DNA from: Agaricus subrufescens
Lineage: Eukaryota > Basidiomycota > Agaricomycetes > Agaricales > Agaricaceae
Reading direction: 5' to 3'
NCBI GenBank assembly: GCA_029945375.1
Contig: CM057063.1
Coordinates: 1,488,001-1,552,000, forward strand
DNA: 64,000 nucleotides
The notes below the pieces were generated by a model, which ran no database searches, was not told where the DNA came from, and worked only from the letters and a program-made list of their open reading frames with translations. The translations under genes were made by a program, and so were the position numbers. Below, piece after piece: positions 1-64,000 of the stretch (position 1 is the stretch's first letter; each line of letters opens with the position of its first letter).

Positions 1-1407
1 GCTCGTTCTCGAAGTACGTCGAAGCTGAGTTCCAAACTGCGCACCTGACCTTCTCTACTGCAGCCGTGGATCACGCCCAGCTTGTTCCAGAACACCGGAA
101 ACGATGCCATCGTCGACGAATTCACACTAGGCCAACTGATGAATCCCAAAGACGCCCAGAACTTGCTGCAGGCCCACTGGGAAACCGTCCGTGACCGAAA
201 TTTTTTGCCATGCCCGATTATTTATAAACTGACGTGTGTCCGCTAGTGGATTACCGAAGACGACTTTGTTGCCATCAAGGCTGCAGGTCTCAATCACGTT
301 CGGTGTGGCCACCCGTGTCTTCGTCCGCGAATACATCTCATTTGTCTATGATAGGATACCTGTTGGCTACTGGTCAATTCCTCTCCCGCCCTCCGCCACA
401 AACACCTCCACAGATACCTCCCCGTATGTCTTTGGCGCATGGCCGTATCTTCTCCGTGCCCTCGACTGGGCCAGAAATCATTCAATCCATGTCATCCTTG
501 ACATACACGGCGCACCTGGCTCTCAGAACGGCTATGACAACTCGGGTCAACGCACGTCAAACCCCGTCTGGGCACTCAACCCTGCCAATGTCACAAGGAC
601 AGTTGACACCATTCGGTGGCTAACGCAGAACGTCGGCGGCATGGTTGATATTATTGAACTACTCAACGAAGGTGGAGGTTTTCGCGGTCAAAATTGGGTA
701 GATACGATCCGCCAATATTTCCTTGACGGTTACAATACCATTCGCGCCGTCGAGCCCAACAGCAACAGTCCTTTGGGCGTAATGATCGGGGATGCGTTCC
801 AAACCCTCCAACCGTGGAACGGTTTCCTTGCGTTTCCCCAAGCACACAACGTTCTTATGGATACCCATGCTTATCAAATTTTCAGCGATGGCGAGTTGAA
901 TCGCACCCTCTCTGATCACGTTTCCTTTGCTTGTTCCACTCTTCTCCCTTCCTACCTTTCCTATGCTTCCTCAAACGTCTGGACCGTTTTAGGCGAATGG
1001 TCAACGGCTCTTACCGACTGTGCTAAATGGCTCAACGGTCGCGGCGTAGGCGCAAGATGGGACAACAGCGGTGTCGCATCAGATACCAGCATCTTCCACG
1101 GCAGCTGTGATGGCTGGACAGGTAGTTGGAATGGAACTGATGGCGGCAAGGGGTTTTCGGATGACTACAAAAACACACTAAGACAGTATTGGGAACTTCA
1201 AGTCGAGATCGGTGAAGCCGTGCAAGGTTGGGTGTATTGGACCTGGAAGGTGCGGTTCACCATTCCCCGATCATCATTGTTCTTCTTTGACTGACGTATG
1301 TCATATAGACGGAAATCGCTGATGAATGGAGCTATCAAATGGGCTTAGAAGGTGGCTGGATCCCACAGGACCCAACTGATCGCAAGTATCCTAAAATGTG
1401 TGGATGA
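1..1407 (+). CDS. Exo-beta-1,3-glucanase, GH5 family (5' end missing)
   Basis: Glucan 1,3-beta-glucosidase-like enzyme that would trim beta-1,3-glucan outside the cell or in the wall. The gene enters the window mid-coding. I read exons 1-13, 64-186, 247-302, 355-1249 and 1309-1407, with GT-AG introns of 50, 60, 52 and 59 bp. Spliced exons give the family motif LVLEPWITPSLF, then HWETWITEDDF and NHVRIPVGYW. The acid/base Glu lies in IELLNEGGGF (about base 655-680) and the nucleophile Glu in VLGEWS (about base 990). The C-terminus carries YWTWKTE and ends KYPKMCG. The residue after the acid/base Glu is Gly rather than the commoner Pro. The signal peptide and N-terminus lie outside the window. 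Family call is firm; the exact substrate is inferred. Confidence 0.9.
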
Positions 1408-2705
1408 ACTTGTACCGTCTCTCTATTTTTCTCTCTCTCTCTTTCACTTGTTCGCTTTGCTTTCGACTCCGCTCTTCATCTGTATTGATGCATATATAGA
1501 GTCGTCGTGGACTGCTACATATATCCAGTAGTGTATCTATATCAAACCCTCGCCTCGTAGTGGTGTCGAGATTTGTATATTATTACTTCGGTTGCATACA
1601 ATCGTGGAGATCCTTATCAAACCCTCGTGTCAAGTTAAACTTTCGCCTGCTCACTTATCTCTTGGGAACACTAGCACCTTTTCCAGTTCCGCAGTACACT
1701 CCAATATTGACCACAATATCATCATCATCTACAAGCGTGCCACATTAAACCCATCAATGTCATTCGAGCGAATGTCAATTCAATATGACACCCTATTACA
1801 CACTTACTATCACATTCAAAATCTCGCCCGTCAACTCCAACCGCGCCCCGAAATCCTGAATTGACGGATTCATATACCAAAACTAGAAAACATAAAGAGT
1901 TCATAGTTGTTCTTCTTATGTCTCCCTCGTCCCCCTTCACTGATCTGATCGGCTAAATCCTCTGATTACCTGAAACTTGAAACGTGAAGAAGTGAAACAA
2001 GTTACGCATACATGATAAACGCAGTAATATTGATGATGGGCAGCTAACCTCGGTACTCTTTACAAAAAAAAAACAAACAAACACAATCCGAACTAGTAGC
2101 GAATACAAGAGAGACCTAAAAGAAAAAAATGAGTGACAAGTCGGGCCAGCCCATCGGTTAAGGAAAAACGATCAATCGCCACTTGACGCCAGGGGTTGGT
2201 ATCCAAAAAAAAAAAAAAAGAGACAGACACACAGAAAACTAAATATAAAGACCACGAGGAGATGAAAAGTGTTTGACCTTTGAAGCATATATGATTGATA
2301 TGATAGAATTTCGACATATTTACCCGTCGGTGCGCAGTTCGAACTGACAACTCTCCCGCGGTACTGAAAGTGGGCCGAATCGCTCGGGGGTTTGATAGAT
2401 GTGAGAGTTTTTGACCGTATCCAGCTCGGTCGATAATGATGATGAGCGAGTTCGCAAGGAATCAAAGATACGCGAAGATCAAGCAACAGCATCAATCATA
2501 GGGGTGTCCGAATAACATTGCTTCCTTTGATTATTGGGTGATTGATGAAAATGCAGGATGGTCATGTCGAGATGATAGAAGAAGAATAAAAACGAGCGTT
2601 AATCCGAATGCAAATAGCTTCGGGTGCAAAAAAAAGAGTGTGTGATGAGATGAAGATGAGATGAGATGAATGATATTCAAAAGATTGCTCCATGATTCGA
2701 GTCTA
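1408..2705. other. Intergenic, no gene seen
   Basis: Between the convergent 3' ends of the glucanase and the kinase. It holds a CT-rich run near 1430-1445, A-tracts near 2064-2072 and 2205-2219, and a GATGA-type simple repeat near 2645-2672. Short open frames here have no recognisable similarity or sensible splice context. Confidence 0.6.
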
Positions 2706-5700
2706 TTAAGAACGGGTCGCGGTCCAGATGTGTTTGACCCAGCCTGAAGTCAAACGTGTGAAGCGAGCGGTCCTCTTGAGAAGTATACGGATCCGGGCCA
2801 CAGCACGACCATGAAGAGTCTGGAAATTCCACGTAGGGCACTCGACCGGAGATGAAATGGAAACGAGTGTTTTATCCGCATTATCCTCCATCTGGAAGCT
2901 GAAGCGATCCCAATCTACTGGGTTGGAGTGGCCGTAAGAGCTTATTCTGTCACTAGAATCATTGTCGGCATGTGGAGTAGTTCCACTGGTGGCAGGAGGA
3001 AGGGAAGGGTCTAGCCCACTGATAACTGAGTTGTCCAGGGTGGATTGAATCGCGTAAAGGTTTTCTTTACAAAAACCATCAGAAGCCTTTGCTTCTGGCG
3101 AGCCAATCCAAAATGGTAAACCGGGACCGACCACAGGAGAAATACCGACCCAGCCGCGTTCGCCTTCAACGAAGAGCCCCAAGCCAAGCAGCGAGGCAGG
3201 CACCGTTGTTTGGGTAGAATCCTTCCCATTCGTAGGTGACAACATCGGCGAATCGATATATGCGTTTAATTCAGAGGCAAGCGCGTTGAAGTTTATGGGA
3301 AGTTTAAATTCGCGCCCGAAAGCCTTGCGGCATGGAGAAGAATTTAATGTTGGATTCAAGTGTTTCAAGGGAGCGGTGACTGCTGCAGAGCCAACTTTGT
3401 AATCATGTCTACCTAGCCCGCAAGACTGCTGGATGATGGTTTTTGAGTTTGAGCCTTGGAATTTTTGGAATCCATGATCCACACATCTGGTACCGACAGA
3501 GACGCGAGTTTCAGAGTCAGGAGCATCGTCAAATTGTCCTTCCTCGACACTCAACATGCTCCAACGGAAGTTCAAATCTTTTTTGATGATCTTCACTCCC
3601 AGTGAGGGTGTCGCTTCATTCCCAAGGTAGTCACCCAGTCCAAACGATTCAGTGACTGTAGGTCCCGATATTGCGTCAAGGCGGCCAGGAGGAACGAGTG
3701 CACCAAGCGACATGCTATTTGTAGTGGCGCATCCACCCTTGTCGCAGCATGTCTGCAGCATTTCCTGCACCTGCTGACTAGAACCGAACGACCGGCAAGT
3801 TTCATACTGGCGATTGTTCTCATCTGAAGATGGGCCGCATTCTGGGAAGTCAGGTCCATAGAAAAAGTAATCAAGCATCGGGGTCGCATGCTCAGGGTAG
3901 TTGGCTCCAATTTCAATCATATCTTTTCTGCGGAGAGTGTTTGGCACGAATTGGGCATTAATCGGCTCAGGAAGATACGGGGCTTGGGGGGCGTCATGAG
4001 CAACAATCAGGTGGAGATAGGGGGCAGATTGCTCACGAATAAGTCGGCAAAGGTGAATATCCTGCATATCACTATGGATATGAAAATATCAAATCAAATC
4101 GGGATGTCGGAGCGGAATACCTACATTTCGTTAAAAAAGGTGTGGCTAAAGATCACTTTATCCCCAATCCGCTGGTCTTGGTCCCGCTGAAGGAGCTAGA
4201 TGTAGCAATCGTATCAGAACGATTGGCCGCAAAAGTTGGATCTTACCGCACGAATGAATGACCGAATATGTGGATCATTGGTTTCTTGAAATAGAATACA
4301 TTCACTTCCGGCATTTTCTGACAACCAGGACAACTCCTGGCAGGGCCAGGGATGCTATTTTTTGTCATCATCTAATAGGCGACCAAAACTTCTAAAACAA
4401 CACGTACCGAACCCTCAAAAAAATTGAAACATGTGACGCCAACTGACCACCAGTCTGCCTTGAAGCCATAGTATTCTCCACTCAATACTTCAGGTGCCAT
4501 ATACAGAACGGTTCCCGCACGACCTTGAACAACGGGCTCAGCCTCGGCCATGAAGCTGTCTTCGGCCTCGTTGTTGGCATAATCTAGAAAGTCTACCGCG
4601 AGGCCGAGGTCGCCTAAGCAAATGTGACCGTTAGCCTTGATCAGAATGTTACTCGGCTTGATGTCTCTGTGCAAAATGAAATTTTCATGAAGGAAGGTAA
4701 CGGCAGCACACTTGACGCGACAGATCAGTCATGCAAAAAAAGAAAAACAAGATCATTCGACTTACGAGTTCCGCAGTGTAAACGCGAGCAGCACACGTAG
4801 AGAAATGACCATAGAGTTTGAGCAAACTATCCAGATCACCGCCCGAGTGGTATTCCTGGAGCGTAGTCAGTGGAGCGTTTCCTGACGAGATGATCAAACA
4901 CGAACTGTGATAAGATAAAAATTGTTGCTGTCATGGAAACTAGCTTCGAGTTGAAGCAAAAAAGAATTCCCTCGAAGGCGCCTCAACAGTCGCTGCTCCT
5001 GTAGAATATCGTCATAGCTGGCGTGGCAACTCTTGACCATGACTTTGACCGCAAAGACTGTCTGTGCATATTCTTCCTTTTCGCTCATCTGCTCCCACTT
5101 CTTTGTCGGGCCTTGTGCAAGATAAACTCTTCCCTGCCCCCCTACACCCAACACCTTTTTGAGGGTCAGATTATGTATACGCATCTCTTGTGGTACAAGA
5201 CGCTCCTCCAGACCGGTTCGGCAAGGCTGACAAAAGCCTTCACTATCCAAGGTGGGGGAAAAGTTGAGTGTATCCTTGTGAACCACATCTCTAAGATTCT
5301 TTGGTACGGAGGTAGAAGAAACAAGATCCGATAGCCGCGGAACGGGCTTTCGACGAACTCCATAGCGAGATTTACTAACATTCGGCCTATCCAGATGGCA
5401 GGGTGTCTGTGTTGGGGGTAAAAATCCATCGTCATTCATATCCAGAGCATCCATAAAGTCCACAAGACTGTTTGGAGAGAGCTGAGTTGATTCACCCATC
5501 CATCCCTTGTTGTCCTTCGCCCAGTCACTTTCTTGAGATTCTTGGCCGACAACGGACTGAAAAGGCACGGGCTGGTTGACTTGTTCCCATATCATATCCC
5601 TCGCTAAAAAACGAACGGAACCCTAAGAGAACAAAGCTCATTGAATATGGGCGACATTAAGATGACTCAGGGTGGCTGACCTTATACTCGCTTTTTGAGG

Positions 5701-5985
5701 CGGCATGAGATGCAAAAGATGGATTCTTGGCCTGGATCGGGAGGTTTGTCTGCACAGAATTATCCGCTTGACTGTGAAAATGGCCTGAGCTTATAGTATC
5801 CCAAAGTTCCTGGGGGGGGGTATAAGTTGAGACTAGACAATGGATAACTTAGAAATAATTACCATCTGATGGATAAGTTCTTCGATTTCTTGATGCCCTT
5901 TAGGCGGCAGTTGGATGGTGGACGATGTAAGTGGGAATGAGATTATTGTAGAGTCTACCTCGATCATGCGAAGGACCGAGTGCAT
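2706..5985 (-). CDS. Serine/threonine protein kinase with long C-terminal extension
   Basis: Eight exons read by eye, about 960 aa. The start ATG is the complement of 5983-5985 and introns follow near 5862, 5680, 4900, 4765, 4410, 4250 and 4120. The kinase domain is complete: glycine loop [12 protein letters not shown], catalytic Lys in FAVKVMVK, hinge-side [20 protein letters not shown] catalytic loop, GTVLYMAPE, and [15 protein letters not shown]. The C-lobe ends [12 protein letters not shown] followed by a SHTFF block, which resembles AGC-type kinases. The metal-binding triplet reads DLG, not DFG. About 325 residues precede the glycine loop and about 450 follow the catalytic core; neither flank is recognised. 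The C-terminal part has a short Cys pair (TCCDKGGC). Substrate and pathway unknown. Confidence 0.85.
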
Positions 5986-6877
5986 TAGTGTACGCGGTTT
6001 ATCGTTTTATTAGTGGTGAGAGCAGGTATAGTGATGACCGTAGAGTTGAAGAACACAAAGTTGCCGGAAATCAAAGGACAGCTTAAGCCCATACTCGAAC
6101 GGGCCTGGGATCCATGGCGAGTATCAGTCAAGTCGGAGGCTAACAGTCTCCTGCAGGTAAGGACGAATTCAAATTCTTCTCACAGCAGAGAGGTATACAT
6201 AATGTATAATTGGACAGGTTGGCAAGACACGACGTTGGGCGTCGTTTGAAGTGTCGCATTATGTATCCGTGTTGACGCTAATTGACACCAGTCTCGCAGA
6301 GCGATGCCACACTTGTTTACCCGCCCTCGAACTATGGGAAAGAAAATGTTCCAATCCCTCGACGGTCTTTCAACTAAGCCACTCACTCGACATTCGAGGG
6401 GAAATTGGCCTCGCAGGGAGCAACTACTGATGATCAACAACACGACAGGGATTCTATTGCGACTGGCAACCGATTATCTTTACCATCATATAAAATATAG
6501 CACCGCTTAAACACTCACCGGAGGGACTCGTAACTGTTCTATCAAAAACCCGGGGCTTGTACCTGAGCCGAAAGGAGATAGTAATCCACACGGACCTGGT
6601 AAATGAATTCTGCGTCATCGAAGGAGCTATACCCAGACTATACCTCTTCTGTTCACCTTTCCGATGAATTCGATTCTGGTACAACCACGCAGATTTGAAA
6701 GAGGGCAAGCGCGACTAGAAATCCAAGGCTATTCTCAATAGCGTCGCGTGGAGATTTCTTAAGTCATCCTCGTGTGCAATAGACTTCTTGATCATCCTGT
6801 AGCGCCCAAGTGTTTTTACCTCAACCCAGTCGCAAACCCCCGCCGAACCGATTTCACAACCCCCTGCATTCGAATTC
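5986..6877. promoter_or_regulatory. Divergent intergenic region, kinase / F-box gene
   Basis: 892 bp separating two divergently transcribed genes, so both promoters should lie here. I see no clear TATA box and no convincing open frame. Confidence 0.4.
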
Positions 6878-8800
6878 ATGGATACTCGTCCCCAGGAACC
6901 GGAAGAAGCCACAGTACACCACGAAAACTGTCATGTGGGGCCGTTGACTATTGGGCAAATATGGCGAGTTGTCAGATCAGGAATGTGGTTGGAGCCGGGA
7001 ACGAGGTTTTCAGTTGACGGTGGTAGCGAGCATGCTCTCCAGGAGATCACGCAAGCCGTCACTGAGAGGCTTAGAGAGCTTCAGGCAACGCCATCGAAGA
7101 GAACGAAGACCATCAAATTTTGCGATGTCGTCGGGAAAGGCAAGACAAATATAGCAGAATTCACAGTCCGCGAGCTAGAGAGCGTTCTTGCGGCTCTAGA
7201 GTCCCTTTCTTCCCCGTGGAGAAGACTACCGCCCGAGCTCCTCGCCGAGATTTTTACTTGGTGTATCCCTCCCCATGACATTCTCAGCACCTCGTCAGCA
7301 CCTCTGCTCCTCACTCGAATCTGCTCAAGGTGGCACAACCTTAGCGTAAACAATCCCTCCCTCTGGTCCTCTATCATTCTGGCCGAGAATTTCCTCATTC
7401 ATCAGGTTCACCTTCGCTCTGCCACAAACTTCGAAGAAAAATGCGGCAAGATCCGCAGCGCTGACTTTGATGTCAAAGAGGCGGACTTCATTTCTAAAAT
7501 CCTTGATCGATCCCGGACGCTCCCCCTTTCCCTTTCCACTCACTCTGGTCTTTTCTCATACCCTCACGCTAGTTGTCTGCTTCATAAAATTTTACCGAGA
7601 TCGAAGCATCTTGCACTACTCTTCCCTGAATCTGCGAACCCGCATAGGCCACATATACCACCAACTTCAATTCCTTTCGCCGCCCCCTTCCTTGAATCTC
7701 TTGACCTATATGCCCCACCACTCCGTGGGCCGCATCAAGAGGATCAACATTGGGTTCTCCCTTTCATCAGTCTTATCCAATCTTCTCTGCGAACACTCAG
7801 GCGTCTCAACGTCATCACTGGCACTCCTATCTGGCCTTTCACGGATACAGGCGTGAGCTGGGACTTAATCACACACATCACTTGGATGCCTGTCATTCTG
7901 ACATCCGATGTTTTCGATTTTTTCCGCGCGGCACCAAACCTCGTATATGCCTGCTTTCCAAACATACTTGATGACTTCATCAAACCGCCACCACCGGAAC
8001 CGGTATCACTACCGTGTCTTGAGGTCTTGATCACGAAAGCGGAGGGGTTGTTCGACTCTATAACCTTACCCGGTCTCCAGCATCTAGTGCTGCTCAAGTC
8101 TTCCGACCGAGAAAAAGACGCTCTCATTTCATTTTTTCAACGTTCGGCGTGTCTGCTGGAGACGCTCTATCTGTATGAAGCATCATACAACGAAGCCAGG
8201 AATCTTCTCGAAATTCTGGATAATGTGGAAGGTGGTGCATCTTCCTCCGACCAAAACATGACGACAGCAGAGAGAGGACACTTGAAAGCGCTACTCATCG
8301 CTGATCACCATGAAGATTATAGTCTATTCTCTGATAACTTCATGGCCAAATTGACTTGGACGCCTGAAATTCGTCAGTATGGCAGAGTTTTGTTTCCAGA
8401 TTTAGAGTATCTGTCACTCTACAACATTGGGCCACCGGCGGCCGCGAAACTGGCCACATTGTTGTCTTCCCGTTCTCTCGATATCCAATCACCGGTTGAG
8501 GGTACCGGCAGAACGTACATTTCGACCTATCCAATGAAGTTGAAGGTTTTCGAATCATGGCACCCGGAAGCCAATTTAAACATTCTAGATCCTATGGATT
8601 GGGCTGCGATAGAGGAACTTCGAGAGGAGGGGTTAGTGCTCAGGACATTCAAAACGAACGACTCGAGGTCATGTATGACCAATGCTGACAAAGCGGTATT
8701 GAGGCGTTACGTGGAGGAAGGAGGATTGGTGGTCAGGGACTATTTGCATGACATTGGGCAATTTGCCCCGATTCTACTCCAAGAAGAGCTCAACACATAA
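6878..8800 (+). CDS. F-box-like protein
   Basis: Single-exon 640-aa protein. The F-box-like segment lies about residues 115-160: LPPELLAEIFTWCIP, then a conserved RICSRWHNLSVNNPSLWSSI block. This is the standard arrangement in the very large Agaricomycete F-box family, where the domain follows a short helical region (here TVRELESVLAALESL). The remaining 480 residues should fold as irregular leucine-rich repeats (for example FPDLEYLSLYNIG) used to bind a substrate. Expected role: substrate adaptor of an SCF ubiquitin ligase. The specific target cannot be inferred. The start is the first in-frame ATG, and no intron is needed. Confidence 0.85.
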   Translation: MDTRPQEPEEATVHHENCHVGPLTIGQIWRVVRSGMWLEPGTRFSVDGGSEHALQEITQAVTERLRELQATPSKRTKTIKFCDVVGKGKTNIAEFTVRELESVLAALESLSSPWRRLPPELLAEIFTWCIPPHDILSTSSAPLLLTRICSRWHNLSVNNPSLWSSIILAENFLIHQVHLRSATNFEEKCGKIRSADFDVKEADFISKILDRSRTLPLSLSTHSGLFSYPHASCLLHKILPRSKHLALLFPESANPHRPHIPPTSIPFAAPFLESLDLYAPPLRGPHQEDQHWVLPFISLIQSSLRTLRRLNVITGTPIWPFTDTGVSWDLITHITWMPVILTSDVFDFFRAAPNLVYACFPNILDDFIKPPPPEPVSLPCLEVLITKAEGLFDSITLPGLQHLVLLKSSDREKDALISFFQRSACLLETLYLYEASYNEARNLLEILDNVEGGASSSDQNMTTAERGHLKALLIADHHEDYSLFSDNFMAKLTWTPEIRQYGRVLFPDLEYLSLYNIGPPAAAKLATLLSSRSLDIQSPVEGTGRTYISTYPMKLKVFESWHPEANLNILDPMDWAAIEELREEGLVLRTFKTNDSRSCMTNADKAVLRRYVEEGGLVVRDYLHDIGQFAPILLQEELNT

Positions 8801-9781
8801 AGACTGACTTCGTGGCACTATGTCACTGGAACGTATGTGACATCCGAGCGGCTTAGTGAGGAGATGGGAAGGAGCCTGGCAAATCCCCTACATACAACAT
8901 TTTGTTCAAGTTATTTGTTGATAACTAGTGTCGAGGTGAAACACGAGTCAGCCTTCTCAGAACGGACGTAACAGCTCGGTTCCATCTGTGACCGACTGTG
9001 ACTGCCATGCTTGGTATATGTTGGTCCGTTGGTATCAGAGCCAAAATAAGTCATTCTTGTTTGCCTCAATTACCGTCGCCAGCGGCCGGATGAGGAGGGG
9101 GCCTGTACCAGCCCTGGGCATCGAGGGGCCCTACCCGTAGTTCAAATGCAAGTGTGGTGCTGTAAATCAGTATGAGAGGCCCAGAACGAAGAAGGTAGGC
9201 GTGTTGTTTACTAATTTTAATTCATCGATGATGTTTGAAATTTATGTCGTCCAAGCGCCTGTGGATTCCACTGATAGTAAGCTTGGGTGCTCAGGCGATC
9301 CTAGATGTGCGAAATGAGGCTACTTTGAGTAGAAGCTTTCTCTTATCTGTCACAAGTCACACGTCACACACTTCTCGCTTTGAAACGTTCTCTATAAGTC
9401 CTTTATTTCTTGACAAAAACAGTATTGAGTCGTTCATGGCATTCTATACTACCTACTTTTCCTTAAGACCATGGTTTGATCATTTCATAGCTCTCATAGA
9501 GAGTGGGAGAGTACATCGAATATATCTTCGGAAATTGCCGAGGTGGGTAGTTTGGTTGACTACTAGGATATATAGACACCTCACATCGTTTGTTTGTTCC
9601 TCTCCTCCTTTGTTCCCTCGCCCACCGCTGCTCGCTCATAGCCCCCCTCATCCCTCACTTTTATAACACCTCGACAGATTGATTTTTTTGACAAACAATC
9701 ATCTGTTCCCAGGTCGACTGCTACAGCTAATATACAAAGAATTGAACGACCAAAGTTCCAGCAGTGCCCTCCCGCTGACAT
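8801..9781. other. Intergenic, no gene seen
   Basis: A 981-bp gap between the 3' end of the F-box gene and the 3' end of the next, minus-strand gene. A 143-codon open frame on + near 9235-9666 has an unusual composition (Ser/Leu/Phe with a Pro-rich tail), no recognisable motif and no plausible splice partners. I treat it as chance. Confidence 0.5.
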
Positions 9782-10465
9782 TCAAACCCCGCACAAATGT
9801 AAGTGCCAGTTTATTAAATCGTTGGATAGAGGCCTCAAACCTCTCCAAACCCAGATTTCTACCTCAACCTCAGCCCCATCATCATCGACCATCCTCACCC
9901 ATCTCGAAAATTGTCCGGTCAGATCATTAATACCGGACCTGGTACGCATTTCTCTCATCCACTGGATTATTTTCCGTTGAACATCCAACACTGTGATGTG
10001 TGGGCTCCCCTGTTCTGCGTCTACTGTGATGAAACTCCCTGCATCCGTGTGTATGACCATCTGCACCATAGGCGGCTCAGTGGCTGGGTCGAACACTTGC
10101 TCGAAATCAATGCTTGGGCTGTCGTCTTCTCCTAATACTGGCATCCGAACCGATCCCCAAAGATAGTCTGGGCTCCCGGGGTTCGCGGGCACACATGCGA
10201 AAAATGGCTGTGCAACAGCACGTGGTTCTTCTCGTAGGGCCAGTCTGTGGTCGACTCGTGGACTAATATCGTTGAAAAAAAGCAAGTGTTGCGGGACCCA
10301 TTGATCATCTCCATGATCAATGACTATAGTGTCTTCGTTGTGTATCAGCTCTTTCAAGTTAATCCTGGGCGCGTTTGGGCGCTGAAATACAGATGCAGAA
10401 TTTTCCTTGTTGAAACTCTGGATAGCTCCAGACAATGTAGCTGGTGCTGGCGCGGTGCTACTCAT
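9782..10465 (-). CDS. DUF6699-like protein
   Basis: Single-exon 227-aa protein. The N-terminal 90 residues are polar and low in predicted structure. The second half contains PPMVQMVIHTDAGSFITVDA, then SPHITVLDVQRKIIQWMREM, then a C-terminal WVWRGLRPLSND block. A beta-rich strand followed by an I-T-V-x-D-V helix resembles the DUF6699 family common in Agaricomycetes; this is from memory of the pattern and is only moderately sure. There is no signal peptide and no membrane segment. Function unknown. The ATG at 10463-10465 is the first in frame and the stop is at 9782-9784. Confidence 0.6.
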   Translation of the reverse strand: MSSTAPAPATLSGAIQSFNKENSASVFQRPNAPRINLKELIHNEDTIVIDHGDDQWVPQHLLFFNDISPRVDHRLALREEPRAVAQPFFACVPANPGSPDYLWGSVRMPVLGEDDSPSIDFEQVFDPATEPPMVQMVIHTDAGSFITVDAEQGSPHITVLDVQRKIIQWMREMRTRSGINDLTGQFSRWVRMVDDDGAEVEVEIWVWRGLRPLSNDLINWHLHLCGV

Positions 10466-13400
10466 TTCTTTGCGTTTCCGGTCTCGTGCTTGTTCTTTTT
10501 TTCCTAGTCTACTGCAAGGTCAATCAGCCGACATACTAACATCATCGCCTGCTGTGTGACCTACTCAACTGAGCTGAGGCTTGTTCTTCACGACTTGATT
10601 TAGGTCTGGGCTCAACAAACCTGGTTGTAAACTGTCGTCAACATCTGGCAAATACACATAGTGTATGTCACACCTGAGGCTTGGGGTTTCAGCGCTGAAT
10701 TCACTGCTTTTGATCCTGTGTTGCTCTACTATCCCGCTCCCTTCGTTTTGACCTACTCTTGAAGATAGCGACAGTTGACAAAGGCAAACTAGAGTGCTTG
10801 GTCTAACTTAATCAGTCACATGTAGTCTTTTCTTGCCCGAAGCTAGGCTATTCTGCAGAATTTGGACTCACTACAACGCTGTGATGTTATTCCTTGGTTT
10901 ACCCCGAAGAACGTACTGTTAGGGCAAATGTGGGCAGCAACGCTACCTTGGTGGTGGTATGCGGCAACGAGAAGGTGGTAGAGAAGGTAGATTCAGTACG
11001 TTGGCTTGTTGTTGGCTCGTTTTGTCCTTAAGGATAGCAATACTGTATGTCCAGACAAAGCTCATAATTGAGGTTTCACGTGGGGCTTATATAATATATC
11101 ATTGTTCTCCAAGGTCTGAACAGTGAAGAGACCATGACTCCTACACAGCGCACCCATATTGGTTCCCAAACATGTGAAAATTATGGTAAAAATACATTGT
11201 AGTCCTCTGAACGAGTATTTGGTCTGCTTTGCCAAACGTGTAATCTGGTTGAGTCGGCTGTGTACTACTGAGCTGTGTCAATCCTTGTTTTGTTATGCTT
11301 TGCCTTTACTAAGGTTGTCAGCGAAGCAGTGGTTTGAATGAATCAACCAATGAGGGCCTGATTCATTCATAAGTAGCATTGGATTCCCGCATCTGGAGGC
11401 AGGGAGGAGCAAAATCCTGGGTTTTCCAGCTCTACTCTAAGACCTCGACACATATAAAGAGATTACTCATCAAAATTAAAAATGTTGATCCGGTCGATTC
11501 TTTTTCAATGCCCAGTGTCGATTCCTATCACTGTACGTGAACGGTATAGTCTTCATGTACACCTATTTGCCTTGGGTCCCTTCCTCGTTTTCCAATAAAA
11601 CTCTGTGACGGCGGGCTTCATATTCAACAAAGTACCGTTTAAACGACGGAGTCGAAGAACGTCCTTGTGAAAAACCCTTAGACTAAAGATACAATTTATG
11701 AGCATTGAGCAATATGTCGCACGCCCAATTGGTCAATCGGAACCAATGCCGATTGACCTTTTAACACCTGATTTGAGCTCAAGAATGAGCGTACTGAATT
11801 GAATGTGGTTCTATGTACTTCGTTAACTCGGAGTTGCGAGGCTGTTTAGATCTGTCTTGACTAGATCCCGGCGGGTTAGGGCAACGACACTGACAACATC
11901 CCAGTAACTTGGCCGTTCTTGAACATTCATAAACAATCAATCGGGCTGATTGATCTTTTATTGAACTAGCTCCGAACGATTCAAACTACATGCAGCCATT
12001 AATAAGTATCATGCTCAGCTGAATTTGGTTCTTAGAAACCAAGCCAAAGAAAATTATCAAACTTAACTGCATCACACGGAGTGTACACTCACAAGGATGG
12101 AACACGATTGCTCCGGAATCTGGATTACGCGACGCTTAAGCACGGGCCGAGGTACATTTAGATGTGACGAGTACACGAATAGACATCAGGTTTAAAAGCG
12201 GAGAGAGAAGGCGAGAGTGTGTTAGTCTCAGTATTCGTCATCCCACTGTCATGTAACGCCGAGTTGGAGAGATGCCTAGTACGAAGTAGTGCTCGTGGCG
12301 TTAGTACTCACTGGATCAAATCGAGTCGGAATCATTCCCCCTGTTTGAGTAAAATTCACGCTGGGCTACCAGATGCGGGCCTACCCCCAGAAGCAAGTGG
12401 AACAGCGCGTTAGGATCCAGGGCACACAATTGAGTGGATCTGGTAGGAATCCGGTGACAGGATAAATAGTTTACTGATATCGTGATTCTTTTGTTTGCAA
12501 ATGTTGGTAGAGCCGGATATAGCACGATAACGGAATGATTAATGGCTCCTGTGTTGGACTGGCTCAGTGCTTGAACAGAGGTTGCCAATAATGGTGTCTC
12601 TTCCAAATATAATGCTCGTCTCACGCCATTACTTGTGTTGTCCAATAACTTATCATGACCTAGCTCTCTGTGTCAAACGTTCAACAATCGTCTGCCAAGA
12701 GGGATCTCGTATCATCAAGTGAACCAAGGAGTATCGGAAATCAACGAGCAGGACTCGGACGCTCTTTATTCCTCCTTAGGTGTCTCTTGTAATTTATCTC
12801 CTTTCTCCAGGGTTCACCTTCTTACTCAGCTCGGAAATCATCTTTCCACAAATTCGTGGTTTTGTTCTGGGGAGCGGGAAACTCCGTACTCGACAACCGT
12901 TTCATAAACCCCAACACATTCACCTGTCAAACAGAAACCGCGGAAGCTTGATGATCATGGCGCGCAGGCACCATCCATGGAAATATAGCAACTTTATGCT
13001 AGCCTAAACTCTCATTCGGCACTCGGGAAGAGGTGGTACGGCCAGGTAACTTCCATCACTATAAACAAGTAAGCAGTTTTTCCACCCATTCTTTCTGAAA
13101 CGCCTGGGATGACATTGACAAGTAATAAAGTATTCGCTTCCCAAAATGAAAGAGACCGCACCGAGAGGGAAAGTGGATCTGGGGCCGGACGAAACGGCTG
13201 TGGCTTACTTTCAGGGTAATCTTGACGGAGAAGAGCCTTTCAAACTTCATCATCGCCAAATGAATCGCAAGTGCAGGGGTCTTCATGATCAGGCCTTATC
13301 AGGATGCATGCCCTAGCGGTGAGAACCATCTAACTTCATCGATCTTTCATGACGCGTTCGGGTCGGTACGACCACAAACGGGTAGAGTCGAATGAAGAAC

Positions 13401-14709
13401 CTTAGGCAGCTGGGAATTTCCGAAGGAGAGCGCCTTGTTCTGGTCAGGTTCTGGTACTGTCACCCCTGGAACATTCCTTTATACCGCTTTCATCCCCCTT
13501 CATCAAGCCACTCCTCTCATGCACGCAGCCCCACTGTGCATGCAAAACCAATTACGCGGTGTCATCCTCTTTTTCAATGAACTATAATCCAAGATTAGGA
13601 TGCGGAAGCGCAGAGTTTGCCTGATTTCGGGGGGTCGAATATGGAAACAGCAAAGTTCCAACTCTAAACGTGCCCACAGAGCCGAATCCGGCAACTTGGC
13701 TGTAAGGAAGGAGTCCATCACGTTCCCAGGGCTCATGCGATTAGTTGATGCGTGGTTGGGTTCTGTTTTTTCATATTAGTGTTTCATGAGCTTTTGCCGC
13801 CTGCGTTCGTACTGGTACGTAACTCGTAACTTTAAATGTATGACGACTATTGCTTATGCCATGATTACTTCAGGGTTGCTAGACTACCAAAAGTACTACT
13901 GTCCGGGTTTTCGCTCCGCGATCACCAGTCATTGGCATTGTAGTAACTGACTTTTCCCTTTCTCGACAAGCCCTCGCGAAAGTCGCTTTTCTTCGTTTTA
14001 GGGGGCAGTTTCTCGAACCAAGGAAACATTACGTTCAAACCCACGGAAAGCTCTTAGTCTCTTTCTTGTTGTCTTGGAAGATGCATCTGCATTGCATCAG
14101 CCCAGAGGACCCTTCATGTGCTATCGGAGATTTCCTGGCGATTGTCTTTCCTTTACAAACGAAGGGAAAGTTTCTCGCAGGTGCCGAGAAGTTTTTCGCT
14201 CGCAAAAGACGTAAGCGCTATATTCAGACTTGCGCCATTTGGTCTAAGTGGCCAGAGATTGGTATTCCCGAATTATGCCGCCAGGGAATTACCCCATGAG
14301 TCTATAGATCGCGGAACTAGCCAAGGTTTAACGGTGTGTGTCCCTTATGCGGTTAAATGTGAATAGAGTCACTAAATTAGAAAATAAGGGGAATCGTCCT
14401 GCGGAACCCTAAAATGCCGTCTGTCTTTCTCGTCAAATTGCGAAAAGCACCAATAAATAAAGTTATCGCGGCCATTGACGAGACACGACGATGGCCGAGC
14501 TGGCGGTTCGCGTTTCATGTTATTTTAGGCCCTTGGGTCGCATATTCAATTGGTAGATCTAGTACCAAACCGGAAACGTGAATCAAAGGAGCGACGAAAA
14601 AGAGTAGCAACAAGTGCCTGGTTCAATAGCATTGGCTAAAAACATTGACATTGAAAGTCTGAAGAAATCGACAGCTCGAATAGGACAATATCCTGGGGTT
14701 TACGCTTCT
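10466..14709. other. Long gene-poor region
   Basis: About 4.2 kb in which no open frame looks like a real exon on either strand. Composition is mixed and there are no long tandem repeats. The only structure I could point to is a pair of short inverted repeats near 11.73-11.96 kb. It may be decayed repeat sequence or long intergenic DNA; I cannot tell which. Confidence 0.45.
11731..11758. repeat. Perfect 10-bp inverted repeat (hairpin)
   Basis: GGTCAATCGG and CCGATTGACC are perfectly complementary arms around an 8-base loop, followed by TTTT. A related but weaker structure (AATCA...TGATT, also followed by CTTTT) lies near 11935-11955. Function unknown; possibly a relic of a small repeat. Confidence 0.5.
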
Positions 14710-14718
14710 TATATATAG
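14709..14718 (+). promoter_or_regulatory. TATA box of the 76-aa gene
   Basis: TTATATATAG lies about 60-68 bp upstream of the ATG at 14778, a normal fungal TATA-to-start distance. Confidence 0.6.
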
Positions 14719-14777
14719 AGCTCTGAACATCCTGGTCGACGCTTGGACAGTGAACCTCTCATCCGCACCGTTTCACA

Positions 14778-15073
14778 ATGTCATCATCCGTAAGCCTCCC
14801 TTCCCTCTCTAGCGGCCTCTATCCCTGACTTATCTCTTGATATCTGTATCCCAGAATGCACCTCTTGCCAGAATCCCCGCCCGAAGGAAAATTTTCGTCA
14901 TCTCCTTACCTCCCGCCACGTCCGGGGAACTCTCACCGCTGAGTGAGAGTACCTCCTTACCACCTGTGCCATTCGAGAGGGGCGCTACAAATGACGGCGG
15001 GCAAACGGTCGGACATATTGGTAGTAATACAGGAACCTCCAACCCGAACGCCAATGCATCCAATGGGCACTAA
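14778..15073 (+). CDS. Small two-exon protein, unknown function
   Basis: Exon 1 (14778-14789) encodes only MSSS. A 65-bp GT-AG intron (14790-14854) follows, then exon 2 (14855-15073), giving 76 aa. Support comes from a TATA box at the right distance, consensus splice sites (GTAAGC, CCCAG) and a frame that stays open only after splicing. The product starts NAPLARIPARRKIFVISLPP, then becomes Ser/Pro-rich and ends in an Asn/Gly/Ser-rich tail (SNPNANASNGH). There is no C-terminal CaaX box, so it is not a typical mating pheromone. It has no signal peptide or membrane segment. I do not recognise the family. Confidence 0.5.
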
Positions 15074-15784
15074 TGAATAGAAGCGTAATAGCTTGGTGGG
15101 TCGTGCTGCCGCTTTATGTGTAAGGAAAACGCCAACTTGAACTCCCCACAGATAACTCTTTCTAGCGTAGCTAAGCGTTTGTCAAGCCCACCGCCGGTGA
15201 TACTGTACCGCTGATTAATCATCTTCAATTGAGTCGGTTCTGTATTTTAAGCCCTGGATATCTTTTCGGTCCGTTTGTAGAAGTTGACGTGTCAATGCTA
15301 TAATAAATGTATCTGTCTTCAGAAGTGGCAAGAACGGCGATTGCGGAGATATAAAATTCGTTTGTGGATTAGGAAAATAACTAAGGCGATCAACAAACGT
15401 GTATATCGTCTGAGAGCGACCACTGCATAATACAGAACCTACTATCCCACAGAGATCAGTGTCATGCGTGAGAGCTCTTCAAACGAAAGAGCCCATTACT
15501 CATGTTAGTAGCAACGGCACAGCCCATATTCGGCTTGAGTCGGACGAGTTCAAGTAACATGCTACATGTCATTTAAGCACCTGTCACCCTTTTGTTTTTT
15601 GTTTTTGGTGGGAGTTTGGTATCTGGGAATACCAACAGAGTCTAGGCTCCATACCAAATGGAGTCGTGCTCCTTAGCCAACTATAAACTGAGATGATGTT
15701 CGTCCCCCGTGGAAAAATGAACTACTGCACGCGATAACTCTATTCGACTGATGTCACGCGTATGTTTGCTTTTGTTACCCAGAT
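15074..15784. other. Intergenic, no gene seen
   Basis: 711 bp upstream of the RNase H2 gene, with T-rich stretches near 15590-15606. No coding or RNA signal recognised. The bases TTACCCAG just before the ATG could be the acceptor of a 5' UTR intron. Confidence 0.4.
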
Positions 15785-16969
15785 ATGACTGAACTCGTTC
15801 CATCCACCCCAGGACCCTCGGCTCCACTATCGGAATCATACACTTATCATTCACCGACGCCAACTGCGAAGGGACCCTACTTTTTGGGCGTCGATGAGGC
15901 CGGCCGTGGGCCAGTATTAGGCCCATTAGTATACGGGGTTGCGTATTGTCCAGTTTCATTCAAAGATGATCTAGAGGGAATGGGGTTTAGAGGTCAGTTT
16001 ATTCTCGTTCGTTCGCGGAATGACGACGTGTTCCTGATGCACTAGGAACCTAGACTCTAAAATTCTGACTGTTGAGAAACGATCGTCATTACTGGATACC
16101 CTTAGTTCGGAACCTTCGAACCTGGCGTGGTCCGTACGTGTAATTTGGTGAGGTTTCGAGCCAAAGCCACGAGGCTGTTCGTTGATCGTGTAGTCCAGCC
16201 CACAAGCGATATCGAGTGGCATGATGAAACGTCCACCAACCAATCTCAATCAACAATCACGGGAGGCAACCGTCCTGCTGATCCAGGAAACGCTTGCGAA
16301 GGGCATTGAGCTGACGGAGGTCCGTACTAGTGCATCAGGTCATCAATGAAGTTATAATGATGTGACAACACCTATGGATTACAGGTGTATGTTGACGCCT
16401 TAGGAAACACGACAACCTATGAGAAAGACCTTTCTGATTTATTTCCAGGCATAGCCTTCACAGTCACGACGAAAGCGGACTCCAAATTCCCAATCGTAGG
16501 AGCTGCCAGTATTGCCGCTAAAGTCACGAGAGATGCATGCATTGAAAACTGGCACTTTGAAGAGCTCGTCGGGAATGATCAAGTCGAGTGGAGTAACACA
16601 TTTGGATCCGGATACCCTTCTGGTTAATCATTCATCGGTCACCGTTTAATGCCACCGGCACTGAAACCTTTTTAAAATAGATCCAAATACCCAAGCCTGG
16701 TTGAGGGACAATATTGAACCGACCTTTGGCTTTCCCAAGGTGGTTCGCTTTTCTTGGGCCACGGTCAAGGTTTTGCTCGAGAAGCATGGGCATCCTGTCA
16801 AATGGTATGAGCACTGATAACTTAGTTTTATTGTGTCTGAACGAAAATTTACAGGTCAGACGAGGGACAAGCCTCACTGCTCAAAGCGTTTGAATCGGGA
16901 AAAGGACTGGATAAGGACCGGTGTATGGTTACAAAAGATCTTCAAATAAGCAGCATCAATGCATTGTAA
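15785..16969 (+). CDS. RNH201: Ribonuclease H2 catalytic subunit A
   Basis: Removes single ribonucleotides from DNA and the RNA strand of RNA:DNA hybrids in the nucleus, as part of the three-subunit RNase H2. Six exons (15785-15992, 16054-16147, 16199-16319, 16385-16622, 16681-16804, 16855-16969) splice to exactly 300 codons, the usual length. Catalytic motifs are intact: [19 protein letters not shown] with the first Asp and Glu, YVDALG with the third acid, and the later [23 protein letters not shown] segment with the fourth Asp and the type 2 SIAAKVTRD signature. The C-terminal [14 protein letters not shown] and RFSWATVK blocks are also present. The gene converges on SNU66, with 92 bp between stops. 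Confidence 0.95.
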
Positions 16970-17061
16970 AGTAACGATATATACCACATTTAATGCATGA
17001 TATCTCGATAGACGAATGATGTGGAGTGAGAGGAAGTGATGACATAAAGAAGAATTGACAA

Positions 17062-19930
17062 CTATCGTCTCTTTGGGTTTGGAGAACCCATGGGTTCTTC
17101 TGTTGCCTTTCGCTTGGCACCGAAGCCAATGGTTAATTTGCTTCTTTCTCCTGGGACAGGCGTTCCCCCTTGGGAAGGTGTTTCGACGGCAGTGGAAGAT
17201 ATTCGCGAAAACCCAGGTTTAGGCGCTGGTGATCCTGATGCACTATGTGAAAAACTCGACGGTCCCGGACTGCCGCCGTTGGTAAGCGATTGCATCTGTG
17301 GGACAGGGACTGTCATGAATCCGGCTTCTTGCTTCGCTAATGCACTTTTGCCTTCTCGCTTCTTCTTGGTCTTCTCTGTCTTGCCTTTGGCAAGTGGCTG
17401 GGCATCCAAAAATTCGGCGGCCTGTGGCACAGCCCTGACAGCACCATCAACATCGAAATAATGGCCGGAGTAAAAGAAGGTACTTACCCCCTGTTACCGA
17501 CAGAGAGCACGAAGTGTGCTTGGCCGGCTTTCTCCTGACGTTGTTGAAATGCCTTGTTCATACTGAGTGGTGTATCTCCGCTAGCCATCGCTTCTTTCTT
17601 TTTTTCTTCCGCAATCTTCTTCAGTCTCTTTTCCGTCTTCATCTTCCCCGACCCCTTCCCGTGGAATTTGTGCGATAAAGCTTTCCACGCTTCTTTCGGT
17701 GTCAACTGCCGACCGAACTCATCATAGTAGACAATGTTGACATCCGGCTTGTAATCCTTAAACATGTCCAGATTTTCGCGTGCTTCCTGTTGATCACGTA
17801 GCCGGTTTTCATACTCGCGCTGCGCCTGATCCTTGTTGCCTCCGCGTGAGTGAAGACGCTCCAACTCCCGCTGAGCGACACGTTGGCGCATGCTTGCGAG
17901 CCAAAGATCTCGCTGTAGCTGAACCTTTTCACGTTCCTGCTGACCTGCGGCGGGCTGCGCAAGGATACCTTGCTGCCTAAGGATATTAAGAGTGGAAGCC
18001 ATACCCGAACCAAATGTTTGTTCAGCCGAAGTACCAACGGTATCGTCGTTAGCGGCGGCTTCTTCGGCTTCGGTAGCCTTAATGGCATGTTCAATCTCGT
18101 TGAGCATCGCCATGTCATAATCCTCGGTTTCCTCATCTTTTACCGATATCTCCCCCGTCTCCAATTCATCAATAGCCACGTCTCCGGGAACCATGGATAT
18201 ATCTCTCGAGGCAGACCGCTCCTTCTTCTGTTCTGACCGGGCGGGTGGTACAGATTGCTCTTGAGGTTCTGATTTAGGCTCCTCCGTGAAGTGCAGTCCA
18301 ACAGACCGCACGAATTCTGAGGTGTCATCGAATGTCAACCCTTTGTCTTCTTCAGTCTTCACACCTTTTAGTTCAGCTGACGCTTCTTGAGTCCGTTCTT
18401 CTGCGACTAATGAAAGCGTCAAGCCATGCATGAATGAGGTAGGTAAGCAACTAGGACTTACTCTTTTTCGCAAGTTCTTCAGGTGAAAGTTTCTTCGATT
18501 TGGTTAATTTCGCTCGACGAGAACGTGCCAATGCAGCCTGCAGTTCATCATCATCTACGAAATTGGCGTTCAAGTCACGCTCTCTTTGTATCGGCACTAT
18601 AGGCTTCTCGTCGACTTCCATGCTGTTAGGATCGATCGGCTCTAGTTGATCGATCGTTCGCCGAGAAGAGCGCTTTTTTTTCGACTGAAAACAAGATATG
18701 TACGGTGCATCAACAATTGAATTGGTTTGCTTACCTTAACCTTCTTAAAGCTGACCTCGCCTTCTTTCTTGTAGTCGGAAATATCGAGATTCTCTTGATT
18801 AACGCACATCAGGACAAATGCAAGACGATAAAAAAGACGGACCCACTAATATAATCAATGGAAAGTAGGGACTTGTTAACGGCGGCAGCGGCAGCTTGTT
18901 GTTCTTCCTCCTGTTTAGTCCTTTTTGACACAACAGCGGACCCCAGCCGAAAACCCTGACGAAATAATGTAAACTTCACACAAACATAGAAGAGAGCACT
19001 CACGGAATCCTGAGGACCCTCAAGGTCTTCATCATATTTAGCGAGGACAGACTTCTTCAAACCTAGGCTGCCCTCTTTAAATTCATCGTCATCGTAGCCT
19101 GTGTAATCACGGCGTTTGATCTTCAAGTCTTGATTCTTTTGTCGCCTTTCCTCTTCCGCCATCTCTACGTTCTGAAGCTCGTCCTCTAGCGATGCATAGG
19201 TCAGCCTATATGTTTCATCAAAGACACCGAAACCGACCTTCGTTATCGAGTATGCGACTATCTTTGAGAGTAAGTATACGAGCTTCACCATCGTCTAGCG
19301 TGTCGAAGTCATGGCTGACTTTCAGCCCCTCGAGGTCACCTAAGAGAAAAGGATCAGGTAAAGAGACCTGGTTACTTTAGATTCAGACGCACGCTCAGTA
19401 TACTCGGCCAGGAACACCTTGTCCATCTGTTCCAGTTCTTCCTGCCTCTTCTTGGCGAGCTCTTTCTCTTTCTTTTTGCTTCGTTTTATCCATTTTAAAG
19501 TGCTGTCGACATCACCATCTGCATCACCGAGCGTTGCACCCTTGAGTGAAGCATGGAGTGCTTGACGATTTCGTACCCTGGAAGGTGTGCATAAGCATTT
19601 GGCTTCTCGCTATCGTCGTCGCCTATGGAGTCCACGAACGGACATGGAAGTGACTGTGCGACGACAAATGATTAGTACTTACTTGGCTATTGAATCAGCG
19701 ATCCTTCTGGAAATAAAGAGAAAACGACATTAGTTTACTTCAGCGAAACGCATAGAAGCATACTTTGTTTCCCGCTCCTTCGTCTCTGCATCACGGCGCT
19801 TCTTGTAGTTGTCCTCCGCCTGTTGGTCTTTGTCGTCGGCCGGAGCCTTGTCCTCGGTCAAGGGTTTGAGGCCCAACGAGATACGGATCTTGTTGGTCTC
19901 TTCCAAGCTAATGCTTTCTTCCATCGACAT
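17062..19930 (-). CDS. SNU66: U4/U6.U5 tri-snRNP-associated protein, SNU66/SART1 family
   Basis: Spliceosome component needed to bring the tri-snRNP into the assembling spliceosome. It is a multi-exon minus-strand gene of about 800 aa. The N-terminus SISLEETNKIRISLGLKPL is the SART1 signature. Middle blocks include GDLEGLKVSHDFDTLDDGE, LKKSVLAKYDEDLEG and AVNKSLLSIDYI. The largest exon (about 17490-18410) holds the most conserved region: FGRQLTPKEAWKALSHKFHG, then KGSGKMKTEKRLKK and SGDTPL. A last exon (17062-17440) encodes a Lys/Ser/Pro-rich tail ending in a basic PNPKRR. Charged coiled-coil stretches (residues around QREREK, AQREYENRLRDQQEAREN) are typical. The start ATG is the complement of 19928-19930. 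Confidence 0.9.
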
Positions 19931-22530
19931 TGAGGCAGAGAGGGCCGTGCAGGTCTGAGTGCTGAATGCGAATGATGGCGCGAGGCAGTGGTTGGTCTAT
20001 TACGTCAGCACCCTCCGTGTTTTCCCTCTAACCACGCCCAAATGCTGTCTCCGTTTCGCCAATCCTATCGTTATCTTGTGCGTGAAATGTGAACGCCGTC
20101 GCGTTTTTTCTTACTCTCTAACTCATGCAATGCAGCAACGCCTGGCTCACGAAAGCCCTGTCATCTACTACTCTTTAGTAATCGGGACTGTTGGCCCGGT
20201 GTTGGCTGTGGTGGTTCCTTCCATTCGCGAAAGCTATGGCTACAGGCGGTCGGATATGATTCCAACGACGTATCCCCGTGCGTGCCCTCTGACATTTGAC
20301 TGCGTATCCCAGTTTTAATGGAGGGTTCCCAACAGTTCCTAACCGACCTCGGAGACCCGTACAAGGTTATGAAGACGAGTAGTCAAATGCTCCAGGCATT
20401 TCAATAGCGGCACTGGGGCGAAGCTGTGGCATTCTAAGTTTCGCAATAGAGGGGCTTCCCGTAGTCAATCTCTGGAATTCAATAATCTATATTTTGACTC
20501 TCGTCCAGGCAGCTTACTCGTCGTCCATCTCTCCCGGCTTTCTGGTCTCTGCCTCGTGTGTGTGACATCCCCGTATACTCCGCTCAAGCAACTACATGAA
20601 GGCCTCGTTGGCGCTGTGTCGTGCAAATAGCAATCCGAACTTGCGAGATACCCGAGGTTGATTGATCCTATATCACCATAGCGGGTTCAAGCAGAGCAAG
20701 CTGCCCCAAATATTCAATGCTTCTAACTGGTTCTAACTGGAGGCTTCTCAGAGCCGGCGGGGAGGCTGCGATGAAGATCTTGAATTCGACGTAGGCAAAT
20801 CAAGATAAGCCCCAGGCCACCAAAGTTTGTCAATGTTGAATTTGAATTGAGAGAAGTCTGCTACTCCACAAATGCATCATCATCTCATATCTAAGTCAAA
20901 AAAAAAAAAAAAAACTTCGCTGTGTCCGAATACACCTCTCCCTGTGACATAGAAGACATATACGGTTGGTACCAAACATCTTTGACGCAGCATCTACCCT
21001 GCATGTTGCTCATATAGGGTCCAACGGCACAATCCAATCAGGATTCCCTCGCAACTTGCCACAAATCTTTCTCCTTTGGTACTGATGCACGACGTTCAGA
21101 AAAAATAGCTGCACCTACGTGTAAGCAAAACATGCACCCAAGGACTTACCCCGCCGGCACATTAAGTTGATGTGTCAATCTGGAGCTTTATAGAAGGATG
21201 GGCTTTTGCTATTAACCGGTCCGTAACCACCGGATTATTTCCAGTACGGATTTGAGAATAGCAAGCCTTGGGTCGGAATACTCCGACGTGAAATCATGGC
21301 TGAGATGCAGTTGGCTCGCTAAACGGGGACTATTGCGGAAGAATCGCACTCGAAATCTGTCAAAACATGAGATGTATTTTCCTCAGAAGAACGTACCTGT
21401 CTGATATCAATAGACGTATCACTGATGGAGTAGGGGTGTAAGCTGCTTTCAGCTACGAAGTATCAGCAATTGAGGGTACTATTCGACCAAAACGGTACAA
21501 CAAGAAAGCCGACGCGAAATGGAAGTTACCAGCAGTAGCAATTTATCCCAAGATTGCTTTACTTCGACCATCTGAGGAGTCCACTGCGGCTTGTTAGTCT
21601 CTAGTGTACCGGGGACAACGACGGGTCGGTCACGGAAGCGCTGGCCGAGAACGCCAGTAAAGTTTGTCTCCTTCTGGGGTCTCTTGATGATGATTTATCT
21701 ATGTGTCACTTTTGACAGTTGGGAAGGGACAAAAAACCTGTACGTTTGGTGCTTTACTTCGATTGGATGTTGAGTTTTAGGCAAAAGCCGGCGGAGCTAC
21801 CTCGTTTGCTCGTAGTTGTGCGTTGTATTCCTTTTATTCTCGTCGTCTGCGACCGAGTACGTCGAAGTTTACGGGAGCAGAAGACCGAACGTTGGATCCA
21901 GCATAGGATACGGGATAATAGACCTCCATAGAAGATACCTCTCTTGGGGTTAGGACCACGTCTCTTGAAGTCTGCTTGAAGTCCAATCTGATTGGAGCGA
22001 GTTGCCAAGGACATACACCCCACTGACGATGTGAGCGCCATCAGATGCTGTTAGTACGGCGATTGTCGGATTATTAAACACAACGCAAACTCCAGAACAC
22101 AGGACCGGAGGCAAGTCCTTGGTCGTCAACACGGAGTATAGCATGACTTGATGAGATCCTCACGGATGCATGGAGCGCAAGCAGGAGAAAGCAGAGACTA
22201 AGCAACTCGGTATGAATCCACGTTGATCATGTTAAGGAACCGAGGGTCAGTACTAGGAAGTTCAGAAGCACGAACGGGAGCTGTAGACGTTCGAAATTAG
22301 AGGGACCACGATATGATCTACGGGAGACGAGTAGACACTGTAATCGGACAGCACCCAATCGGACAGCAACAGGAAGAGAAAGACGACAAGTCGTACATCG
22401 ACTCAAGTGGCCATATCATAATTTAAGTTATGTAATAGCCTCCGAAAAATCCGGTAGCCACTCAGCCACTTTCATTCCACCTGCTCGCTGTCTTCCAATT
22501 TTCAGCGCACATCACTGATGTGCTATGTAA
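19931..22530. other. Gene-poor region
   Basis: 2.6 kb upstream of SNU66. It holds a 17-A tract near 20898-20914 and an imperfect direct repeat (TTCTAACTGG twice near 20721-20740). No exon-like frames with splice context found. Confidence 0.4.
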
Positions 22531-23019
22531 ATGAACAGTAGTCAGGTACAAAAATACGTATTGACAAGTTACTTTGAAACTCTTGTCATGCTATCTATCT
22601 CAAACGATGTCGCAAGGAGCTCCGAAGTTGGAGCGCTGGAGCGCGGAGTACTTGCGTCCAACCTGATTACTCCCGGGTCTTGGGATCTGGTCATGACCTG
22701 TCTGGATGCAATTCTTTGTGAGCTCCCAGACCATTTTCGGCAGATAACACCATCTGGGAGGGGCGAAAGGGTCAAGATTCACACCAAGTCCTTCAAGGTC
22801 CGTCTCAGCTTGAGCTTGATGGATTCATCAATGTCATATGCACCAGGACCCTTGACATCGCCTGTTAATTCCGTGCCCGAGAGTACAATGACAGCTGACG
22901 ATGGTGCCTTCAAGCCAACAAACTCGTTTCAGCTGGGTTTCAAAATGCCCTCGGTTCTACCGCAAGCACGGGTGAAAAACACTCTGTATTTCAGTTTTAG
23001 AACTATGAAGGTTAGATGA
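22531..23019 (+). CDS. Possible hypothetical protein (weak)
   Basis: A 162-codon uninterrupted frame starting with ATG. The composition is protein-like (EVGALERGVLASNLITPGSW, DAILCELPDHFRQI, TNSFQLGFKMPSVLP) but I recognise no family, and flanking exons are not evident. It could be an exon of an unannotated gene or chance. Low confidence. Confidence 0.2.
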   Translation: MNSSQVQKYVLTSYFETLVMLSISNDVARSSEVGALERGVLASNLITPGSWDLVMTCLDAILCELPDHFRQITPSGRGERVKIHTKSFKVRLSLSLMDSSMSYAPGPLTSPVNSVPESTMTADDGAFKPTNSFQLGFKMPSVLPQARVKNTLYFSFRTMKVR

Positions 23020-24182
23020 GTACTTGGGCTTTTGGGCCCACAGGCATGATCCAGCCTGCATGTCTTGTCAAGAATCGATCAAAGATTTAAATCAGTGGGC
23101 TTCAGAGCCAAACTTAGTAGCAGTGTCTGGGGGACGTTTGTACATTCTTTCTGATCCACCATCACCAAATTGTATACCCCATCCGATATTCATGTTCCGC
23201 CTTTTTTTGTTGTTCTGTCCAATTCATTTCCTTCAATTAGGGCCTTACTGCGCACATAGATATGGATCAGGAGGCCCGCATGACTACAATAGTCCATCCG
23301 GACCATCCCCCACAAATGTGCACGACCCCGACTCGAAAAGATCAGCCCTACATAGAATTATCGTATGTCTTGATCGATTTTGATTTGATTTCCCCAGATT
23401 ACAATTCCAAGAACATACATGACCCCCGCACCTGCCCCGCACTGTGGGGCCCGCAGGAAGGTGGAGGACCATTTATCCGGCACCACCCATACGACAGGTG
23501 TTTGACTGTTCCTGTCCCACCTTCACTAATGCAGAACTGCCAGGACCCCGAACTTCACTATAAAAGTTGCTGTACCTTACATCGAAGTTACGAGATACAG
23601 TCTAATGTTGTTGCTGTCCGTCTACGGCGCAATGTCGTCTCCGTGATTACGGGAAATCTGACAGTTACTACAGTTTTTTTTGGAGATTACGCGCTTCCCG
23701 AAGCCGTGTTACATTGCGCGGGTTCATAATACGTCCTCACTATTGACTTTGTCCCACTTATCTCCCATCCCTTGCTAGTGAGATTTTCACCTCTTTTCAC
23801 ACCGTGTCCTAGTGCCGACTATCTGCGAGAATTCAAGGCCGATCAGTGTTCGTTACATGGGAATTGGAATGAACGAAAGACTCTCGCTTGTGCCCGGTGT
23901 CCTCATGCGACATTCTCCATAAAGATACCGTATACAGGGCCGCTCAAACTGACATCTTCGCCCCGTTAGGAAATCATACTCACATCCAGGACCACCTTGA
24001 ATAGCACCCGTGTCAAAAATATTGGAACGTGCTAAAAATATCCACGGTAAACTTCTTCAGTTTACTCCAACAGGTTGACAGTCAGGTGCATGCCTGAAAG
24101 CCAAGTCGAAAAGTGATGATCATGAGGCCATCATGGGACTGTCTCCGCGACTACGTATTTACTGTCGTCTTTTGAGGGGGCA
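23020..24182. other. Intergenic, no gene seen
   Basis: 1.1 kb upstream of the first aquaporin gene. Open frames here overlap in several phases and carry no recognisable motifs. Confidence 0.4.
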
Positions 24183-24190
24183 TATATAAA
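24183..24190 (+). promoter_or_regulatory. TATA box of aquaporin gene 1
   Basis: TATATAAA lies about 72-79 bp upstream of the ATG at 24262. Confidence 0.6.
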
Positions 24191-24261
24191 GCATCGGCAA
24201 GAGCACCCTGAGCGTTTCCTGTGAGGTTTTTATCCCTACTTACCCTATCCCTCGACTCATC

Positions 24262-25621
24262 ATGAATCGCTCGCCCCTTGTATTCCTTGGTGATATTAGA
24301 AAACGATGGAGCGTCGTCGAGTCATGGGAGAGGCAACGTAACCGCAAGCAACTTCATTGGATCACACAAGGCTTTGCTGAGGCCGTCAGTAACACAATAT
24401 TCTGCGGTAATTGGCCGTACTAAAATATAATTATACAGCTTGGGGTTTTCCTTTACGTCTATCCTGGTGAGCGCAATACAGTCGTTGAGCCTGTTCATAT
24501 TCTTACTCTACGCAGGTGTCGGATCAACGCTAGGATTCATTCTTGGGGGCATCACAAAGACTGAGGGATATTCTTGTAAGTTAGGAATGTTCACTGTATC
24601 TAGATCCATAAAATGACGACGAACAAAGCCGTACTCCAAATTGGACTTTCATATGGGTTCGGCATCTTGCTGGCTCTTGGAGTACCTAGCGGGGGTCATT
24701 TCAATCCTGCCGTATCTGTTGTACAGGTCATTTTCCGTGGATTTCCAGCACAGAAGGCACTCTGGTAATGTATACACCGTTGCTCATATGCTCCAGTTTT
24801 CACTCATGTTTAAAAGGTTCATCATTTGTCAAATTTTTGGTGGATATGTCGCCTGTATGCTTGTTTACTATCAGTGGGAGCCTCTTGTCAAGGAGATGGT
24901 TGCGTTGGGGAACCCAGCGGCTTTGTTTACTGCCCAAGGCGCTCCCGGTGCTTTCGCTTTGTACCGGAATCCTGAGGTGGGATTAGGACATATGTTCCTC
25001 AATGAGTTTGTTGGTGTGAGTTATTTTTTCTATATACTACCACCTGAATAATTGAAGTGTCTTGTGTAGTCTTTCGTTGTAGGGATTACTATTTGGGCGG
25101 CCACTGACCCGACAAACTTCATCATACCGCCCAGCCAAGCCGTTTTCTACGTTTCAGCTTCATAGTGAGTGGTGAAACCATTAATTCTCGCGCTTAGTAA
25201 CTCATATCATTTTCAAGCGTTGCTGTTATTTGGGCTTTCGCTATTCCCGGAGTTGCACTGAACACAGCCCGTGATGTTGGTGGGCGGCTTTGGGCCTTAT
25301 CAATCTGGGGCACAGAAGGTAATACACACAACTTGTCATTCCTAGACTGGACCACTCATCTGACTCGGATTTCTTATAGCTGCTGGGGGACGCTATGCTG
25401 CTATTGCTGCCCTGACCAATTTACTCGCAACCATCTTCGCCGTTGTCCTCTACGAGTTATTACTTGTTGATTCAGACAAGCCATTGACTCCAGAAGCCAT
25501 GATGTTTGGGCGGCTCGAACATGGCAATAGGCGCTTACATCCTCAGGAAATACCTGAAATTGAGGCCACTGTTGTCGATAAGCGGCGAGATTCTAGCACC
25601 GAAAAGACGTCTACTGTGTAA
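24262..25621 (+). CDS. Aquaporin / aquaglyceroporin (MIP family), paralogue 1
   Basis: Membrane channel for water or small solutes such as glycerol. About eight exons were read by eye. The cytosolic N-terminus (MNRSPLVFLGDIRKRWSVVE) is followed by six membrane segments. The first pore loop has the canonical GGHFNPAVSVV; the second reads ALNTARDVGGRLWAL, so NPA is replaced by NTA while the selectivity-filter Arg and the following Asp are kept. This NPA/NTA pattern occurs in basidiomycete aquaporins. Other blocks include QIFGGYVACMLVYYQWE and ATDPTNFIIPP. A hydrophilic C-terminal tail of about 50 residues follows the last helix. The next gene but 2.4 kb downstream is a diverged paralogue. The transported solute cannot be told from sequence alone. 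Confidence 0.9.
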
Positions 25622-27991
25622 GGAAATAACCTTATGCTTTTCTCCCAGAATTCTGGTGTCACACCCGCCATGAGAGCAGCCTCAGATGTATTATCATTCC
25701 ATTAGTAGCACAAAATAGTATATTGTACTGAGTATGATATAATTTACTGTACTCAGCATATGCAGACTTATGCCTACCTGAGTTAAATAGAAGACATCCA
25801 AGACCAGAGCCGCCGAAGGATGTACGTACGAACCATCAATGCGCTCGGTGCCAGCCCAGTGACTTGCCCTGATATGTAGTATGTACATCCACGCACGACG
25901 CCCGTGCATGGCAGAGTGACATAATCAAAGATAAACTTGCATGCATGAGACGTTGTTATGGTAATGCAGCTCCACAGTAGAAGCGAAAAGATGTTCATTT
26001 AAGAAAAAATCTAGCTTTACTGCGGGCCCAACGGAGGTCAACAAATATACATCAAACATATCAGAGCCGGGCGAAGCTTTAAATACCGTTTAGAAGCCTG
26101 GTCTAAGCTTCAAAGCAGTATAGTCAGTTTTTTTAAGTATAAGTCACGGAAGGACGCAATATTTATCTCACGCAAATGTCCATTCGGGGTGCGTGGCTGC
26201 CCAGGATCAGACATCGGTTACTCCGTCGCTCTCGGGGTGGCCATGATTAGATTGGCAGGTAAATCGTAGTCACTGACTTCTACTGCTCTGCTCGGCCGCA
26301 TTCAATTAAGTGTTTCGAGCTTCGTCCTTCCGTCTCAGCGTAATGGCTCTCTCACCTCTTTAGTTTCAGGCATTCATTAAGAATCGAACCTTGTTAGACA
26401 GCCAATCTTGATATGGCTTCTAGTGTATTCGCGCTTGGCTCTCCCAACCGAGGTCTTAAGTTGCCTCTGCCTACGGTATACCGTTATACTAGAACTGATT
26501 CTCCGCGCCACGAACAAAAAGTTTAAGTGATGTCGCGATGGTGATGCCATATATGGTTAATGGCGTCGCTGTGGGCGCCTAAATCCACGCCATATCATTG
26601 ATGCACTGTTCACCCTGCTACCGAATCAATGCCACCGGGAGGCCACATCACGACGTCACCCGCATTATTGATTCGCGTGCCTCAGCCCCATTATAGACGA
26701 ATTGGACTTTGAATGCTCTTTGGCGAATTTATTGCGGAAATACTGTTTCCCCGTAGAAGATGGAGTTAATTATGTTTTTTTTTTTACTGTGGATAAGTTG
26801 GGATAAGTTGGGATAAGTGTAGCAGCAGTTCAGGGACATATTCGATATGGTAGGGTTGGCCTCATTTGATGGATGGCAGATCAGGTTAAACTTTTACTTC
26901 GCTTAGGAATTGTTATCGCCGGGGCGGGCCGACATCAGTGATCCCGTGTCGGGAACCGAGCTTTGGATCGGAACAACACTCATCTGAGCGGCAACTAGTT
27001 AGCTATGTTTCAAGTCCAATCTTATCCAACATTCCACCTCGGTCCCATGTCGCAAGGAGCATACATCACTGCAGAGAGCATTTTGCTTTATGCAAATTTT
27101 GATCGAAAGCCTATCATTTTATGCAGTCAATTTTTACGTCGCCAAATGTTAAAATTTGTTTTTCGTATTTGATTTCTTATATCTGATGCAGGGTGCTGAA
27201 GGGGGTGACCCCTGCTAGGGATCCTAGGAACTGAACGACGGACGGGAATAACGCTAATTCTTTATCCTTAACGACATTCAAATCGAGTCAGTGTATAAGC
27301 ATTCAACCCTTTATCAACGCCCGCACTCGAGTCCCTTGCCGACACGAGTGGCGTGTCGAGATGGCTACTTCAGATTAAGATTAGCGTGCCGTAAAACCGG
27401 GATGAGTGATACCATTGCAGCCTGCTCGCTAAACTCAAGGAAAAACGGAGCATGTCTCGCTTTTTCCACGCCCTCACGCCGAGTCGGAAATAGAAAAGTA
27501 CCTGATGGTTCTACCACTCACCGTGCTTACAGGTACGAGCACCTCCAAAATAGTTGGCGAGCCTTACCTTGGGCTACTTGCTTGGCAAATTCTGGCATAC
27601 ACCTTCTCCTCTGCCTCCTATTTCTGATAGCGATCCCATCGCATATTATATCCATGAGACGTTTAAAATTTTTGTATGAAAAATCCAAATGGTGATATAT
27701 TTTTTATGCGACGCCATTGACAGAGATAAACTTCCTGAACCAGTCAGCAGGATCATCGCTGTCAGCTCATCAACAAATTTAGAGCAGGTCATGGAAACGG
27801 TGGGTGGCCGCCCCCGGTATAATATGTAAGCTTCTCTGAAACCCGCCGTTTCGTGGAGGAGGCTTGTTATAACCGCGGTGGTCGGAAATCAAATTCGGGG
27901 ATCCAGAGTTTAGATAAAAAACCGTCAAGGCTAAGGAAAGTGAAGCCAACATCCCCCCCCAAATCTCTGCAATCCCAGGTGGTGCAAGACG
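25622..27991. other. Intergenic region between the two aquaporin genes
   Basis: 2.4 kb with no convincing gene. It contains a short tandem repeat near 26791-26818 (GGATAAGTTG unit, about 2.7 copies) just after a T-tract. The 134-codon frame at 27291-27695 is Cys/Arg/Ser-rich, without a recognisable domain, and I treat it as chance. Confidence 0.45.
26791..26818. repeat. Short tandem repeat, GGATAAGTTG unit
   Basis: The unit GGATAAGTTG is repeated head-to-tail about 2.7 times, next to a T-rich tract at 26776-26786. No function implied. Confidence 0.7.
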
Positions 27992-29434
27992 ATGGCAGCA
28001 GAAGTCAAGCCAAACACAGTTTATCTCGGAGAAGTTATCGACCGGCCTAGATGGCTCGTTGCTTTCGAGAGGTGGAGAAACAGTTTCAAGGCAACACGCC
28101 TTATACTAGAGCTTTGGGCAGAAATGGTATGTTATTTTTTGTGGCCACGGTACATGGTTATGACGACTGACCCTGAAAAAGATAGGGTGTTTCCTATATT
28201 CTTATTTGGGTACGAGTCTTTGCATCCAGCCCTGGTGTGGCGCTAACGTTGATACCAGGTATCGGATCCGGCGTCGCGCAGTTAAATGCCAGAGTCAACA
28301 ACCAATCAATTTTGACATGTACGTCATGTACCGAGCGAGAGTTAGATTACCGGTGACTTAATCCTTGATTGATAGCGGGTCCCATACAAGTCGGTTTTGC
28401 CATTGTATTCGGCATCATTAGCTGTACCACGACGGCGAACAGCGTGTCCCCGGCACACTGCAATCCAAGTGTCACCATTGCACATGTGTTGTGGAGAGGC
28501 TTTAACAAGTGGAAAGCGGTACTGTACGTCACCAGCCCACATAGTCGAGATATCAAACTGATAGTAGTCGGGCCTGAAGTTACATCGTTGTACAAATCGT
28601 TGGCGGATACCTCGCTTGCATGGCGGTGTATTACCAGAATTTTGCTCTCTTCAAGCAGATGGAAGAGACCTTGCGAGAGCAGGGTATCCTGGACCAAGTG
28701 CAGTATACGCTGAACGGCCCCAGTGGAGTGTTTGCGTTCTATCGTCTTCCCGGTCAATCGTACTGGCAAGCCTGGTTGAATGAATTCATTACGGTGAGTA
28801 ACAGCCGACCGAAGCATTGATGTCGAAGAGGCACTGACCGATGATATCTTAGAGCATGGCGGCGTACACGATCTTCTGGGCTTCCTCGGACCCGAGCAAC
28901 CCCTTGGTGCCACCCAGATTAGGTGTCTGGGTAGGGGCGTTTGGATTGTGAGTCGTTTCGCCGAGTAAGCCGTTCGAGGTAGATCTGACGGAATAAACGC
29001 AGCGGAGTATCTATCTGGAGTTTCGGTACGATCATGAACACCTCCCGAGATCTCGGAGGCCGCCTCTGGGCCATAACCATTTGGGGACGACGAGGTATGT
29101 GGCTGTCCACAGTGCCAAAGGATTATGTAATGACTGTGCCTTTGCAGCGGCTGCGGGGCGCTATGCGGCGCTCACGTCGTTGACGAACATCACTGCGTCG
29201 ATAACCGCCATCTTCATCTACGAGATTATGATGATTGATTCGAGGAGGGTCGTGACTGCAGACTCGCTGGAGCAGTTCATGCTTATGAACGACCGACTGA
29301 GAGTCACGCCCGACCTGAGAAAAAAGCAGCGCGACACAGAGAAAGCCGGTCTGATGGCTGGCAGGACGGATGATCGCCGGGAGCGGCATCCCAGTGGAGG
29401 CTCGATGCCTGATTCTCACACAACCCTCTCCTAG
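27992..29434 (+). CDS. Aquaporin-like channel (MIP family), paralogue 2, atypical pore motifs
   Basis: Diverged tandem paralogue of the upstream aquaporin, with similar exon structure. Splicing restores one frame through all six membrane segments. Aligned blocks are LYIVVQIVGGYLACMAVYYQ, GVFAFYRLPG and SSDPSNPLVPP, which match QIFGGYVACMLVYYQ, GAFALYRNPE and TDPTNFIIPP of paralogue 1. Both pore motifs differ from consensus: AHCNPSVTIAH (NPS) and IMNTSRDLGGRLWAI (NTS). The Arg and Asp after the second motif are kept. The C-terminal tail of about 70 residues is highly charged. Since all splice sites and the frame are intact the gene is probably expressed, but pore properties may be altered. The start ATG (27992) gives MAAEVKPNTVYLGE. 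Confidence 0.85.
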
Positions 29435-29591
29435 AGGGCCCGGACACAAAATTCTTACTTATACTAATTCTGCTACTTCGTACTATACGTCTTGTTCTAT
29501 TCTAAGGCCTTTTTCCCGGGATAAAATTATTTTGAAGCCAACGTGATATCTCTCACCGGCAATGGCACACATGGGCCGGTATGTCTATGTG

Positions 29592-29600
29592 TATTATAAA
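29592..29600 (+). promoter_or_regulatory. TATA-like box of the reductase gene
   Basis: TATTATAAA lies about 50-59 bp before the ATG at 29651, within the 216-bp gap after the second aquaporin. Confidence 0.45.
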
Positions 29601-29650
29601 CTTCGTTTTTAGCTTCTTAGCTTCTTCCCAACAATTTTATTCCGTCGCTC

Positions 29651-31002
29651 ATGCCTCCCCAGACCTACAAACGCATCCTGCTTAACTCTCGTCCCAAGGG
29701 CGACATCGAACCGGACACATTTCGTACCGAGGTGCTTCCACTAACTTCACTTGGCAAGCCCGGAAGACAGGAGTGCCTTATTCAGTGCACATGGCTATCG
29801 CTTGAACCCGCCATGAGACAATGGCTCGTGGACGCGCGGAGTTATTTACCTCCTGTTCAGATTGGTGAAGTGAGTCCAACGGCGCCGCGGACTCATTGCA
29901 ATGATCTTGACGGAGACATATTAGACTATGAGGGCGCAAGGTCTGGGAGTCGTCCTCGAGGTCGGAGAGGGCAGCACGTTCAAGATTGGTGATCATGTTT
30001 CCGGTGTATGGGGGATGACTGAATATGCAGTGATTTCTGATACAAAACTCAAAAAGCTCCCGTATGTGCCATGCCTCATTCCCTTGCATTTCGACTCTAA
30101 CAAATTTTAGGATCTATCCGGGCATCCAACCGCTGGACTACCTCAACACCCTTGGTACATCCGGGCTTACGGCTTACTTTGGACTGAAAAAAATTGGTGA
30201 ACTCAAAGCCGGAGAGAAGTTAGTCGTATCGGGAGCTGCAGGCTCCGTGGGTTCTCTGGTGTGCCAGCTCGGAAAAGCTGCTGGCGCAAAAGTTTATGCG
30301 ATTGCTGGCTCACCAGATAAATGCGACTGGCTGGAAAAAGATATTGGTGTTGAGAAGGCTTTCAATTACAAGAGTCCGACGTTCTTCAAAGACTTCAAAG
30401 CGAGTGTTGGATACTTGGACGTGTACTTTGACAATGTCGGCGGAGACCTGTTAGATTTCATGTTGACGAGGTTGAACAAGCAGGCTCGGGTTGTCCTTTG
30501 CGGTAAGCCTCAGTAGCTGAAGAGAGTTACTTGGGACTAATTAGGACACAGGTGCCATCTCGGTGTACAGTAGGCATTGCCTGTCGTTTTCAACTGTCAT
30601 CTTTACTGACGGTGACTCCTAAGACGCGGGAAAACCAAAGGGCCTCCAGGCATACCTTAATCTCATATCTCAGCGGGCCAAGATACAAGGTTTCATTGTG
30701 TAAGAGGACTCTCCGTCTCCCCGTTTATGTAGCCACTGACTAGAGCGCTAGGTTTGATTACGCACAAGAGTACCCTGCTGCTATCGCGGAGATGGGAAAA
30801 GCGCTGGCTGACGGACGGATCCAACGTCGCTTCCACGTCGTCCAAGGTGGTGTTGAGGAGGCACCTAAAGCCCTATCCATGCTGTTTTCGGGCGCCAATA
30901 CCGGTAAATTGTATGTGAAAGTTCCAGTGGCGTTATCGCACAACACTGAATTTGTTCTGCAGAGTCGTGAAGGTGTCCGAGGAGCGTAACGCGAAACTCT
31001 GA
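29651..31002 (+). CDS. NADP-dependent medium-chain dehydrogenase/reductase (leukotriene B4 12-hydroxydehydrogenase-like)
   Basis: Zinc-free MDR enzyme that probably reduces activated double bonds of enones or enals using NADPH. Spliced exons run from MPPQTYKRILLNSRPKGDIE to VVKVSEERNAKL. Family landmarks are WLSLEPAMRQWL, GVVLEVGEGSTFKIGDHVSG, LGTSGLTAYFGL and the cofactor loop VVSGAAGSVGSLVCQLGKAA with GAKVYAIAGSPDKC. Later blocks are YFDNVGGDLLDFML, IQGFIVFDYAQEYP and the C-terminal GKLVVKVSEE. The order and the absence of zinc ligands match the prostaglandin reductase/double-bond reductase branch. Introns occur near 29870, 30064, 30503, 30573, 30700 and 30909. The substrate is not known. 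Confidence 0.9.
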
Positions 31003-31099
31003 CGAATTGGAGGTACCATACGGTTACGAATGTATATAATATTTTTAGAACACGTGAAGCCATGTGATTGTGTGCTGGCTCGTCTTGATCCAACATATC

Positions 31100-31799
31100 A
31101 TGTCCGACCGAGGTCAGTCTCGTCGCAGGCACTGGTCCCAAAATGCCGTCCGCCAGCTCAAGCTCATCATCCCCGGCGCCTCTATAACCTTCTACTTGGG
31201 CACCATCAATAAAATCCTTGGAATTCTGCACTCAGGGAATGGCTCATGGCAGAGGTGAGCGCATCGCAATATGCGCTGTCTCTTACTCCGTGAATGACCT
31301 CGCTCGCAGTACAATTACTCTTGCTGCTATCAGTAACACAGCGATCATGGTTGCATTATTTGCCTACATGCTGTTCCTAATATACTACAAAGACGAACAT
31401 CCTGATGTACGCCAGGCTTTCATCCTCGACCTGTTTTCCCAGTATCTAATATCATACGCTAGTGGAGGTCATGGCGACAGTCGGGCACACTGTCCATCAT
31501 TATTCCGGTACGACCCTGCATCTTTCACCCATTCAGTCTACTGAAAGGAGGAATCCCAGGTTTTAACAGCCACCATCATCCTTGGTTGGCTTCTTCATTT
31601 TGTGGTTCTAAGCAGGTGGTCAGGATTGGGGTACTTTCGGGGTTTCGTCGGTGGTAAGTGTTCGCATTTCATTTCTTTCTTTCCACTGAAATGAAACTCA
31701 GCGAGTGCGCTGTATGCGCTCATCTTTGGTGTTCTGGCACTGGTACCTGGCCCTAAGAAGGAAAAAGACAAGCAACCGATATCTGACCGCCGCCGTTAA
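31100..31799 (+). CDS. Small four-pass membrane protein, unknown
   Basis: Starts 97 bp after the reductase stop on the same strand. Five exons splice to a protein of about 165 aa. It has a basic N-terminus (MSDRGQSRRRHWSQ), four predicted hydrophobic segments (around LIIPGASITFYLGTI, NTAIMVALFAYMLFLIYY, TLSIIIPVLTATIILGWLL and ASALYALIFGVLALVPG) and a short Lys/Arg-rich C-terminus ending SDRRR. Introns are about 50-55 bp with good GT-AG sites. I do not recognise the family. The topology suggests an integral membrane protein of the ER or plasma membrane, but nothing specific supports a function. Confidence 0.65.
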
Positions 31800-32465
31800 A
31801 CCATAGCCAGACACAGCGCGAGGAGTCATCAGTTGTTGATGTACCGGTGTCTCCGAGTTGCCATCTCATACTACAAAAACGGGCTAAAATCTCATAACTC
31901 TCGATCTCTTTGTATCCTTCTCTCGGTTTTCGCCTCAGTACGGGAGGCTAGAGCATGGTAGTAGATAGTGTTGAGTGTTTTCCATGATCTTGCATACCTG
32001 AATTATTTATCGGACTTTGGGAAAGACCTTGGACAGATCTGGACCACTGATTGCAACACGCTGCCTGGTCCAACGTTTAACGTTCAACGCTCGATGTCAA
32101 TGTCAACAATCAACATCCATCTTTTGCGACGCGTCTCGGGCGTGAATCTGCCAGACCGCGTCAGTACCTGTTGAGCCAGTGTCAGTATCACATGTCAGTA
32201 TGTCTATTTGTTGCACACAAAAGCACAGCATTTGAATCCTAAATGGATTTGTCCAACACTTATTATCCCCTCCTTTGACTTTTAGGGCTATTATTGTTAT
32301 TTCCGGAACAGGTCTCTAGGACGATGCCACTGCTTTATTTTCTGTCTCTACGGCAGAAAATAACATCTTAAAGCTCATTATGCAGGTAGTGGAATTATTG
32401 TTTCGCCACAGGATTTCACTGGCCATAAATACTAAGCCTTCCCAAGTAATTTCATTCGATACCTT
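31800..32465. other. Intergenic, no gene seen
   Basis: 666 bp between the membrane-protein gene and the next gene on the same strand. There are TATA-like AT stretches near 32428-32440 but nothing decisive. Confidence 0.4.
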
Positions 32466-34514
32466 ATGACTTCTCCATCCAGATCCAGGGCCGACTTACG
32501 TGCCCTGTGCCAGCCCTTCCATCCTACCCCTGAATATTTGGAAAATGGACCTCAGCTACCTTCCCGAGCTCAAGCCGAAATTGAGAGATATCACGAATTC
32601 GGCCAGCCTGTAGTTCCGACTTGCCCAACTTTCGATAATCGGCATCCCTATCGAGAAATGAATACACGATACCCAAGGCGTCAAAGCTCCGCCTATCGCC
32701 TAGTACCTGTCGCTGGCGACTCGTGGCGACGACATGACCATAGTGCTGGCTCTACTTATATCCGTCATAGTGAATGGCGGCCGTCTGCATCTTCGCGATA
32801 CGACACGTCCCCAATACGTTATCCAAATCCGAATCCTGTATTATCGCCACCTATCCAATCGCAATATGCATCGCATTCTCACTCCGGCAGGGTGCCAGTA
32901 CAACCACCCCCGTTGATTCGGCGGGGAAGCTCACCTCGGCTATATGCTCTTTCACGAGATCCATTGTATTCACGATCCGAAACGTCGCCGCCACCACCGC
33001 GTTCATTGCACTCGTATAATAGACCACCGCCACAAACAACGCATCACCCGATACACCATGAAAGATCTGTACAAGAACAACATTCGTATTTCCCCCCATC
33101 TGGTCCGCCGACACAGCCGCGATATTCGTCCTTACATCTCGGTTCACCACTAAATCTGCCATTTACATCTCATTCTGGAGCTGGACCATCACGATTGCCG
33201 TTTCCGTCGTATTCGCAACCCAGGCCATCATCACCACTGCCACATCCATCACATTCACATCACTCATCTGTTCATGCTGGTCCATCAACCTGGCTACCAA
33301 ATCCATCACACCCCGAACCAAGAGGATCACCAACTCCAGATCTGCCACATTTGCTGGCTACACCGTTATTATCGCCGTTTACTCTGCCACCTCCGGTGGT
33401 TACCCATAACTGTCGTCGACCTGATTTACAGAATCTACTTTCGAATCCTCGCGATCAACTTGAAGCGCAAATATATTCACTCGAATGGCTCCTCGAGGAG
33501 GCGCAGGTGAGCTTATGGTGTTGTGCATTATTAATGGGATTGTTGAAGTTGTTTCATCTCGATAGCGTAGGGGAATTGACGTCAAAGCTATCTTGATCAG
33601 CCATATGTTCCCTCCACCTATTCCGTCGTACAACCAGCCTCGTCTGACACACAACGAAAGCTATAGTACGCCACAAAATTTTCTTGACTTTTTTTTTTGA
33701 GAAGCTAATATCGATTGCAGTGAGGACTCGTAAACGTTCCTTGTCTGACGAAGACAGTGATGCTACTCCTCGAATTCCAAAGCGTCGAAGGGTTAAGACT
33801 CGCACTACTCTCAGAGATGGTGGTTCTACACATATCGACCCAGAACGTGACGGAACGGAAAGCGGAGAAGAAACTGCCAGGAACGATGATAACGATAGTC
33901 GAGTTAAAACTATAAGCCGTGAAGAAACTGTTGTTCAGGATATAGTTGATCGGAACGCAAGTCATGACAGAGACGCAGGTCAAGATGAAATTACGAGTCT
34001 TCATGAAGCCGATAGAAACCCAACTTATAATGAAACGAAAAGTCCGGATGATAACACGACTCTCAATGTTACCACACAGCATAATCAAAGTACAACTCAT
34101 AATATTACCGCGAGAGACAGTGAAGTAGAGGAATTACCCGCCCCTCGGCAAACCAAAACAAGTAAGTTTATAAGAATACCTATTCTACATTCGAGATTAA
34201 CATTCATTCCAGAGGGGAAACGCAAGCTGTCTACTATTCTCAGCGATGACGGCAACGTCGAATCCGGTCCCAGTGTCCCGAAGCGGCTCAAGATCAGGCT
34301 GAAGGTCAATTCCATGCGTCATAATGAAGGTCGTCCAGGAAGTTCCAGATCTTCTGGCGCCAAAGATGACTCCAAGGATTATGAAAATAACCCTGTGGAT
34401 GTGGCACCTGATACTGCTACCCGTGACAAGAAAGCGAACCCGGCAGTCCGTGATTTATCGGTCCCTCTGCGGAGGAGCTCACGGATTTCCAAGGCGAGGA
34501 CTCGGACGAGTTAA
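32466..34514 (+). CDS. Low-complexity, probably nuclear protein of unknown function
   Basis: Exon 1 (32466 to about 33507) encodes about 345 residues rich in Ser, Pro, His, Tyr and Arg, ending in a helical LEWLLEEAQ. A 60-bp intron (GTGAGC...GATAG), a short exon (GIDVKAILISHMFPPPIP), a second intron ending near 33720 and a third intron about 34162-34212 follow. The second half is charged (Asp/Glu/Arg/Asn/Thr) with basic clusters RIPKRRRVKTR, VPKRLKIRLK and a terminal RRSSRISKARTR, which look like nuclear localisation or DNA/RNA-contact patches. No recognised domain. The start is the first in-frame ATG. It lies 209 bp upstream of the transposon. Confidence 0.6.
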
Positions 34515-34713
34515 GTAAGGCGACATTCCCCTCTATACCCAGGTGGTTGTGTGGGTATCGTCAGTGTAATCCTATCGACCTCTAATGATTTAATTTATAA
34601 TTTAATGTTATGCGCTACTAGATAATACCCTTAGAACTTGGTTTTTATAGTATAATTTGGATAATTAAAGAAATTAGGCAGCACTTAATTTGTAGTTCGC
34701 ATTCGGTAAAATG

Positions 34714-34722
34714 GATCTAGGG
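34714..34722. repeat. Target-site duplication, left copy
   Basis: GATCTAGGG directly abuts the left terminal inverted repeat. The identical 9 bases follow the right terminal repeat at 41806-41814. Confidence 0.85.
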
Positions 34723-34738
34723 CAGGCTCCTACCCAGC
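34723..34738 (+). repeat. Left terminal inverted repeat (16 bp)
   Basis: CAGGCTCCTACCCAGC, exact reverse complement of 41790-41805. Confidence 0.9.
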
Positions 34739-34804
34739 CGACTCGACAAGTTCGCACGTTTGGCGAAACAGGGCCAAACACCGCGTAAAGAGGTGTGCTC
34801 ACTT

Positions 34805-34845
34805 GTGAGCGGCTGGCATTAAAGGTCAAACGGGCATCACCGAAG
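34805..34845 (+). repeat. Left subterminal inverted repeat block
   Basis: Two motifs, GTGAGCGGCTGGCA and CATCACCGAAG, in the same order and similar spacing as on the complementary strand at 41698-41738. Possible transposase-binding sites. Confidence 0.75.
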
Positions 34846-35039
34846 ACTTTTCCCGCGCGAGACAAAATGATAAAGATATTGTATTTTTGAATTATATAAT
34901 CATATCCAGTGTGTGACCGTAACGGAGTCCATATAAGGACTACGTCGTTTAGCCTACACTCGCGAAGCCAGTTGTTGATGCTTCCACACAATACAGGCGT
35001 AAACGATGGTTTCCAAGGTGTACAGAGCAAATTATTTTC

Positions 35040-37809
35040 ATGCTACAGCCCATGATGTCCCCTCCCCAGCCCTTTGTGTTTTACGAAGTTGTTCACACTC
35101 TTGACACTAATCATATACCTCTCGAAAACTTGATCCGTCGTTCCTTTGTTGAACCTCAAACTAAAAATTCCAAATACATCGACAACTTCGTTGAAGATCT
35201 ACCTCGCTTGCTGGGATGGTTGGCTCATCATGAACGAACTCGTGAGACTGTTATAGGATGGGTGAAGCAGGAGTATAGTGGTCTTTTAACCACACAGTTA
35301 CGTGGCCTTTCCAAACCTAAAAATGGTTTCCATATGAATGCCGGATCCATGACTGCCGAAAAAATCAAAACTTGCACAATTCAGAATATCTCACAAGGTG
35401 TACAAGCTCACGCACCTGATGTGTGGGAATTGGTTGGCAAACTTCTTGAGGCCGATCCTGCCATTACTCGTATACGAGAAAAAAAACGAGAGCGTTGAGA
35501 AAAAGAGCGGAAAAACAACAAGGGCTTGCGAAAACAGAAGAAAAGAGCTGATCTACATGAAGATGATGAAGATGAGCAGCAAATCTCGCAACTTGTGGGT
35601 GACGACAATGATGAGCCTGAAGATGTTGAGGAGCAATTGGTTAACCACCGATTGTCCATGTTATGCATTGTCAGTGTTTTTTCACCCCTGGAATTAAACC
35701 AAAGACTGATGATATTCAAATTAGAAACAAGTGACATGCATCAGCATCATGATGCAGGCCACTAATCAAAGATGTAATTCGCTACAATCTCTTATTGGCA
35801 TTTTTCTTCAATCATGCAACACCTCTGAACAAACATGAAACTTTCTTTCCCATCTCGGCATCTCAGTTTCTGTAGCCACCATCAATCGCACGATGACAAA
35901 TTTATCAAAGGAGGCCTACCAAGAGATGCGACGTCTTGGATCAACTTTATTGACATCGTATGCCTATGATAATCTGGACATAGATCTTGCCCATGCTACT
36001 CCGACAGTGGAAACTACCTCTAAAGATACATTGGTTCATTTGACAACAGCGTCAATGTTTCCACTCCATCCTATGACCACTCGAGAAGACCTTGACTACT
36101 CACATGTTCTGCGTGATTTTGCTCTCAATCCTCCTCTTCCATCGACAATCACTGAATTGATGAATCATCTTCCCCCCAAATATAACGAGCTTGATGACAA
36201 AAAAATGTCAATTCAAGATCGGTTCAACTGCTGGAAATTCATAGTCGATCTTGTTGCCTATGGTCCCCCTGCATTTGCTGTATTCCAAGATAAAGTTGGG
36301 GAACCAGAAGAAATCGAGTGTATACCACTCACGAAGACAAAACAAGTCCCTTTTTGAGCATCTAAAACTGGTCCCAATAAGCCTGCGACCAATGCTAAAG
36401 TGATGGAGGAGTTTTTCGCGCAGTCAAATGTAGGAGAGCCTTCGACTGATCATAATATTGCACAAGGCTCCCAACATCCTCCTACCAATACCGGAAACAC
36501 TGTCATCCCCGTATTTGGTGATCTCTTAACAGGACAACATATCCATAGTCTTCAAGATTCTCGGATTCAAGATGTTACACCCGGACAAAGGTTTCAATCA
36601 CAGCTCTTTTGTCCTGGGTGGTTTCATGCACGGATGGCATGTGCAGATGCCATTTGGCGTCGTCATATCATGCCCTCGGAATCTCAAGATGATCCAACAA
36701 GCCTGATGAAATACATAATGCAGATCAGGCCAATCAAAAAAAATAAAATCGCCAATAATCCCACTTTTCGTCAACTTCATGAAGTTGTACTTCATGTTGG
36801 TATTGTTCTACGACTAGATGCTTGGCACGTTGCCGTGAGCACTCGCCACCCAGAATTTTCGTCGTTGCAGGAATGGGCAGGCTCTAATCCCCGGTGGGAA
36901 GAGATCTGTGAAATTGCTGATTATCTAGCTACGAATTTCCTCGCATCACCCGAAATGTCCACATACTTTGCAAAACCATCCGATCAGGCAGACAAAGCGT
37001 TCCAGGTAACAAGAGCTTACCATAAAGATTTCCTCTTATACAAGGAAACAAACTATGCTATGAATTATGGCGACATAGGCCGGCTTGATTCGTGTCTCTC
37101 GGAGTGGATGTTTTACTTTATGGGCTGTGGAAAAGCGAAGTACGCAAATGAGGTTTATCACTATCTAGAGAACGTCTATGTGAAATTTCCAAAACCATTA
37201 GCATAAGCGTAAGACAGTAATTGTTTGATTTAACTCACCTAAATTTCTAGGGACGCCATTCGGAAAAACTCTCTTGTGAATCCTACAGGGAAAAAAGGTC
37301 ACTTCCATGGCATTGACTGGGTTATTGAGCACAATAACCTGTACATTAAAAGAGTTTTTGGTGGGCTGGGATCAAATCATACCGTGGATCGAATGATCCA
37401 AGCCTCTCCATTAATCGAAGTCTACAAGGATGTTCAACAACAATTCGAACACATGTTTCACCTCACTCATAAAACAAGCCGACATTCGCCACCAAAAATG
37501 AAACTAACGTTTGATAGACTCCAGCGTTACATGGAACAAGCCCAAGGCAATGAATTTATTCCAGGTCGATGCGTACAACACGATTTGGTCGATACTCTAG
37601 AGATAGGTATCATGAAACTGACATTGACGGTACAACAGGCCTGGCGGAATATATCTCAAGTGAGAGAAAAACAACAACAGTTAAGGTCCGGAATTGCAGT
37701 GGTTGAGCCCAAAGAGGAAATCCCAGAAGTTGAGATACCAGACGCCGATGAGGAGATGCAAGACGAGAGACTAGATGAGAGGAGCCTTTTCGTCGACAAG
37801 GATTTGTAA
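35040..37809 (+). pseudogene. DUF6589-type protein, candidate transposase (degraded)
   Basis: One long reading frame interrupted by four stops: TGA 35496-35498, TGA 35836-35838, TGA 36355-36357 and TAA 37204-37206. All segments stay in the same frame once two introns (35670-35757, and about 37209-37251) are removed, giving about 860 codons. Landmarks are a YAYDNLDIDLAH block, PVFGDLLTGQHI, a CPGWFHARMACADAIWRRHI block, YANEVYHYLENVY, NPTGKKGHFHGIDWVIEHNN and a C-terminal Glu/Asp-rich tail. This order matches DUF6589 proteins widespread in mushrooms (recognised from memory). Asp in YDN and in GDLLT look like the spaced acids of an RNase H-fold nuclease; that is inference. It is the most likely transposase of the surrounding element. 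Confidence 0.75.
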
Positions 37810-38339
37810 CCGCGCAGAGAAAACCTATGTCCGTGGTCGAAATGAGCCCCAGAATTGTTGATATGAGCTAGGCAGCGCAGCGGAAACAACAGGCTGAGAA
37901 GCGGAGACTACAGGTTGAGAAGCAATAGAGACAGCGGGTGGAGCAGTAGCAAGAGAAACGGCAGCGGAGACAGTAGCAGATGCAGAAGCAATGTTTGAGG
38001 ACGGCGAGGCAATTTCTTGAACAGTTTCTTGAGCGAGCAATTTGGAGGACGCAGCAGGTGCAGAGACGGGGTTTAACGACCCTAAGGACTCGATTAGTTC
38101 CTCTTTTACCTTCTTGGACATTCGACATGTACGTTCTGAAAAGTAGATCAGAGTTTTTTGGAAAAAACATTTCAAGGTACTCACGGTTATGTCCTTCCAT
38201 ATTACACTGCCTACAGCGTTTGACGTGTTTACGACGTCGCTGAACCGCTTGAGGGATGTAATCTAGAGTATTGGACCCAGGTGCATCAGTCCAAGCAGCA
38301 AGAGCAATGGGCGCAGCATCATAGGCGGCAGTCGGAACA

Positions 38340-38465
38340 TCCGGCATATCGCGGGCAGTGGGTGGAAGATTACGGGTGGGGTCGTGGGTGGGGAACGGAA
38401 CATTGTGGGTGGGGTCGTGGGTGGGGAGTGAATCGTCGTGGGTGGGGAGTGGACCGTCGCATAGT
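38340..38465. repeat. Minisatellite within the helicase C-terminal coding region
   Basis: A GTGGGTGGGG-type unit recurs with variation (about 38355-38460). On the minus strand it encodes repeated Pro-Thr-His-Asp (PTHD) units in the helicase tail. Confidence 0.75.
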
Positions 38466-39931
38466 CGACTGCTGGAGATGGTAGGAAGTATTGGACCTGG
38501 GAATGCAGGAAGAGGAGGATTTGCCTAGCCAGAATCAGAGTGAGTAAAAATCGACGAGGGCGAAGGGATGCTTGCCTCATGAGGTTGGTAGCCCTTGAGG
38601 AGGTCTAGGAGGGACCGTCCACAAAGGGCTATCCATTCCTCAGGCCAAGTCGTCTCCTTGCGCAGGTGAGAAATGGCCGTGAGTTTCCCATATGTCCAGC
38701 AGGCCAAGATGCAAGTTACGACCTCCTCAGTCATGAGGAGATGTGCTCCTAGTCTGCGCACCACCCCTTCCCCAAGGTGCTCCAATGCCTGGTCCTCGCG
38801 CCATTTGTAGAGGGCCTGCTCAAGGATTGTGTGGTGAGGGCTTTGAACATACAGCACTGGTATCACTGAGCGCTGAGTAGCCGGTTTCTTGGAGGGGGGA
38901 GGGCTGATGAATGTATGGAAGAAGTCGACGTCACACCGGTCGCAACAAACGTGTTGCGTGCAAGGTTTGCAACGTCGACAACCTCCAGGTGTCGTCGGGT
39001 CGCATTGCAGGTTGCCGGTATCGACTGCGAATGCATTAGACAAGTCTTTATACAAATTGAATTACTTACTTTGTTTGTTATTTGCAAAATAGAGTTGGGG
39101 CACTAGGCGTCGACAGGAAACAAAAGAGGGTAGATTAATATAATCATCGATAGCGGTCCCGGGTAGCACACCCGGGCTGTGACCTTTTTTCGTGTTTGTG
39201 AGATCATGGGAAGCTATTTCCGGTTTGGAATAGCATTCCTGACGTTCACAGGCCCATGTGGCCTGATCAGACGTTGGCAGCGTGGGTTGACAGGACGTGT
39301 CAACGTCCATCATGTTCTCACTTGGTTCCACAATTGCGCTCCTGCCTTTTGAAACTCTCGATGTGCGTGCTCGCTGTCAACGTCCTGTTGGTAAGTCATC
39401 ACTTTTCCTTTTTGATCCTGCTGACCCATTTTTTCGGCCATGTACAGTATCTTTTTTTTCGACGAGAAGTATTCCTACACCTTGTACTCCAGGAGCTCAA
39501 GCGGCGCGACCAAAGCGCTGCCATAGAGTACAAAGGTCGCAAGTGGCTTTGTACTGAACGACAATCTCTACGTCCCCAACATCCATACCCTGTGAACAAT
39601 GAGTAACTACTTTCTCTCTAATTCACGAAATCTTACCAGGCCAAATGCGTCAGTGCAGAATAATCCCCAAACCTCCCCCTTCCGAAACTGGTCGACCATC
39701 AACTCTCTGTATTCCTGGCTCATTGTTGAATGGAACCAGGCAATCCAGTGATGGTGTTCCTGGAGCAGGCGACCGTAGAAGTACTTGGTCGCCTGTTCCG
39801 CAGCTTTGATGTTGTCAAAAAATACTAAAAATTTCCTTGGCGGTTTGTCTCCATCCTTCCAGTTGTAGGAAATCAAGAACGAAAGGTCTTCAAATGAGTT
39901 TGAGGGACAAGACATCTCTCAGACCATTAAT

Positions 39932-40885
39932 GCATCAGCAAAACGGTCCGAACCATGTGGTCGTTCTAAGTTAAATAAATTATTTAGGAGCCTTACAAAT
40001 TAATAAAAATAATTTACCCCACCTCTCTTGTTACATAAATTATTTAGAAGCTTTATAAATTAATAAAAATAATTTGTTCTACCAACCTTGCTTACATAAA
40101 TTCTTTTCGTCACATTTGGATGTTTCTAAATCCTTCGAAGCCTCCCCAAAACCTTGCCTTCAAATTGAAAGGTGTTAATAACAATTTATTTCAATTCGAA
40201 GGACTAGATAATTTTAATGTCATGTTTTGAAGATAATAGAAATATCTTACATTGATTTCAAGTTGAGAAAACATTTTACTTATCATTCCCAATTTATAAA
40301 GTTGAGTGAATGATCGAAATTATAAACACGTGACCGTACCCCGCGGGCTGAACAAAATACAAAACTGTTGATCGTGACCCTCTAATCGCTTTACAACAAT
40401 TAGCGCGCGAGAATTGCGTTGAGTTGAAGTTGAATATGTCTAAGTTCATTGTTCTAACTAAGCCTTTGAGTCATAAGTGGTGTATCACGTTAAGTTCATA
40501 AGATAAATAGACCACAGTGAACCTATAACTGAAGATACTATAATAACAAATAACACAGCTTAAATTGGGTAGTAGAGTTAGAATATATAATAGTAACTGG
40601 AATTAAAATGAATTAAAATACAAAAACAGTAAAATAAATAAATAAATTATTTTGGCTATGCCAAATATAGCCTAAAATGTTTTTATCTCATTGCAAGGGC
40701 TCAAAATCTTTTCGGCTTCCTTGCAAGGGTTCAAAATCTTTTCGGCTCCCTTGCAAACTTTTGTAACCTTTGAACTTCATGTGTGTCTTGGAATAATTCC
40801 CAAACGAAGTCATCTTGAAAATTATAATGGCACCTTGGTTGGCGTACCGGGGCCTTTGAAGGTTTTTTTGGTTTTGCTGATGTGC
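39932..40885. mobile_element. AT-rich nested insertion (MITE-like) inside the helicase pseudogene
   Basis: About 0.95 kb, far richer in A+T than its surroundings, with no coding frame. Its ends are inverted: GCATCAGCAAAACGG at the left and GGTTTTGCTGATGTGC at the right. Removing it rejoins the helicase frame from NDRPDI straight into MV and the SCPSNSFEDL block, which is the strongest evidence that it is an insertion. Internal direct repeats lie at about 39974-40014 / 40034-40075 and 40691-40720 / 40721-40750. A short TA-type target duplication is possible but not certain. Confidence 0.65.
40691..40750. repeat. Two tandem 30-bp repeats inside the nested element
   Basis: The unit starting TTGCAAGGG and ending TTTTCGGCTYCC occurs twice head-to-tail with two differences; a third partial start (TTGCAAACTTTT) follows. 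Confidence 0.85.
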
Positions 40886-41697
40886 TATGTCCGGCCGGTC
40901 GTTTGAACAGAGAAGCTGAGTTGTATTCTCTGGGCTCATGTGCAACAGGCGGCGAATTTCTGTCATCAGAGGGATTGGGAGGGTAGCGGAGGCGACGTAG
41001 AAGGGAATGGGATCCGAGATGAGGTAACGTATGATTCCAACTGCTAAATAATGTTTCCGAAATTGACCCCACTGGCTGATACAGTGGCCTTCGTCGAAAA
41101 CAAACCCCAAGATATGACGGGTAAAAGAGGAATCCTTCCAGAGTGCGCGAAACTCATCAGAGATCATGAGGATCTCTGGATTTGTTACGACGACATCGTA
41201 CCTCCCCTGAGCAATTTCCTATTTGGCTTGGTCAGAACTATCACTTTCTTGCCTCTAGAGGACGTACCATAAATGACTTTGCGGTTGCATTCTCAGCGGC
41301 GAGAGCAATAGCGGAGATACCAACTTCGGTAAGTATCTCAACATTCTGTTTTGCTAACACGTTCAAGGGACTGATGACGAATAAGATTTTTTTCATCTTG
41401 TCTTCCTGGGCCATCAAGAGAGGTATCCAGAAAGACAGTGTCTTCCCAGCTCCTGTCGGCGCACAGCCAATGACATCACGACCGGCATAGAAGGCCTTGG
41501 CGGCCTCGATTTGATACCAGCAGGGGCGTTTAGTAAAACGCTGATGTACAAGCTCTGTTATGCGCCCGGTTGTCCAGGGGGAAGATGCGGAATCGCGTGG
41601 CGGTGTTGCTGCTGACATGGCGTGGGCGTGACAGAATATATTCAATCATTAATTAAACTCGATATGTTTTCCAAGTTCGATCTACATCCGAATTAGG

Positions 41698-41738
41698 CTT
41701 CGGTGATGGCCGAAAGATCTTTGTTGCCAGCCGCTCAC
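41698..41738 (-). repeat. Right subterminal inverted repeat block
   Basis: Complement carries GTGAGCGGCTGGCA and CATCACCGAAG, mirroring 34805-34845. Confidence 0.75.
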
Positions 41739-41789
41739 TGCGTGAGCCATCCCCTTACTTCTGACTAAGCTCACGTGGGCAGTGAGCGA

Positions 41790-41805
41790 GCTGGGTAGGA
41801 GCCTG
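41790..41805 (-). repeat. Right terminal inverted repeat (16 bp)
   Basis: GCTGGGTAGGAGCCTG, exact reverse complement of 34723-34738. Confidence 0.9.
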
Positions 41806-41814
41806 GATCTAGGG
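41806..41814. repeat. Target-site duplication, right copy
   Basis: GATCTAGGG, identical to 34714-34722. Confidence 0.85.
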
Positions 41815-42089
41815 GCTATTGTTATGACGTTATAATAGATACCATTCATGATGTAATGAATAATGATTAGTGATCAGTGGCAACTACACTGCTTTATCAC
41901 CCGGTCACCAAGCAACCGGAACAAGACAATTTCAACAAAATACAATTGTTCAATACAAAGCCTCATTTCACCAACTACGGCAATAACAATGGCCACAATA
42001 CACGTTTACTCGACAGACAACAAAATACACACATTTCCAGCTGAAAACGTCCCTGCACAGCAACTATGCCGAAAACGAATTCTAACAAA

Positions 42090-44469
42090 CTACCAACTCC
42101 CACATGCGGCAGTGGCCCACATACTCCAATCATCCTTCTCTTCCGTCTCCAACCATCCAGGTTTATCCTTGGTACACTGTTCTACGCCTTTCAAGGCCGC
42201 CAACCATGCTGCGAGAACCTTCTCATAAGACTTGTACTTGTATGCCCCTATTTGTTTGATACCTTGTTTGACGCCTTCCTTCAATCCCTTTGCCCTTTGA
42301 GCCGCAATGGCGTTCCTTCCACCTAACCATTCATTTCCCGCAGCAGCTTGTCTGACCAACCAATCGCTCCCTTGCTTCTTAATTTCCCTAGCACGTCTGG
42401 TGGCTTTGCTGTTCCTCGAAACGGCAACGTCTTGCAACTCGCGCGCCTTCCCTTTGTATTGTCGGATATGCTCTTGCATCTGAGTTTGGATAGACGCAAG
42501 GAGGTCGTCAAATGCGTCAATAAGGTCATTCACCCCGTTCTCAAAATTGACTTTGTTGCCGACAAGTTTGGCACCAACGTCAATGACCTCTGAAAGGCTA
42601 TTGGGGAAGCGTACGCTGATCGAGTTAGCTGACGAGGCCTTGTGTTGCTTCTCTGTATTTGTCGATGTCGGCAAGGTCGCTTCTAAGCAAGGATTAGCTA
42701 GTACAATAAACACGACAACCCGAATTATCATACCCTTGGAACGAGAAGCGAGAGCCTTATCAGGTGTTAGCAGAGGCTTGCAAGAGGGCCCGCTGATCGT
42801 GAGCGCTGTAGATGTTGAGACTACTTGCAAAGAAGTCACTTGAACACTAGAGTCCAGGGAGTTATCGCGCGGAGTAACTGCAGGCGAATTAACCCGAGGG
42901 GGATAGATCGAGAGAGAGGTAACTCCAGGAGATACGACGGCGAGGGAGATATCCCTAGCAGACGAGGAAATAAGTGCGGTACTAGTGACAGGTACGGCGA
43001 AAGTGCGATTGATCGTGTTGGATTGGATTGTCGCCCAAGTAGGTTCCTTGATTGTACCAGTAGGTACGGAAACAGTCCCACGGAACGCGGAATTGAAAGC
43101 AAGTCCCACCATGACGGAGACAAGCGCAACACTATAAGCTTGTGTCAGCCGATTCCAGGATCAGAACACGTTACTGGACGTACAGCGTAACAGCACGAAC
43201 TGAGTGACCATTATCAGGTGCAGCCTTAATGCGTCGAAGTCGGCCATCAATGATGTTATCGATGGTTTCAGACACTTTCCAAGATTCGATATGAGGAAGA
43301 GCGTCAGCAACGAGAATAGGCGATTTCTCTGAATCCAGGGTCACAGTCTTATTGGCGGGAACGCCGAGTAGATCCCAGTCGTCCTCCGCTACATGACGCA
43401 AGACTGAACCGATATCACTATCCTTCGAACCAGGAGCAGCGGGAACGAGAACAGGGAGGTAAGCGGTATGGAGAGACAAGATAGGCAAAGTCGTGGCAGG
43501 CAGATAAACAACTGCTAAGGAAGGGCGAATGACATCATCCTGCAAATCCAGCTATCAACGCAGTGAAGGTCAAGAAGGGGAAGCCATCAGAGCAAAACGT
43601 ACTGCATCTGCTGTATTGGGGCTGTCATTCGTGTTATCGTAGACATTTATAGAAGTTAAGATGGAGTTGTCTTTCCCGCAACGGAGTTCCAGTGTCTGCA
43701 TGGGACCAGCATTCGGATCAAGGACGTTGAGAGTAGTGTTCCCGGATACGTAAGCAGCCTTCTGAATAAAGTTCTGGACGAATGACCACTTGATGGGCGA
43801 GGAAGAACCGTATAAAATGATGTCCAAGACCACATTGCTGGGTTTGTTATCTTGCTGCGTGACCTCGTGATGGGGCGCATGGGACACGGGGGAGGAAGTT
43901 TCCGGTTCACACTCGTAGGAAGAAACAATGGAATCCGCGAGGGGAATCGTCACATCTGCATCATTGGAGGTCGAGAGGCTCTCAGAGTCAGGAATTTCGG
44001 TGTAAGACTTGGTTAGCTGATCGCGGGAGCTGGTAAGAGGATCCGGGAAAGAGAGGCGGAGGTCGCGGATGGAGCTGTGAGTGCTGTGGCCTGCGGTACT
44101 TGTGCGAGATGCGCTGAGAGTGCCAACCATGCTCTGGTCGAGAGCCTCTCTGACTTGTTTGTCATCGCCAGAGTCCTGGCTAATGTCGGGGATGGTGCCT
44201 ATTGGGAGAGACTCAGAGGGGGCCATTGTTCTCAAAGGCCGCACGAGACACATGCCCTGCTCGACGTTAGACTCGTCACCGCTCTCTTCGACAAAGCCCT
44301 CCCAAGCTTCGACCTCGCTTTCATGAGAGCTACCAAAGCTGATGGATGATCGCCTCGATAGGGGTCTGGAGCTGAGGCCGTCATGAGAGCTGACGGAGTC
44401 ATTGTCGTCGGAGGCACGGCTCGAGATGTCGAGCCAGTCAGAGTCAGAGAGACTATCAAACTCTGACAT
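42090..44469 (-). CDS. Single-pass membrane protein of unknown function
   Basis: Four exons with intron positions near 43555, 43145 and 42700, about 720 aa. The N-terminus MSEFDSLSDSDWLDISSRAS is acidic and Ser-rich; about 230 disordered residues precede a folded part (NVVLDIILYGSSSPIKWSFV and SLAVVYLPATTLPILSLHTAYLPVLVP). The third splice restores AVTLVALVSVMVGLAFNSAF, a good membrane segment. A Ser/Thr-rich linker and a helical, Lys/Arg/Gln-rich C-terminal domain follow (DLLASIQTQMQEHIRQYKGKA and similar), probably coiled coil. There is no signal peptide, so the long N-terminus should be cytosolic or nucleoplasmic. The domain plan recalls an ER or nuclear-envelope protein, but I do not recognise the family. 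Confidence 0.7.
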
Positions 44470-45367
44470 TGTCTGGGGATGGGGAGAAGAGTTGGGGAGA
44501 AACAGAATGACTACATTTCGCCTTTTGTAGTAACCCGGTCATCACACTTCGGCTCCCCTGCCACCTATATTTGGATCAGCGCAGCATTCTGTGCCACGCA
44601 CGTTTTTCGTGGCCAAACGTCATCAGAATATCACTACAACACTAATTCATTAACCGGTAGACACTCTGAATATCCAGATGGCTTCATGGCTTCAGTGCGG
44701 ATACCCAGGTAATTGGGAGAGGAAACCCCAAACGCGGTGACAGAGTCGTCGAAACAAGGCGTGCAAGGCAGAGGCGGCAGAAATCAGACAGCTAATTATG
44801 GAAGCTATATCTCCATAACAGTGGCAAAAGTATCACGAACAGATACTCTACTTTGTCTAAGCCAAAAGGCTGGAGTAGTAGAGAACGAAACTCATGGAGT
44901 AATACTTTATATTCCCGGTCCAATATTGCCCACGGGTTATGCTGTTAGCAACCAGACGTTTTGTCATCAACTTGTTAGTTAAGCACTGAGGACCGTAAGG
45001 AGTAACTCTGAGGTGTGCCTGTCTCGTCGGAGGGCCCTCTTAGGCTGAGCCGTTACCGACAACAATTATTCCTCTCGATAGATCCGGTACAGGAAGCAAC
45101 CTACCGTGAGTGGGGTGCCGTTCAACGTGTGCCATTATCAGCAGAGCCCACGTTTACCGCTTTCTAAATCATGAACTCTAAGCCTAAGTAGTCACTCCGA
45201 GCTCCGCTGCGCTGAAGTTTGTATATGCGAATTCAACGATAGAAGGGGATACAGTGTAAGCCTATCATTATGACGAACTAGAGATCACAGGCGACTTAGA
45301 AGAAATATTTGAGAGCCACAAAGGTCGCCCGAGGTAGGGTTGGTCACATAGATGACATTGACATTCT
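44470..45367. other. Intergenic, no gene seen
   Basis: Roughly 0.9 kb upstream of the membrane-protein gene and downstream of the secreted-protein gene. Only short frames without motifs are present. Confidence 0.45.
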
Positions 45368-47535
45368 TCAATTGCCAACTGGTCTACCTTGATCATCTAT
45401 TTGTTGAACATCCGCGAAATTCTATGCAGCTCCTGTCAGCCAGCCCCAGCGATAAACACGGGAAATTGGTGCTCACCGTCTGGATCCGGAAAACAGCATT
45501 GAAGGCATCAGCCTGCGCACCGGAACCGGCTGGAGTAGCGTTCTCGGCAGCAGACGTTGCTCGGGCACATTCATCCAGAGCTGCCTGATCCGCCTTACAT
45601 GGACTTTTCAATTGACCACAGATGAATTCTGCCTTTGGGTTAGGTCACAGTTTTTGAATGCTATTGCTAGACATCTTACGCGCTATGATATTGATGTCTT
45701 GGGCGGATCCATGATTGAATGCCGCTAAAACACCAGTCAATCAAATAACGGAGGGAGAAAATGTAAGCATACTTAAGTCTTGAGGCCGGAAACTGGTTTC
45801 TCGCCTGCTATCGAAGCCTTGACCAAATTCTATCGCGGGAGTTGGACAGGAACCGAAGTTTCCAATGTTCCCCGAATTCCCAGCATTTCCATCACCACCC
45901 GCAGTAGTAGTTGGAGCACTCGAGGATGCAGTAGTGGGAGCAGTGACGGCGGTGGTCAGAGAACCACCATTATTGTTGCTGATACTGGTGGTGCTGGTGA
46001 TGCTACTACCACCGCCTGCCGCGCTGGTGGGTCCTACTACAGAAAGAGTATTGCCTTTGTCATCAACGGGGGCGATGTTGGCAAAGTTCTAGAGAACGGT
46101 CAATGTTACATTTACGGGGAATCACGAGGGTATCGCATGTCCATACCGTCTTGATCCCAAATACCTCGTTGAATGCGTCAGCCTGGGCACCCGTTTTAGG
46201 TGCAGCTGAAGCGGCGGCACTACGAGCAGTATTGCACAAATCCTTCGCAGCCTGATTTGCCTTACAAATATTGGTCAAAGAATCACACATAAATTCTAAG
46301 ACGGACGAGATTATCCCCTGAATCAATGGTGTATCGAAATATTACACTTACGAGCAATTATGTCGAATCCCTGAGCCGAACCGTGTGGATAAGCGTCTAG
46401 TGACATAATATAAGTGGAAGAACTATCGAGGGGAGAAGAACAAGACACCAACCTCTGTCAGCAGGCTCGAAACTTGTTTCCTTTCTATTGTCAAAGCCAG
46501 CGCCGAACTCGACCTCCGGCGTGGGACAGCTTCCGAAATCAGGGGTAGCAGACGAGGTGGCAACAGGGGCCGGAGAGCTCGTTTGCGAAGGCTTTCCGAC
46601 AGTGACCGTTACAGCGTTGGTGAGGGAAGTCGCTGCCGGGTTGGTTCCTGATACAGTAGCTGTGACAATAGCCTAACGAGAACGTTGGATTACTATCTGA
46701 AGAAATGTAAAGGAAACATACTGGACATCCACTGGCCGGTGACGATACCGGAATCCTAATAGCAGTCCCAGTCGCAGCGCGAGTCGGCGGAGACACAGTA
46801 GCCGATGTCGTCGTTGTACCATTCCTGTATTCTTATTAGTATGTTAACACACCACTCGAAGTACAAACACCTACCCAGGGGCCTGGCCAAACGGGAAAGT
46901 GTTTGGTTGTTCACCTTTCTTAACGCTTTTGTTTTCCGCAGGATCAAAGAACACATCCGGATCGTTTCCTGGGTCTTGAGCTTGGAAAAGACCATCCAGT
47001 TCCGAGTTCTTGGGGGCCTTCCCGCAGAACACCGAATTGCGAAGGATGGGTGGGTTGGCACTGAAATCCTACGAATTACGATATAAGCCCTTTGAGGGTC
47101 ACCTCATTCGATAAAAATTCATACGGGAGGGGTATTCTTCTCTACTTGCCGAAACTCTTGAGCAATGGCAATCATATTGGCTTGCGTATCAGCATCAAAT
47201 TGTCGACTGGCATCTGCAGCGGGGATAGTGAGTAAGTTGACGTTGAAACCATGCTCAATCCTACCGATAATTTGGTCCGCCATATCCTGTTGCGAGCATT
47301 CAGGTTGTGCTGCAAGCAACGTTTTGATAGCATCCCCAGCCAACACACCGCAAACTTGGCCAGGGCAGGCATTTTGCAGTTTTTGGATTACAGCTGGGTT
47401 TTCTTGACCAAAACGTCTAGGGTTCAAGCGCACTGGCCTGTTGTTCCTCTCAAGCCATCGTTGACGCCCAGCGACTAGTTCCATCCCCAACAGTAACGAC
47501 AGAAAAACATGACAAAGTGTTGTCTTCACAAACAT
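45368..47535 (-). CDS. Secreted protein with two repeated Cys-containing modules
   Basis: The ATG at complement 47533-47535 starts a signal peptide (MFVKTTLCHVFLSLLLGMELVAG). An N-terminal domain (about residues 25-200) contains VIQKLQNACPGQVCGVLAGD, EFRQVEKNTPP, NPPILRNSVFCGKAP and a FFDPAENKSV block. A Thr/Ser/Pro linker leads to module A (FGSCPTPEVEFGAGFDNRKE, HGSAQGFDIIAQFMCDSL, TGAQADAFNEVFGIKT). A second Ser/Thr/Gly linker leads to module B (FGSCPTPAIEFGQGFDSRRE, HGSAQDINIIAQFICGQL, GAQADAFNAVFRIQT). Both modules are followed by NFA..DD.G, and the protein ends RPVGN. Similar proteins are common in Agaricomycetes but have no known function. Conserved Cys pairs suggest disulfides; a wall or extracellular role is inference. 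At least eight introns. Confidence 0.75.
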
Positions 47536-48770
47536 CGTTGAAAACACCCAGTGGAAAGAAGCTTATACACACGTTCACGAAAAAGGACACCAGGCCCTGA
47601 AGAAAAGAAGAAGGGGGGATGAAAGAAGGCAAAGAAGTGAATGAAAGGCGGCAGGGTTGAAGGCAACATTGAACGATAGAAACCATTCTTATACTCTTGA
47701 GAGTATTCCCATTCCAATAAGATGGTTGCTTTGCCTACCAGGCACGGGAATTTCCAATGATCCCAATGGCAGAAAGAGGGGTCAGTAAAGTGGGCACCCT
47801 ACTACATAACCATCCGAAGATTCTACGAGCCAAATAAGTGACAAAGGCACTCTAATATTCGGCACCGAAATGTTTCTGGTTGCTCAAAGAAGTGGCAAAA
47901 GTCGGTCGGACGTTATTCAGCGCGAGAAATCGAACCGAGCACAAATTCTGCAATGAAAGTGAAGGCATAGGTTCCAATAGGAGAAGGGACGAGGTAACGA
48001 AAAGGTGGAACCGTTGCTAAGACTGACTGATCAAAGATAGGTAGGCAGGGGCAAGGCAAGTGGACCAATAATGTCGTAGGAACCCTGTAGGAACCTGAGA
48101 GCGTAATTGTCTCTGTCGTTATGTTGTGAAAAGGACCGATTGCTCGACCAACTGCTGGTCGCACGACCCAAATTAAGCACCACGCAGAAAAAAATAGATG
48201 CTGCGAAGCGTGCCGGTCACTAAGCACGAAAAGATGGGTCAGAACCATGCATGAGGATAAACGAGGCGTCTGTTCAATGTTCTCAGGGGTTGAGGACGAT
48301 GAACACCATCCTATATGCAATGCTGACGCATTCGTCTCTAACTCAGGCAAGTAAGCTGAGCCCGTCATTGTAGTGAAAAGACGGATCACGAAGTGACTGA
48401 CGCGTCGGTTCGCCAAGTTGTACATCATCTACGGCCAACCCCCTGTCACCAGTAAAACTCGAGAGAGCCTTAGGCTCATCAGATCACAAAGATATAAGGC
48501 CCTATCGTAAGGGTCAGACTCATACTGTAGACAGCGTCTCGGTGAACCTCCAAGTCGAAAGTCACCATGAGGTTCGGTGAATGCCGGAGCCATGAACTTT
48601 TCGGAATCGGCATATGGAAACGGTCAAATATGCCAGGTCCGATGGCACACAATATGAGAAATGCAAGAAAAAAAACGTTCATTTTCGCCCCTCCATCCCC
48701 ACAAGTAAACACAAGGATCTATATGCCGGTGCTTCCTTGAGCCGAGCTACAATACAGCCCAGCAAATAAT
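47536..48770. other. Intergenic with weak coding signal on the minus strand
   Basis: 1.2 kb between the secreted-protein gene and COX4. A 67-codon ORF with a hydrophobic start lies at complement 48479-48682 (listed separately). A second protein-like stretch in another frame follows it (near 48350-48478). I could not splice them into one gene. Confidence 0.35.
48479..48682 (-). CDS. Possible small secreted protein or gene fragment (weak)
   Basis: ATG-started 67-codon frame beginning MNVFFLAFLILCAIGPGIFD, which looks like a signal peptide or membrane anchor, followed by amphipathic beta-like sequence (LMVTFDLEVHRDAVYSMSL). The frame closes at 48479. A downstream frame-shifted stretch containing GDRGLAVDDVQLGEP could be its continuation, which would make this a broken gene. 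No recognised family. Confidence 0.25.
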   Translation of the reverse strand: MNVFFLAFLILCAIGPGIFDRFHMPIPKSSWLRHSPNLMVTFDLEVHRDAVYSMSLTLTIGPYIFVI

Positions 48771-49370
48771 CTAGTGATGTTCTTCCGATTGTTCTTCACC
48801 CAGGAAATCGAGTTTGTAAACTGCAAAAGTAGCAAACAATGTCAGTTCACTCCTGGATAGAAATTGAAAGGGTCCATCAGACGCACAGGAACCACATTCT
48901 TTGCAACGGCCCAGTTGATCTTGCTTCAAGGTAAACCAGACAACCTCATGTGAGTCGGCTGGTGAACCGGTGCATCCAATGATACGTTCTACGTCCTGTC
49001 ATGGCGAAGCAAGAAAAAAGGAACCCGTAAACAACCAAAAAACGGACTACGAGCGCAAAACACGCACGTAGGAAGGAACGCGGATTGGGTCAGCCTTGGT
49101 CCCAATTCTACTCGAGTCAAGGGGACCCTCCTCAAAAACATTGATACCCTCGATATCTCCAAGTAATTGCAGACGTTCCAAACCAGTAGATTGGTCAAGG
49201 TCGGTCGGGACGGTACCGGGTTTGGCACCAGGACCATAAAGTTCGGGTGGAGGAGGTCCGCCAGAGGCGACACGAAGAGAAGTAGAAAAGGCGCGAGATA
49301 ATTGTTGCCTGTGAGCAACACGGGCTGCAAGAAGTGCTGGACGAGCGGCGCGAAGTGCAGTATTGAACAT
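48771..49370 (-). CDS. COX4: Cytochrome c oxidase subunit, Cox4 (mammalian COX5B) family
   Basis: Nuclear-encoded, zinc-binding subunit of mitochondrial complex IV. Three exons. The N-terminus (MFNTALRAARPALLAARVAH, then RAFSTSLRVASGG) is an Arg/Ala-rich mitochondrial presequence. The mature part has GLERLQLLGDIEGINVFEEG, LDSSRIGTKADPIRVPSY and, after a 60-odd bp intron, VERIIGCTGSPADSHEVVWF and GRCKECGS, the Cys/His zinc site of the family. It ends YKLDFLGEEQSEEHH. Where yeast has Val after CGS the splice gives Phe; that is the only local oddity. Length (about 160 aa) is normal. Confidence 0.95.
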
Positions 49371-49622
49371 GGCTTAAAGGTCTGCAGGTAAAATGCAAAA
49401 CTCGGTTGTAAGTGTCACGCTAGTCTAGAGGTCACAGTGTGACTTCCGCTCAGTCCCGATTCTCGTTCTACACTCATCATGAGCTCAATGGTCCAGACTT
49501 TCGGAGTGAAATTTTATTTAAATACATTAAATCAGATCAATAAAGGGGACATTTAAAGTCGTACAGCAAATTCATGCATGCGATCAAACAAATGACGAAA
49601 ACAAACCATCAAACTAAATTTC
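49371..49622. other. Intergenic
   Basis: 252 bp between COX4 and the sugar transporter, both on the minus strand, so this must include the COX4 promoter. No clear TATA box. Confidence 0.4.
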
Positions 49623-52600
49623 TCATTTCTCGTCTTGACTCGGAACCTCTTGAGATGATCGGGAACCCTTATCCTTCAAGTCTCCGTCATCTAGTAAACC
49701 AAGACGGCGGTTGATAGCCTGCTGGCGTTCAAGATCTGCCTTGGCCAAGCCAGTCGAATCACCAAATACGTCGTCCATCTCCTCCAAAGTCAAACCTAAA
49801 GTAGCATTATGAGTAAATACAATGCTATCCCATGATTGGCTCTCTCCGCGTACCTTTGGTCTCCGGTACCTGTTTGAGATATCGAGCAGATGATTAGCTT
49901 CCCAAAAGAAATGTGAAATGCAAACTGTTACGCACGAAGAACATGACGAATAATCCACCCAGAAGGGACCAGGCCTGTAAGTCGGATGTTCAAGAACAAT
50001 ACACGAATAGGAAAAAGAGATAAGACATACCCCGAAGAAGATGAATGTTCCAAATCGGAGATGGTCAATCATGGTCGGTGTGACCTGTGTGAATTCAGTC
50101 TCACAAGATTCATCATCATGGGCTGGAGATAACCTACTTGACCGACTGTAAAAATACATGAAACGTCAGTTGACTCCAGTGGTGAACGCCGAGGAAAACC
50201 CACCAATAAAATTGTTCATCTATACATCTGGTTTTCAGTACGAAGGGTAAACAATGACGTAGAGCTGCGTACCCAGTTGGAAGACGCAGCGATAGATAGA
50301 CCCTTTCCACGGACACTCAAAGGCCAGATCTACCCAGAACTCAGTCACGATACTAAAGTAAGAACGAAACGTCACTTTACCTCGGCAACAACAATCCAAG
50401 CACATGGACCCCAACTGTATCCGAAGCCGATGGCAAAGATCCATACGAAAGCAGACGCGGCCCAACCAGCCGCTGCATGTATTTTAGCACCGCTTCAACC
50501 GGACTTTCCACTGGTGAATACATACCACGATGACTGATCCGATCGATGATTCAGTAAACGGTACAACTCCACAAGTGAACAATACATACGTTAACCAACT
50601 GTCCTCAAACCTGCCGCTGATGCCTGCAACAATCATATGACATCTACAAACCTTATCAACAATCAATTTTGAAGAAAGAAGCGAGACCCTTACGCTCCCA
50701 TGAGGAATGCACCAGATATGAGAACGGGTTTGCGACCAAGCTGATCAACCCAAATGACTGCGGGAATAGTGGCCAAGAACATTCTTTTCCAAATAATTAG
50801 GTGATGAATTATGAATCGATCATGAAACAAACTCACACAATACCGACAACACCGGTGGCGAGCAAAGAATTGGTGTTTCCGTCAAGGCCGAGATTCTTGA
50901 AGATCTGAGGTGCGTAGTACAAGATGGCATTGACACCGGCTGCAGAACGCGAACAAGCAAACGTAAGAGAATGTTAGGATCGGTCTGCTGAATTGACTTA
51001 CTCCACTGTTGGAAAAACATGGTCCTGGTGTATATTAGTCAAGTTTCCTTCGATAGGAAGGTGGGTGCTTACAAAGTACCAACGGCGGTACGGTAGAGCA
51101 GGTCTAGAAATTGGAGGTAAGATAGGGATTGAGTGGAAAGAGCTGCACCTACGCCTTTCACTGATAAGGCTCCAATAGCCGTAGAAACCAAGCAAGAAAT
51201 CTGAACGCAGGGAACCATCTTGATAGTCAGGGTACTTTTCCTCTGACACTTCCTTCTCGAACAAGTATTGTGCACGAATTTCCCTTTCACAAACATCAGT
51301 CAAAGCGTACTAGGTTCGTAATGGGAAAAAAATACTTACAAGAATTCAATCTTGACTAGCTCATGATCGGGGGGTAGATTTCGCGCCCTGCTGAGAACGG
51401 CCAGAGCCTCATCATCACGGCGCTGATTGACTAGCCATCTATTAATAGGAGCATCAAAATCAACAAACTTTTCTCATGAATACCGGAAGTAAAAAAAGAC
51501 AACTCACCGTGGCGAGAATGGCATAAAGAGAATGCCGACTCCGAGAATGACAGCGGGAACGAGCTGTAACGCGATGGGCAGCCTCCATGCAGCCTCCTTC
51601 TGTGTTTCGCCAGTTCCTCCGATGAAGTTTGTTCCTAGTATGAAACATTTCAGTATGGAGGTATCTCTCCGCATGAGATTCTGAATCACCATAATCAATC
51701 CAAAAGGAAATCATGATACCGAAAGTGATTGCTAGTTGTTGGAGTGCTACAAGACTGCCGCGTACCTCGGGAGGAGCAATCTCGGCGTTATAGAGAGGAA
51801 CAATCATACTCAGGGAACCAACTCCCAAACCGGTCACGAATCGCCCTAGTCGATGCGTTAAAAAATGGGTATAAATTGTTATTACCCACCAGGACTTACC
51901 GCCGTAGATATAATCCGCATTTTTCGCAGCCGTCTGGACAATTACACCAATACAGAAAATGCATACGGCTGTATGCGGAATGAATGAGCTATTTACAACC
52001 ATTTTTAAGACGGACTTGCCCAAAACAATTGTATATTTGCGGGATAGTTTGTCAGCAAAGTAAGCTGCAGGCATAGTTAGCACCGTTGGGGCATATGGAA
52101 ATGAGTCTGAATTACCCGTCACGAGGACACCAAACCATGCTCCAAGCTCGAGGATAGATACGAGCCAACCTTGTTTACCGCTGTCGTTTATCACAGACGC
52201 CATACGATGGTCGAAAGATTTCATGCTGCATAAAACATCAGCTTTTGTCCTGCCAACTAAGCCAACCAAGGCTGTAAACGTACACCAATACACTTGAGAA
52301 AACACCCTGGATTTACGTCAATACAGAGTATCTTGTGGAAGAGCCGGGAACATACTTGATTGTAACCTGAGTCAAGGAAACATAACAATGAGGAACTAGA
52401 AAGTCTCTATCTGAAGCAGTGACATACCATAGAGCCTACGACGCATCTCGAGGTAAGTCAGGCTCACTGGTTAAAAGATAATGGGCTTACAATCCTCCCA
52501 ATGACGCGAAGACGGCAATTGCAAAAATTCGACGATTGTGGATGAGTCCTCGCTGGAGAAAAACGTGAATCCACCCGATAATTTGGTATATGGACAGCGA

Positions 52601-52683
52601 CGCACCCAACCCGACTGCCCGGAGAGGGCCTTACGCTTTAGAGCTGCATGGGATGCATCCGCTCCTGCTGTACCAGCAACCAT
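49623..52683 (-). CDS. MFS sugar (hexose) porter
   Basis: Twelve-helix major facilitator for monosaccharide uptake at the plasma membrane. More than fifteen short introns; the ATG is the complement of 52681-52683 (MVAGTAGADASHAALKRKAL). Family signatures in order are LLYGYNQGVFSSVLVMKSF, ADKLSRKYTIVL, RFVTGLGVGSLSMIVPLYNAEIAPPEVRG with the sugar-porter helix motif, LVALQQLAITFGIMISFWIDYG, PFSPRWLVNQ, QQWSGVNAILYYAPQIF, WVDQLGRKPVLI, WGPCAWIVVAEVFPLSVRGK and PETKGLTLEEMDDVFGD. The C-terminus is hydrophilic and ends EVPSQDEK. All signatures are in frame after splicing, so the gene looks intact. The exact sugar is not predictable. Confidence 0.9.
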
Positions 52684-53377
52684 GGTCTAAAAGTGGGTAA
52701 AGGAGTCGGAAGTTCCATGATGGGAACTGGTTGTTCTTATAGCTTGCGCAAATAGAGATCGAGCGCGTTTTGTGTGGAGATGGGGCAGGAAGGAACAGGG
52801 ATAGAATTGAATACCAACCGGGGACAGATTGCGACGCAGATGACCACGCGGGGCGACAGTGGGGCGACAGAATAGTATACCCAGAACCCTGATCCAAATG
52901 AGATTATTATTATGACTGAGAAATTATGGAAATCGGCTGGGAACCAGTACGCAAAGCGCGTACACGGCCCGAAAAAGGAACTGGGGCTGCAACAACCTCG
53001 GAGATATATTTCCAGGTCGCGTGGTATTTTGATGACAGTAGCCGATGTGTCAGGAGTCGCAGGAGTCAATGTTTGACAGGACCGTAGACCATACGGCTAC
53101 TGAACGCCTGAAGGATGAGGTAGCGGGGGCTTATTTTTCCCTCGGATTCGGGGATAACCCTGCGACGCCAGGGCTTCCCTGGGCTCTACCTCAGGCACCC
53201 AGGAGCATTTGTCCGGGCAGCGGTGACACAGCAGGAGGCGTCAAACTACAGTTTAGAGGCCAACAGGATCTCTGACGTCAACCGCAGCGGCAAGATTCGA
53301 GTTGTCACAGTCACACCAACATTGCTAGCGTGGGATCACAATGGCCAGCGCCCAGCAACGCTCAGCACCGTACCAAC
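52684..53377. promoter_or_regulatory. Divergent intergenic region, sugar porter / metacaspase 1
   Basis: 694 bp between divergent genes, so both promoters should lie here. No convincing TATA box or extra gene. Confidence 0.4.
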
Positions 53378-55617
53378 ATGAGCTACAACCAGGCCCCTTA
53401 CAACAGCGGCTACGGCTACCAGGATAACGCTCCTCCAGCGCAAGTCTAGCTTTTTTTTCTCCAAAGATCTATCGTCTGACTGTCGGTTTGGCGATTATCA
53501 GATTCCCCCAAGTGCAGCGGTAAGTGGCCTCAACCTGTTCTCATCGAGGCTTCATTCAACGCTCTATCGGCAGCGAATTTCCCCCACCCACTGGCCCTCC
53601 GCCGCCGCAGAACCCTGGCTATAATCCTGGTTATGCTCCCACTTACAGCTCCCCTCCAAGCGGGTGCGTTTTCGACATCTCCTCGCTTTGTGCACTAAAT
53701 TACATTTATCTACAGTTACCCACCCCCCTCTGGACCTCCTCCACAGCCTGGGTGCTTACTTCGACTAACAATACATCTCTCTATCTGACCTGTGCTAGCT
53801 TTGGCTTCCCCACTCCAGGTTTCAACCCTGGTGGATATAGCCCAAATCCACCTCCCCCCATGTACGAACATCATATATGCATAAGTTGGATCGCTCTCAT
53901 CTTCGACCATTAGGCCTCCTCAACACTCCTCGCCTCCTCAACCTCACAGTGGGGGCTATCCCGGTCAACAATATCGATCGCACCAACCCAGCGGAGGCCA
54001 GGCGCCGCCCAGCTCCAATCAGTACCAGTCCAGTGAGTTCATCCAGCACGTCTCTACGACGAGCATCAAATAATCATGTCCTGTAGGGCTCCCACCCAGA
54101 CCTCCCACCAATGTCCAGAATTATGGGCCTCAAGCGCAAGGGCCTGGCTCTACTCGACCTTTCTTCCAATATTCACAATGCAATGGCAAAAGGAAGGCTC
54201 TCTGTATCGGTATTAACTACGTTGGTCAGGCTGGCGAGTTGAGAGGTTGCATCAACGATGCTCGCAACATTCAACGTTTCTTGTGCGGTAAGTTCAGCAC
54301 GGCTCAACCACTCGAACGTACACCAATTCAGTGTCCAGAGTATTTCCACTACAGACCAGAAGATATCGTTATGCTCACGGACGATGCCACAAATCCTCGC
54401 CAAAAGCCAACAAAACAAAATCTTGTGAGTATACTATGATGTGTCATTGAATTCAATTCAAACGACATATAATTAGATCCAAGCCATGCAGTGGCTCGTT
54501 AAGGATGCCAAGCCCAACGACTCGCTGTTCTTCCACTGTACGTGCAATACAGTTCACTCGGACTATATCTCATCATTCCCCCAGACTCCGGCCACGGTGG
54601 ACAAACCAAAGATCATGACGGTGACGAAGCTGATGGAAGCGACGAAGGTAAGTAATACTCTTGTGACTATGAACTTTCAATAACTTGTCCCGCGTCTAGT
54701 CATATATCCAGTAAGCGTGATTTTCTGCACTACAGTGGCTGCTTATGGCTGATATCGAAATTCAGTTGGACTTCCGCCAGAATGGGCATATCGTTGACGA
54801 CGTGAGCATAGATTTTCCACTATGTTTATTTGTAGTTCTGATCTTGTATTAGTTGATGCACGACATCATGGTTAAACCACTTCCCGCTGGCTGTCGCCTT
54901 ACAGCCATTTTTGATTCTTGCCACTCCGGTTCTGCCCTCGATCTTCCCTATATCGTGAGCCTACCCTGTCAGTTCGTTGTGGACGTTATCCCAATTTGTC
55001 ATGCCTCGATTAGTACTCTACAGAAGGCAAAGTGAAGGAACCGAACATGGCGGCAGAAGCTGGTCAAGGTCTTCTTTCCGCTGTCTCTTCCTATGCCAGA
55101 GGCGATATGGGAGGTGTCTTCAAGTCTGCCATGGGAATTGTTAAGGTAGCCTCTGGTAATAACGCCAAGGCTGACAAGTATGCCAAGGCCACAAGGAGTA
55201 GCCCCGCCGACGTGGTACGTGCTTCATACCATTTTTCTATGCCTAGTAGACCCTAACCTGGCGATAAATAGATCTCGTGGAGCGGCTGCAAAGATTCCCA
55301 AACTAGTGCTGATACGTCTGAAGCTGGCGAGGCAACTGGTGCTATGAGCTATGCATTCATGCATGTCCTGAGTATGCTCGGTTCCTGTTGTGCTATCTTT
55401 TCATTGTTCACAATCTTCTACAGGAAAGAAACGTGACCAAAGTTATCAAGAGCTGCTCGTCAATATCCGGGAGATCCTGAGAAGCAAATACAGCCAAAAG
55501 CCCCAGCTTTCGAGCTCGCACCCGATGGTAAGGATAGCTTTTCTCCGGTGTTGTAATCTTTGACTGATATGATCTTTTCTGATTCAATAGGACACCAATA
55601 TTATGTTCATCTGTTGA
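53378..55617 (+). CDS. Type I metacaspase with Pro/Gln/Tyr-rich prodomain
   Basis: Cysteine protease (clan CD) cutting after Arg/Lys, linked in fungi to cell death, ageing and protein quality control. About twelve exons. The first exons encode a disordered prodomain of about 170 residues starting [20 protein letters not shown], rich in Pro, Gly, Tyr, Gln. The caspase-like domain starts [20 protein letters not shown] with [10 protein letters not shown]. Catalytic His lies in [20 protein letters not shown] (restored by an intron at about 54540) and catalytic Cys in [16 protein letters not shown]. Then [15 protein letters not shown] and [10 protein letters not shown] follow, ending [13 protein letters not shown]. 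All motifs are intact. A second metacaspase lies 1.4 kb downstream on the same strand. Confidence 0.9.
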
Positions 55618-56792
55618 AAATCTAACGCAATGTCTCGTATCACCTACTACTATGTTCTCTTTGTATCAATTTTGATTATGTAAAACCGGATGGTGGTACC
55701 CACACAGACAAACAATGTATTGAGTAAGTAGACGTACCTATACCAATCACTAGAAGTGCAGTTGATAGGATGGCGAGGAGCTCGTGAAAAACCTGAGAAA
55801 AATAGGACCAGGGGCCTGGCAGGGGCTCAAATATACAATGTATTGGGGAAAATGGTATGGGCGAGAGCAGCAGGTCCAAAAGCCTGATGAACGCTCAACA
55901 CTGGCCGCGTTTCGGACTCAGGGGCTCACAAGAAATCTATCCTGTTCCGTCATCCGCAAATCAAGCACAACTACTCATCATTACACCTTCGTCGTTTTGC
56001 TCCCGATTTAATTTATTGTATCGATCAAACCATACTCTAGGGCAGAAATGTACGGCAGACCAAAGAAATGATAACGGCTTTGCTGCCCTCTAGTCCTTTC
56101 CGAGACATGCGACGGAAGCGAGGTGTGCTATTATTGTCCGGGTCTTCTGACTGAGATTCTACGGAGTTACAACTGGTGCTTGAGCCACTGTACCAGCACT
56201 GTCCTTTCATTAGCCGAATCATCGTAGGTCAACTATCCTCCTCCAAGTTCCAAGCCCCTTTTCTCCAAAAACATGTCTAGTTTTTTTTTCTCGATTTTCG
56301 TTCCAAAATTTTAAATGCCACGGTCTTAAACAGTCACGAGTCATTCCGCCGTCCTATTACCCCTAACACATGCCCCCCACTCTTCAAATCGATATCAAGC
56401 CAGCTAATCGGTTTTAATTATCAAATTCCTAATGCGTAGTTCTAAATATAACTCCTCCAACTACAAACGCCCTCCGCTGCTTGCATACACTAGTCCTGAC
56501 CCCAGCTACCGCGAATCCGCCTACGGAAAACTTTCGCGAGAGTCTAGTTATGAGCATCTCATTGGCATACCCCTCTCCGGAATCAATCTACCTTGATGGG
56601 GGTGTACCGTATCTTGACGGGCGCTGATTTCATCTTGGCTGGGACATTGCCGTACTTTGTGGCATCTTCTGCTGAGTGTCCCTTCGCAGCGACGTAAGGA
56701 TCGGCTATTCGCTTCCCCCGATATCTTCGCAGAAGTATTGCATCCCCTGCAATGCTTGGCGCCTAAAGAACTCCACGCGCTAAAGAATCGTC
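55618..56792. other. Intergenic, no gene seen
   Basis: 1.2 kb between the two metacaspase genes. T-tracts near 56280 and AT-rich stretches; no coding signal. Confidence 0.45.
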
Positions 56793-56799
56793 TATATAA
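56793..56799 (+). promoter_or_regulatory. TATA box upstream of metacaspase 2
   Basis: TATATAA in the context CGTCTATATAAGGCG. The first ATG after it (near 56840) opens an out-of-phase frame, so the 5' leader may contain an intron (GTGAGG near 56893 to ACCCAG near 56958) or an upstream ORF before the real start at 56976. Confidence 0.5.
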
Positions 56800-56975
56800 G
56801 GCGCCCGTTCTCATTCAGTATCCAAAATACACAATCTTCGGATGTCATCTAGGCCCGATTCCCGATTTGACGAAGAAGAGGATGCATTTAAGGTGAGGGG
56901 GGCACGCGGGTCCCCCGTGCTAACCTAGCCAACGACTTCCACCTTCAACTCTACCCAGGAGATATACAAGAAAAA

Positions 56976-58406
56976 ATGCCAGGTACAATCCCACTACGGA
57001 GAAAGGCTCTTTGTATCGGTATCAACTACACTCGTGATGAGGAAAGCTTTCATTTGAGGGGTGGCCACAACGATGCGCGTGAGATGGGGAAGTTCCTCTC
57101 CGGTGAGTTTGATTCTAAAAATTGCATTAACTTCTTTTCACACCTATATAATGTCCAGAATGCTACGGCTATGACCCAGAAGACATAGTCATACTCATAG
57201 ACGATGACAGTGGTTCTACTCCGCCACCGACGAAGAAAAACATTGTAAGCGCACCTACACTTACGCGACAAATAAATTAAAATGGTGTTTGATTAGATTG
57301 AAGCGATGAGAACGTTGGTACAAGATGCAAAAGCCGGCGACCGTCTATTCTTTCATTGTATGTCAAGTTGATCTATTTTTATAATGTATCTCATCGTACT
57401 GCAGACTCTGGACATGGTACACAAGTCGACGACAAAGACGGTGATGAATATGACAAAAAAGACGAGGGTAGGTCGAGTTAACATCTGTATCTCAAAGTCT
57501 TTTGATGATCAAACTGGCATTCAGCTATATATCCCGTATGTAAATTAACAGTCATTTGTGAGCGTGCCTTATGGCCATCCATTTAGGTAGATTACAATGA
57601 GACGCAGGATGATGGGAAGATCGTAGGATATATCACTGATGACGTGCGCCCTCGTCGTTCTAATTTCTATCAAGTATTCCTTATCTTTTTTTTTCTAGGA
57701 GATGCACGACATCATGGTTAAACCACTTCCTAAGGATTGTCATCTCACAGCTGTTCTCGATTCATGCCACTCCGGTACTGGTCTTGATCTCCCCTACATG
57801 GTGAGCCTGGTATCTACCCTTCAACTGAAGGAACCTTAAATTATTCTCCCCCGACTAGTATTCTACTAAGGGCAAGATAAAACATATGCGGAAGGGTAAC
57901 GAAATCTTTTTTGGCTTACAATACTGCAAAGCTGAATATGGCTACCCAAGGATCCTTCATAAAAGAGTGCAAGGCAAACGTTGTACGTTATTTGCTTTCC
58001 CTTTTTTCCAATCGCTCTTATCAGCTAAAAAAAAATATAGGTCTCGTGGAGCGGTTGTAAAGATTCAAAAGACAGTGTTGATGTAGTTATAAATAGGCAA
58101 GCATTTGGTGCTCTGTGCAACGCATTCATGACCATTTTACGTAAATAATGTTTTTCCATACCGTTGTGGCTACTACTCACTTATCACCCTCTCATCCCAT
58201 AGGTTCTGATCGCAATCAAAGTTTCCAACACTTGTTAACGAACATTCGAAAGTACTTGGAACATGAAGGTTTGTCACAGGAACCCCAGCTTTCGTGTTCA
58301 CACACAATGGTATGCATCGTCTCTTCAAGTTCTTTTGCTATGTCTCGGCCAATGTTGTATCTTTCGTTTTTTTTTGCAGGACACGAATGACACTTTTGTG
58401 TGTTGA
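56976..58406 (+). CDS. Metacaspase lacking the N-terminal prodomain
   Basis: Tandem paralogue of the upstream metacaspase. From the ATG at 56976 the protein begins [20 protein letters not shown], so the protease domain starts almost at residue 1 and there is no Pro/Gln-rich prodomain. Catalytic His is in [19 protein letters not shown], catalytic Cys in [17 protein letters not shown]. About 57896-57950 is an intron; without it the downstream WSGC block would be out of frame. The restored exon reads [12 protein letters not shown] then [14 protein letters not shown]. The segment between the DSCHSG and WSGC blocks is much shorter than in paralogue 1. It ends [13 protein letters not shown]. About eleven exons. 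All key residues are kept, so it is probably active. Confidence 0.85.
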
Positions 58407-58871
58407 ATATATCGATTGGCCTGCGTTTTCTTTGTACACTCCCTTGTATTTTACTTTTGGTTGATAAACGTCAGTTATACATGATGGCAGTTGCTTGGTC
58501 ATGAGGACCATCTAAAAATAGACGAATACTGTTGAATCGACCGAAAAGGATAAGTGCACGCTAGTCCTTTCTCTCTCTTGACCTAAGAGTTGTGTTTATG
58601 TTATTGGATCTGGTCAGCAAACTAGGGAAAAATACTAGTCACAACGTGCGAAGTGCTACAACTTTAGAGGCACCCCCCTCAGCAACCAAGCCAAATCAGT
58701 GGAGGCTCTGCTCACGAAATGGAAGAACCTAGATCCAATCGCCTAGCCCAGAAAATGGTTCTCGGGAGAATGCCGAGGACCCTTAGTACTTATATCTATT
58801 GCAAATGAGGTTAGTTACCTGACTTCTTTCATCGTGTCCTTCAATGCCCCCTACTTGCCTCTCCTCACGAA
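58407..58871. promoter_or_regulatory. Upstream region of NLR 1 (duplicated)
   Basis: 465 bp. From about 58630 it is recognisably similar to the stretch before the second NLR (about 61740 on): matching ...ACGTGCGAA.GTGC.AC.. and AAGCCAA elements. The duplicated unit therefore includes promoter sequence. Confidence 0.6.
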
Positions 58872-61274
58872 ATGACTCCTAAGAGGAGAAGGGACAAGTT
58901 CAAGGAATGGCTATCGGGCCTCTTCACTCCGAAAGACGAGATCAGGAACGATGGTATGTGTTTAGCTCGACAACATCGCAGACTGATACTCAGAAAGTCG
59001 TCTATCCATAGGTCCCGAACGTCAAGCTGGATCTGGGAGCTTTTTCAGTCATTCATAAAGCTTTGCTATACACAATTCCCAGATGGCGTCTGTACAGGGA
59101 AACCAATACACATACGTTCAAGGGGACAGAAACGTTGTGCCACACAGTGAGTGGTACCGCTTTCTAATTCCTGCTGCCTTAGCTCATTTTGTCAAGTCAT
59201 GGGATTAATCTCGCAGCATATCATTCAGGGTGCTGCCCACGATTCCTCTGCTCGTACTCCACCTCCACGCTGTCATCCCAACACCCGTGTCAAGTTAATT
59301 GCTCGTATCACTGCTTGGTTCGACGATCAAGGCACACAAGAACTTCTTTTATGGATAACTGGCCCAGCTGGCGTCGGGAAATCAGCGGTTGTCCAGACAT
59401 TTGCAGAGTACCTTGCCAATTGCAAATCCCTCGGAGCGTCCATATTCATTTCTCGCCCAAATAAACGCAATAACCCGCATGGCATCTTCATCACTATTGC
59501 TTATCAGTTGGCTACTAGGATCGAGGCATACCGCAACTTTGTTGTTGAGCGACTCAGCCTTGATCCAGAGTTGTTACGCGGTGATATGCAAGCTCAATTC
59601 ACAGCCTTTATAGTTGAGCCATTCGTGGTGAAGAAAATTGAAGAAAATGGTAAACGATGGGGCATACTATTAGATGGGCTCGATGAACTCGAAGGCGAAG
59701 ATGCGCAATGCAGCATCATCCAACTCATCGGCAGCTTTGCCCGTGATCATCCCGATGTTCCCCTTCTCTGGATTATAGCCAGTCGTCCTGAATCACGCAT
59801 ATCCAACACATTCGATGACCCTGAAGTCCATCCCGGTTGCCGTAAAGAGTACATTCCAATCGACTCTACCGAAGCATGCGAGGATGTCGATCGCTTTTTC
59901 CGATCAAGTTTCAAGACGATCCAGAAGGATTATCGGCATTCTGTTCCCAGCGAATGGCCTAGCGACACAGAATTTCTGAAACTCACTGCTGCCGCCTCGG
60001 GCCTTTTCATCTATGCCCAAGTAGTGGTACAATTTATCAGAGATCCGAATCACGCCGATCCCGCCGCCCGACTTGAGAGCCTCGTATCTGTCATTGAACG
60101 CTCCACTACCGTTCCAACAGAAGACAACCCTTTTGTCCATTTGGATGCGCTCTACCATGAAATCCTTTCTTCGATTCCGTCTGCGAAGTGGCCAACAACC
60201 AAACAACTATTTGGCTTCGCAATTCATCAGAGCGAAAGGGGGACTAACTGTCATGATATTCAGCGATGTTTCCGAACCTTCAGAGGAATGTCCATTCTCT
60301 TCGGCATCAACCGACATACCATCCACGTGTGTTTAACCAAATGCGTGTCAATCCTCAAGATACCGGACTGGAAAGTAGCTCATAAGGAGGGATTGACGTT
60401 CCTGCATGCCTCGTTTGCTGATTACCTGAAAGACCCCAGAAGATCTCGAGATTTCTATGTTGGCAGTCGCAGGGATACGGCGGATGGTGCTGTGTTGAGA
60501 CTTCTAGAGATCTGGAACGAGTGCATTGATGACAATATTACTCCAGGTATGCGTGATCTTTTGTCTCCGTAACGTATTCGACTTATGTCTGTTTTAGCTT
60601 CGGTTGAATCCGCGTGGCACCAATATTGCTCAAAATTAGATGACAAGATACCGTCAAGAGCTGTTGCAAAATTCTGTACAACACTCTTTCATGACGTTGT
60701 TTATTGTTTAAGACGGGTAGTATATGGGAATTTGGATAGGCCAGTACAGTCTCCCATATATATGCAGCTACGCAAGGTCCACATTGCCAAGTTATGTTAC
60801 CATTTCAATTCGACGGACTTGCTATGGTTTGTACGGTATCTGGTGAATGATTTCTCAGGTTCTCTGCTTCAATTTTGAAGTTTACTATTCTCACAGGACA
60901 TCAAGGCAAAGTCCAATGGTATAGGACTGTACCGAGAAACACAGCTCCGCGACCTCGAGTTCAAACATCTTGACTTGAAGGAGATGAACCCAGTCAATGT
61001 CCGTAATGGGCATAAGGGCAAGTTTTTCAAGGAAGGTTGGAGACTAAATCGGGTGAGTGTATGCATCGCGCCAAGGTTTGAGCTTTCTGAATATTTTTTA
61101 CAGCCACATTCAAATACCGCATTAAATGCATTTGTATCCAAGCTAGAGTATCTTCGGGAACACTCACCGAATACTAAGGTCATCATTCTCGGAGGTGTAA
61201 GTCAGTGGCGGGTCGCAGTCATTCAGTATATTGAGAATCAGACCGTATGTTATGTGGTTCCTTACCCCGAGTAA
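58872..61274 (+). pseudogene. NACHT-domain NLR-like NTPase, copy 1 (N-terminal stop)
   Basis: STAND-type NTPase. Exon 1 (58872-58953) encodes a basic start (MTPKRRRDKFKEWLSGLFTP). Exon 2 (from 59012) matches copy 2 but contains TAA at 59056-59058 where copy 2 has CAA, so full translation is blocked unless it restarts at ATG 59083 (MASVQGNQYTYVQGDRNVV). From 59201 the large exon is open: WITGPAGVGKSAVVQ (Walker A), WGILLDGLDELEG (Walker B), LLWIIASRPESRIS (sensor-like), then the helical NACHT-associated region. After three further introns the C-terminal exons run to CYVVPYPE and stop at 61274. No WD40, ankyrin or TPR repeats follow. Possibly a pseudogene, or a shorter protein from the internal start. 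Confidence 0.7.
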
Positions 61275-61974
61275 CCCCATATAGACCGAATTTCATTGCT
61301 GATTGGGTTTCTCTCCGAGTACCATGACCTCACCATCATTTCCCCGTTCCTCCCAACGAGTGTTGGGAGATCAAACAGTGCTTTTCCAGGACCGATTCAA
61401 CAATCGTAAAAATGGTCCCTCGGAGTCTTTCCGGCTGTCCGGATCGCACCGCCTTTCGTACGCGTCGTTCTCGGGCCCTGTCACGCTGAGTATCATAAAG
61501 CTGCGTTTGTACAGTGTTACATCGACCTTGCCTTGGTCACTTGGAATATGTTACGGCTATCCCTTTGTTTTCTCTGCTTCAAGTTGCAGACAAAGGATAC
61601 CTAGAACATTATGTTAGTAACCTCTGCTAGCGTGTTATTATAAGGTAAAGTGCATACCAGCCCTCAAACTCCCCCTCCTGAGCTTCAGAAGAGTTGACCT
61701 GGTGGTAATGAATTCGGCGAGAAGACTGGTGGAAAAATAACTACTATAGTCACCACGTGCGAAAGTGCAACTCTTTTAAAGACACCCTACTCTCAAAACA
61801 AGCCAAGGCACTGCTCATAAATTACCGAAATGGAACAGCATAGTAACAAGCACACAGCTGTCAGAAGATGGGGTCTTGGGAAATGTTCAGTGCCCTGCTT
61901 GTCGATAAGTACAGTCCTCTGAGTGATTACTTCATTCTTTCCACCACTGCCCTCTGCATCTCTCTCCGTACAAA
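61275..61974. other. Intergenic between the two NLR genes
   Basis: 700 bp. The first part (to about 61620) has protein-like frames (for example SLLIGFLSEYHDLTIISPF) right after the NLR 1 stop, but broken by a stop. It may be decayed coding sequence of an older NLR tail. The second part resembles the promoter of copy 1. Confidence 0.4.
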
Positions 61975-64000
61975 ATGGCCCCTAGGAGGAAGAGGGTCAT
62001 ATTCAAGCAGTGGCTATCGGGCCTCTTCTCCCTCAAAAGGGATCCTCGGAATGATGGTCTGTGCTTAGTTCGATAGTATCACAGGTCACTACTCAGAAGG
62101 TTGTCTACGCATAGGTCACCAATATCAAGCTGGGTCTCGAGGCTTTTTTGGACATGCACAAAGCTTTGCTATACACAATCCCCACATGACATCTGTACAG
62201 GGAAGCCAATACACTTATCATATCCAAGGGGACCAGAACGTTGTGCCACATAGTGGGTGGTACCGCTTTCCAGCTCCTGCTGCCTGTACTCATTTTGTGT
62301 TTGTCAAGTCATGGGATTAATCTCGCAGCATATCATTCAGGGCGCTGCCCACGATTCCTCTGCTCGTACTCCACCTCCACGCTGTCATCCCAACACCCGT
62401 GTCAAGCTAATTGCTCGTATCACTGCTTGGTTCGACGATCAAGACACACAAGAACTTCTTTCATGGATAACTGGCCCAGCTGGCGTCGGGAAATCAGCGG
62501 TTGTCCAGACATTTGCAGAGTATCTTGCCAACTGCAAATCCCTTGGAGCGTCCGTATTCATTTCTCGTCCAAATAAACGCAATAACCCGCATGGTGTCTT
62601 CATCACTATTGCTTATCAGTTGGCTACTAGGATCGAGGCATACCGCAACTTTATTGTTGAGCGACTCAGCCTTGATCCAGAGTTGTTACGCGGTGATATG
62701 CAAGCTCAATTCACAGCCTTTATAGTTGAGCCGTTCGTGGTGAAGAAAATTGAAGAAAATGGTAAACGATGGGGCATACTATTAGATGGGCTTGATGAAC
62801 TCGAAGGCGAAGATGCGCAATGCAGCATCATACAACTCATCGGCAGCTTTGCCCGTGATCATCCCGATGTTCCCCTTCTCTGGATTATAGCCAGTCGTCC
62901 TGAATCACGCATATCCAACACATTCGATGACCCTGAAATCTACCGCAGCTGCCGGAAAGAATACATTCCAATCGACTCTACCGAAGCATGCGAGGATGTC
63001 GATCGCTTTTTCCGATCAAGTTTCAAGACAATTCAGAAGGATTATCGGTACTCTGTTCCCAATGAATGGCCTAACGACACAGAATTTCTGAAACTCACTG
63101 CTGCCGCCTCGGGCCTTTTTATCTATGCCCAAGTAGTGGTCCAGTTCATCAGAGATCCGAATCACGCCGACCCAGCCGCCCGACTTGAGACCCTCATATC
63201 TGTTATTGAGCGTTCCACTACCATTTCAACAGAAGACAACCCTTTTGTCCATTTGGATGCGCTCTACCATGAGATCCTTTCTTCGATTCCGTCGGCGAAG
63301 TGGCCAATAACCAAACAACTATTTGGCTTTGCAATTCACCAGGGCGACAATGGGACCAACCTTCGTGATATTCAAAGATGTTTTGGTACCCTCAGAGGAA
63401 TGTCCATTCTCTTCAGCATCAACCGACATACTATGCACGTGTGTCTAACCAAGTGCATATCGATCCTCAAAATACCAGATTGGAAAGTGGCGCATAAGGA
63501 GGGGTTGTCATTCTTTCATGCCTCGTTTGCTGACTACCTGAAGGACCCCAGTAGATCTCAAGATTTTTATGTTGGTGGCACCGAGGATATTGAGGATGGT
63601 GCGGTGTTGAGACTTCTAGAGATTTGGAATGAGTGCAGTGGGGATGATGTTGCCACAGGTTCGTGCGGCCTTTTATCTCCATGACGTATCCTAGTTTAAT
63701 AGTTGTTTCAGCTTCAGTCGAATCTGCGTGGCACCAATATTGCTCAAAATGGGATGACAAGATACCGTCAAGGGCTCTTGCAAAATTTCACGCGACACTC
63801 TTCCGTGACACTGTTTACTGTCTAAGACGGATGATACACAAGAACTTGGAAAGGCCGGTCCAGTCTCCCATATATGTGCAGCTACGCAGGGCCCACATTG
63901 CCAAGTTGTGCTACTACTTCGATCCTGCGGACTTGCTATGGTTTGTACTGAACCTGGTAAATGTCTCTCGGGTTCAATTCTAATGATTCTAATTCTGAAC
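61975..64000 (+). CDS. NACHT-domain NLR-like NTPase, copy 2 (3' end missing)
   Basis: Near-identical paralogue of the preceding gene, displaced by about 3.11 kb. Exon 1 (61975-62056) encodes MAPRRKRVIFKQWLSGLFSL. Exon 2 (from 62115) is open here: GFFGHAQSFAIHNPHMTSVQ, then YTYHIQGDQNVVPH. After a 50-odd bp intron (acceptor TTTGTCAAG at 62308) the long exon carries WITGPAGVGKSAVVQ (Walker A), WGILLDGLDELEG (Walker B), WIIASRPESRIS and the helical region ending EIWNECSGDD. Next exon: ASVESAWHQYCSKWDDKI to LLWFVLNL. The window ends inside the following intron, so the last exons are absent. Expected role: heterokaryon incompatibility-like or immune-type sensor, by family. Confidence 0.85.

What the first reader, a model, noticed from the sequence alone, without database searches (positions are those of the whole stretch)
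34723..41805. Complete two-gene DNA transposon pairing a DUF6589 protein with a RecQ-like helicase
Seen: perfect 16-bp terminal inverted repeats, matching subterminal inverted motifs and a 9-bp target duplication enclose exactly two convergent genes whose stops are 15 bp apart. Known: DUF6589 proteins are abundant and unexplained in mushrooms, and RecQ-like helicases with CCHC knuckles are expanded in fungal subtelomeres. Inference: DUF6589 is the transposase and the helicase a co-mobilised accessory factor, so the two unexplained expansions may share one mobile-element cause. I know of no description of this pairing.
Basis: partly seen in the sequence, partly recalled or inferred. Interest (0 to 1): 0.87.

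Follow-up and report, generated by a model that had tools for sequence, protein, structure and literature searches.

The report
Mushroom jumping gene with helicase partner
This is a mobile DNA element that carries a likely cutting enzyme (so far listed only as a domain of unknown function, DUF6589) together with a DNA-unwinding enzyme; it fits an already described kind of transposon, AcademH, and gives a likely function to a large family of unexplained mushroom proteins.

Summary
Window 34723-41805 has exact 16-bp inverted ends and a 9-bp target duplication around two convergent genes, DUF6589 and a RecQ-like helicase. This copy is decayed (in-frame stops; a 954-bp insert in the helicase).

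The genome holds many relatives: 196 matches to the end sequence (reversed control 0). Of 32 end-to-end units, 27 have exact 9-bp and one a 10-bp duplication. Of 24 DUF6589 loci, 21 carry the helicase core, always convergent. Near-identical 6,079-bp copies sit at three unrelated places, one of which also exists empty. The two genes co-diverge (Mantel r 0.905, 18 copies) and, in the two usable pairs, are equally constrained. DUF6589 is predicted to have an RNase-H transposase fold.

Transposase plus helicase with 9-10-bp duplications is what later papers report for AcademH (Kojima 2020, not held here), so the pairing is not new. I found no paper that names DUF6589 as the transposase; homology to Academ could not be tested. 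The tie to subtelomeric RecQ expansion is not supported in this genome.

The parts
34714..34722 (.). left target-site duplication GATCTAGGG
34723..34738 (+). left terminal inverted repeat, 16 bp
34811..34843 (+). left subterminal motif GGCTGGC...CATCACCGA
34953..37809 (+). DUF6589 (putative transposase) gene, decayed; open pieces 34953-35498, 35839-36357, 36358-37206, 37243-37809; PF20231 in the last two. Start codon not determined
36355..36357 (+). in-frame TGA where 18 of the other 20 loci printed have a sense codon (L011 and L016 also TGA)
37825..41618 (-). RecQ-like helicase gene, decayed; open pieces 41241-41645, 40688-41218, 39607-39918, 39062-39376, 38525-39061, 37868-38524, 37825-38262; gene ends inferred
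   Evidence: DEAD E 1.1e-14 and 1.3e-5 (the second just under the cut-off), Helicase_C E 1.1e-7
38184..38217 (-). CCHC-like knuckle CRQCNMEGHN near the helicase C-terminus
   Evidence: read; zf-CCHC_2 E 0.0011 (under the cut-off) in one of three relatives scanned, P0180
39931..40884 (.). 954-bp A+T-rich nested insert that interrupts the helicase; imperfect inverted ends, no direct repeat of 6 or more at the borders
   Evidence: absent from copy L011
41700..41732 (-). right subterminal motif GGCTGGC...CATCACCGA
41790..41805 (-). right terminal inverted repeat, 16 bp
41806..41814 (.). right target-site duplication GATCTAGGG

Best explanation
A decayed copy, autonomous in type, of a cut-and-paste DNA transposon, most likely of the AcademH lineage of the Academ superfamily. 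DUF6589 is the DDE-type, RNase-H-fold transposase. It would recognise the 16-bp ends and the subterminal GGCTGGC/ATCAC motif, excise the element, and join it to target DNA with a 9-bp stagger that repair turns into the 9-bp duplication. The RecQ-like helicase is a second, selected transposition gene that probably opens or remodels DNA at the ends or target, or processes the gap. Shown here: insertion as one unit, the 9-bp duplication, the gene pair, its co-divergence and constraint, the predicted fold. Inferred: which acidic residues cut, the binding motif, the helicase's step, cut-and-paste rather than copying, and the name AcademH.
Against: The Academ transposase itself could not be compared: no reference sequence was at hand and Kojima 2020 is not held. 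No Foldseek match reaches E 0.001. AcademH is described as low-copy in fungi, while here there are 24 DUF6589 loci. One of the three near-identical copies, L034, has no target duplication. Four of 27 helicase loci have no DUF6589 match of their own, and three of 24 DUF6589 loci lack the helicase core in the fetched stretch. Two pairs of copies are mosaics, so the two genes are not strictly inherited as one block. The two dN/dS pairs include decayed copies.
Confidence: 0.85

Rival explanations
1. A DDE superfamily distinct from Academ that shares with AcademH only the helicase partner and the 9-bp duplication.
For: Academ homology was not testable here. KolobokH, of a different superfamily, is also named as a source of such helicases (PMC10799480 passage), so a helicase is no proof of kinship. 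AcademH is called low-copy there.
Against: 9- and 10-bp duplications plus a helicase in a fungus are together what later papers report for AcademH.
Confidence: 0.1
2. A Mutator-like (MULE) or KDZ/Zisupton element with a captured helicase.
For: MULEs often make 9-bp duplications (recalled); KDZ elements are abundant in at least one mushroom genome (PMC8290104 passage).
Against: Three DUF6589 proteins scanned at E up to 5 gave no MULE, KDZ or hAT family, though HMMER's filters drop most very weak matches. Zisupton makes 8-bp duplications (PMC12730594 passage) against exact 9 bp here in 27 of 32 units.
Confidence: 0.03
3. The helicase is a passenger and plays no part in transposition.
For: 12 of 14 short units (709-1,429 bp) have exact 9-bp duplications, so ends without the helicase gene move, presumably by proteins supplied from elsewhere; one DUF6589 copy (L017) has lost most of the helicase.
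Against: 21 of 24 loci keep it in the same place and orientation; co-divergence with DUF6589; similar constraint in two pairs; the pair recurs in other Agaricomycetes.
Confidence: 0.07

Closest known systems
AcademH lineage of Academ DNA transposons (Kojima 2020, Mob DNA 11:15; seen here only through passages of later papers)
   Same: Helicase-encoding DNA transposon; 9- or 10-bp target duplications; reported from Basidiomycota among other fungi.
   Different: The transposase is identified here with Pfam DUF6589, a name found in no paper of the library (0 papers). Homology to the Academ transposase was not testable. AcademH is called low-copy in fungi; here there are 24 DUF6589 loci.
KolobokH transposons
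   Same: Named beside AcademH as a source of DEAD/Helicase_C helicases (PMC10799480 passage).
   Different: Kolobok targets TTAA (recalled); here 9-bp duplications of varied sequence.
hAT (Hermes) and P element transposases
   Different: 10-12% identity in the alignments shown; no hAT family match; 9-bp, not 8-bp, duplications; a helicase partner.
Telomere-linked RecQ helicases (TLH) of fungi
   Same: RecQ-type helicase.
   Different: Element helicases lie in dispersed transposons; the RecQ genes near contig ends of this genome form a separate set.

Membership tests
AcademH | 9- or 10-bp target-site duplications | tested here: met
   27 of 32 units 9 bp, 1 of 32 10 bp, 1 of 32 8 bp, 3 of 32 none exact; trait taken from PMC10045372
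AcademH | encodes a superfamily-II helicase beside the transposase | tested here: met
   21 of 24 DUF6589 loci carry the helicase core; DEAD and Helicase_C; nearest solved structures by sequence WRN, E 2.2e-22, and other RecQ-family helicases
AcademH | transposase homologous to the Academ transposase | not testable with these tools
   no Academ reference sequence or profile; Kojima 2020 not held
AcademH | terminal inverted repeats | tested here: met
   16 bp, 196 matches in the genome with at most one mismatch
DDE/RNase-H transposases | RNase-H-like core | tested here: met
DDE/RNase-H transposases | three clustered catalytic acidic residues | tested here: inconclusive
   D228 lies in the first strand, D406 just after the strand 401-405, D588 just before a late helix, all conserved; distances were not measured
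KDZ/Zisupton | 8-bp target-site duplications | tested here: not met
   exact 9 bp in 27 of 32 units, 8 bp in one; 8 bp for Zisupton from PMC12730594
MULE | MULE transposase domain | tested here: not met
   no MULE family among Pfam matches at E up to 5 for three DUF6589 proteins
hAT | hAT family sequence domain and 8-bp duplications | tested here: not met
   no hAT family at E up to 5 in three DUF6589 proteins; 9-bp duplications; only the fold is similar
KolobokH | TTAA target | tested here: not met
   duplications are 9 bp and differ between sites; the TTAA trait is recalled
Telomere-linked helicases | position next to chromosome ends | tested here: not met
   23 of 27 element-helicase loci lie over 100 kb from a contig end; four do not: C5:3520471 (26 kb), C31:56708 (50 kb), C25:62081 (62 kb), C9:2494721 (84 kb). 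Contig ends need not be telomeres

The most novel reading that the evidence does not exclude
DUF6589 as a whole is the transposase of a helicase-dependent class of cut-and-paste transposons. The RecQ-like helicase is required for the reaction and determines the wide 9-10-bp stagger, a mechanism that I know of for no other eukaryotic DDE transposon. The large sets of 'DUF6589' and many 'RecQ helicase' genes annotated in Agaricomycetes are then transposon genes rather than host genes.
Probability: 0.35. Interest if true: 0.65.

Novelty: new member of a known kind. Interest (0 to 1): 0.47.

Why it matters
It turns a Pfam family of unknown function that is widespread in mushrooms into a testable transposase, and flags many fungal 'RecQ helicase' annotations as probable transposon genes, which bears on gene counts and on surveys of domain co-option. 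It also offers a system (near-identical copies, known ends, a filled and an empty site) for asking what a helicase does in cut-and-paste transposition. The transposon type itself is already in print.

Tried and rejected
Nested-insertion reading of the helicase: rejected by 21 of 24 loci with the same layout. A conserved recoded stop at 36355-36357: rejected; 18 of the other 20 loci printed have a sense codon there and two (L011, L016) have TGA. Empty site for the window copy: its 300-bp left flank is unique, as are those of L033 and L034. Viral contigs with the DUF6589 alignment: 32 pattern matches, no relative. Subtelomeric link: not supported. Weak Pfam matches of one DUF6589 protein, P0005 (Hop2 winged helix E 0.0065, Csx1 E 0.19, both under the cut-off): not used. 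Strict co-inheritance: contradicted in part by two mosaic pairs, L013/L015 and L009/L010. Searches for prior description: DUF6589 (0 papers), AcademH, Academ, RecQ/inverted-repeat transposons, telomere-linked helicases. Of the papers cited I saw only the passages that the find calls returned.
Full report
What is in the window. The element spans 34723-41805 (7,083 bp) with exact 16-bp inverted ends and the 9-bp direct repeat GATCTAGGG outside them. It is the only exact 16-bp inverted pair 200 bp to 12 kb apart in the window; 20 single-base shuffles gave 7 such pairs in all and none with a flanking repeat. Both ends of this copy carry GGCTGGC 74-89 bases in, then [CA]ATCACYGA 24 bases further. 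Over 18 units (36 ends) GGCTGGC is found in 29 and [CA]ATCACYGA in 20. Inside are a DUF6589 gene on + (PF20231 E 4.7e-54 and 5.1e-23) and a helicase on - (DEAD, Helicase_C). Both are broken: in-frame TGA codons and a 954-bp A+T-rich insert in the helicase.

The family in the genome. The window lies in a 44.65-Mb, 44-contig genome. The end sequence occurs 100 times forward and 96 reverse with at most one mismatch; the pattern read backwards occurs 0 times. I tabulated 32 units with both ends in fetched loci: 27 exact 9-bp duplications, one 10-bp (L037), one 8-bp (L018), three without (L002, L034, L047). Three pairs of rows (L016/L017, L035/L036, L042/L044) repeat the same duplication, so the independent number is lower. 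Copies lacking a recognisable second end in the fetched stretch were left out. Fourteen of the 32 are short units of 709-1,429 bp, 12 of them with exact 9-bp duplications. They look like non-autonomous relatives; those in L041-L048 gave no match to either gene.

The pair is the rule. PF20231 finds 42 matches that I group into 24 loci; the tool calls its counts lower bounds. In 21 of 24 the helicase core lies in the same stretch, always convergent. The other three: L017 keeps only a remnant; L032 has helicase 3' exons beside it and core matches about 10 kb off; at C13 the helicase is about 8 kb away. In the other direction the helicase query gives 33 matches that I group into 27 loci; four (C6:1320121, C3:302375, C5:3127042, C11:595795) have no DUF6589 match of their own.

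Mobility as one unit. L034 and L035 are each 99.98% identical to L033 over 6,079-6,081 bp, end to end, with no match between flanks, and the compared stretches of both genes hold no stop. L033 and L035 have 9-bp duplications; L034 has none. The 300-bp flank of L035 also occurs, identical, on C2 and C6. C2 holds the element (L036). On C6 the two flanks meet at a single GACAAAAAC, 280 bp of joined flank being identical, and the distance to a second marker is shorter by 6,088 bp, the element plus one duplication. That is a filled and an empty version of one site. The identical blocks may be haplotypes, segmental copies or assembly duplicates. No empty site was found for the window copy, L033 or L034.

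Co-evolution and selection. Among 18 copies that differ by over 3% in DUF6589 (identity 41-96% in DUF6589, 46-100% in the helicase) the distance matrices correlate at r 0.905, with 0 of 5,000 permutations as high. Of 13 pairs tested for dN/dS, two had usable dS in both genes: W/L011 0.182 and 0.175; L014/L018 0.129 and 0.125. A third, L030/L019, with few changes, gave 0.373 and 0.457. The rest were saturated in at least one gene or mosaic. W, L011, L018 and L030 carry stops, so these ratios mix past selection with decay. In L013/L015 and L009/L010 most of the helicase is about 100% identical while the DUF6589 part is 83-98%, so parts are sometimes exchanged.

Other species. DUF6589 relatives are spread through Agaricomycetes (179 and 437 proteins, 120 listed each time; that the named species are Agaricomycetes is recalled). 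The helicase search gave 54 proteins. I take the first 30 rows (P0179-P0208) as element-like and left out the other 24, which look like generic helicases. Three have consecutive gene numbers (Leucocoprinus NP233_g12305/g12306, Phlebia NM688_g272/g273, Pleurotus djamor ONZ45_g7144/g7145) and one differs by two (Rhodofomes EVJ58_g6058/g6060). The DUF6589 lists are cut off, so the 16 unmatched helicases say little.

Mechanism. Best reading: DUF6589 pairs the ends, cuts, and inserts with a 9-bp stagger; the helicase assists by opening or remodelling DNA. A passage of PMC10045372 suggests that the 9-10-bp against 3-4-bp duplications of the two Academ lineages relate to the helicase or nuclease they encode. 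This step is untested.

What is known. Passages of PMC10045372 and PMC10799480 describe AcademH as an Academ lineage with a helicase and 9- or 10-bp duplications, low-copy in Basidiomycota, Ascomycota and Mucoromycota; the cited title adds animals. A passage of PMC8290104 reports widespread putative non-autonomous Academ elements in a mushroom genome, and one of PMC10294476 gives a mean of 5,565 bp for curated bivalve Academ elements. I read no part of Kojima 2020 (not held). No paper in the library contains 'DUF6589'. So the element type is known. The equation DUF6589 = AcademH transposase is likely but not proven by homology here, and I found no paper that states it.

Subtelomeric claim. The RecQ family profile finds long open frames within 100 kb of contig ends (C1:12176, C1:86997, C10:12020, C3:4152992, C3:4164842, C4:3602032; 30 of 91 candidates were scored) that are not among the element helicase matches and have no DUF6589 match near them. 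Of the 27 element-helicase loci four also lie within 100 kb of a contig end (C5, C9 and two short contigs, C25 and C31). In this genome the two sets look separate.

Noticed in passing
L013 vs L015, L009 vs L010: Mosaic copies: most of the helicase is about 100% identical while the DUF6589 part is 83-98%, switching at about 4.25-4.5 kb, inside the 3' part of the helicase gene. Suggests recombination or gene conversion between copies.
   Followed up: partly
window 39931-40884: 954-bp, 33% G+C insert in the helicase with imperfect inverted ends (CATCAGCAAAAC) and no direct repeat of 6 or more at the borders; possibly a separate small transposon.
   Followed up: partly
window 8863-8878 (-): A lone end-like sequence (2 mismatches) just after a 665-codon frame with an F-box-like match; no partner end with at most 5 mismatches upstream in the window.
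   Followed up: partly
C1:1540540, C2:699415, C6:2266628 (L035, L036, L049): A flank repeated at 100% identity on three contigs, with the element on two and empty on one; may be haplotypes or assembly duplicates.
   Followed up: partly
C1:12176, C1:86997, C10:12020, C3:4152992, C3:4164842, C4:3602032: RecQ-family open frames of 710-736 codons within 100 kb of contig ends, perhaps telomere-linked helicases.
   Followed up: no
L022, L023, L024: Element left ends followed by only a weakly similar DUF6589 N-terminal piece (33% identity) and, in L022/L023, dense internal repeats; perhaps a diverged or non-autonomous subfamily.
   Followed up: no
L013 202-7357 and 301-6438: A full-length copy inserted inside a shorter related copy, each with its own 9-bp duplication.
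   Followed up: partly
window 59151-60572 and 62254-63684: Two neighbouring frames with NACHT/NPHP3_N ATPase matches, perhaps fungal NLR-like genes.
   Followed up: no
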